This document shows, piece after piece, positions 1 to 39,142 of a stretch of 39,142 nt of DNA; position 1 is the stretch's first letter; each line of letters opens with the position of its first letter. The stretch spans positions 1 to 39,142 of the forward strand of contig NZ_ABOX02000060.1 in assembly GCF_000172555.1 (NCBI RefSeq), read 5' to 3'. Under the pieces are notes generated by a model. That model was not told the DNA's origin. It made no database searches and saw only the letters and a program-made list of their open reading frames with translations. Made by a program: the position numbers and the translations under genes. This DNA comes from Pedosphaera parvula Ellin514 (GTDB lineage Bacteria > Verrucomicrobiota > Verrucomicrobiia > Limisphaerales > Pedosphaeraceae).

Positions 1-390
1 GCCAAAATCGTTTACGAACGCCTCATCAATTTCTGCGACGACGCCGGCTCCAAGGATGCGCTCCAGTTCCTTATGACGCGCGAAATCACCCATCTCAAGG
101 CTTTCACCACCGCGCTGAATAGCCTCACCAAAGATCCTTTCACCATCGGCAACATTCCACCCACACCCAATGTCGTGAATCAATATTATAACGACTCCAC
201 CGGCGAGGGCGACTACGGCGAAATCGACGCCCGCGGTCCATGGAACGAAGGCCCCGGCATTCGCTATGTCGAAGCCCCCGCGAAAATGGAAGCCCAGGTC
301 ACGCAGGAACAGGTCTCGCGAGAGATCAAGCGTGCCACCGGCCGGGCTCCCGAACCCGCCGCACCTCGCTCAAAACGATTCCGACGCTAA
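1..390 (+). CDS. Manganese-containing catalase, C-terminal fragment
   Basis: The reading frame is open from the first base, so the gene begins upstream of the window and only the last 129 residues are seen. The stretch around LMTREITHLKAF matches the manganese-catalase fold, where a His and Glu from the last helix ligate the di-manganese centre that converts hydrogen peroxide to water and oxygen. The tail after it (NIPPTPNVVNQYYNDSTGEG, then GPWNEGPG) is the typical C-terminal arm of the family, which wraps the neighbouring subunit. The last 20 residues are basic and proline-rich. The protein is probably cytoplasmic and protects against oxidative stress. The family assignment is from recalled motifs; no upstream context is visible. 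Confidence 0.85.
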   Translation, partial: AKIVYERLINFCDDAGSKDALQFLMTREITHLKAFTTALNSLTKDPFTIGNIPPTPNVVNQYYNDSTGEGDYGEIDARGPWNEGPGIRYVEAPAKMEAQVTQEQVSREIKRATGRAPEPAAPRSKRFRR

Positions 391-518
391 GTAATCATGG
401 CACCGAACTGTTTAGTCTCACTCCTTATTGTTACGCGCGGCTCGCATCCCGGGCCGCGTCCAACTTCAAAAGTCATCGAGCAAAATCCCAATTCGCCCTC
501 GACTCGCACTCAACCAAC

Positions 519-1019
519 CTACTTCCTAAAGACAATCCCCCACAAAACAAGAAACCATCCACCCATAAAATACCAACCTTCACTGGCACGGTCCAACTTC
601 ACTCCCGAATACGGACGGGAAAAGAAAACTGCTGCGACACAAATCACGATCCCCAATCCTATCGCTCCAATCAGAATCGAAGGAGTTTGCGCCTTGGATG
701 AAAACAAAAATGGATATTTGATCCTGAACCCCGCCAGCATCGATACCGGAATACACGCCATTAGCAGGGTGAGCCACATAAAACTAAACCTCTGCAGGAA
801 GGATGTGTCATAAAATGCTTTGGAAGACCGATAAGGAGTGTAGGGCCCGTTGGCAAATTTAAGCATGAGGAGTGCTATCATTCCAAACACGGCAACACCG
901 AACACCATCCCGGTTCGCTGCTGTATTTTCTCCGCGCGGGCGTTTTGCGAGTCCTTGATCAATTGTATCGGGTCAACTCCCGGAATTACCTGATCATCAT
1001 CTGATTTATAAATGCTCAT
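519..1019 (-). CDS. Four-helix membrane protein of unknown function, copy 2 of a tandem pair
   Basis: A 166-residue protein. I do not recognise the family. A soluble N-terminal segment of about 40 residues (MSIYKSDDDQVIPGVDPIQL) is followed by four hydrophobic segments near residues 42-62, 82-102, 112-137 and 146-163, ending GWFLVLWGIVFRK. The start is placed at ATG 1019 because the paralogous upstream gene begins with the same MS-YKS motif; the frame stays open further upstream to 1154, but that extension overlaps the neighbour and has no counterpart in it. It is clearly homologous to the gene at 1126-1620, including the C-terminal GG-WFL-VWGIVFRK, so the two arose by tandem duplication. It lies 106 bases downstream of its paralog on the same strand and is probably co-transcribed with it. 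Function unknown. Confidence 0.75.
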   Translation of the reverse strand: MSIYKSDDDQVIPGVDPIQLIKDSQNARAEKIQQRTGMVFGVAVFGMIALLMLKFANGPYTPYRSSKAFYDTSFLQRFSFMWLTLLMACIPVSMLAGFRIKYPFLFSSKAQTPSILIGAIGLGIVICVAAVFFSRPYSGVKLDRASEGWYFMGGWFLVLWGIVFRK

Positions 1020-1125
1020 TTCCTTGCTTTCATCCTCGCGTTGCACTTGAGTTTGTTCGGAGTCACCGCATCTGCAACCGTCCTGCCAATCATGTAAATC
1101 TACTCCGGGTCGATATCGGACAATC

Positions 1126-1620
1126 CTATTTCCTAAAAACAATCCCCCAAACAAGCAGGAACCATCCGCCCATAAAATACCGCCCGTCCACGAGATTCAG
1201 ACTTGTGCCCGTATACGGACGGGAAAAGAAAACCACTGCAGCAATTATGAGAATGGATAAACCTATAAGCCCGATCAAAACCGAAGGAGTTCGCAGTTTG
1301 GCAGAAAAAGAACCTGCAAACTTGCCCCCAAACGCCGCTAAAATCGTTATGGCAATACACGAAAAAAACAAACAGAACCACATGAAGTACACCCTCTGTA
1401 TTAAGGAAATATCATAAACATGCTTCCATGAATGGAGATGAGATGAATCAACAATGAAACCGGGCCACTGCAGTATTGCCATTCCCAAAATGGCAACCAT
1501 CATCACCATGCCGATTCGTCGCCCAATCTTTTCCGCCCTTGCATCTTGCGCGCTCTTGACCATTTCAACAGGATCAACTCCCGGAATCACCTGCTCATTT
1601 TCCGATTTGTAAGCACTCAT
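1126..1620 (-). CDS. Four-helix membrane protein of unknown function, copy 1 of a tandem pair
   Basis: A 164-residue paralog of the gene at 519-1019. A conserved soluble N-terminus (MSAYKSENEQVIPGVDPVEM, then the ARAEKIGRR region) precedes four hydrophobic helices and the shared C-terminal GGWFLLVWGIVFRK. ATG 1620 is chosen because GAGGAG lies 7 bases upstream (1628-1633), a strong ribosome-binding site; the longer start at 1635 would sit on top of that site. The conserved QVIPGVDP block directly before the first helix is the best handle for a search. The gene is first of the pair in transcription order. No enzymatic motif is visible; a small integral membrane protein of the inner membrane is all that can be inferred. 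Confidence 0.78.
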   Translation of the reverse strand: MSAYKSENEQVIPGVDPVEMVKSAQDARAEKIGRRIGMVMMVAILGMAILQWPGFIVDSSHLHSWKHVYDISLIQRVYFMWFCLFFSCIAITILAAFGGKFAGSFSAKLRTPSVLIGLIGLSILIIAAVVFFSRPYTGTSLNLVDGRYFMGGWFLLVWGIVFRK

Positions 1621-1965
1621 TTCGACGCTCCTCAATTGTTAAAAGCGGTTTAGTAACGCCCTTTCCGACAAGTCCACCTGCCGACTGCGATTAGTTAAAA
1701 CTATTGGCTCTGTCTTGCAATCTTAAACCTTATCCAAGGGAAAATACCATCACCCCCAATTAACAATTTCACTCCTCCATCGATCCAATCCAAGCTCTTA
1801 TTCCTTCGCCCGAACATTTTTCCACTTTTTTTGAACGATTTGCCCCGTTTGCCCGTAATAATAATGAGTGATATATTTTTATCGCTTTGTATGAAATCAA
1901 AGCGCGGCGTTGATATGTATCAAATCGCCGGAAGTATATATTGCAGGAAGATCGATTGACGTACC
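1621..1965. other. Divergent intergenic region
   Basis: A 345-base region between the membrane-protein pair, read leftward, and the small coiled-coil ORF, read rightward. It contains the ribosome-binding site of the leftward pair at its left edge and a perfect FNR-type palindrome at 1910-1923. The stretch 1750-1900 is AT-rich. I see no convincing sigma-70 promoter pair, RNA gene or additional ORF. Confidence 0.5.
1910..1923. promoter_or_regulatory. FNR/CRP-type palindrome TTGAT-N4-ATCAA
   Basis: The 14 bases TTGATATGTATCAA match the textbook FNR/Anr half-sites perfectly on both sides with the correct 4-base spacer. The site lies 42 bases upstream of the ATG at 1966 and 290 bases upstream of the leftward gene starting at 1620, so the small coiled-coil ORF is the likelier target. 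FNR-family proteins usually respond to oxygen or nitric oxide. Chance occurrence cannot be excluded for a single site, and the regulator is not in this window. Confidence 0.45.
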
Positions 1966-2139
1966 ATGAAACTGGAATTGGAGCTGAAGACAAGATTGGA
2001 GCAGGAACTCGAAAAGGTGGAGCAGGCACTTGCCGTCTGGGAGGAACTCCTCACGAAACTCGCTCAGCAACTGCCCGAGGGCGCAAACCTGCGCCAGGTT
2101 GCTGCGTCATCCACCCCTGCCTACAAAAAATCGAATTAG
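1966..2139 (+). CDS. Small coiled-coil protein (57 aa), hypothetical
   Basis: A short ORF with strongly protein-like composition: a run of leucine/glutamate heptads (MKLELELKTRLEQELEKVEQ, then ALAVWEELLTKLAQQL) forms an almost certain amphipathic helix or coiled coil over residues 2-36, followed by a short polar tail ending in KKSN. An in-frame stop lies only three codons before the ATG, which fixes the N-terminus. A weak AGGAAG lies 15 bases upstream, too far to be a good ribosome-binding site. The gene follows the FNR-type palindrome at 1910-1923. It could be a small regulatory or scaffolding protein. I cannot assign a family. Confidence 0.5.
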   Translation: MKLELELKTRLEQELEKVEQALAVWEELLTKLAQQLPEGANLRQVAASSTPAYKKSN

Positions 2140-2698
2140 ACCGGTACTGAAAACCCACCGAATGTCGTAGTAGTGGAAAACGACTCACTATTCGCGCTCC
2201 CGCCGCAGTGGGTTCATCCATGGATAAGCTCCGTCTTAATCCGTATTTATTCCTGCCCATCTGTGTTCAAGTTGTTAAAACTCGCATAAAACAGGGTTTC
2301 TTGAGACGGTGGACGGCCACTGTCGGTAAGACTGCCAGCAAAGCATTGCGTGGAAACACAAATCGCCACTACTGGCTGGAACTTGCTGAAACTCGCCACA
2401 ACTCGCGTTCCCAAACGCAATTGAAACGGGACTGGTTTCTCGATTCAGAGAAATCATTATAAAATCAAACTACACGATGTTCCTGCGCGGCGAAATGTTC
2501 TACATACAGGATAGCCGTATTTGCCTCAGAACGTATTCACCACTGTTTGGTATTGTTCGATTTACGCTATTTGGGCGCGGACTCCGGCGTTACTGATTAA
2601 TTCCTGACCGACCAGCACCTCCATATATATCATCCATATGTTGTAGCTAGTTCGATTTGTTTGCCATAAAATGGATGGACCATATACATACTCTAAAT
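2140..2698. other. Intergenic region without a recognisable gene
   Basis: About 560 bases between the coiled-coil ORF and the kinase gene. The longest frames here (for example 2208-2462 forward, 2275-2457 reverse) have composition unlike protein, rich in Arg, Trp, Thr and Ser without a hydrophobic core, and have no ribosome-binding site. No RNA gene or clear terminator is visible. Confidence 0.4.
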
Positions 2699-3205
2699 AT
2701 GCTTGTTGTCCTCAGCGGTCTTCCGGGTACAGGAAAAACAACAATCGCCCGTGAACTTGCGCGGCGGCTCAAGGCCGTGCATGTACGCATCGATTCCATC
2801 GAACAGGCGATAAAAAACTCTGAATTATTGTCAGGGCCGATGAACGATGCGGGCTACCGTGTAGGATATGCAATCGCAGAGGACAATCTCAGCCTTGGAC
2901 AAATTGTTATTGCGGATTCGGTCAATCCAATTCAGCTGTCGCGAGATCGGTGGATTGCAGCCGCCCAAAATACTGGCCAAAAAGCTGTGGAAATTGAGAT
3001 CAAGTGCTCTGACTCATCGGAGCATCAACGCAGGGTGGAAACCAGAGCAGCAGATATTGTGGGACACCGTGTGCCATCATGGCATGAAGTATCTGAATGG
3101 GATTATCATCCTTGGAATAGAGAACATCTTGTCATCGATACGGCCCGCTGCTCTCCCGCCCAGGCAGTTAATCTCATCGTTAGTGAAATTGAAAAAGCCC
3201 CTTGA
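2699..3205 (+). CDS. P-loop kinase of the AAA_33/zeta-toxin-like superfamily
   Basis: A 168-residue protein that begins directly with the first beta strand and the Walker A loop: MLVVLSGLPGTGKTT places G-LPGTGKT at residues 7-14. The strand VHVRIDSIEQAI and the IVIADSVNP segment (a Walker-B-like strand) follow, as in small P-loop phosphotransferases that phosphorylate sugars, nucleosides or other small molecules. An Arg-rich lid region (EHQRRVETR) and a C-terminal HLVIDTA strand complete the fold. The start is uncertain: ATG 2699 fits the family best, but ATG 2675 and TTG 2657 are in frame and none has a ribosome-binding site. The substrate cannot be predicted. The gene stands alone. Confidence 0.75.
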   Translation: MLVVLSGLPGTGKTTIARELARRLKAVHVRIDSIEQAIKNSELLSGPMNDAGYRVGYAIAEDNLSLGQIVIADSVNPIQLSRDRWIAAAQNTGQKAVEIEIKCSDSSEHQRRVETRAADIVGHRVPSWHEVSEWDYHPWNREHLVIDTARCSPAQAVNLIVSEIEKAP

Positions 3206-3246
3206 CCAATCCGCAACTAAGAGCGTGGATTGACCGGCTGTTGCGA

Positions 3247-3272
3247 ACCGCTTCCCGCCAGGAGGGAGCGGT
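3247..3272. repeat. Hairpin between convergent genes
   Basis: An inverted repeat with arms ACCGCTTCCC (3247-3256) and GGGAGCGGT (3264-3272), one bulged T and a 7-base loop. It sits between the convergent kinase and response-regulator genes, where a bidirectional terminator would be expected. It lacks a clear T-run on either strand, so it may instead be an RNA-stabilising hairpin. Confidence 0.45.
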
Positions 3273-3308
3273 AAAATATACCCCTCTGGTTGAACTGCAT
3301 TTTCCCGG

Positions 3309-3755
3309 TTAAACCTGCCTTAAATTTGGCAGAACATTAATCCCAAACCAAAACTTGGTCATCACTTCCAACATCTCCCCAAGTTGGTTGATATCCGCCG
3401 GCTTCACCATGTAGGCATTCGCTCCCAATTCATACGCCAACTCCACATCCTCTTCACATTTGGAACTGGTGAAAATGAGCACCGGCAGTTTGGAAAGCCT
3501 CGCATCCTGCCGGATATGCTTGAGTGCTTCCAAACCATCCATCTCCGGCATCTTGATGTCCAAAATCACCAGCGATGGCAACGGAAATGCAACACGATTC
3601 GCAAATTTATTTTTGCCAAAAAGATAATCCAACGCTTCGTTGCCATTGCTCGCCACCCGAACCACACAGGCAATATTCCGCCGCCGCAGTGCCCGCTCGA
3701 ATAAAAAAATATCGTCTTCCAAATCTTCTGCCAGCAGCAAAATGTTAGGTTTCAT
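3309..3755 (-). CDS. Single-domain response regulator (CheY/Rcp1-like)
   Basis: A 148-residue stand-alone receiver domain. The acidic pair E10-D11 after the first strand (NILLLAED), the phosphoacceptor D66 in LVILDIKMPEMDG, T96 in LIFTSSK and the invariant K118 in AYMVKPA are all present, so it should be phosphorylated by a histidine kinase. There is no DNA-binding or other output domain. The extra loop around residues 48-60 (GKNKFANRVAFPLPS) is typical of the Rcp1 subgroup, which pairs with phytochrome-like or hybrid kinases. ATG 3755 is chosen over GTG 3800 because the first strand starts right after it. No kinase gene is adjacent. The product is probably cytoplasmic and acts through protein-protein contact. 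Confidence 0.88.
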   Translation of the reverse strand: MKPNILLLAEDLEDDIFLFERALRRRNIACVVRVASNGNEALDYLFGKNKFANRVAFPLPSLVILDIKMPEMDGLEALKHIRQDARLSKLPVLIFTSSKCEEDVELAYELGANAYMVKPADINQLGEMLEVMTKFWFGINVLPNLRQV

Positions 3756-3873
3756 CCGGTTACTGATTATTGACTTCCTGTCTCTACTCAAAAGAACCAC
3801 CCTCGGACAATGGGGTAAGTTGCTATTCGGGACAAAACCAAGGCTTGCTGGATGAATTTCTCAGTCTTGCTTG

Positions 3874-4803
3874 CTACGAGCCTCCCGGCTTCTCAGCTTG
3901 CGGTGGAGCATTACCCGCAGCAGCTGGCATGGTTTGAACTTTTTGCGGCGGGTTAAATCCCAGGCGGAACACTTCCTTTGGATTCCAGCGAATCTCGTTT
4001 ATCGAAATCGTCGGTTGTCTCGCCTGCACAGCGTCCAAAATGGCAACCGCGAGAACCGCCGCACCGGGTGGGCTCGGATGCAACTTGTCGTACTGCAAAA
4101 GCATGCGCGTCTTGCCCTTCTCCAATCTGAAGCCGCGAATCCTGAGCGCCTCATTCGCCGTTGCTGTGCGCATAAATGCGGACAAGGATACAATCACAAC
4201 TCTCGGTCGTTTGCCCGCCCACTCCTTCAACCGTTTGTTTGCAGTCGCTAGCACCTTGGCACTCGGCATCTGGTCTTTGGTAAGCATCTCGTTGGCAGCC
4301 CCCGAAGCGTCAGGAATATCGCCGAGCACCAGCGGACACTTCACTCCCTCCAGTAACTTCAACCCCTTCTCAAACCGCTGCAACCGCTCTTCATCCGTGC
4401 AGTTTCTACCATAACAATACCAAAACAAAAAATCGGCTCCGATCACCAGCGTGGGGTTCGCTTTAAGCGCATTTTCGATCTGAGTCCGGCCTATGGTTTC
4501 CGGCTGGAAGAAAAACATTGCCGTTGCCAGGTTGGTTACCGGCTCATGCGGAGCTATCAATGCCGCATCCACATAACGACTCAAGCTGTGTCGCACAGTA
4601 TTACTGCCTCCAAATGGTTCATAGCCGGTAAAGCCAGCCGTCGCGCTCGCGCCCACCAATACAATTCGTTCCCATGGCGACTTCGCCTTCGGTTTCTCAG
4701 AACTCAACCTGCCTGGAGCTGCAGCGGGAGCCCAACCCGCGCAGCCTATAAACGTCGCAGCGACGAGAGCCACGATTTGATTCCAGAGGCAACTTCCCTT
4801 CAT
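3874..4803 (-). CDS. Secreted SGNH/GDSL-type hydrolase
   Basis: A 309-residue protein with an N-terminal hydrophobic signal segment (residues 8-22) and an Ala-rich cleavage region ending around residue 30. A cysteine in FIGCAG resembles a lipobox, but the -3 residue is Phe, so cleavage by signal peptidase I is as likely. The nucleophile block reads VLVGASATAGF (Ser in GAS, a common variant of GDS), GADFLFWYCYG is the oxyanion-region block and the C-terminal DKLHPSPPGAAVLA carries the Asp-x-x-His pair. It probably removes acyl or acetyl esters from a polysaccharide or lipid outside the cytoplasm. The tail after residue 285 is proline/alanine-rich. A truncated copy of the window's dispersed repeat lies just upstream of its start. 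Confidence 0.75.
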   Translation of the reverse strand: MKGSCLWNQIVALVAATFIGCAGWAPAAAPGRLSSEKPKAKSPWERIVLVGASATAGFTGYEPFGGSNTVRHSLSRYVDAALIAPHEPVTNLATAMFFFQPETIGRTQIENALKANPTLVIGADFLFWYCYGRNCTDEERLQRFEKGLKLLEGVKCPLVLGDIPDASGAANEMLTKDQMPSAKVLATANKRLKEWAGKRPRVVIVSLSAFMRTATANEALRIRGFRLEKGKTRMLLQYDKLHPSPPGAAVLAVAILDAVQARQPTISINEIRWNPKEVFRLGFNPPQKVQTMPAAAGNAPPQAEKPGGS

Positions 4804-4838
4804 ATGGATATTCTTTAGTTTAAAAACGAAAGGAGGTC

Positions 4839-4965
4839 TATACCGAAAGTCGAAAGAAATTTCCGAATGGCAGGAGGGATTTTGGTTGAGGCAAGGCGGA
4901 GGCCGCAGGCGCTATCCTTTGATAGCGACAGGCTAGCAGCGTTCCTGCTTCAGGTTCCACTGCAA
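4839..4965 (-). repeat. MITE-like dispersed repeat, copy A (truncated)
   Basis: From TATACCGAAAGTCGAAAGAA (4839) rightward this stretch is nearly identical to one end of the full element at 34286-34546 for about 95 bases, including the internal palindrome CGCTATC-CTTT-GATAGCG. Similarity fades after about 4940 and no second terminal repeat is found, so this is a decayed or truncated copy. It occupies the region upstream of the SGNH hydrolase gene (start 4803). The minus strand label follows the orientation used for copy B. Confidence 0.75.
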
Positions 4966-5014
4966 TAACCATGGAAAACAGGATGCTTTTCTCGATATTA
5001 TTTTCAGACTGAGC

Positions 5015-5494
5015 CTAGCCCGAAAGAGGTGCCTTGACTCCTCGACGTCTTGCAAGAAGCCCATCCACCGCGAACGGTCCGGGGCCACCTAAAACCAGCG
5101 TTGCCAGGCATGCAAGGTACAAGAGGTTGGTTTCATATCCGGGCGGACCAAACTGAGCTCCGGCAGCCGTGAATGATTGAAGTTTGATCGAGGTGAAACC
5201 GTAAGGGATGTGGACGGTGAAAATCGCCACTAGCAAAAGCACCGCCATTGGCACGCTGACCAGCGGCACGAAGGCACCAATCAGCACAGCCAATCCACCA
5301 ACAAGCTCAACGAGAATGGTCGCCCATCCCATGAGCTCGGGCGCCGGAACGCCCATGGCATGCAGTATGCCAATGAAATGCTCGGGACCATGCACAATCT
5401 TATCGTAGCCATGCCTCATGAAGCCATAGCCTACGATCAACCGTAGTGGAATCGGTGCCCAGCGATTGAACTTCTTGAACGCCTCGCTATACAT
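5015..5494 (-). CDS. DoxX family membrane protein
   Basis: A 159-residue protein with the DoxX/SURF4-like layout of four transmembrane helices: near residues 14-30 (PLRLIVGYGFMRHG), 50-75 (ATILVELVGGLAVLIG), 78-98 and 125-147. The FMRHGYDKI segment after helix 1 and the GPGPFAVD motif near the end are family hallmarks. ATG 5494 has an excellent ribosome-binding site, GGAGGTGA, 4 bases upstream (5499-5506), which excludes the longer in-frame start at 5530. DoxX proteins are inner-membrane proteins associated with oxidative-stress protection or as small subunits of quinone-linked oxidases; the exact role here is unknown. It is monocistronic. Confidence 0.88.
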   Translation of the reverse strand: MYSEAFKKFNRWAPIPLRLIVGYGFMRHGYDKIVHGPEHFIGILHAMGVPAPELMGWATILVELVGGLAVLIGAFVPLVSVPMAVLLLVAIFTVHIPYGFTSIKLQSFTAAGAQFGPPGYETNLLYLACLATLVLGGPGPFAVDGLLARRRGVKAPLSG

Positions 5495-5656
5495 GCTCAC
5501 CTCCCGAATCGACAAGACTTTTGACCACAAATAACTTAGTCATCATTTTTCTTTCTAAAGACGATTAAAGACATCACACAAATAGCCATCTGAATGACTT
5601 CTACGCCATCTCACAAGCATCTTGGCTCGGTCCAACATTTTCCTTAATATTAGCAC

Positions 5657-7183
5657 ATGCCAAAACATTTGTTGCCCCGACGCCTCCGATTTCTCGTCGC
5701 TTTGCTCTCAGTTCTTTCCCCTTTGTGCATCAACGCCGCTGAACCTTCCCCGATGCCGCTACGCAAACCCAACGTAATCTTCTTCATCGCTGACGACCTG
5801 GGTTATGCCGACGTCGGCTGCTTCGGCCAAAAGAAAATCCACACTCCCAACATTGACCGTATCGCAACCGAAGGCATGAAGTTCACCCAGCATTATTCCG
5901 GCAGCCCCGTTTGCGCGCCTTCGCGTTGTGTGCTGATGACTGGCAAACATTCCGGCCATTCCGCCGTTCGCGATAACCGCGAGCTGAAACCCGAAGGTCA
6001 ATTCCCGCTCCCTGCCAACACGATCACCGTGGCCAGACTGCTTCAACAAAACGGCTACATCACTGGCGCCTTTGGCAAATGGGGACTGGGCGGCCCAGAA
6101 AGCTCCGGCAAACCGCTCGACCAGGGCTTTACCCGTTTCTTCGGCTACAATTGCCAGCGCGTCGCTCACAATCTTTTCCCCACATATCTCTGGGATGACA
6201 ACCATCGACTCGCCCTCGACAATCCTCCCATCGGCGAAGATCAAAAACTGCCTGCAGACGCAGACTCAAACGATCCCGCCAGCTACAAAGCTTTCACCGG
6301 AAAATCTTACGCCCCCGATCTCTACGCGGAACAGGCGCTCCGCTTCATTCGCGACAACAAGGACCATCCCTTCTTCCTCTTCTTCCCCACCATCGTCCCG
6401 CATGTTGCATTGCAAGTCCCGGAGGACTCGCTCAAGGAATACGAAGGCAAACTTCCCGAAACGCCTTACACCGGTGGCAAAGGCTATTTACCGAATCGCA
6501 CACCCCACGCCGCCTACGCCGCCATGATCACCCGCATGGACCGCGACCTCGGCCGCATGCTCGCTCTGATAAAGGAACTCAATCTCGATGACGATACCAT
6601 CTTCGTCTTCACCTCGGACAACGGCCCCGCTCCTCAAGACATGGGTGGAACAGACACAAAATTCTTCAACTCCAGCGGTCCTTTCCGTAGTGGCAAAACA
6701 TCCATCTACGAAGGCGGCATGCGCATCCCATTGATCGTGCGCTGGCATGGCAAAATTCAGCCGAACTCCACCTCCGACCGCGTGACCGGCTTCGAAGATT
6801 GGCTCCCAACATTGCTGGAGCTGAGTGGAAATAAAAAATCAGTTCCCACCGGCATCGACGGCCTCAGCTTCGCCTCAACTCTCCTAGGTGAAAAACTTCC
6901 CGAACGCCCCTTCCTCTACCGCGAATTCCCGGCTTACGGCGGCCAGCAAGCCATCCGCGTAGGCAACTGGAAAGCCGTCCGCCAGCACCTCAAACCCAAA
7001 GGCAACGCCAAACCCAACCTCCACATCGAACTCTACGACCTCCAAACCGACATCGCCGAAAGCCACGATGTTTCAGACGAACACCCCGACATCGTCACTA
7101 AACTGGACAACCTCATGCGCGAACAACACATCCCCTCCAAAGCCTTCCCATTTCCCGCTCTCGATAAACCGGGCTCAAATTGA
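5657..7183 (+). CDS. Secreted arylsulfatase (formylglycine-dependent)
   Basis: A 508-residue sulfatase of the alkaline-phosphatase superfamily. Residues 1-28 form a signal peptide (basic MPKHLLPRRLR, a hydrophobic core, then INAAE). Metal-binding D46-D47 lie in FFIADDLGYADVG. The active-site sequence is C86-A-P-S-R90 within GSPVCAPSRCVLMTGKH; in this Cys-type motif the cysteine is converted to formylglycine by FGE or anSME. The second metal site is FVFTSDNGP. The length is normal for the family. It is likely exported and desulfates a polysaccharide or sulfated small molecule; the substrate is unknown. The maturation enzyme is not in the window. No ribosome-binding site is visible upstream of the ATG. 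Confidence 0.92.
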   Translation: MPKHLLPRRLRFLVALLSVLSPLCINAAEPSPMPLRKPNVIFFIADDLGYADVGCFGQKKIHTPNIDRIATEGMKFTQHYSGSPVCAPSRCVLMTGKHSGHSAVRDNRELKPEGQFPLPANTITVARLLQQNGYITGAFGKWGLGGPESSGKPLDQGFTRFFGYNCQRVAHNLFPTYLWDDNHRLALDNPPIGEDQKLPADADSNDPASYKAFTGKSYAPDLYAEQALRFIRDNKDHPFFLFFPTIVPHVALQVPEDSLKEYEGKLPETPYTGGKGYLPNRTPHAAYAAMITRMDRDLGRMLALIKELNLDDDTIFVFTSDNGPAPQDMGGTDTKFFNSSGPFRSGKTSIYEGGMRIPLIVRWHGKIQPNSTSDRVTGFEDWLPTLLELSGNKKSVPTGIDGLSFASTLLGEKLPERPFLYREFPAYGGQQAIRVGNWKAVRQHLKPKGNAKPNLHIELYDLQTDIAESHDVSDEHPDIVTKLDNLMREQHIPSKAFPFPALDKPGSN

Positions 7184-7205
7184 CTTTCAAACGCTCCCGT
7201 CCCAA

Positions 7206-7249
7206 GCCCCAAAGGGGCGCTCCATACCAGCCCCGGGCAAAGCCCGGGG
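7206..7249. repeat. Two adjacent tri-loop hairpins
   Basis: Two perfect inverted repeats follow the sulfatase stop: GCCCC-AAA-GGGGC at 7206-7218 and CCCCGGGC-AAA-GCCCGGGG at 7231-7249. Both have an AAA loop. There is no T-run afterwards on either strand, so they resemble REP-like intergenic hairpins more than classical terminators, though they may protect the 3' end of the sulfatase mRNA. Confidence 0.55.
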
Positions 7250-7460
7250 AAAGCTTCCCCTAACATTCCAACACTTTGTCGACGGAGTCGGCGCGAGTCC
7301 GAGCGAGCATCTCCTTATCCACGTCCCGTTTTTCTCATTCAAACAAACAACCGCCCAATTTTCGCGCCACTCGACCATCATGGAAGTCCGTGAAATTAAA
7401 TGCGTGAAGCCTGCCTTTCAGCACGGTTGCACGAAAACACCGGACTGCTATCGTATTCTT

Positions 7461-7654
7461 GTGAGCTTGGAAGAGATTAAAACTGAAATAGCTGAACTGC
7501 CGCAGAGCAGCAAGCTCATCTGGCCGCTTATCTTCTACATTTGCGCCATCTCCGAGACGCCAGGGTTCGTCGAGAAATCGCCACTCAAATTGATGACAAA
7601 AATCCCGGCCATTGGATTTCATTGAATGAGCTTAAGACAGAATGGAAGCAATAA
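7461..7654 (+). pseudogene. Frameshifted small antitoxin-like gene
   Basis: The frame from GTG 7461 reads MSLEEIKTEIAELP and then continues as unlikely protein. One base out of step, from about 7500, a second frame reads AAEQQAHLAAYLLHLRHLRD and ends DDKNPGHWISLNELKTEWKQ before TAA at 7652-7654. Joined by restoring one base between about 7497 and 7503, the two parts give a coherent protein of about 65 residues of the kind often annotated as a toxin-antitoxin antitoxin-like protein: an N-terminal helix, then an AEQQ-AHLAAYLL helix, then a D-D-x-P-x-W-LxEL tail. An upstream ATG at 7380 is in frame with the first part. Either a real frameshift mutation or a sequence error. No toxin partner follows. 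Confidence 0.6.
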
Positions 7655-7770
7655 GCCGCGCACCCTCTCCTTCTTCGAAGACCTGGCGAAGAACCCACAA
7701 CGTGCCGGCGGCAACTCATTAATTTTTGAACCACTGGACACCGCAACAAAGTTTTGAAACAATTCCCGTA

Positions 7771-8376
7771 GTGAAACAATCGATCGTTACTTTGGATTTG
7801 GAAGGCGTGCTGGTCCCTGAGATCTGGATCGCCTTCGCAGAGAAAACCGGCATTAAGGAACTGCGCCTCACCACGCGCGACATTCCCGATTATGACGTCC
7901 TCATGAAAGGCCGTTTGAACATCCTGGACAAGCACGGCCTCAAGCTTTCCGACATTCAGGACGTCATCTCCACCCTCCGCCCGCTCGAAGGCGGCAAGGA
8001 ATTCCTCGCCGAACTCCGTTCTCTTACACAGGTAATTATCCTCTCCGACACCTTCGAGGAATTTGCCAAGCCGCTCATGAGGCAACTCGATTGGCCCGCC
8101 CTCTTTTGTCACCAGTTGGAAGTCGTCGATGGCCGAATCGTGAACTACCGCCTGCGCCAGCCCAACCAAAAACAAAAATCCGTCGCCGCCTTGAAAAATC
8201 TCAACTACCACGTCATCGCCGCCGGAGATTCCTTCAACGACACCACCATGCTCGGCGAAGCCAACGTCGGCTTCTTTTTCCATGCCCCCGAAGCCATCCA
8301 AAAACAATTCCCGCACTTCAAACCCTTCGACCGCTACAGCGACCTCCTCGCCGCCATCAAAGATGCTTTGAAGTAA
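7771..8376 (+). CDS. thrH: ThrH-type phosphoserine phosphatase / homoserine phosphotransferase
   Basis: A HAD-superfamily protein of 201 residues, close to the length of ThrH from Pseudomonas (about 205). The whole body matches what I recall of ThrH: LDLEGVLVPEIWIAFAEKTG with the nucleophile Asp9, then TTRDIPDYDVLMKGRL, RPLEGG, VIILSDTFEEF (motif II Ser), RQPNQKQKS (motif III Lys region) and VIAAGDSFNDTTML (motif IV Asp pair). ThrH hydrolyses phosphoserine and can transfer the phosphate to homoserine, linking serine and threonine synthesis. The start is uncertain: GTG 7771 gives the family length, while TTG 7726 would add 15 residues with no ribosome-binding site. A terminator follows at 8400. 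The product is cytoplasmic. Confidence 0.88.
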   Translation: MKQSIVTLDLEGVLVPEIWIAFAEKTGIKELRLTTRDIPDYDVLMKGRLNILDKHGLKLSDIQDVISTLRPLEGGKEFLAELRSLTQVIILSDTFEEFAKPLMRQLDWPALFCHQLEVVDGRIVNYRLRQPNQKQKSVAALKNLNYHVIAAGDSFNDTTMLGEANVGFFFHAPEAIQKQFPHFKPFDRYSDLLAAIKDALK

Positions 8377-8399
8377 CTGTCTTGTTAAAACATTTCAGG

Positions 8400-8432
8400 C
8401 CGCGTTTCCCCGAGACGCGGTCCTTTCTTTAG
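8400..8432 (+). terminator. Rho-independent terminator after thrH
   Basis: Stem CCGCGT (8400-8405) pairs with ACGCGG (8415-8420) around a 9-base loop, extendable by a G-T and a G-C pair. It is followed by a T-rich tract (tcctttctttagttttt). It lies 24 bases after the thrH stop codon. Confidence 0.6.
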
Positions 8433-8506
8433 TTTTTCCCGCCTTCTCCATTTTGCGCTTTTTGTGCTTTTTTGTGGCCATCTTCAGTTGAAACTCGAAA
8501 TTCCCC

Positions 8507-9487
8507 TCAGTCTTCCGGCTTGCTATCCCTCGCCAGCAAATCCCTCACTCCCTGTCTCACGTTCTTGCCTTCGTAAAGCATCTGATAGACCTCATCAATC
8601 ACTGGCGTCATCACATTGTGCTTCCGCGCCAACTGATAGGCTGAACGCGCCGTCGGATAGCCTTCCGCCACCGCCACCATGCTTCCCAGGACATCCTCCA
8701 ACTTCTCGCCCTTGCCCAAACGCTCTCCAAAACCACGATTCCGGCTTAGCCTGGAAAAACAGGTCACGGTCAAATCTCCCAACCCGCTGAGCCCCGCAAA
8801 CGTGTCTCCCTGCGCTCCGCAGGAAACTCCCAATCGCCGAATCTCCGCCATCGCGCGCGTGATTAAAGCCGCTTTCGAGCTGTCCCCAAATCCCAACCCG
8901 TCACATACACCAGCCGCCACTGCGATCACGTTCTTCAACGATCCACCCAGTTCCACACCTAAAATATCAAGGCTGGTGTAAACACGAAACGTCGGTTGAT
9001 GCAAAAGATTTTGTGACGCACCCACCACTCCTGGATCTCTGCTCGCCACTACACATGCCGTGGGAATTCCTTTGGCCACCTCCAAAGCAAACGTTGGCCC
9101 GGACACTGCCGCCGCCTTGGCTTTGGGCGCAGTCTCGGCCAAAATGCCGCACATGGTCAAACCGCTCTCATACTCAATCCCCTTGGTCACACTCACCACC
9201 ACACCCGCATAATCCGGCATTCGACTGGTCACATGGCGAAATGCTTTCGACGGCACCGCCGCCACCACGAACTCACTCCCTTGAACTGCCCGGGCTACGT
9301 CGGATTCAAACTGCCATCCCTTGGGCAACTCCACACCCGGCAAATACCGTTCGTTGCGACCGCTTCGTTTTACTTCCTCCAATCGCTTCGCGTCATGCCC
9401 CCACAACGTGATGGCATGACCGCCCTCGGCCAGCACTTTCGCCAGCGCCGTTCCCCACGCTCCCGCACCTAAAACCGTTACTTTCAT
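8507..9487 (-). CDS. gpsA: Glycerol-3-phosphate dehydrogenase [NAD(P)+]
   Basis: A 326-residue enzyme that reduces dihydroxyacetone phosphate to sn-glycerol-3-phosphate, the backbone for phospholipids. The Rossmann nucleotide-binding loop GAGAWGTALA is at residues 7-16, followed by VVAAVPSKAFR, the SGPTFALEVAKG segment, the catalytic lysine in LGGSLKNVIAVAAG, and the TRAMAEIRRLG and FAGLSGLGDLTVTC blocks of the substrate-binding helical domain. Length and motif order are normal. The ATG is preceded by AGGAG at a spacing of about 8. Its start overlaps the stop of plsY by 4 bases, so the two are translated together; this pairs synthesis of glycerol-3-phosphate with its first acylation. Cytoplasmic. 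Confidence 0.96.
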   Translation of the reverse strand: MKVTVLGAGAWGTALAKVLAEGGHAITLWGHDAKRLEEVKRSGRNERYLPGVELPKGWQFESDVARAVQGSEFVVAAVPSKAFRHVTSRMPDYAGVVVSVTKGIEYESGLTMCGILAETAPKAKAAAVSGPTFALEVAKGIPTACVVASRDPGVVGASQNLLHQPTFRVYTSLDILGVELGGSLKNVIAVAAGVCDGLGFGDSSKAALITRAMAEIRRLGVSCGAQGDTFAGLSGLGDLTVTCFSRLSRNRGFGERLGKGEKLEDVLGSMVAVAEGYPTARSAYQLARKHNVMTPVIDEVYQMLYEGKNVRQGVRDLLARDSKPED

Positions 9488-10137
9488 CCCTTTGCTCCTG
9501 GCGGTGCCTTTTTGGCGCCAAACTTATTTTCAGTTCCTTTACGCAATCGTTCTATATTTCCCTTATGTTTGTAGATGGCCAGTGCCGCCATGAAGGTCGC
9601 AATCCCAATCATCAATCGGCTGTATCCACCGAACATCGTTGCAAACGGCAACACCGCCGCTGCTGTGATCGAAGCCACGGAAACATACTTCGTGAGGACA
9701 CAAACGACAATCCAGGTTATTAATCCCGCCAAAAATGCAATGGGAATCAACCCCGCCAACACTCCCGCCGAAGTCGCAATGCCTTTGCCACCCTTAAACT
9801 TCAGCCAGCAGGTGTAATTATGTCCCAGGATCGCGCAAACGCCTCCGATGATGCGCAGGTATTCAGAGGTCTGTGCATCCGGTCGAGCCCCGCCCTGCAT
9901 CAATCGATAAACCAATATTCCCGCCCACGCCACCGACACCCACCCTTTCAATCCATCCACCAGCAGCACGAAAATGCCCGGTCCCTTGCCCAGAATACGA
10001 AACGCATTCGTCGCGCCGATATTCCCGCTTCCCATGGTGCGTAGATCAAGGCCTTTAGCCCGGCCCACCAGATACCCGGTGGGAATTGATCCCAGCAAAT
10101 AAGCCACCAGCGCAGTAATGATGTAGGTCAAAATCAC
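9484..10137 (-). CDS. plsY: Glycerol-3-phosphate acyltransferase PlsY
   Basis: A 217-residue integral membrane enzyme that uses acyl-phosphate from PlsX to acylate glycerol-3-phosphate at position 1, giving lysophosphatidate. The three PlsY motifs are present: MGSGNIGATNA (about 35-45), GHNYTCWLKFKGGKGIATS (about 105-125), and the later loop after KYVSVASI. At least five hydrophobic helices, including LTYIITALVAYLLGSIPTGY at the N-terminus, fit the known topology. The C-terminal tail is basic and Ala/Gly/Pro-rich. It is first gene of the plsY-gpsA pair, with a 4-base overlap. It is divergent from the dehydrogenase gene at 10272, with 134 bases between, in which I see no clear operator. Confidence 0.95.
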   Translation of the reverse strand: MILTYIITALVAYLLGSIPTGYLVGRAKGLDLRTMGSGNIGATNAFRILGKGPGIFVLLVDGLKGWVSVAWAGILVYRLMQGGARPDAQTSEYLRIIGGVCAILGHNYTCWLKFKGGKGIATSAGVLAGLIPIAFLAGLITWIVVCVLTKYVSVASITAAAVLPFATMFGGYSRLMIGIATFMAALAIYKHKGNIERLRKGTENKFGAKKAPPGAKG

Positions 10138-10271
10138 GGATGGAGATTTAGGGACTAAACTTCAAAGTTGAAAGCGTAAAGTTTCATTCTTCTCTCAATC
10201 GGCAACTCGTAATCTCGCCGTAACACAACTTTAACCTTTGAACCTGCCACCCTGCCCCCTATAAATTTCGC

Positions 10272-11303
10272 ATGTCTCAGACCATCAAAGTGGCTGTAAT
10301 TGGAACCGGTTCGCTCGGTAAGGAACACGTCCGCATTTATGCCGAGCTGGCCAAGGCTGGCCAGGTGGATCTTGTCGGTGTTTACGATTCGTTCCCGGAA
10401 ACAGCCCAGAAAATCGCCGCCAAAAACGGCACTCGGTCCTTTTCTTCCATCGCCGAAGCCGCCACTGCCAGCGATGCCTTGAGCCTCGTCACTCCCACCA
10501 CTACTCACTTTGATCTCGCCAAAGAGTTGCTTCTGCAAGGCAAACACGTCCTCGTCGAGAAACCGATGACCGACAACGCCGCTCAGGCAACCGAACTCGT
10601 CCAGATTGCTCAACAAAAAAATTGCGTCTTGCAAGTCGGCCACGTGGAACGTTTCAACCCTGTCTTCAATTATCTCGAAACCGTCGCCACGCACCCGCGC
10701 TTCATCGAGACCCATCGACTTTCTCCTTATCCCGCTCGCAGCACTGATATTGGCGTCGTCCTGGACCTCATGATCCACGACCTTGATGTCGTGCTCGCCT
10801 TCGTGAAATCTCCGGTCACCAGCGTCGACGCCGTCGGCATTCCGGTGCTCAGCAAATCCGAAGATATCGCCAATGCCCGCCTGCGTTTCGCCAATGGTTG
10901 CGTGGCGAATCTTACTGCCAGCCGTGTGAGTCCCGAACGCATGCGCAAAATCCGGGTGTTCAGCGGTGGCGCCATGACCAGCTATGTCTCCCTGGATTAT
11001 CGTGCTCAGGAAGGTTTTATTTACCGCATCGCCCGTGAAGGCGAGGAGGAATCCTCCCTGCTTAAAAAACTGCTCTCCGCCAAGGACTCCACCATCGTCA
11101 GCGAGTTCGGCGGCAAACGCATTGTCCGCGAACCCGTCCCCATCGAGAAAGTCGAACCGTTGAAGGTCGAACTCCAAAGTTTCGTCAATTGCGTCCATGC
11201 ACGACAGGAACCGGTGGTGAGCGGAAAATCCGCCAAACAGGCGCTCGATTTGGCTTTCGAGATCACCCGCCAGATTCAGGAAGGAATTGCAAAGTTAGGC
11301 TAA
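10272..11303 (+). CDS. Gfo/Idh/MocA-type dehydrogenase (possible GnnA-like nucleotide-sugar dehydrogenase)
   Basis: A 343-residue oxidoreductase with an N-terminal Rossmann domain (VAVIGTGSLGKEHVRIYAEL, residues 7-26), the family signature HVLVEKPMTDN (catalytic Lys in EKP) and a C-terminal alpha/beta domain containing VLDLMIHDLDVVLAF (catalytic His). It lies two genes upstream of lpxB. In Acidithiobacillus and Leptospira the related GnnA oxidises UDP-GlcNAc at C3 so that, with the aminotransferase GnnB, lipid A carries a 3-amino sugar. No gnnB is in this window, so this role is inference from position; homologs of this dehydrogenase next to lpx genes without gnnB also exist. ATG 10272 gives the normal N-terminus. 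Cytoplasmic. Confidence 0.85.
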   Translation: MSQTIKVAVIGTGSLGKEHVRIYAELAKAGQVDLVGVYDSFPETAQKIAAKNGTRSFSSIAEAATASDALSLVTPTTTHFDLAKELLLQGKHVLVEKPMTDNAAQATELVQIAQQKNCVLQVGHVERFNPVFNYLETVATHPRFIETHRLSPYPARSTDIGVVLDLMIHDLDVVLAFVKSPVTSVDAVGIPVLSKSEDIANARLRFANGCVANLTASRVSPERMRKIRVFSGGAMTSYVSLDYRAQEGFIYRIAREGEEESSLLKKLLSAKDSTIVSEFGGKRIVREPVPIEKVEPLKVELQSFVNCVHARQEPVVSGKSAKQALDLAFEITRQIQEGIAKLG

Positions 11304-11313
11304 CTTAAGGTCT

Positions 11314-11712
11314 ATGGGGCTACTATTCATTCTTCCACTGACGGCTCTGTCAATCTACGCGATTGTATCGATCAATCGTTGGTTGCGCCGCGGCCATTAC
11401 GATGCCACGTGGTTTCGCAAGTTCCGCATTTCCGCTTGTATCGGCCTGGTCCTGGGCATTTATTGCAGCCTTATCCTGCAATATAACGTGGCCAATCGGC
11501 GCATCGCTGGTTTTCCCATTCCCATCAACTTCTACGAAAAGCAGCCGGATGACTCCTGGAAACAAGCCGCATTCCCGGCTCCCATCCATTACGCCGCTCT
11601 GATAACAAATATTTTATGTGGCGTCGCCGTGAGCCTGGTTCCGCTGAGAATTGCCGGATTCTTAAAGGAAAATCGTCCCCAGCCCGGCGAGTATCCGCCC
11701 AACAAACCATGA
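11314..11712 (+). CDS. Small membrane protein between the dehydrogenase and lpxB, unknown function
   Basis: A 132-residue protein of no family I recognise. Three hydrophobic segments are seen: residues 2-19 (GLLFILPLTALSIYAIVS), 39-57 (ISACIGLVLGIYCSLIL) and about 92-112 (AALITNILCGVAVSLVPLRI). A polar loop (PINFYEKQPDDSWKQAA) lies between the second and third, and the C-terminus is polar and proline-rich. It starts 10 bases after the dehydrogenase stop and its stop overlaps the lpxB start as ATGA, so it is in the middle of a three-gene operon with lipid A synthesis. A role in envelope assembly is plausible only from context. Confidence 0.75.
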   Translation: MGLLFILPLTALSIYAIVSINRWLRRGHYDATWFRKFRISACIGLVLGIYCSLILQYNVANRRIAGFPIPINFYEKQPDDSWKQAAFPAPIHYAALITNILCGVAVSLVPLRIAGFLKENRPQPGEYPPNKP

Positions 11713-12914
11713 GTCCCAGGCGCATCATGGTGATTGCCGGTGAAACCAGCGGCGACATGCTCGCTGCCGATCTCGTCACCGCTCTGCGCACACAAACCAC
11801 GGCGGAATCCAATGATTCTGCGAATCCTTTGAAGCCCCGCGCTGGTCTTGCCCTCGAGTTTTTCGGCGCTGGCGGTTCTCGTATGGCGGCTGCCGGTGTG
11901 GAAATCGCTGTGGATATGTCCCCTCACGCAGTAACCGGTCTCTGGGAGGTTCTCAAGCGGTATGGAAAATTTAAGCAGCTTCTAAACACCCTTTTCCAAC
12001 TCGCCCTCGACCGTAAACCGGATCTCATCATTTGCGTTGATTATTCCGGCTTCAATCGCCGTCTTGCCGCAAAAATAAAGAACTACTTGCGAAGCTCACC
12101 GGGTACTTCCTCAAATTGGAATCCAAAGATAATTCAATACGTTTCCCCTCAAGTTTGGGCTTCCCGCCCCGGACGCGCGAACGAAATGCCATCCGCTTAC
12201 GACTTGTTGCTGACCATTTTCCCGTTTGAAAAAGATTGGTATACCGCCCGTGTTCCTCAGCTTAAGGTGGAATTTGTTGGCAATCCCATTCTCGATCGAT
12301 TTAAAGCCGCCGCAGGAACCATCAATCCCAATAAACCTTCAGCCGGGCCTCTCTTACTGCTCCTCCCTGGCAGCCGTCTTGGTGAGTTGAAACAACATCT
12401 ACCGGTCCTGCTTCCCGCTCTGGAATTGATCCGCTCCAAGCGCCCCGACGTCCAGGCTCGTATGATTCTTCCCGATGAAAGTCTGCTGAATCAGACGCAT
12501 TCAATGGAACTGCCAGCTGATCTGGAAGTTCAGATTGGTAATCTTGCGGATTCCCTGGCTCAGGCAGATGTTGCCCTCGCTTCCACGGGTACCGTAACTA
12601 TGGAATGCGCATACTTCGGCGTTCCAACGGTCGCAATGTATAAAACCTCCTGGCTTACTTACCAAATTGGCAGGCGTCTTATCACCGTGGACTACATGGC
12701 CATGCCTAATATTCTTGCAAACGAACCCGTCTTTCCAGAGTTCCTGCAATATGAAGCAACGCCGGAAAATATCTCGCGCGCCGCTTTGGAACTATTGGAG
12801 GATAAATCCCGTCAATTGGAAATTAAAGGAAAGCTAAGGAAAGTAATCGCTTCTTTGGGGGAAACTGGTGCCAGTTTCCGTGCCGCCGAAGCGCTATTAA
12901 AGTTCCTCGCATAA
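11709..12914 (+). CDS. lpxB: Lipid-A-disaccharide synthase
   Basis: A 401-residue glycosyltransferase (GT19) that joins lipid X to UDP-2,3-diacylglucosamine to form the lipid A disaccharide at the inner membrane. The N-terminal motif RIMVIAGETSGDMLAADLV, the FFGAGGSRM loop, the IICVDYSGFNRRLA segment and YVSPQVWASRPGRA are LpxB hallmarks, as are LLLLPGSRLGELKQHLP and the C-terminal ASTGTVTMECAYFGVPTVAMY nucleotide-sugar site. Length is normal. ATG 11709 overlaps the previous stop (ATGA); a longer in-frame start at 11616 would overlap the upstream gene and has no family support. The presence of lpxB shows that the organism makes LPS, so it has an outer membrane. Confidence 0.96.
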   Translation: MSPRRIMVIAGETSGDMLAADLVTALRTQTTAESNDSANPLKPRAGLALEFFGAGGSRMAAAGVEIAVDMSPHAVTGLWEVLKRYGKFKQLLNTLFQLALDRKPDLIICVDYSGFNRRLAAKIKNYLRSSPGTSSNWNPKIIQYVSPQVWASRPGRANEMPSAYDLLLTIFPFEKDWYTARVPQLKVEFVGNPILDRFKAAAGTINPNKPSAGPLLLLLPGSRLGELKQHLPVLLPALELIRSKRPDVQARMILPDESLLNQTHSMELPADLEVQIGNLADSLAQADVALASTGTVTMECAYFGVPTVAMYKTSWLTYQIGRRLITVDYMAMPNILANEPVFPEFLQYEATPENISRAALELLEDKSRQLEIKGKLRKVIASLGETGASFRAAEALLKFLA

Positions 12915-12927
12915 TCGGAACCTCAAC

Positions 12928-13860
12928 TTACTTGAGCTGATCCTTCCCTGCCCCCTGCGTGATTTTGACGTCCTGTCCTTCCTTTTCCACGTTCACATCT
13001 TCCCTGCGCACTGTCCCGGAAACCTGTGTCGTTTCAACTTTCTGAACTTTCCGCGCACGGATTTCTTCGCGAACATGGTCTTTCGTCTCAATTACGGCTT
13101 CTTCACGACGCAAGGGAATAAATATTTCCTGTTCCGTGAAGAATTTTTCTTTCCCAGCCATTGATGGAGTTACTTCCGATGCCGGCACCCGTTCAATGAT
13201 AACTTCTTCGTGCTGCAATTCCACCGGCTTATTGACGGTTTCCGTGCGCACTACCTTGCGTAAACGCACTCCCCCCACATTCACCTGGCGTTTGCCAATT
13301 AAAAGCTCTTCCTCATGAAGTTGGATGCGGTTTGCTTCCATGCCGGCCTCTTTTTCCTTGAAGACAGACGTTTCCTTTTCCTTGAGCACAGGAGCTTCTT
13401 TTTCCTTGAAGCCAGAATACTCCTTTTTGAGCTCCGGATCGAACCGCGGCACTTCTGTGGCACGGGTTTCTCTTGTTTCCATCCGTTTTTCCCCTAAGCC
13501 GGACCGTTCTTCACCGTAATACGTATAAATTTGCCTCTCCGAAGCGTCGTCCATGATCCAGTTGGTATCATAAGCCGGTGCTCCTTTGATCAAATCCGTC
13601 GAAAATGGCAGCCGAATAGTGCTGGTGGCCTCGTTGACTTCTGCGTCTCGGGCCGGAACTACGTGCGTTTTTCCGAATATCCACCCCGTTTTTACCCCTA
13701 AAAAGGCAGGTTGTCCTGTCTTATCAGACCAAAGGCACTCTAAAGTTCCTATCTTGTTATTGGCACTATCTACTACATCATGATCAATGTAGCGTTTGAG
13801 ACTTCCCCTATCAGCCCCTTCCATTGTCCCACGGGCTTTTTTGTCATCGTATGGATTCAT
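12928..13860 (-). CDS. PRC-barrel and DUF2382 domain protein (YsnF-like stress protein)
   Basis: A 310-residue soluble protein. Residues about 20-105 form a PRC-barrel-like domain (YIDHDVVDSANNKIGTLECL, later FGKTHVVPARDAEV). The C-terminal half, about 175-300, is DUF2382: LHEEELLIGKRQVNVGGVRL, TVNKPVELQHEEVIIERVP, then EQEIFIPLRREEAVIETK and a final VRREDVNVEKEG strand. Between them lies a charged linker with three near-repeats of KEKE-P/S-V-KEKE type (about 150-173). This architecture is found in proteins induced by general or osmotic stress; the molecular activity is unknown. The ATG has AAGGGA about 7 bases upstream. It converges with lpxB, with 13 bases between the stops. Confidence 0.88.
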   Translation of the reverse strand: MNPYDDKKARGTMEGADRGSLKRYIDHDVVDSANNKIGTLECLWSDKTGQPAFLGVKTGWIFGKTHVVPARDAEVNEATSTIRLPFSTDLIKGAPAYDTNWIMDDASERQIYTYYGEERSGLGEKRMETRETRATEVPRFDPELKKEYSGFKEKEAPVLKEKETSVFKEKEAGMEANRIQLHEEELLIGKRQVNVGGVRLRKVVRTETVNKPVELQHEEVIIERVPASEVTPSMAGKEKFFTEQEIFIPLRREEAVIETKDHVREEIRARKVQKVETTQVSGTVRREDVNVEKEGQDVKITQGAGKDQLK

Positions 13861-14100
13861 AATAAGTCCCTTTCGTAAATTTTGGTTTTGCTACTTTGGC
13901 AGCTTTACTTATTGTTCTTTCTGTACTTAACCTAGGGCTAATACCTTGTATCTCCATAGGGTGATGGCCGTAGTTTCGTGATTTATCTTCGATTAAATTG
14001 ATCTCCGAAGCCGATTTGAAGAAAATGCCTGGCTCAAGCGTCATTTCTTGGAATTCATTGCGAAAGCAGCTAAATTCATTCGTTCGCAAATCTCAGGCAC

Positions 14101-17469
<3,369 letters not shown>

Positions 17470-17520
17470 AATAAGGTTAGCTTGCATCCGGCCTGACTTT
17501 CATTTATCTCTTTTTCAGGA

Positions 17521-18156
17521 TTGAAAAAACCGGATCGCCCAGAAATACCACGTAAAACGATTTATCGTTTGTCCATCTATCTTCGCTGTCTTGCCAGGCT
17601 GAAGGACAACGCCATTCGCACCGTTTCCAGCGAAGCCTTGGCCAAGGTCGCCGGCGTCAAATCCACCCAGCTTCGCAAGGACCTGACTTATTTCGGCCAG
17701 TTTGGCACGCGCGGCCTCGGCTACGATGTCGAGCAGCTTTCTGCCATGATCACCAATGAACTGGGCACGAAAAGTCTCCAACCAGTCGTCCTGGTCGGGG
17801 TTGGTAATTTGGGTTTGGCCTTGCTCTCCTATCGTGGATTTGAAAAGGAAGGTTTCGAGATCGTCGCCGCTTTCGACCTGGACCCTAAACGCCGACGCGA
17901 TAAAAAAATTACCCAGCCCATTCTCGGGATGGATCAACTTGCCGACGTCATCCGGGAAAAAAATGTCAAGATGGCCATCCTGACAGTCGCCGTCGCAGCC
18001 GCCCAGGAAGTCACGAATACCCTGGTCACCTGCGGCATAACCGGCATCCTCAATTTTGCTCCCCTCGTTCTCCACGTCCCCGAAGAGGTCATGGTAAACA
18101 ACGTAAACCTGGCCATCGAATTGGAGAACCTCAGTTATTTCATCCAAGGCGGCTGA
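17521..18156 (+). CDS. rex: Redox-sensing transcriptional repressor Rex
   Basis: A 211-residue repressor that senses the NADH/NAD+ ratio. The N-terminal winged helix (IPRKTIYRLSIYLRCL and VKSTQLRKDLTYFGQFGTRG) is followed by a Rossmann domain with GVGNLG at residues 93-98, AAFDLDPKR, and the domain-swapped C-terminal helix (NLAIELENLSYFIQGG). High NADH releases Rex from operators resembling TTGTGAA-N4-TTCACAA; I found no such operator in this window. The start is TTG 17521, fixed by the typical KKP-IPRKTIYRLSIY opening. AGGA directly touches the start codon, which is an unusual spacing. The gene follows the giant cytochrome protein by 51 bases and may be co-transcribed. Confidence 0.94.
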   Translation: MKKPDRPEIPRKTIYRLSIYLRCLARLKDNAIRTVSSEALAKVAGVKSTQLRKDLTYFGQFGTRGLGYDVEQLSAMITNELGTKSLQPVVLVGVGNLGLALLSYRGFEKEGFEIVAAFDLDPKRRRDKKITQPILGMDQLADVIREKNVKMAILTVAVAAAQEVTNTLVTCGITGILNFAPLVLHVPEEVMVNNVNLAIELENLSYFIQGG

Positions 18157-18240
18157 TGATCTAGGGCTGACGCATCTACTGTAAAATTCTCATTAACACC
18201 GCGGCTTCAGCCCGGTGGCCAGACACTGCGACAGCGGCCC

Positions 18241-18286
18241 AGCCGTTTCAACGGCTTCCACAACGCACCAGAAAGCCGTTGAAACG
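18241..18286. repeat. Nested inverted repeat (REP-like hairpin)
   Basis: Arms CGTTTCAACGGCTT (18244-18257) and AAGCCGTTGAAACG (18273-18286) are perfectly complementary over 14 bases around a 15-base loop. The left arm is itself a palindrome, AGCCGTT-TC-AACGGCT (18241-18256), so alternative structures are possible. It lies between the convergent rex and PTS-IIA-like genes. No T-run follows. This looks like a dispersed intergenic hairpin, possibly serving as a bidirectional terminator. Confidence 0.6.
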
Positions 18287-18317
18287 TATGCACGTTCGCC
18301 TGAATCATCCTTACCAC

Positions 18318-18833
18318 TTATCCGGTCACCGAATGGGCATGCTTGCGAATCGTGATCTTCTGCAACAACTGATACAATTCCCTGGCGGTCGCCGCCGCTT
18401 TGAACTGCTCAAGCAACGCCGCCTCCTTCCCAAGCTTTGATGCGCCGGAAAGCAGTTTGAGGTATCCCAATGCTTCGGTTGCAGGGATCGCATTCAGGAA
18501 AACAAATTGCACCTTCAACGACCCCGGCCGGCCCCACTCCATAGGTTCGCTGGCACGCCCAAGGGCAAACTGCATCTTCGGACAATCCTTGGAGCGCACA
18601 TGTGGAAAAGCGGTGAGGAAGTTCATCGCAGTGCTCATTTGTTCTTCCCGTCCCAGCGCCGCCTGGTTCAGTCTCTGCGCATTCCACACCGGATCATGCT
18701 TCTGGAACGCATTGCTTAATTCCAAAATCACACCCGCCATATCGCGGGCCTTCAAATCCGGCACAATAAGCCCCTCGCTGGTAAAATCTGCCAGCGTGGG
18801 ACCAGTGACTTTATCTAAAAAACTGTGCCTCAC
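18318..18833 (-). CDS. PTS EIIA-type (PtsN-like) domain protein
   Basis: A 171-residue protein with the fold of fructose/nitrogen-type phosphotransferase EIIA: an N-terminal LDKVTGPTLADFTSEGLIV strand-helix segment, the active-site stretch MNFLTAFPHVRS with the candidate phosphorylated His, the FVFLNAIPATEALGYLKLL core and a C-terminal helix. In PtsN proteins the His accepts phosphate from NPr/HPr and the protein acts as a regulator. No EI or HPr gene is nearby. The start is GTG 18833, which overlaps the TGA of the upstream hydroxylase gene (GTGA) and is preceded by GGAAAAGA, so translation is coupled. A regulatory link to the hydroxylase is possible but not shown. Confidence 0.75.
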   Translation of the reverse strand: MRHSFLDKVTGPTLADFTSEGLIVPDLKARDMAGVILELSNAFQKHDPVWNAQRLNQAALGREEQMSTAMNFLTAFPHVRSKDCPKMQFALGRASEPMEWGRPGSLKVQFVFLNAIPATEALGYLKLLSGASKLGKEAALLEQFKAAATARELYQLLQKITIRKHAHSVTG

Positions 18834-20044
18834 TCTTTTCCGGATTCCTTTGACTCAAGAGGCCGTTGCTCCGCCGCCACTGCCGGAGAAGACAGGAGGG
18901 TCGCCTGACGACGAAAAGGATATTTGAACTGCGCCAAGTAGCCTTTGGGCACCGGATGGCCCTGAATGCCATAGCCGTTGGGCCATTTGCTTTTCGGAAG
19001 GAAATACGTCCCGAATAGACGGTCAATCAACGGAAAGTGGATGGAGAAATTTACGTCAATTGCCTCTTTCTCGATTCCATGATGCCAATGATGGAATCGT
19101 GGGGTAACAAGAATCCTTTCAATCAAGGAAAGACGCCAGTTTAAATTGGCATGCACGAACGTCGAATAGAGATAAACCAGGAAGATGTAACTGTGCATTA
19201 CCAGATCGCTGAAGCCCAACACATACATCGGAATGACCGTCATGCTTCGCAGTGCAAAAATTTCAAGGAAATGCATGCGTGCCCCTGCCATCCAATCCAT
19301 GCTTTGGGCCGAGTGATGCACCGCGTGAAACTTCCAGAGCCACGGAATTCGGTGAAACGCCCGGTGCACCCAATATTGCACCAGATCTGTAAGAAACATG
19401 ATCGCCAAAAACTGCACGAAAAACGGGAGCGCACCAATCCACGCTCTGACGCCGGTCAATGGGGCAATGGCCAGGATGGACTTTGCCGGCGCAAAAGTCA
19501 GAAACGTCAGGACCTGCACCATCAGGCTGCTAACCAGATAGTAAAACAAGTCTTCTCGCCATTCTTCACGAAAGATGGCCTGGTCAGCCTTCTGTGGAAA
19601 GATGCTCTCGATCGGGATAAAGAGAACGCCCGTAAAAAGAACATTCAAAACGAACCAATCCAGCCCCAGAAACATCGGCATCACTCCTGGAACCAGTGCA
19701 GTTGCTCGTGATCCACCAAGCAACGCTGCCAATAAAGTGGCGGTGATGCCACTGGTGCCGAGAATTTTTCCCGGGCGCAGTGCAAGGCTCAAAGTCGATA
19801 ACGCGAAAGCCCCGATGAGCAGGACATGCAGCCCCAGGCGAAACCAGGCGTTCCCTTCCAATCCGCGCACCTCCGGCATGGTGAACAGCCCAGGAGCGCG
19901 AAACGAAATAACCAGCAACAGTCCTGCAATGCCGAACACTAACCCAAGCGCGCCACTTGCCCAGCCAGTGCCGAACCGGCGCAACGCTGGCGGAGCTTCC
20001 AATTCCCCGCGCAGCTTGAGCCTGGCTTCGTGAATTTTACTCAT
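18830..20044 (-). CDS. Sterol desaturase / fatty acid hydroxylase superfamily membrane protein
   Basis: A 404-residue integral membrane di-iron protein. Hydrophobic helices occur near residues 30-50, 70-95, 120-145, 165-185 and 205-230. The histidine clusters that bind the iron pair are visible: QYWVHRAFHRIPWLWKFHAVHHS (HxxxH and HxxHH) and later HHWHHG. Members insert oxygen or a double bond into sterols, hopanoids, carotenoids or fatty acyl chains. The first 150 residues are an additional multi-helix membrane domain not needed for catalysis. The ATG is at 20044, 20 bases after the aspS stop, so it may be expressed with aspS. Substrate unknown. Confidence 0.88.
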   Translation of the reverse strand: MSKIHEARLKLRGELEAPPALRRFGTGWASGALGLVFGIAGLLLVISFRAPGLFTMPEVRGLEGNAWFRLGLHVLLIGAFALSTLSLALRPGKILGTSGITATLLAALLGGSRATALVPGVMPMFLGLDWFVLNVLFTGVLFIPIESIFPQKADQAIFREEWREDLFYYLVSSLMVQVLTFLTFAPAKSILAIAPLTGVRAWIGALPFFVQFLAIMFLTDLVQYWVHRAFHRIPWLWKFHAVHHSAQSMDWMAGARMHFLEIFALRSMTVIPMYVLGFSDLVMHSYIFLVYLYSTFVHANLNWRLSLIERILVTPRFHHWHHGIEKEAIDVNFSIHFPLIDRLFGTYFLPKSKWPNGYGIQGHPVPKGYLAQFKYPFRRQATLLSSPAVAAEQRPLESKESGKE

Positions 20045-20064
20045 CGCAGTTTACGCAACAGCCA

Positions 20065-21870
20065 TCATGGCTGCTCTTTTTTCGGCACCTTTAACTCAAG
20101 GTGCAGATCACGCAACTGCTTCGGTTCAACTGGCGCGGGTGAATCGGTCATTAAATCAGTTCCCTTCGCCGTCTTGGGGAACGCAATGACGTCGCGAATG
20201 CTCGGCGTGCCACACAGAATGGCGATCAAACGATCGAAACCCAGCGCGATACCACCATGCGGCGGCGCTCCGTAACGGAATGCTTCCAGCATGTAACCAA
20301 ACCGCGCCTTCACCATCTCTGGCGGAATTTGCAGCACTTCTTCAAAAATGGTCTTCTGCACATCCGGCTGATGAATACGAATGGATCCGCCACCCAGTTC
20401 AACGCCGTTCACGACCACATCATAATGTTGGCCACGAACTTTCTTGGGATCGGTCTTCAGCAACGGAATATCATCCGCCACCGGAGCGGTGAATGGATGA
20501 TGGCTGGAGTACCACCGGTTCTGCTCCTTATCGAAGCTCAACAACGGAAACTCCACCACCCACAGGAAATCAAATCGATCTGCCGGGATGGTTAACTTGC
20601 CTTTAGCCTTCTGCACATCCGCGCAGTAAAGGCGAATCTTGCCCAAAATTTCGCAGGCCGTCAGCCATTGGTCCGCCGCAAATAAAATCAAATCTCCTTC
20701 TTCAATGCCGAGCTTCTGCGTCAGCGCAACTTTCTCCGCCTCATTGAAGAACTTCACAATCGGCGACTTCCATTCACCCTTCTCGACCTTGATGAATGCG
20801 AGGCCTTTCGCTCCGAAGCTCTTGGCATACTCGGTCATGGTCTCAATCTGACCTTGAGTGGCGTCAGCCAGTCCCTTGGCATTGAGGGCTTTGACCACCC
20901 CGCCATTGGCGATCGCACCGCTGAACACTTTGAACGTGCTCGCACGAAACTCTTCCGTGAAATCCACCAGTTCCATGCCGATACGGGTATCCGGCTTGTC
21001 GATGCCATAACGGTTCAACGCTTCCTCAAAGGAAATGCGCTTGAACGGTGTTGGAATATCCATGTTCAATGCGGTCTTCCAAACGCGCTTCAACAATCCT
21101 TCGATCAAGGAATAAATATCTTCGCGATCAATAAACGACATTTCGATATCCACCTGCGTAAACTCAGGCTGACGATCGGCGCGCAAATCCTCATCGCGAT
21201 AGCACCGCGCGAGTTGAAAATAACGCTCCACGCCGGACACCATTAAAATCTGTTTGAACTGCTGCGGCGATTGCGGCAACGCATAAAAAGTTCCCGGTTC
21301 GCGCCTGTTCGGCACGAGGAATTCACGCGCACCTTCGGGTGTCGATTTAAACAACGTCGGTGTTTCCACTTCTAGGAATCCCTGTTCATCCATGAACACG
21401 CGGGTCGCCGTCGCCACCTTGCTGCGCAGGCGCAGATTCCGGGCCATCTCCGGACGACGCAGATCAAGATAGCGATACTGCAGACGCAATTCTTCGTTTA
21501 CCTTGGCGGCCACTTCCGGGTCATCCACCGGGAACGGCAGCACTTCTGCCATGTTCAACACTTCCAGCGCGGTAACACCCACTTCCACTTCGCCCGTGGG
21601 AATTTTGGGATTATTCGTTCCCGCAGGCCGCTGGCGGACCTTGCCGGTCACGCTGATCACGCACTCGCTCCGCAGGGAGGCGGCGCGATCAAATAAATCT
21701 TTTGGCAAATCCGAGGGATCAAAAACCGTCTGGGTGCGTCCTTCGCGATCCCGAATGTCGATAAAGATAAGTCCCCCCAGGTCGCGGCGGGAATGAACCC
21801 AACCCGACAAAGTCACCGTTTGCCCGATATGTGCCGGGCGTAACTCGTTGCAATGATGCGTGCGTTTCAT
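20065..21870 (-). CDS. aspS: Aspartyl-tRNA synthetase
   Basis: A 601-residue class II synthetase of bacterial type. The OB-fold anticodon-binding domain is at the N-terminus (VTLSGWVHSRRDLGGLIFID), followed by class II motif 1, motif 2 (FQLARCYRDEDLRADRQPEF) and motif 3 (GGIALGFDRLIAIL). The GAD insertion domain that marks bacterial AspRS occupies about residues 290-420 (for example FSGAIANGGVVKALNAKG). ATG 21870 is chosen because the catalogued family N-terminus (MKRTHHCNEL) starts there; the frame is open to 21906 but has no family support. Charges tRNA-Asp, and possibly tRNA-Asn in organisms lacking AsnRS. Cytoplasmic. Confidence 0.97.
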   Translation of the reverse strand: MKRTHHCNELRPAHIGQTVTLSGWVHSRRDLGGLIFIDIRDREGRTQTVFDPSDLPKDLFDRAASLRSECVISVTGKVRQRPAGTNNPKIPTGEVEVGVTALEVLNMAEVLPFPVDDPEVAAKVNEELRLQYRYLDLRRPEMARNLRLRSKVATATRVFMDEQGFLEVETPTLFKSTPEGAREFLVPNRREPGTFYALPQSPQQFKQILMVSGVERYFQLARCYRDEDLRADRQPEFTQVDIEMSFIDREDIYSLIEGLLKRVWKTALNMDIPTPFKRISFEEALNRYGIDKPDTRIGMELVDFTEEFRASTFKVFSGAIANGGVVKALNAKGLADATQGQIETMTEYAKSFGAKGLAFIKVEKGEWKSPIVKFFNEAEKVALTQKLGIEEGDLILFAADQWLTACEILGKIRLYCADVQKAKGKLTIPADRFDFLWVVEFPLLSFDKEQNRWYSSHHPFTAPVADDIPLLKTDPKKVRGQHYDVVVNGVELGGGSIRIHQPDVQKTIFEEVLQIPPEMVKARFGYMLEAFRYGAPPHGGIALGFDRLIAILCGTPSIRDVIAFPKTAKGTDLMTDSPAPVEPKQLRDLHLELKVPKKEQP

Positions 21871-21926
21871 GAATTCACTTTGGCAGCGGCGCTCCACGAG
21901 CACCAACCGTCCGTCCCTTTCGCGCC

Positions 21927-21941
21927 GCGGTTACAAACCGC
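21927..21941. repeat. Short hairpin upstream of aspS
   Basis: GCGGTT (21927-21932) and AACCGC (21936-21941) around ACA. It resembles the short GC-rich intergenic hairpins that recur in genomes of this group. It lies between aspS and the unknown anchored protein and lacks a T-run. Confidence 0.35.
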
Positions 21942-22068
21942 CGCTACAGAGACGAAAGACTATTTTGGCCGCAAATCCGTCAGAATTCAAAGGGAAATTT
22001 AGACGTCCTATCCCCCGGAAGAGCTTCGACCGCCACACTTCTTCATTCCCCTACCCACCCCTCGCCGG

Positions 22069-23538
22069 TTATGGACTCTTCTCCACCCTTTGCTTTGAGC
22101 TATCCTCGTTGTTTACAGGCGGCTTCACAATAAATTCCGCGGTCCGCGCCTGATGGATGGTAAACGTGAGATCAACGGTCTTGGAATCCTTGGGCAAATC
22201 CAGGGGCAAAAAGAGTGGTTGATCGTAAGTTTGGAAGAAATAATGGATATTCGCCGCATTAAGCGAGCCACCACTTCCCCACTGCTGTTCGTCGGCATAA
22301 AACTTACGCCCCTGGTCATCCGTGGCCCGGACGCTTAACCGTTGACCTGCCGAAAGGTTCGATACGCGCACCGCCACATGGAGCGAAGGACTCTGTATAT
22401 TGTAAATCGTATAAAACCCGCCTCCCGAGCTGCTTCGTGAATAATAGCCCTTTGTACCGGTTGGCGGACTTGCCTTGATCGGAACGTTATTGGAATAGGC
22501 CACGCTGCCAGCACCCGTCAGGGCAATCGCCTCGACTGCTACTCCCTGCAGTTGTTGCGTCGAGACCAGCGCTACAAATTCTCCCGGGGCTGGAACCTTA
22601 AGACCTTTCACCACCCAGGTCGCATTAGAAGCATAGCCAGACTCTTCGCTTCCGAAGAATTTTGCCTGCATTTTCCACGCGCTTTCCTTTGAGCAAAGAA
22701 AAGCCGTCTTAGGCTCCCACTTTGAAGCGATATTTCCAGAAGCATCAGACCAATTAGCATCCAAAAGCTGCCACGCCTTCGTGGGTTTTCCCCCTTCACT
22801 GATCTCAAAAGTCGTTTTGACTTCAGGCATGCCGCCTAAATCCAGGCTCAGAGAATTCCCAAAACTGTCAGCTGGGGTGCTATGAATCCCAGTCAGGGTA
22901 AACGCCACTCCGCTAGCCTCTCGTGTCGTCGGCAGCGGTTCCGCCGCCCATTTCTGTGTCTCAATGGGAATTGGAACGGGATTCGGGACCATAAACTCAG
23001 CCAGAAACTTTTGGCGCCGGTCATAAACTCTCAACCGGAAAGTCTTCTCATGACGCGGAAACGCCTGGAACGCGAAAAAGCCTGCCGGGTAGCCGTTGCT
23101 GATAATGGTACCATCACTTTCCCCTCCCCCTGTCGCCGCAACGAAAATACAACCGTGCTCATCAAGAATCTGGGCAAATCCCAACTGCACATCAGCATAA
23201 CCTGCAAAACTTCCATCCCTTTTTGTAAACCAGAAATAAAGTGCGTTCTTGTTGGTGTCGTTGAGGTCGCCACTCCACCACCGCGAAGAGCCGGAGTAGG
23301 GACTGCTTTTGAAGATCATGTTGGCAAATTTTTTCGGCAGGATTGCCTTTAGCTGCTGTATCAATCCGCCCGGTTTAAACGAATCGCTCTTGCCATAGCT
23401 GATCTTTTCCAGTTTTAAAACGGTTCCATCAGCCAGTTTCCGTTCGAAGTTCTGATGTCCCCGCGCAAAGAGAAAAAGGAAAAAACCGCCCAGTAGGACA
23501 ACCAAGGCAACACCAACCCATATTTTAGAGAGGCGCAT
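22069..23538 (-). CDS. Membrane-anchored protein of unknown function (489 aa)
   Basis: I do not recognise this protein. Residues about 6-25 (WVGVALVVLLGGFFLFLFA) form a single N-terminal membrane anchor, and the remaining 460 residues are predicted to be outside the cytoplasm: beta-rich, Gly/Ser/Asn-rich, with repeated segments of the type KTFRLRVYDRRQKFLAEFMV, LHVAVRVSNLSAGQRLSVRA and VDLTFTIHQARTAEFIVKP. These suggest two or three beta-sandwich modules, as in carbohydrate-binding or adhesion proteins. ATG 23538 is preferred over 23562 because AGGAG lies 4 bases upstream of it. The C-terminus is polar with no sorting signal seen. Possibly a periplasmic sensor or structural protein. Confidence 0.7.
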   Translation of the reverse strand: MRLSKIWVGVALVVLLGGFFLFLFARGHQNFERKLADGTVLKLEKISYGKSDSFKPGGLIQQLKAILPKKFANMIFKSSPYSGSSRWWSGDLNDTNKNALYFWFTKRDGSFAGYADVQLGFAQILDEHGCIFVAATGGGESDGTIISNGYPAGFFAFQAFPRHEKTFRLRVYDRRQKFLAEFMVPNPVPIPIETQKWAAEPLPTTREASGVAFTLTGIHSTPADSFGNSLSLDLGGMPEVKTTFEISEGGKPTKAWQLLDANWSDASGNIASKWEPKTAFLCSKESAWKMQAKFFGSEESGYASNATWVVKGLKVPAPGEFVALVSTQQLQGVAVEAIALTGAGSVAYSNNVPIKASPPTGTKGYYSRSSSGGGFYTIYNIQSPSLHVAVRVSNLSAGQRLSVRATDDQGRKFYADEQQWGSGGSLNAANIHYFFQTYDQPLFLPLDLPKDSKTVDLTFTIHQARTAEFIVKPPVNNEDSSKQRVEKSP

Positions 23539-23666
23539 ACACTCCTGTTCTGCTGTCTTCATCGACAGCTAAAGGATTCAAAATACGAAATACCCAACCA
23601 ATGACTGGTGCCAGCAACGCTCATTTCCGGACGACAGCCAACACAACGCCATGATGTGTAGTACGA

Positions 23667-24926
23667 TCAACGGATCAATTCAACACAATAAAGCTCCCGC
23701 CCATCCCGCAAATATAATTTCCCATCCGCATACGCCGGGTTGCACCAGGTCTTTCCACAGACTTGAACATTGCTGATCTCTTTAAATTCCATGCAATCGG
23801 CCGCAAACATCACCAACTGACCGCCATCTGTCAGCGTCAGAATATTTTTATCCATCACAATGAATGCTGCAGAAGCATTCCCCGCCGAAGTGGAAATATA
23901 ACCTTCTTTTGACCACATCTCCTTGCCAGTCTTAATATCCACACAAATCAGGTTACGTTGCGGTCCCAAACCATAGAGATACTGCCCCGCTGCAACCGGA
24001 CTGGAAATATTGATCGCAGATTCCTTTTTCCGCCACTGCTCACTTGCCTTGAAACCATCACCTTCTTTGGCGACGTGAATTCCAATCAGTCCCAGTTCAT
24101 GCGATGACACCACCACCATGTTCTCAAAAATAACCGGAGTCGTGATATGTCGCCCAAAAGTCGTTTTCAACGGCCCACGCCAAAGCAACTTGCCCTCCTT
24201 CAATTCCAGCCCAATAACCCCCTCAGCCGTAAAGACGACCAATTGCTTCCGGCCCTCAATCGTAGCCACGATGGGCGCAGCATAAGCCGGCACATCATTT
24301 TGGGATTTCCAAATCATCTTGCCTGTCTTCTTCTCAAATCCCACCACCGACGCGCCATTCGTGCTGCCAACCGTGGCGAAAATCAGATCACCATCCACCA
24401 CCGGAGCGGCGTTGTAACCATGCCGCGTTGCTCCTTGGGCGTTTCCCTTTTCACCGATGAATACGGCCCCAAAATCCCTTGTGAAGCTGGTCTGCCACAG
24501 TTGCTTTCCCGAGGACACATCCAAACACTTGAACTCTCCCGTGCAAGATTGGGCATAAACGCGATCTCCATCCACCACGGGCGTGCAACGTGGAGCCGCC
24601 GCTGTCTGATTATCCTTGAATAAAGGAGCTATCGGCACCCGCCAAAGTTCTTTCCCACTCCCTGCCTCCAGCGCATGCAAAGTCTCCTGGCCCTCCTGGG
24701 CGTCTGAATAAAAAACTTTTCCAGCCGCAATCACCGGCGAGGAAAGCCCATCTCCAACCTTGATTCGCCAGGTGACCTTCGGCTCCTGCGGCAGGCTCAC
24801 GGGCACAACCTCGCCTGGCGGCACATGGCCAGTGCGCTCCGGCCCGCGCCACTGTGGCCAGTCTGCGGCCAGCGCACTTTGCGCCACCAGTGCCAATAAA
24901 ACCAATTTGTCGGCGAATCGTTTCAT
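23667..24926 (-). CDS. Secreted PQQ-repeat beta-propeller protein (BamB-like)
   Basis: A 419-residue protein with a signal peptide (FADKLVLLALVAQSALAAD, cleavage after ALA) and then DWPQWRGPERTGH, the opening typical of verrucomicrobial and planctomycetal PQQ-like propeller proteins. Repeated blades carry the AxxxGKxLW pattern: LEAGSGKELWRVPI, LDVSSGKQLWQTSF, FEKKTGKMIWKSQN, LELKEGKLLWRGPL and VDIKTGKEMWSKEG. Such propellers either bind PQQ for alcohol or sugar oxidation or act as scaffolds like BamB. The catalytic residues of quinoprotein dehydrogenases are not evident, so a binding or scaffold role is likelier. It lies 44 bases downstream of the LarA-type gene on the same strand. Confidence 0.85.
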   Translation of the reverse strand: MKRFADKLVLLALVAQSALAADWPQWRGPERTGHVPPGEVVPVSLPQEPKVTWRIKVGDGLSSPVIAAGKVFYSDAQEGQETLHALEAGSGKELWRVPIAPLFKDNQTAAAPRCTPVVDGDRVYAQSCTGEFKCLDVSSGKQLWQTSFTRDFGAVFIGEKGNAQGATRHGYNAAPVVDGDLIFATVGSTNGASVVGFEKKTGKMIWKSQNDVPAYAAPIVATIEGRKQLVVFTAEGVIGLELKEGKLLWRGPLKTTFGRHITTPVIFENMVVVSSHELGLIGIHVAKEGDGFKASEQWRKKESAINISSPVAAGQYLYGLGPQRNLICVDIKTGKEMWSKEGYISTSAGNASAAFIVMDKNILTLTDGGQLVMFAADCMEFKEISNVQVCGKTWCNPAYADGKLYLRDGRELYCVELIR

Positions 24927-24970
24927 TCAGAAATCTATTCTTTCAGTGTCCGACCTGCGTTCGGTTTAGG

Positions 24971-26257
24971 TTAACTTCGCTTTGCCCACGCCGGAGGATT
25001 ATTCAATTGATAAAGCATCTCCCCTGCCTTGGGCACCAATAATACACCTTCAGCTTCGCGGTTCGCGAAATCTTCCATGCGAATCGAGTTCGGATCGCGG
25101 TAACCCAAACTGATCTGCTCACACTTCTCACGCGGAATCTGCGTCGCCAGTGTGACTTTTACGCGGCACTTCTCCACTCCATTTTCAAAAGTTCCTATCC
25201 CGCGCACGTGCGTCGAATGCGCCAGTACTCCCCAGGGATGATGCTTGAATTTGTCCCATTGCTTCAGGAAGTAATCGCGGCAGTGATAGCCCACCTCTTC
25301 AATCACTGTTCCGTGGCTTACACAAACCTCCGTGATATGTGGCGCATAAATGATCAACTCGCCACCATCAGCCACCACCGGTTCCAACTTGTACATGCAC
25401 TTCCCCGCCGTCCAAATCTCATCATACATCTTTGGTGCACAGGACAACACTGTATGAAATGGCTTCTCCCTGTAGGTGATGTGCAACTCACGCGAAATCT
25501 CGCTCGCCTTGTCCCAGGCGCCTTCAGGCGTTCCAGCCACCAAACCTTTCATCTGCTTGCTGGGATCCACCACCATGCAGAAGCATAACTTGTCCACCTT
25601 CACCATTGCCCCCGCCCGATCCACCACTTTGCGCACCGGAGTCCATTTGCTCCCAATAATCATCGGATTGGTCACCACTGCTCCAAGCCAATGGAAAAAA
25701 TTCAAAATCTGTGGACCACCGACACCGGGAAATAAATACTTGTTTCCACCCGAGAACCCCACGACTTCATGCGGAAACACCGGACCAACGATGATGATTT
25801 GGTCATAATCATAAACCATCTTGTTGATCTCGACCGGCACCTCCATCGAAAACAAGCCATCGGTCAACTTGCTGATCTCCTCAGCCGTGATGGTTCCAAT
25901 GTTCTTTAATGCCGCTGGATTGTTCCATTCGTGATTGAAGAAGCGCACTTTTTTGTATTGGCTGCGTCGCTCCTCCAGGCTGATCTCCAATCGTTGGCAA
26001 ATTGCCTCTTCACTCATCGGCTGGTGAGTCCCCAATGCGATCAAGACATCGATGTTTTTGGCAGGCTCGCCAATTTCCTTGAAGATGGTTTGAAACATCA
26101 ATCCCACCGGTGCAGTCCGGGTGCCATCCGGCACAATCATCAAAATCTTTTTGTCTTTGTAAGCCTTCGCAGGACATGCTTGGGATACAATCTCAGCGAC
26201 CTGCTGCGCAGATACTTCGCCGTTGCTGGGAGCAGTTTGTGTAATGGTTGTATGCAC
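24971..26257 (-). CDS. LarA-type nickel-pincer racemase family protein
   Basis: A 428-residue member of the lactate racemase (LarA, formerly DUF2088) family. Key residues of LarA can be matched: D44-G-T-R47 (the DxTR loop), H78 in GTHQPMSEE, H163 in FPHEVVGFSGGNKYLFPGVGG and K173 ten residues later, which corresponds to the Lys that covalently holds the nickel-pincer cofactor. The family includes racemases and epimerases for various 2-hydroxy acids. The cofactor genes larB, larC and larE are not in the window. The start is GTG 26257. It lies 9 bases downstream of a sugar-acid-type SDR, so the pair may process an aldonate or uronate; this is inference. Cytoplasmic. Confidence 0.87.
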   Translation of the reverse strand: MHTTITQTAPSNGEVSAQQVAEIVSQACPAKAYKDKKILMIVPDGTRTAPVGLMFQTIFKEIGEPAKNIDVLIALGTHQPMSEEAICQRLEISLEERRSQYKKVRFFNHEWNNPAALKNIGTITAEEISKLTDGLFSMEVPVEINKMVYDYDQIIIVGPVFPHEVVGFSGGNKYLFPGVGGPQILNFFHWLGAVVTNPMIIGSKWTPVRKVVDRAGAMVKVDKLCFCMVVDPSKQMKGLVAGTPEGAWDKASEISRELHITYREKPFHTVLSCAPKMYDEIWTAGKCMYKLEPVVADGGELIIYAPHITEVCVSHGTVIEEVGYHCRDYFLKQWDKFKHHPWGVLAHSTHVRGIGTFENGVEKCRVKVTLATQIPREKCEQISLGYRDPNSIRMEDFANREAEGVLLVPKAGEMLYQLNNPPAWAKRS

Positions 26258-26266
26258 AGGATTATC

Positions 26267-27073
26267 TTAAATGGTTTGAGCTAGAAATCCACCATCGACC
26301 CGCAGCTCAGTCCCTGTAACAAAACCACTGGCTTTCGAGCTGGCAAGAAAAACCGCGGCGCCCATGAGTTCCTCGGACTTGCCGAATCGTCCCATCGGGG
26401 TATGCCCCAGGATGGAGGCTGCGCGGGCTGTCGGTGTTCCATCGTCGTTGAAAAGCAGCTTGCGGTTCTGTTCTGCCGGGAAAAAACCGGGAGTAATCGC
26501 ATTCACTCGCACGCCTTTGGGTGCCCATTCACGCGCCAGGAATTGTGTCAGACTTAACACCCCGGCCTTCGAAGCGGAATACGCCACCACCCGTGAAAGC
26601 GGAATGCCGGCCGAAACACTCGCAATATTAATAATACTCCCCTTGCCGCGACTGACCATCCCGGGACCAAACTCCTGGCACGGCAGCAAAACACCACCTA
26701 CCAGATTCAAATCAAAATTGGCGCGCCAATCTTCCAGCGCAATATCTTCAATCTTCCGCTCTCCGGCCACAGTTGTTTTTGGATCATTACCACCGGCGGC
26801 ATTAACCAGGATTGTGGGAGCACCGAGCGACTGCTGAACTGCCTGATGAGCTTGTTTCAATCCGCCTGCCGACATCGCGTCTGCAGGAAAAAACTTTGCC
26901 GTGCCGCCGGAATCCTGAATGCGTTTGACGCAAGCTTCACCTCGGTCTGCGTTGCGTCCCAACACTGCCACATTGGCGCCGGCTTGTCCCAGACCTTCTG
27001 CCAACGCGCCACCCAATGCACCGGTCGCACCAATCACCACCGCCACTTCTCCCGTCAAATCGAATAATCTCAT
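26267..27073 (-). CDS. SDR-family oxidoreductase (gluconate/mannonate dehydrogenase-like)
   Basis: A 268-residue classical short-chain dehydrogenase. The cofactor loop GATGALGG is at residues 15-22, NAAGG follows the fourth strand, the catalytic Ser lies in INIASVSAG, and Tyr-Lys in VAYSASKAGVL. The C-terminal GFVTGTELRVDGGFLAQ is standard. The region VNAITPGFFPAEQNRKLLF, with FFPAEQNR, is typical of the subgroup annotated as gluconate 5-dehydrogenase or D-mannonate oxidoreductase. It reduces or oxidises a sugar acid with NAD(P). It is the first gene of a probable operon with the LarA-type racemase and the PQQ-repeat protein. No strong ribosome-binding site is seen. Confidence 0.87.
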   Translation of the reverse strand: MRLFDLTGEVAVVIGATGALGGALAEGLGQAGANVAVLGRNADRGEACVKRIQDSGGTAKFFPADAMSAGGLKQAHQAVQQSLGAPTILVNAAGGNDPKTTVAGERKIEDIALEDWRANFDLNLVGGVLLPCQEFGPGMVSRGKGSIINIASVSAGIPLSRVVAYSASKAGVLSLTQFLAREWAPKGVRVNAITPGFFPAEQNRKLLFNDDGTPTARAASILGHTPMGRFGKSEELMGAAVFLASSKASGFVTGTELRVDGGFLAQTI

Positions 27074-27307
27074 AAAGCGTGAATGCCCGAAGTGTGTGGC
27101 ATACAGGCTTTATGGTGAAGAAAATTATTCCAAAAGGTTGGGCTGACCGCGTAGATGGAAACCCGGGCGGTGCAGATTAAAATACAACGAAGGAAACTTG
27201 TTCGGTCAGTCGGCTAGGACGAATGACCGCCATGCAATTAACCAGATACACTGATGGCGTAAGGCATTCCCCTTTAAGGGCTGTTTTTCATGCCTGATAA
27301 AATCAAC

Positions 27308-27454
27308 TTATAGTCTCCTGCCTTGGATCACCCGGATCAGAATAACAATAATGGCCAATACCAGCAGCACATGAATAAAACCGCCAACGGTATAGGACGT
27401 AACGAGTCCCAGGAGCCAGAGCACGATGAGTATGATTGCAATGGTTTCGAGCAT
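27308..27454 (-). CDS. lmo0937-type tiny membrane protein (48 aa)
   Basis: A 48-residue protein with two hydrophobic helices: LETIAIILIVLWLLGLVTS (2-20) and GFIHVLLVLAIIVILIRVI (25-43), joined by YTVGG, and a basic end GRRL. This is the recognisable pattern of the lmo0937 family (small two-helix membrane proteins often induced by stress). The ATG has AAGGA 6 bases upstream, a good site. It is monocistronic. Function unknown. Confidence 0.82.
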   Translation of the reverse strand: MLETIAIILIVLWLLGLVTSYTVGGFIHVLLVLAIIVILIRVIQGRRL

Positions 27455-27638
27455 ATTTTTTCCTTCTGTATGATTGATTTCAGACCCTTCAGGTTTGAAT
27501 TTAAATTACGTCGCATCCCTCTCTGCTTCAACGTAGGCGAAATACCCAGCCACGCCGTTAACGTCCAAATATCAATTTTATGGGAATACAAATTCGCTAT
27601 GGATACTCCCCTTTAATTGAATTAGTCTGCTTGCACGC

Positions 27639-28577
27639 ATGGATAATTTGCCAAAGCCGGATGTGATACTGACTCACGAGAGCGATCTCGATGGACTCGT
27701 GGCTGGAGTTTTATTGCAACGTCTCGCCAAAAAACTTTTCGACACCGAAGTTCCTCTCGAAGCCTATCACTACAACATGTGGAAGCAGCGTGAGCTGAAG
27801 GAAAAGTGCGCCTGGGTGACTGATTTGAATTTCGAAGCCCGCATTGATCGTCCGAATTGGCTGGTCATCGATCATCATGCCAGCGAAGCCCCGGCAAAAC
27901 AGGCGCGGCTGATCCATGACTTAACCAAGTCTGCCGGCCTGCTTTGCTACGATCTGTGTCAACAAAACGGGCTGGGCTCTCCCGAACTCGACCGCCTGGT
28001 GCATCTCAATAATGTTGCCGATCTCTTCCTGGAAGATGATCCCGATTTCGTCATCGCCGCCGATTACGCCAATCTCGTTAAGGTTTATCAATTCTGGAAC
28101 CTCCATTCCTTGATCGAAGGCCAGCTGGAACGTCTGCTGAACCATCCCCTCCTTGAAGTAATGGATGTGAAGCGCCGGGTTGAAAATCCTCTCGGGTTCG
28201 CCTGGAGCAAAAAGAATGTGACTGAACTCAGTCCCACGGTCGGTTTTGTCGACACCGTCATTGGCAATAATAATTTGATTGTTCACCAACTTTTGGAGGA
28301 GAAGGCGACTCCCTTCCCGGTGTTGATCACACTTTTCCGCCGTACGAACGGTTTGATCATCGTCAGCCTGCGCAGCAAGGATGGTGAAGCCATCAAGGTT
28401 GCTGAAAAGCTGCAGGGCGGCGGACATGCCAATGCCTGCGGTGCCAGTCTCCCTCGTTCCATAAAGACGATTCCCGACGCCATCACCTATTTGAAACAAA
28501 TTTTGAATCCTAAAAAGGAAGCCACCCTGAACAGCCTCGAAAACCTGTTCGATTCAGTTTCAATTGGGAACCAATAA
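27639..28577 (+). CDS. DHH-family phosphoesterase
   Basis: A 312-residue protein of the DHH/DHHA1 superfamily, which includes NrnA nanoRNases, RecJ and cyclic-dinucleotide phosphodiesterases. Metal-binding motifs are seen: THESDLDGLVAG (residues 12-23), VIDHH with D78-H79-H80, and the DHHA1 GGGHANACGA near residue 267, which binds substrate. The aspartate-rich VADLFLEDDPDF forms the third motif. It may degrade short oligonucleotides or a cyclic dinucleotide. It is followed 75 bases later by rph, another RNA-processing gene. Confidence 0.87.
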   Translation: MDNLPKPDVILTHESDLDGLVAGVLLQRLAKKLFDTEVPLEAYHYNMWKQRELKEKCAWVTDLNFEARIDRPNWLVIDHHASEAPAKQARLIHDLTKSAGLLCYDLCQQNGLGSPELDRLVHLNNVADLFLEDDPDFVIAADYANLVKVYQFWNLHSLIEGQLERLLNHPLLEVMDVKRRVENPLGFAWSKKNVTELSPTVGFVDTVIGNNNLIVHQLLEEKATPFPVLITLFRRTNGLIIVSLRSKDGEAIKVAEKLQGGGHANACGASLPRSIKTIPDAITYLKQILNPKKEATLNSLENLFDSVSIGNQ

Positions 28578-28652
28578 GCCCGGCTTTTCCAGGATGCTGT
28601 TTTTTCGTCGTTGCCCTTGGCACGAACTCGGCCTACCATGTGCCGCGTTTAT

Positions 28653-29405
28653 ATGCCTGAACCGCTACCATCGACGGGTGTCCCTTTAAGAACTGATGGC
28701 CGTCTGCCCGGCCAGCTTCGGCCTCTGCGTTTTCAAAACCACATTGCTCCCTATGCCACTGGTTCGACGCTGGTTGAATGGGGCAACACTCGCGTCATCT
28801 GCGGAGTAACTGTCGAGGAATCCGTACCGCGATGGATGAAGGAACAAAATGTGATCGGTGGCTGGATTACGGCCGAATACTCCATGCTCCCCTATTCCAC
28901 GCTGCAAAGAAAACAGCGTGACATTTCCAAGGGCAAAATCGACGGTCGTTCCCAGGAAATTCAACGTTTAATCGGCCGGGCCATGCGCGCGGCCATCGAC
29001 TTGGAAAAGATCGGTTCCCGCACGATTTGGGTGGATTGTGATGTGCTGCAAGCCGACGGCGGCACTCGCACCGCTGCCATCACCGGCGCTTATGTCGCCC
29101 TCTCCCTGGCAGTTCGCAAACTCATGTCGGAAGGCAAGCTCAAGGAAAGCCCGATGCTGCATGCGGTCGCCGCTGTAAGTGTCGGGGTCGTTAATCGGCA
29201 ACCGCTTTTGGATCTTTGCTATGTTGAAGATGCCGCCGCCGCTGTGGATTTGAATCTCGTAATGAATTCGGTTGGCGAATTCATCGAGTTACAAGGCACC
29301 GGTGAAGAGGCCACCTTCAGTGAAACCGAGTTGGCTGCCCTGCTTGCCCTTGGCAAGGCCGGCGTCAAAGAATTACTCGCAGCTCAGCAGGCCGCCCTGG
29401 CCTGA
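28653..29405 (+). CDS. rph: Ribonuclease PH
   Basis: A 250-residue phosphorolytic 3'-5' exoribonuclease that trims tRNA precursors. Motifs match: DGRLPGQLRPLRF at the start, GNTRVICGVTVEESVPRW, MLPYSTLQRKQRD, GKIDGRSQEIQRLIGRAMRAA, then WVDCDVLQADGGTRTAAITGAYVAL (the catalytic GGTRTA region) and NLVMNSVGEFIELQGTGEEATFS at the end. ATG 28653 is preferred from the family N-terminus; TTG 28611 and ATG 28638 are in frame but add non-conserved residues, and none has a ribosome-binding site. It begins a run with the histidine phosphatase and prmA. Forms hexameric rings in the cytoplasm. Confidence 0.95.
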   Translation: MPEPLPSTGVPLRTDGRLPGQLRPLRFQNHIAPYATGSTLVEWGNTRVICGVTVEESVPRWMKEQNVIGGWITAEYSMLPYSTLQRKQRDISKGKIDGRSQEIQRLIGRAMRAAIDLEKIGSRTIWVDCDVLQADGGTRTAAITGAYVALSLAVRKLMSEGKLKESPMLHAVAAVSVGVVNRQPLLDLCYVEDAAAAVDLNLVMNSVGEFIELQGTGEEATFSETELAALLALGKAGVKELLAAQQAALA

Positions 29406-29420
29406 TTACCAGAATTTCGG

Positions 29421-30041
29421 ATGATTGCTGCAACCAGTCTTTTTCTGCTTCGCCACGCGGAAGTCGAAGCCCGTTATCAACGCATCTTCGGAGGGCGCAT
29501 CGATATGGACCTCTCACCCCGCGGCCATGAACAGGCCGTGAAACTGGCAAAATACATCGAACACAAGAAGTTTGATGCCGTTTATGCCAGCCCGATGAAG
29601 CGTGTGCAGCAAACCATGGCCCCTTTCATTGCTGACACCAAGGCTTCCCCAATTATCATGCCTGGCCTGCGCGAAGTGGATTTTGGCGACTGGACCGGCC
29701 TTGGCTGGGAGCAGGTTCGCGAAAAATTCAATATCAGCGCCTTTGAATGGCTCTCACAAATCGACCAGGGAACCATGCCGAATGCAGAAACGGGTCAAAC
29801 CTTTCGCGCTCGTGTGGAGCCTTGCATTCAACAAATTCTGCAGGATCATCCTGGCCAGAGCGTCGCCATTTTCTGCCATGGCGGAGTCATTCGAATGCTG
29901 CTCTCAATCATTCTCGACTTGCCGCTTCGAAACATGTCCTTGTTCGAAATCGAATACGCCAGTCTGACGGAAGTGCAGAAGTCCCCGCATAAGACCGAAC
30001 TTCAACTTCTGAACTTCACTCCCTGGCGCCATCTCATATGA
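29421..30041 (+). CDS. Histidine phosphatase (phosphoglycerate mutase-like) family protein
   Basis: A 206-residue member of branch 1 of the histidine phosphatase superfamily. The catalytic R11-H12 lie in LFLLRHAEVEARY, followed by the second Arg in YASPMKRVQQT, the acid residue in LREVDFGDWTGL and the second His in AIFCHGGVIRMLL. It is like CobC/GpmB and probably hydrolyses a small phosphate ester; the substrate is not predictable. It starts 15 bases after rph and overlaps prmA by 4 bases, so the three are likely co-transcribed. Cytoplasmic. Confidence 0.88.
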   Translation: MIAATSLFLLRHAEVEARYQRIFGGRIDMDLSPRGHEQAVKLAKYIEHKKFDAVYASPMKRVQQTMAPFIADTKASPIIMPGLREVDFGDWTGLGWEQVREKFNISAFEWLSQIDQGTMPNAETGQTFRARVEPCIQQILQDHPGQSVAIFCHGGVIRMLLSIILDLPLRNMSLFEIEYASLTEVQKSPHKTELQLLNFTPWRHLI

Positions 30042-30940
30042 AAAAACCATCCCTCTGGCAGGTATCCATTACTACGAGTCTGGAAGCTGAGGAAGCCGTG
30101 GTGGAATTGTTGGCCCGGGTGTTCGCGCGTGCGTCCGGTGTTTACACGAACGAGGAAACCAAGATCACCATCGCCTCGGTTTACTGTCAGAAACAGGCTG
30201 AATGGACTCCCAAAAAGCGGGCTGCGCTGGTCGCGGGTTTAAAACAAATCAAAGCCAGTGGCCTCGACCTCGGTGCTGGAAAAATTTCTGTAAACAAGGT
30301 CGCGCGTGAAGATTGGTCTGAATCCTGGAAGCGCCATTTCAAACCCATCGAAATCGGCTCACAACTCCTTGTGAAACCAAGTTGGATCAAACGTCGCCTG
30401 AAAAAAAATCAGGCTCTCGTGGTTTTGGATCCGGGGTTGAGCTTTGGAACCGGCAACCATCCCACCACATCATTTTGCCTGCACGAAATCGTAAGGAGTC
30501 GAAAGTCCCAACAGGCGCAATCATTTTTGGACATCGGAACCGGCTCTGGAATCCTTTCCATCTCGGCTGTTAAGCTGGGCTACAAACCAGTGGTCGCACT
30601 TGATTTCGATCCTGAGGCTGTTCGCGTTGCCAGGGAAAACGCCCTTCTCAATGGTGTGGACAGACAGCTGAGGATCACCCGTAAAGACGTCACCAAGCTT
30701 CCTTTGACAGGCAGGGAAAAGTTCGATTTGATCTGCGCCAATCTGATTTCCAACCTCCTCGTGTCCGCGCAAAAGCAAATTCTCAGTTTCCTTAAGCCGG
30801 GCGGAACTCTCGTTCTGGCAGGTATTTTAAAGGAAGAATTTCCAAAAATTGAAAAAGCCTTCAAACAAGCCGGACTGAAAAAACTCCGCGACTTGGAAGA
30901 GGGTGAATGGCGCTCCGGTTCCTTCACTTTTCCCGCCTAA
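30038..30940 (+). CDS. prmA: Ribosomal protein L11 methyltransferase
   Basis: A 300-residue SAM-dependent methyltransferase. The N-terminal substrate-recognition domain (WQVSITTSLEAEEAVVELLA) is followed by the catalytic domain with VVLDPGLSFGTGNHPTTSF, the SAM loop FLDIGTGSGILSISAVKLG, the acidic VVALDFDPEAVRVA and the CANLISNLL (NxxxN-like) active-site strand. It trimethylates uL11 on lysines and on the N-terminus. Length is normal. The start ATG overlaps the preceding gene by 4 bases. It ends an operon of rph, phosphatase and prmA. Confidence 0.93.
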   Translation: MKKPSLWQVSITTSLEAEEAVVELLARVFARASGVYTNEETKITIASVYCQKQAEWTPKKRAALVAGLKQIKASGLDLGAGKISVNKVAREDWSESWKRHFKPIEIGSQLLVKPSWIKRRLKKNQALVVLDPGLSFGTGNHPTTSFCLHEIVRSRKSQQAQSFLDIGTGSGILSISAVKLGYKPVVALDFDPEAVRVARENALLNGVDRQLRITRKDVTKLPLTGREKFDLICANLISNLLVSAQKQILSFLKPGGTLVLAGILKEEFPKIEKAFKQAGLKKLRDLEEGEWRSGSFTFPA

Positions 30941-31114
30941 GTGGCCCCTAAGTGACATCTGGGTTACTTTCCCGTAAATTTTTTCTTATTTTTTGAATCC
31001 TTTTTGCGGGAGATAGTCTATATTAGCGAAGACCATTAATCTATGTGTCAATAAGGGAAACAAGGTAGTTGGCACAATACACGCTAGTGTAAGCTTGAGA
31101 AAGGAAAGTTGGAT

Positions 31115-31279
31115 ATGACGAAAACGTTGGATGTTATCACTGAAGCCATACGTAATAGTAAACACTCCTTCCGCAAAGCAGACAGTCGTCCCAAGAAGGC
31201 CCAAAAACACCGCCATGAACGCAGGAAAATCAAGGGATACTTGTACCTGGGTGATTGGCTTACAGAAGAAGCCACCTAG
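31115..31279 (+). CDS. Small basic protein (54 aa), hypothetical
   Basis: A 54-residue ORF with a good ribosome-binding site: AGGA at 31102-31105, 9 bases before the ATG. The sequence begins MTKTLDVITEAIRNSKHSFR, has a very basic centre (KKAQKHRHERRKIKG) and ends GYLYLGDWLTEEAT. This layout suggests a nucleic-acid-binding or ribosome-associated small protein, but I cannot name a family. A longer frame on the opposite strand (30986-31297) is hydrophobic and looks like its antisense shadow. A hairpin (CGTCAC at 31303-31308, GTGACG at 31316-31321) follows the stop and could be a weak terminator. It converges with zur. Confidence 0.55.
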   Translation: MTKTLDVITEAIRNSKHSFRKADSRPKKAQKHRHERRKIKGYLYLGDWLTEEAT

Positions 31280-31346
31280 TCTCCAGTAATTGATCAATAA
31301 TTCGTCACTTCACTGGTGACGTGTTTCGAGCAATAAGGCCAGTAAC

Positions 31347-31793
31347 TCACTGGCACTGGGGGCAAATGCCAAAAAACTCCAGCCTGTGAGTTATGGCCTT
31401 AAAGCCGCTTTTGGCGGCAATTCGCTCCTCGAGTTCCCGGGTAAAGCAGTCATCGATTTCCACCACTGCGGCACAACGGCTGCACACAAGATGGTGATGG
31501 TGTCCATCATCTCCTTCCGCCAGCAACTCGAACCGCGCTATCCCGTCTCCCAGGTCGAATCTCTTGACCATGTGCATGCTCTCCAGCAAATGCAGTGACC
31601 GATAAACTGTCGCGAGATCGCAGTCCCCCTTCAGCTCTGCAAATATCTCCTTATTGGACATCGGATGAGGATGTTGCCTAAGAATCTGTAAAATCGCCTG
31701 CCGCGGTCCGGTGATCTTGCGCGACTTGCGCCGGAGTTTGTCGGTCAACTCCGGTAACTCCGCCCGTCCATGTTCATGTGAATGACATTTCAT
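31347..31793 (-). CDS. zur: Fur-family repressor, probable zinc uptake regulator Zur
   Basis: A 148-residue Fur-family protein. The winged helix (RKITGPRQAILQILRQHPHP through DLATVYRSLHLLE) precedes the dimerisation domain with the regulatory metal residues (GDDGHHHHLVCSRCAAVVEIDD) and the structural zinc pairs C-S-R-C and C-P-Q-C at the end. The N-terminus carries MKCHSHEHG, an extra potential metal-binding stretch. Its start overlaps the end of znuB by 4 bases, and it lies last in the znuA-C-B operon; this position makes Zur by far the likeliest of Fur/Zur/Mur/Nur. It would repress the operon, including itself, when zinc is plentiful. Confidence 0.9.
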   Translation of the reverse strand: MKCHSHEHGRAELPELTDKLRRKSRKITGPRQAILQILRQHPHPMSNKEIFAELKGDCDLATVYRSLHLLESMHMVKRFDLGDGIARFELLAEGDDGHHHHLVCSRCAAVVEIDDCFTRELEERIAAKSGFKAITHRLEFFGICPQCQ

Positions 31794-32620
31794 GTCGCCA
31801 GTGACTTGAATGCTTTTCCAGTTCTCAATTTACCTGCGATCATCGCCACCACAAATATTCCAACGCAGGTCAGCACAATCGTTGAACCACAGGGAACGTC
31901 CAATTGATACGACAATATTGTCCCCCCTACTCCGCCTAGAAGTCCAAAGAGCAGGCTGAAAAGGATTTGCTGGCGCAGGTTCCGACTCAAACTCCGGGCG
32001 GACGCCGGTGGAATCACAATCAGTGAAGTGACCAGTATAATTCCCAATAGTCGAATGCTCATGGCTACCGTCAGGGTCAGCACCAGCACGAACAAATAAT
32101 TCAATCGCTTTACTCGCACTCCACACACATAGGCCATGTCCTCCTGCGCCGAGAGCAAAGTGAGCGAGCTTAGCTGCACAAAAATTCCCGTCCCTACAAC
32201 TCCCAACAAGACTGCCCCCAGCCAAACATCCTTCCACTCAATCGCCAGGATATCTCCGAACAAATATCGCTCCAGTTCCCCCTGATAGTTTCTGCCATGC
32301 AGCAGGCTTAAAATAATAACACCCAATGCCACCGACCCGGAAAGCAGCAACGCCATAATGGTATCGGATAACAACTCTGTGCGTTCCTTCAGCCACATCA
32401 TGGCCGCAGCCACGAGCAAACTAAATCCCACCATCGGCACGGTTGGCTCGGCAAAGCCCAACCAAAAACCCAGCGCCACGCCCGCCAATGCTGAATGCGA
32501 TACCGTATCACTGAAGAACGCCATTCGCCTGGCAATGACAAATACCCCGAGCAGCGCACAAAGCGGCCCCAGGCAGAGAGCCGCCAGCAAAGCACGTTGC
32601 ATGAATGGTTCAGTGAACAT
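31790..32620 (-). CDS. znuB: Zinc ABC transporter, membrane permease
   Basis: A 276-residue ABC-3 family permease with eight or nine hydrophobic helices: LAALCLGPLCALLGVFVIAR at the start, the SDTVSHSALAGVALGFWLG coupling region, then GMSIRLLGIILVTSLIVIPP and a final LTCVGIFVVAMIAGKL. This is the membrane channel of a zinc or manganese importer; with Zur next to it zinc is much the likelier. It starts inside znuC (11-base overlap) and its end overlaps zur by 4 bases, so the genes are translationally coupled. Confidence 0.92.
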   Translation of the reverse strand: MFTEPFMQRALLAALCLGPLCALLGVFVIARRMAFFSDTVSHSALAGVALGFWLGFAEPTVPMVGFSLLVAAAMMWLKERTELLSDTIMALLLSGSVALGVIILSLLHGRNYQGELERYLFGDILAIEWKDVWLGAVLLGVVGTGIFVQLSSLTLLSAQEDMAYVCGVRVKRLNYLFVLVLTLTVAMSIRLLGIILVTSLIVIPPASARSLSRNLRQQILFSLLFGLLGGVGGTILSYQLDVPCGSTIVLTCVGIFVVAMIAGKLRTGKAFKSLAT

Positions 32621-33386
32621 GATGATGGTGTTCGTAAGGTGATACGTGAATGCCGTATGCCTGTTTCAACGAATCGGCATTGAGCACCTGCTCTGGCGTG
32701 CCTTCGCAGCAGATTACTCCGTTCAATGCGAACACATGCGATGCATGGCGATAAACCATCGATAGATCATGCGACACAAGGATCACGGTCAGGTGATATT
32801 GTTTTTGAATATGGGCAATCAGTTCGTAGAAAGTTTCTTCGCCCGGCGTGTCAACACCGGCAGTAGGCTCATCCAACAAAAGCAGTTCCGGCTTCGTCAG
32901 CAGGCTGAAAGCGATGAGCACCCGTTGCAACTGTCCGCCTGACAACTGCGCCAGAGGTCTGTCAAATAGCGGCTCGACCCCAATTTCTGCCAGTGTGGCG
33001 CGAATCAGTTCGTCGGTGCGCTTGTGTGATTGCCAGAACCAGTTGTTCGTTTTTCTCAGGCGTAAAGCAAGGAATTCCCGCACACTCAAAACAAAACTCC
33101 TATCAAGAGCAAGGCGTTGCGGCACATAGCCAACCCGATGCATCACCTTTTGCAGATCACTTTGACCGAATAATTTGATCTCTCCGGCAGATACCTTTTG
33201 AAGTCCCAGCAGGCAGCGCAACAAGGTTGTCTTGCCGGAACCATTGGGCCCAATCAAAGCCACCAACTGGCCATGAGGCACAGTGAACGTGACCCCGCGC
33301 AACACCGGCTGGCCATCAAACGAAACCCGCACATCCCGTGCTTCCACCGGCACGGTTGAATGTGCATTGCAGCAGGGAGCGCTCAT
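32610..33386 (-). CDS. znuC: Zinc ABC transporter, ATP-binding protein with His-rich ends
   Basis: A 258-residue ATPase. Walker A is GPNGSGKTT (about residues 43-51), the Q-loop lies in VGYVPQRL, the signature is LSGGQLQRVLIA, Walker B is LLLLDEPTAG and the H-loop is VSHD. It drives ZnuB. Unusual features are metal-binding termini: MSAPCCNAHS at the N-terminus and YEHHHHVH at the C-terminus, which could sense or buffer zinc. It overlaps znuA by 4 bases and znuB by 11. Confidence 0.93.
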   Translation of the reverse strand: MSAPCCNAHSTVPVEARDVRVSFDGQPVLRGVTFTVPHGQLVALIGPNGSGKTTLLRCLLGLQKVSAGEIKLFGQSDLQKVMHRVGYVPQRLALDRSFVLSVREFLALRLRKTNNWFWQSHKRTDELIRATLAEIGVEPLFDRPLAQLSGGQLQRVLIAFSLLTKPELLLLDEPTAGVDTPGEETFYELIAHIQKQYHLTVILVSHDLSMVYRHASHVFALNGVICCEGTPEQVLNADSLKQAYGIHVSPYEHHHHVH

Positions 33387-34477
33387 TTTAAAGATTCCTC
33401 CAATACGCGTAAATTCTGATACATCGCATCCTCATAAGCTGTTGCCTTGAACTCTCCGGTCTCAATTGTATCCAGTTGCGCTACCGACACGTTGTAATCA
33501 CGTCCAATCATTTGGGCCAACCGCGAGGAAGTCTGGCGCTCTGTAAAAATGGCTTTCACTTTCTTCGTCCGTATGGTTCGCCCCAATGCAGCGAGATATC
33601 GGGGTGAAGGTTCCACGTCTGGCACTTTTTCAATCACCCCCACGATTTTCAAATCATACCGCCGCGCAAAATATGGAAATGCATTATGCAAAGTAATCAC
33701 GGGCTCAGCCTTTGCCGATGCCAAGCCTGCCTCCAATCGACCGTTCAATTCCTCTAATTTCGCAATGTAGGCCCTCGCGTTGCGAGTATATCCCTCCGAA
33801 TTGGCGGGATCAGCTTTAATCAACGCCTCAAGAATATTGGTAACCTCGTGTTCTGCTAATTTTGGATCAAGCCAAATATGAGGATTGGGAATCGCACCAT
33901 CCTCCTTTGTCTCGCTGGATCGATAATTACCTTCCTTTTCAAATGCTCCAAAAATCAGTTCTGACTTCAATCCCGCAGCCGCCTCCACGATAATTTTCGG
34001 CCGCTCCGCCGAATGTATCAGCTTGTCGAGCCATGCTTCCAACTGCAACCCATTCACCACGATCATGTCCGCCCCAGCCAACTTCTTAACCTCACGCGGC
34101 GAAAACTGGAAGTCATGCGGGTCAGCTCCCGCAGGCAGAAGATTTTCCACCTCTGCCAGATCACCAGCCACATTCACTGTGAAGCAATAGATCGGCAGAA
34201 AACTGGTCAAAACCTTTAATTTCTTCCCTTGTGCTGATGCATCGGGCACGTGCGCCATCAGCAATAAACCAAGGAGCATCCAGGTTATACCGAATGCCGA
34301 AAGAAATTTCCGAATGGCAGGAGGGATTTTGGTTTGAGGCAAGGCGGAGGCCGCAGGCGCTATCCCTAGATAGCGACCAGGCCGACAACGCCGCCTCAAA
34401 TCAAAAGCACCCTGCACCCAACGACTAACGAAGTTCTTCCTGCCCCAAGCCATCGCCTTTTCAGTCTCCACTTTCAT
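33383..34477 (-). CDS. znuA: Zinc ABC transporter substrate-binding protein with repeat-encoded N-terminus
   Basis: A cluster A-I periplasmic metal-binding protein. From about residue 65 it is normal: the hydrophobic core WMLLGLLLMAHVPDASA of a signal peptide, then KKLKVLTSFLPIYCFTVNVA, zinc-ligand segments AGADPHDFQFSPREV, NPHIWLDPK and TLHNAFPYFARRY, and the C-terminal FTERQTSSRLAQMIG. Residues 1-64 are encoded by the inserted repeat, with the junction at ATA-ACC around 34286. Possible starts are ATG 34477, ATG 34453 and TTG 34342, all inside the element. Without the element plus one TA, a GTG at 34562 would read MKPLRLTWMLLG directly into the same frame, a normal signal peptide. It is first gene of znuA-znuC-znuB-zur. 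Confidence 0.88.
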   Translation of the reverse strand: MKVETEKAMAWGRKNFVSRWVQGAFDLRRRCRPGRYLGIAPAASALPQTKIPPAIRKFLSAFGITWMLLGLLLMAHVPDASAQGKKLKVLTSFLPIYCFTVNVAGDLAEVENLLPAGADPHDFQFSPREVKKLAGADMIVVNGLQLEAWLDKLIHSAERPKIIVEAAAGLKSELIFGAFEKEGNYRSSETKEDGAIPNPHIWLDPKLAEHEVTNILEALIKADPANSEGYTRNARAYIAKLEELNGRLEAGLASAKAEPVITLHNAFPYFARRYDLKIVGVIEKVPDVEPSPRYLAALGRTIRTKKVKAIFTERQTSSRLAQMIGRDYNVSVAQLDTIETGEFKATAYEDAMYQNLRVLEESLK

Positions 34478-34546
34478 CAGGCTTATTGCCTTCTTTCATT
34501 CCGGTTCTTTTCTCCATTTCGGAAATTAATTTTGGCATTCGGTATA
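34286..34546 (-). mobile_element. MITE-like element, full copy B (257 bp plus TA duplications) inside znuA
   Basis: The element begins TACCGAATGCC at 34288 and ends with the inverse, GGCATTCGGTA, at 34544. Inverted termini extend imperfectly over about 30 bases (inner part AAATTTCCGAAT / ATTTCGGAAATT). TA is duplicated on each side (34286-34287 and 34545-34546), as for Tc1/mariner/IS630-type elements. It contains an internal palindrome CGCTATC-CCTA-GATAGCG and no transposase, so it would need one in trans. It lies between the znu promoter and the ZnuA body. Transcribed leftward it carries an open frame that continues into znuA. Confidence 0.82.
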
Positions 34547-34586
34547 GGCGCAGCGGCTTCACTTCTAAAACTCATCCTTTCCAACC

Positions 34587-34610
34587 GTAATTGCAAATCG
34601 TTTGCATTAC
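34587..34610. promoter_or_regulatory. Candidate Zur box
   Basis: The core TGCAAA-TCG-TTTGCA (34592-34606) is a perfect 6-3-6 inverted repeat, flanked by GTAAT on one side and TTAC on the other, a Fur-family-type operator layout. It overlaps the spacer and -10 of the only good promoter in front of znuA (34590-34618), so a bound repressor would block transcription. No verrucomicrobial Zur consensus is known to me, so the assignment rests on symmetry and position. Confidence 0.65.
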
Positions 34611-34618
34611 GTTTTCAA
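34590..34618 (-). promoter_or_regulatory. Candidate sigma-70 promoter of the znu operon
   Basis: Read leftward: -35 TTGAAA (34613-34618), a 17-base spacer, and -10 TGCAAT (34590-34595), 5 of 6 and 4 of 6 matches to consensus. It lies upstream of the inserted element and of the ancestral GTG start at 34562, and downstream of the rpsR terminator. Confidence 0.5.
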
Positions 34619-34623
34619 GAAAA

Positions 34624-34646
34624 CTCCCCGCAGGTCGTGCGGGGAG
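34624..34646 (-). terminator. Rho-independent terminator after rpsR
   Basis: An 8-bp perfect GC-rich stem, CTCCCCGC (34624-34631) with GCGGGGAG (34639-34646), around a 7-base loop, followed leftward by TTTTCTT. It lies just past the rpsR stop and insulates the ribosomal-protein operon from znuA. Confidence 0.82.
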
Positions 34647-34652
34647 AAAGTT

Positions 34653-34916
34653 TTACTTCATCAGCAACATCTGCCGGGCCCGCTTGATCGAGCGGTTCAG
34701 CTGACGTTGATAATGGGCAGGCAGACCAGTGTATTTACGAGGAAGGATACGACCCTGGTCGGTCACAAACTGCTTGAGCAGATTGGTATTCTTGAAATCG
34801 AGTGCGTCGATGGTGAAGTCGATTTTCGGCTTCGGCCTCGGTGTGCGCATCTCGCCGGTGGCGCTTCTTCCGCGACCACCACGTTTTTCCTTATCCGTAT
34901 GAGTTTTGCGTGGCAT
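34653..34916 (-). CDS. rpsR: Ribosomal protein bS18, zinc-free form
   Basis: An 87-residue bS18. The core DALDFKNTNLLKQFVTDQGR, ILPRKYTGLPAHYQRQLNR and IKRARQMLLM is canonical. It has no cysteine at all, so it is the zinc-independent (C-minus) type. It sits directly after rpmG (5-base gap), not in the usual rpsF-rpsR-rplI operon, which suggests it may be a secondary copy of the kind that Zur controls in mycobacteria (rpsR2 with rpmG2). It could also be the only copy in the genome; the window cannot decide. A strong terminator follows. Confidence 0.93.
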   Translation of the reverse strand: MPRKTHTDKEKRGGRGRSATGEMRTPRPKPKIDFTIDALDFKNTNLLKQFVTDQGRILPRKYTGLPAHYQRQLNRSIKRARQMLLMK

Positions 34917-34921
34917 ATGCT

Positions 34922-35089
34922 TTACTTAATTTCCCGGTGCACCGTGTGACGACGCAGGAAGGGATTATACTTCTTGATCTCGATCTTTTCCGGCTTCAAT
35001 TTCTTATTCCTGCTGGTCATGTAACGGGAAGGTGATTTGCCTTCCTTACGTGCCTCTGTACATTCAATCGTAACGGTTTCTCTTGCCAT
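34922..35089 (-). CDS. rpmG: Ribosomal protein bL33, zinc-free form
   Basis: A 55-residue bL33: [20 protein letters not shown], then [20 protein letters not shown] and [14 protein letters not shown]. Zinc-binding bL33 has two CxxC pairs; here a single Cys10 remains, and the second pair position reads N-P-F-L. It is therefore a C-minus paralog type. The ATG lies 3 bases downstream of the DksA-like stop and the stop 5 bases before rpsR, so the three genes form one tight operon. Confidence 0.93.
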
Positions 35090-35092
35090 AAA

Positions 35093-35671
35093 TTATTCCT
35101 TTTCCTTCGCTGGCTTTTCTTCTGGTTCATCATCGTCTTCCACTTCATTGGAACCGGCATTATCCACCGTGCCCAATGCTCCCAAACGACGTTGACGCAA
35201 AGCGCCTTCCTTCTCCAACTGCGCTTGAGCCTGAACCGTGAACCGTGTCCAGGGAATTGCTTCCAGGCGGGCCTTTGGAATCGGCTTGCCCGTCAATTCA
35301 CAAACGCCATACGTATTCTTCTCAATCCGCTTCAACGCTTCTTCAATTTCGTAAATGGCATCCTGATCAGAAGATAGGAGGCTCAATGCGAAATCACGAT
35401 CAAAATTATCCGTGCCGGAATCCGCCATATGCAGGCTGTATCCGGCCAGTTCCTGGGCGGATTCTTTTGCCAGCCCGCTCATCTGCTTAAGCAGTTGCTC
35501 CCTCAATTCCAGCAAATTCTGATAATAACCAGCCCATTCAGGCTTGATTTTGGCTTCGCCGTTCTTTTTTGCTTTCTCCGATGGCAGCCCAAGGATGGAC
35601 GCAGCCGTGGCGGAGCGCACCGACTTACTTCCGGTGGGTTCTTTCTTCACTATCTTCTTATTTGTTGTCAC
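35093..35671 (-). CDS. DksA/TraR-like protein with degenerate zinc finger
   Basis: A 192-residue DksA/TraR-like protein. A charged N-terminal tail is followed by the coiled-coil with its acidic tip (DSGTDNFDRDFALSLL, about 84-99) and the C4-finger region YGVCELTGKPIPKARLEAIP, then TRFTVQAQAQLE. Normal members have four cysteines, C-x2-C and C-x2-C; only C124 remains, with Thr127, Thr145 and Ala148 at the other places. The finger therefore cannot bind zinc normally, as in DksA2 of Pseudomonas, a Zur-regulated replacement. The start is GTG 35671. It would bind RNA polymerase in the secondary channel and modulate stringent-type transcription. First gene of the operon with rpmG and rpsR. The acidic C-terminal tail is unusual. 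Confidence 0.82.
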   Translation of the reverse strand: MTTNKKIVKKEPTGSKSVRSATAASILGLPSEKAKKNGEAKIKPEWAGYYQNLLELREQLLKQMSGLAKESAQELAGYSLHMADSGTDNFDRDFALSLLSSDQDAIYEIEEALKRIEKNTYGVCELTGKPIPKARLEAIPWTRFTVQAQAQLEKEGALRQRRLGALGTVDNAGSNEVEDDDEPEEKPAKEKE

Positions 35672-35681
35672 AAATCCGTTA

Positions 35682-35699
35682 ACAATTCTGCATTATTGT
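35682..35699. promoter_or_regulatory. Possible degenerate Zur-type site upstream of the dksA-like gene
   Basis: ACAAT and ATTGT flank TCTGCATT, and TGCATTA (35689-35695) repeats one half of the znu operator. It lies 11-28 bases before the GTG start. Weak; listed as a test target only. Confidence 0.2.
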
Positions 35700-35846
35700 G
35701 CCTCTTCTGATGGAGCCACAATCCAATCGAGAGTGCGCGAATGTAGCAAAGGAAAACAAATATGCCACAAAAATGTTTAACAATTTTCGGGAGCTTCTAC
35801 CCCCATTCACGCCCTTTGTCCAGCCTTCAGGAGCTAAACCGCCAAC

Positions 35847-36665
35847 TTAACCCTTTTCTATGCAGGCATATGCGTTGTGATTATGGATGCTTTCATAATT
35901 TTCAGCCTCCACTTTATACCACGTCACATCCTGGTGCGCATTCAGCTTTAATGCCACATTTCGCACCAAATCTTCCACAAAAACCGGGTTCTCATACGCC
36001 CGCTCAGTAACCGCCTTCTCATCCTGCCTCTTCAACAGCGAATACAACTCCGAACTCGCGCAACTCTCCACCAACGCGATCAAATCCTCAATCCATATCG
36101 CCTGCTTCGATCGAATTTTCACTGTCACCGTTCCCCGTTGATTATGCGCGCTATATTGACTGATCGCTTTCGAGCAGGGACATAACGTCGTCACAGCTGC
36201 CATCACCGTCAACACGAAATCAATTTCTTTTCCACTCGCCGTCGCATCGAACCGCGCGGTGTAATCCATCAAACCCTCCATCCCCGACACCGGCGCCTTC
36301 TTCGTCAGAAAAAACGGGAACTCCATCTCCAGGTGCGCTGTGTCCGCATGCAACTTCTTCTGCATCGCGTGCAAAATCTCCGTGATGTTCTCCACATGCA
36401 CCACGTTGCCATGTGCATTGAGCACCTCAATGAACCGGCTCATGTGCGTCCCCTTGAACTCCTTCGGCAAATCCACATACATCCCGATCGTCGCCACCGT
36501 GTTTTGCAACACATGCGCCTTGTCGCGAATCTGAATCGGAAACCGCAGCCCGCGCACCCCCACCTTATCAATCCGCAATTCCCGGTGGTCGCGTTCGTTC
36601 TGCTTATCCTGCATTTTTGCTACATGATTCGGCTTCAAGTCAACCATCCGCTCAGATTTACTCAT
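35847..36665 (-). CDS. folE2: GTP cyclohydrolase FolE2 (type IB)
   Basis: A 272-residue type IB GTP cyclohydrolase I, which makes dihydroneopterin triphosphate for folate without needing zinc. The catalytic Cys lies in TTLCPCSKAISQYSAHNQRG (C162/C164), a conserved His in KGTHMSRFIEVL (H74), and Asp/Glu-rich HLEMEFPFFL follows. FolE2 replaces the zinc enzyme FolE when zinc is scarce and is Zur-regulated in several bacteria. ATG 36665 is chosen by the family N-terminus (MSKSERMVDLKPNHVA with RELRIDKVGVRGLRFP); an open extension to 36809 has no homology support. It is 175 bases upstream of the DksA-like gene, on the same strand. Confidence 0.95.
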   Translation of the reverse strand: MSKSERMVDLKPNHVAKMQDKQNERDHRELRIDKVGVRGLRFPIQIRDKAHVLQNTVATIGMYVDLPKEFKGTHMSRFIEVLNAHGNVVHVENITEILHAMQKKLHADTAHLEMEFPFFLTKKAPVSGMEGLMDYTARFDATASGKEIDFVLTVMAAVTTLCPCSKAISQYSAHNQRGTVTVKIRSKQAIWIEDLIALVESCASSELYSLLKRQDEKAVTERAYENPVFVEDLVRNVALKLNAHQDVTWYKVEAENYESIHNHNAYACIEKG

Positions 36666-37052
36666 AGTAATGGGCCCGTCAGGCATCATCCAAAGTAACA
36701 GCCCAACCCCATTTTGCAAATCATTCCATATTTGCCCATTTTTGCCCATAATCCACCGAAGCCCCTCCACTCCAAACCCTTCAGCAACCTGCTTTTTCAT
36801 TCCCATCAACCTCTCCGAATTCAGAAGCCCTTGCCAATTTTCCAGAAGGAGGAGTCTGTTGAGATCAACTTGTAAACATCGCGCGCTGGCAACAACCGTG
36901 AAGGATTTTCCGGGAGCTTCCTGACCGTCGGAAATGTCTCTCTCACTCTGGATAAAGCCGAATCTGAAGGGGAACAGTAGAACTGGGTATTGCTCTACTG
37001 ACAGCAGTGCCCCCTCTATGTGCCTTGCTTACGTGACGGTCATTTGGGTTAG
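36666..37052. other. Intergenic region upstream of folE2
   Basis: A 387-base region between the P-type ATPase stop and folE2. It contains TTGCAAATCATTCCAT at 36714-36729, of which the first nine bases (TTGCAAATC) repeat one half of the znu operator exactly; the other half is not conserved. Two TTTGCCC repeats follow (36731 and 36741). No gene or clear terminator is seen. Confidence 0.35.
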
Positions 37053-38909
37053 TCATGTATCAAAATCCGTCAACTGTTTCGGCCGCCACGCAGCCCGCAG
37101 CGCATTAAGCACCGCCAGCACATCAATGATTTCCTGAACAATCGCTCCCTCCACCGGAACTAAATATCCCATCCCGGCGAAGATCATTCCTATGACACTC
37201 AACGCCATTCCTCCCATCGCGCTTTGAAGTGCAATTGTCCGCATGCGATGACTGATGTGCATCAGTTCATCCACCCGCTTGAGCGCCCCTTCCATGATGA
37301 CAGCTCCCGCCGCCTCCGCGGTGATGTCGCTGTTTTGACCAATGGCCACACCCACGGTGGCCGCCATTATTGCCGGCGCATCGTTGATGCCATCTCCTAC
37401 GTACAAGGTTTTGGCGAGAGCCGTTTCGCCACGGACAATGGCGAGCTTTTCCTCCGGGTTCTTCTCTGCATGGATTTCAGTAATGCCAACCTCTTTGGCA
37501 AGGTACTCAACTTCGGATTTGCGGTCGCCGGAAAGCAGCATGATTCGCTTGAAATGATGCTTCGGCGCAAGATGCCCAATGAAAGAAACACTCTCCTCCC
37601 GTGGCGCATCATGAAAGCGAAAGGTGGCGGCATAGGTTCCATCGATAACGACCATGCACTCCAGCCCGCTGGTGATTCCAGGAAGATGCTCCGGTCCGGC
37701 AACCTTTTGCCTGACCAGCTTGCCGCGACTGGTGATTTGAACCTGATGGCCGGAAACCGTCCCACGCAGTCCCTGCCCCGGAGGTTCACTGATCTCCGCC
37801 GCTTCCAGTTGTCTGACGCCAGCCTTCTTCGCTGCAGCTAAAACCGCGCTGGCCAGCGGATGCTTTGAATATCGCTCCAGGCTGGCCGCCAGCGCGAGCA
37901 CTTCCGTTGGAGAAAAACCGGGGGCCGTCATTTGTTCAGTGAGCTTCGGCTCTCCATAGGTCAGCGTTCCTGTTTTATCAAAGATCACCACTCTGCATCT
38001 TTGGATTTGCTCAAGGACAACCGGGTTTTTAATGATGATGCCGCGCCGGGCACAGAGTGAGATCGAACCAATGATGGCAACGGGTATGGCAATGATCAAC
38101 GGACAAGGCGTTGCAACCACCAATACTGCAAGAAAACGCACCACCTCGCCGGTGGAAAACCAGGCAACAAGTGCCACCGCAATTGCGAACGGAGTATAAA
38201 AAGCGCCCAATTGGTCGCCTAAACGTCGCATTCGCGGCCGATTCTCTTCGGACGAGCGCATGACTTCCATGATCTTGGCGTAACGCGAATCCACCGCGCG
38301 TTTGATGGCACGAATAGTCAAGGCTGAATCCCCATTGATCGCGCCGGAAATCACCATCGAACCCGGCGCCTTCTCGATCTTGAACGGTTCGCCTGTGAGA
38401 AAGGATTCATCCATCTCCCCATGCCCTTCAATCACCAATCCATCCACCGGGCAAATATCATGTGGAAAGAGGATCAGGGTGTCCTCCACCGAAACTTCAT
38501 CAAGTTTCACATCCACCACCTTGCCATTCGACTTTCGGTGAGCCACAGATGGCATGCGTTTGGCCAGGGCACGAAGCACTGAGGAGGCGCTCTGCACGGC
38601 ATAATTTTCCAGGGCCTCTCCGCCTGAAAGCATCAACACAACCAGCGTTCCCGCCAGGTACTCGCCCAATACTATGGAGGTTACAATGGAAATTCCCGCC
38701 AGCAGATCGGAGCCAAACTCACGATTCAACAATTTCTTCCCCAATTCATAAAGCAGCGGAAGTCCACCCAGGACCAACGCGGTCCAAAGTGGAATCTCAT
38801 GAATGTTCCTGCCCGTGTGGAATCCAAACCGAAGCACCAGGTGCAAGGCTATGGCGGCGATTGAGAGCACTGCGATAAACACGGTCTTCCGGCGCCAGAT
38901 ATAATTCAT
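37053..38909 (-). CDS. Heavy-metal P1B-type ATPase with TPCP motif
   Basis: A 618-residue metal-transporting P-type ATPase. Actuator motif TGEP is at 172-175, the ion-channel motif in the sixth helix is T-P-C-P (267-270, in [15 protein letters not shown]), the phosphorylated Asp311 lies in FDKTGTLT, then [16 protein letters not shown] and [12 protein letters not shown]. There is no N-terminal heavy-metal-associated domain and no C-terminal hemerythrin domain. TPCP differs from the CPC (copper or zinc/cadmium) and SPC (cobalt) classes and is like the P1B-5 group, whose members handle nickel or iron, but that group usually has a C-terminal hemerythrin. ATG 38909 is preferred (GGAAAGG touches it); ATG 38948 would add 13 residues. 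The metal is unknown. Confidence 0.86.
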
Positions 38910-38984
38910 CCTTTCCAAAAAATGGGAGGAAGGTAATTGATGCCTCATACTTTTAAGTGGAAGCCTTTATCCAAAGTACCATTC

Positions 38985-39142
38985 TATACCGAATGCCAAA
39001 ATTAATTTCCGAAATGGGGAAAGGAAACTGAATCAAAGAGGGTAAAAAGTTTTATGAAAGTGGACGCTGAAAAATTATGACTGTGGGGCGAAGAAATTCA
39101 TTAGTCATTGGCTGCAGGGTGCTTTTGGTTTGAGGCGGCGTT
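38985..39142 (+). mobile_element. MITE-like element, copy C (cut by window end)
   Basis: It begins TATACCGAATGCCAAAATTA and follows the other terminus and interior of copy B closely, including GCTGCAGGGTGCTTTTGGTT near the end of the window. The frame MKVDAEKL is closed by a stop, unlike copy B. Only the first 158 bases are visible. It lies upstream of the P-type ATPase gene. Confidence 0.8.

Follow-up and report, generated by a model that had tools for sequence, protein, structure and literature searches.

A conserved palindrome before znuACB-zur of Pedosphaera parvula Ellin514 as a probable Zur-type operator of the Limisphaerales

Organization of the locus

The window, by which we mean the whole analysed stretch of 39,142 nucleotides of contig NZ_ABOX02000060.1, carries on its minus strand folE2, dksA, rpmG and rpsR, followed by an intrinsic terminator, a palindrome and the genes znuA, znuC, znuB and zur (Table 1). 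The perfect inverted repeat TGCAAA-TCG-TTTGCA that the initial annotation had pointed out was found as described. The best NCBIfam match of the znuC product was ZnuC, with a score under the cut-off of that model. YcdH was the nearest solved chain of ZnuA and AdcA, labelled zinc-binding, was among the next, and ZnuA has a histidine, as in YcdH, at what we take to be the third ligand position. A heavy-metal P-type ATPase, exceeding the cut-offs of TIGR01525 and TIGR01512, is encoded near the zinc locus at 37053-38948, where no operator copy with up to two mismatches was found.

Table 1. Features of the zinc-uptake locus in window coordinates.
Feature	Positions	Strand	Basis or remark
Operator core TGCAAATCGTTTGCA (proposed), 6-3-6 inverted repeat	34592-34606		sequence and conservation in relatives
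Extended dyad, outer arms CGTAAT/TTACG	34586-34611		column statistics, 24 sites and 58 unique sites
rpsR intrinsic terminator, immediately upstream of the operator	34624-34646	-	9-pair stem, T tail
Possible promoter hexamers TTGAAA-N17-TGCAAT, weak	34590-34618	-	sequence only
MITE-like 261-base repeat, 29-bp terminal inverted repeats (90%)	34286-34546		near znuA 5' end, between operator and gene
znuA, ABC importer binding protein	33383-34477	-	PF01297, 246.8 bits
znuC, ABC ATPase	32610-33386	-	PF00005, 106.5 bits
znuB, ABC permease	31790-32620	-	PF00950, 225.5 bits
zur, proposed repressor of the Fur family, encoded last in the operon	31347-31793	-	PF01475, 92.5 bits

The MITE-like repeat has TA flanks and an inverted partial copy at 38984-39142, and the genome holds at least 40 matches to it of at least 130 bases (40 of 95 candidates were scored). 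When its flanks are joined at one TA, a single ORF with a signal-peptide-like start results. Reading from the old znuA start (34562) now ends at a stop codon within the repeat, where the listed znuA ORF also begins (34477), with a repeat-derived N-terminus; the operator was left intact by the insertion.

Perfect 6-N3-6 repeats occur 13 times in the window and are thus common by themselves, so that the case for an operator has to rest on sequence, place and conservation. The exact string TGCAAANNNTTTGCA was found at three places in the 7.41 Mb genome, namely at the operon, between convergent ORFs at C8:24879 and within a coding ORF at C20:53104, and a zinc gene adjoins only the first of these. 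When 16 of the 35 one-mismatch places were searched with zinc-type queries, nothing specific was found, the only match being a distant ABC ATPase (31%). The C8 copy (positions 5880-5894 of L016, G000:C8:19000-31000) has long symmetric flanks and is preceded by a hairpin and its T run; the small ORFs beside it look toxin-antitoxin-like by eye, and no zinc gene was found near it in 12 kb.

The palindrome had also been said to coincide with the spacer and -10 element of a promoter, TTGAAA-N17-TGCAAT. These hexamers are present on the minus strand, but the -10 candidate TGCAAT matches TATAAT at 4 of 6 positions and a sigma-70 promoter scan gave no match at the site. Among 58 unique sites from relatives, preselected for at most one core mismatch, no conserved -10 or -35 columns were found, only the T run of the terminator, which is kept 13-18 bases before the core; the TTG of TTGAAA is, in relatives, the end of this rpsR terminator T run. 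A ZIP start could be recognised from its first codons behind 13 of these 58 sites; there, 11-44 bases separate the end of the site from the start codon, a spacing that points to a putative overlap with the core promoter.

Conservation of the site in relatives

Clear zur orthologs (E <=1.5e-35) were present in 31 of a set of 58 genomes, Pedosphaera included, nearly all of them Limisphaerales. Thirty-one loci were taken, from 30 ortholog genomes and from the weak homolog in G039; the 24 that hold rpsR or znuA, together with the window, gave 25 loci from 25 genera in which the sequence following rpsR or preceding znuA could be read. The best match to TGCAAANNNTTTGCA had no mismatch in 15 of these, one in 8, two in 1 and four in 1, so that a site with up to two mismatches lies at the same place in 24 of the 25 readable Limisphaerales loci, the window counted. 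At the remaining locus (L083, G037:C13), TGCGATAATGTCGCA, a palindrome of equal size and other letters, stands 91 bases past rpsR, and the regulator has diverged (48% identity), a possible case of co-evolution.

A second set, taken from named genomes, comprised at least 80 loci, of which 52 had a regulator at 44% identity or above and 28 one below; it overlaps the first (L139 matches G005) and the two are not independent. The 52 closer loci carry mostly names such as Verrucomicrobia, Limisphaerales and Pedosphaera, with a few under other names, and 49 remained after three had been left out as too short at a contig end. Among these zur-ortholog loci, 22 had the exact palindrome, 18 had one mismatch, 3 two, 2 three and 4 four to five. 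Among the loci listed, a site with at most one mismatch was thus found in 40/49 zur-ortholog loci vs 0/28 more distant Fur-family loci, the latter read over 200 bases before the gene and the closer ones mostly over 300 bases after rpsR; four of the 28 distant loci have a match at two mismatches, and in several, Fur boxes resembling TGAAAATnATTATCA can be made out by eye. Three of the four loci with four to five mismatches (L153, L155, L172) had no rpsR, znuA or ZIP match as an anchor, and the fourth, L159, has rpsR and ZIP yet no site. Several records titled Klebsiella pneumoniae or Akkermansia muciniphila (L154, L151, L169, L171, L178) carry the rpsR-zur locus typical of Limisphaerales and look like misassigned metagenome bins.

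The same motif emerged when no template was given: of all palindromes in the 120 bases that follow rpsR, TGCAAA-N3-TTTGCA was the most frequent, occurring in 20 of 44 named loci, and it reached at most 1 of 44 in 200 shuffles. From 24 sites and the 58 unique sites, a Limisphaerales-wide consensus of the extended dyad could be written as approximately CTAATTGCAAATSATTTGCAATTAG; in the preselected 58, neither TGC arm ever varies at its G or C, and beyond about 25 bases the conservation declines. The gene behind the site varies, being znuA-znuC-znuB-zur, ZIP-zur or zur alone (G002), and 4/4 ZIP genes tested there match PF02535 over its cut-off. Since the site stays while this gene changes, it would serve zur and whichever importer sits there.

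Exact copies and the predicted regulon

The pattern TGCAAAYNRTTTGCA occurs exactly at 34 places in the 58 genomes, compared with 4 for a reversed control pattern. Zinc-uptake genes were found at 27 of the 34, comprising 6 at other places and 21 before znuA, ZIP or zur, among which one locus is counted twice, on two contig ends, and znuA of G045 consists of a 41-residue fragment, located at a contig end, that matches weakly (E 0.007). Clustering at zinc-related genes, which had been suggested as a check, is therefore borne out in the relatives; in the Pedosphaera genome itself one copy lies at the zinc operon, but the other two exact copies do not lie at zinc genes.

Two copies share one contig of G002. 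The first lies 63 bases before a ZIP gene whose product has a His-rich loop, with a TonB receptor gene on its other side, and the second lies before a HEAT-thioredoxin gene followed by genes for an ABC ATPase, an FtsX permease, three DUF3299 proteins and a cation-efflux protein; solved-chain matches of the TonB receptor were weak. The whole stretch (848-14655 of L125, G002:C82) forms a zinc-uptake cluster that also contains ExbB and TonB genes according to Pfam. In G054, one copy stands 67 bases before a TonB receptor gene and the other before the gene for a secreted protein, and the best solved chain of this receptor was ZnuD at 143 bits, followed by the next at 34. The G033 copy lies beside His-rich proteins, one of which shares 47% identity with a G002 cluster protein, and the G036 copy precedes an operon with distant ZnuA and ZnuB homologs (25% and 24% identity). 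The G003 copy (L126, G003:C83, 5228) stands 107 bases before an Nramp transporter gene, hinting at an overlap with manganese or iron uptake. No zinc gene was in reach at 6 of the 34 copies (the C8 copy of Pedosphaera, G010, G042 and three in G052).

An exact copy was present in 21/31 genomes with a zur ortholog vs 4/27 without one (Fisher p = 4.8e-5, only a guide because the genomes are related). Among the four copy-bearing genomes without an ortholog, G016 has a partial zur match, the copies of G010 and G042 lie inside coding ORFs, and G054 has its two copies and no clear zur ortholog that we could find. Conversely, of the 10 zur genomes without an exact copy, seven have a site with one mismatch, G023 breaks off at contig ends, G037 has the other palindrome described above, and in G027 zur is present and no site was found. 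The features of a Zur operator, that is, a zinc-uptake operon with a dyad in its promoter region, a regulon that recurs in relatives and co-presence of the regulator, were thus found together. The label verrucomicrobial, given to the site at the outset, is apt for the Limisphaerales, where 8 of 23 genomes of a wider class sample have an exact copy, but too broad for the class, with 5 of 118 other genomes, though two of these five (G171 and G167) have it directly before znuA. In G167, a TonB receptor gene runs divergently on the other side of the site and shares 49% identity with the G002 receptor gene; no zinc genes were found near the other three non-Limisphaerales copies.

Neighbouring genes upstream of the operator

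Weaker sites had been proposed upstream of folE2 and of the dksA-like gene. The strings themselves, TTGCAAATC at 36714 and TGCATTA at 35689, are present, but neither forms a palindrome or is conserved. TGCATTA occurs four times on the plus strand of the window, once inside the operator site, and the best core match has four mismatches upstream of folE2 and five upstream of dksA. In the 300 bases preceding the gene in named relatives, the exact palindrome was found at 0 of 15 folE2 loci (one had one mismatch, three had two) and at 0 of 40 dksA loci, none of which had a match with up to two mismatches. These counts leave out znuA, whose start had been extended from a query carrying a foreign N-terminus, and they speak against operator sites at both genes.

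Zinc-free backup genes could likewise be ruled out as evidence for zinc, since rpsR is single, folE1 is absent and dksA and rpsR are linked without zur. In 30 genomes, rpsR was single-copy in 28 and not found in two, and folE1 was absent in 26, Pedosphaera included; a second DksA over the cut-off likewise lacks the four cysteines. No zinc-free paralog under a Zur box was thus seen among rpsR, folE and dksA. The dksA-rpsR linkage, with or without rpmG, recurs at 9 of the 27 loci that represent other orders in the class; zur was not found within the 1.5 kb flanks of these nine loci, and their genomes have no exact site. The full dksA-rpmG-rpsR linkage (34653-35671 in the window) is seen in several families of the class (L246, L256, L257, L260), and in L235 rpsR lies, by eye, between ssb-like and rplI-like ORFs. 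For Verrucomicrobiae, Table 2 of an earlier survey, as excerpted, gives only the C-minus forms of S18 and L33 (PMC3087516).

The regulator

The product of the last gene belongs to the FUR family (PF01475) and stays under the NCBIfam cut-offs for Zur, Fur and PerR, the best model being a Fur model (114.1 bits, cut-off 220) and the Zur equivalog NF008646 giving 29.6 bits against a cut-off of 167. Its nearest solved chain is likewise a Fur (9ire, 92.5 bits), with the Zur-labelled chains 2o03 (FurB/Zur) and 4mtd at 54.7 and 21.8 bits. A structural CxxC...CxxC zinc site is present, with C104, C107, C144 and C147 invariant in 27/27 orthologs, and E89, H98, H99, H101 and the pair Y64-R65 are invariant in the same alignment. 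Characterised Zurs of actinobacteria, Bacillus and E. coli have a cysteine in the regulatory zinc site where this regulator has Glu89, a residue as in Fur; all 27 orthologs have the glutamate, and the cysteine ligand of the reviewed Zurs is accordingly missing here. Because of this Fur-family glutamate in place of the Zur-type cysteine, zinc has to be deduced from the targets, namely a ZnuA of the YcdH/AdcA type, ZIP transporters, the DUF3299-ABC cluster and a ZnuD-like receptor, which together suggest it. The genome contains two other Fur-family genes, one on C14 and one on C8 beside sufB and an ABC ATPase gene (sufC), which makes the gene at the zur position the natural candidate for zinc.

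In chain 4raz, presumably the Fur of Magnetospirillum with its numbering shifted by two, Tyr64-Arg65 are aligned with a Tyr-Arg pair, which would then be Tyr56-Arg57. In Magnetospirillum Fur, Tyr56-Arg57 contact thymines and the conserved guanine in a DNA that contains TTGCAAATCATTTGCAA, according to the excerpted structural report (PMC4506495). The alignment and this crystal suggest that a Fur-type helix can read the core, and they imply that the motif alone leaves the metal unfixed.

Comparison with known systems

A literature search with the exact string returned the core in work on the Magnetospirillum Fur crystal and on Clostridium thermocellum. In the excerpts of the latter (PMC8457756), DAP-seq of Fur_1691 gave TGCAAATcATTTGCA upstream of the zinc ABC operon clo1313_1690-1688, next to which the regulator is numbered; it was proposed as the zinc uptake regulator, and similar sites were noted before zinc transporters of other species. 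The Pedosphaera site agrees with this system, as far as excerpted, in the identical core, in its place before a zinc ABC operon and in the Fur-family protein, whereas the phylum is another one and the regulators are likened by operator core and operon context. The Pedosphaera locus also differs in that zur is last in the operon, that the operon follows dksA-rpmG-rpsR and that relatives may swap the ABC importer for ZIP.

The Zur boxes of actinobacteria, Bacillales, enterobacteria and cyanobacteria in the excerpted review (PMC6103462) are likewise dyads for a Fur-family dimer at promoters of zinc-uptake genes; they are often written as 7-1-7 or 9-1-9, and the E. coli motif quoted there differs in its letters from the Pedosphaera dyad. 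The co-crystal DNA TTAATTGCAAATCATTTGCAATTGC of Magnetospirillum gryphiswaldense MSR-1 Fur, a symmetrised feoAB1 operator, holds the same core, and Tyr56/Arg57 of that protein correspond to Tyr64/Arg65 of the Pedosphaera regulator; however, MSR-1 Fur is an iron regulator and its natural operator differs at three positions, according to the same excerpts (PMC4506495). The Zur-controlled zinc system zrgABCDE of Vibrio combines DUF3299 with an ABC permease and an ATPase, as does the box-bearing cluster of G002, but such a cluster is absent from the Pedosphaera window and the operator letters quoted in the excerpt differ (PMC9817125). No use of a Zur box or of this core was found for Limisphaerales among the literature matches listed; the core is already known, and its use in Limisphaerales would be the new part.

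Interpretation and alternative readings

The palindrome keeps its position throughout the order, co-occurs with the regulator and recurs at zinc genes, and the DNA-reading residues of the regulator are conserved. This computed support sustains well the Zur-operator reading of the initial annotation, and from sequence comparison we consider it highly probable that the palindrome is a Zur-type operator with autoregulation of znuACB-zur. We infer binding, promoter overlap and repression with zinc as the co-repressor from these observations. Loaded with zinc, the Fur-family protein would bind the dyad as a dimer and cover the core promoter that directly follows the rpsR terminator, which would repress both the zinc importer and the regulator's own gene; upon zinc shortage, the regulator would be released and the operon transcribed.

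The most serious alternative is that the site belongs to a Fur- or Mur-like sensor of iron or manganese and that the ABC and ZIP transporters of these loci import those metals. Glu89 is Fur-like, a Fur is the best solved chain (92.5 bits, with 54.7 for FurB/Zur 2o03), and the G003 copy precedes an Nramp gene. The symmetrised core is bound by Magnetospirillum Fur in the excerpted structure (PMC4506495). Yet the genome has its two other Fur-family genes (C14, and C8 by sufB/sufC), several distant Fur homologs have, by eye, TGAAAATnATTATCA-like boxes instead, ZnuA aligns best with the YcdH and AdcA types, and targets in relatives include the DUF3299-ABC cluster, a ZnuD-like receptor and ZIP transporters (a His-rich loop is present in one); together these points render an iron or manganese sensor improbable.

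That the palindrome might act in RNA, as a leader hairpin or an extra terminator, and not as an operator, would fit its near-fixed distance behind a real terminator and the 6-bp stem with a 3-base loop that it could form. The letters themselves are conserved, however, as the invariant G and C of the TGC arms in the 58 preselected sites demonstrate, no T run follows the palindrome, and copies lie between divergent genes in G002 and G167; we therefore give this very little credence. Equally hard to credit is that the palindrome arose by chance or serves some unrelated DNA-binding protein: the 13 perfect repeats in the window and the two of three exact genomic copies that lie away from zinc genes could suggest it, but 24 of the 25 loci, which represent 25 genera, keep the place, the shuffles reach a maximum of 1 of 44 where 20 were observed, and the site co-occurs with zur.

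If the site is the Zur-type operator that we favour, its regulator may represent a distinct zinc-sensor line derived from Fur, common to Limisphaerales and Clostridium, that combines a Fur-type Glu metal site, in place of the Zur site with its cysteine, with a TGCAAAT dyad, is missed by Zur models and has in relatives a regulon extending from ZnuD-like TonB receptors and ZIP to DUF3299-ABC genes, a tentative idea that we hold to be somewhat doubtful. A regulator that is nearest to Fur models and would be a zinc regulator by its targets calls for caution in automatic annotation. The motif would further tie TonB receptors, ZIP and DUF3299-ABC genes of Limisphaerales to zinc, providing a working operator motif of zinc control for an order of Verrucomicrobiota that is known mostly from metagenome bins.
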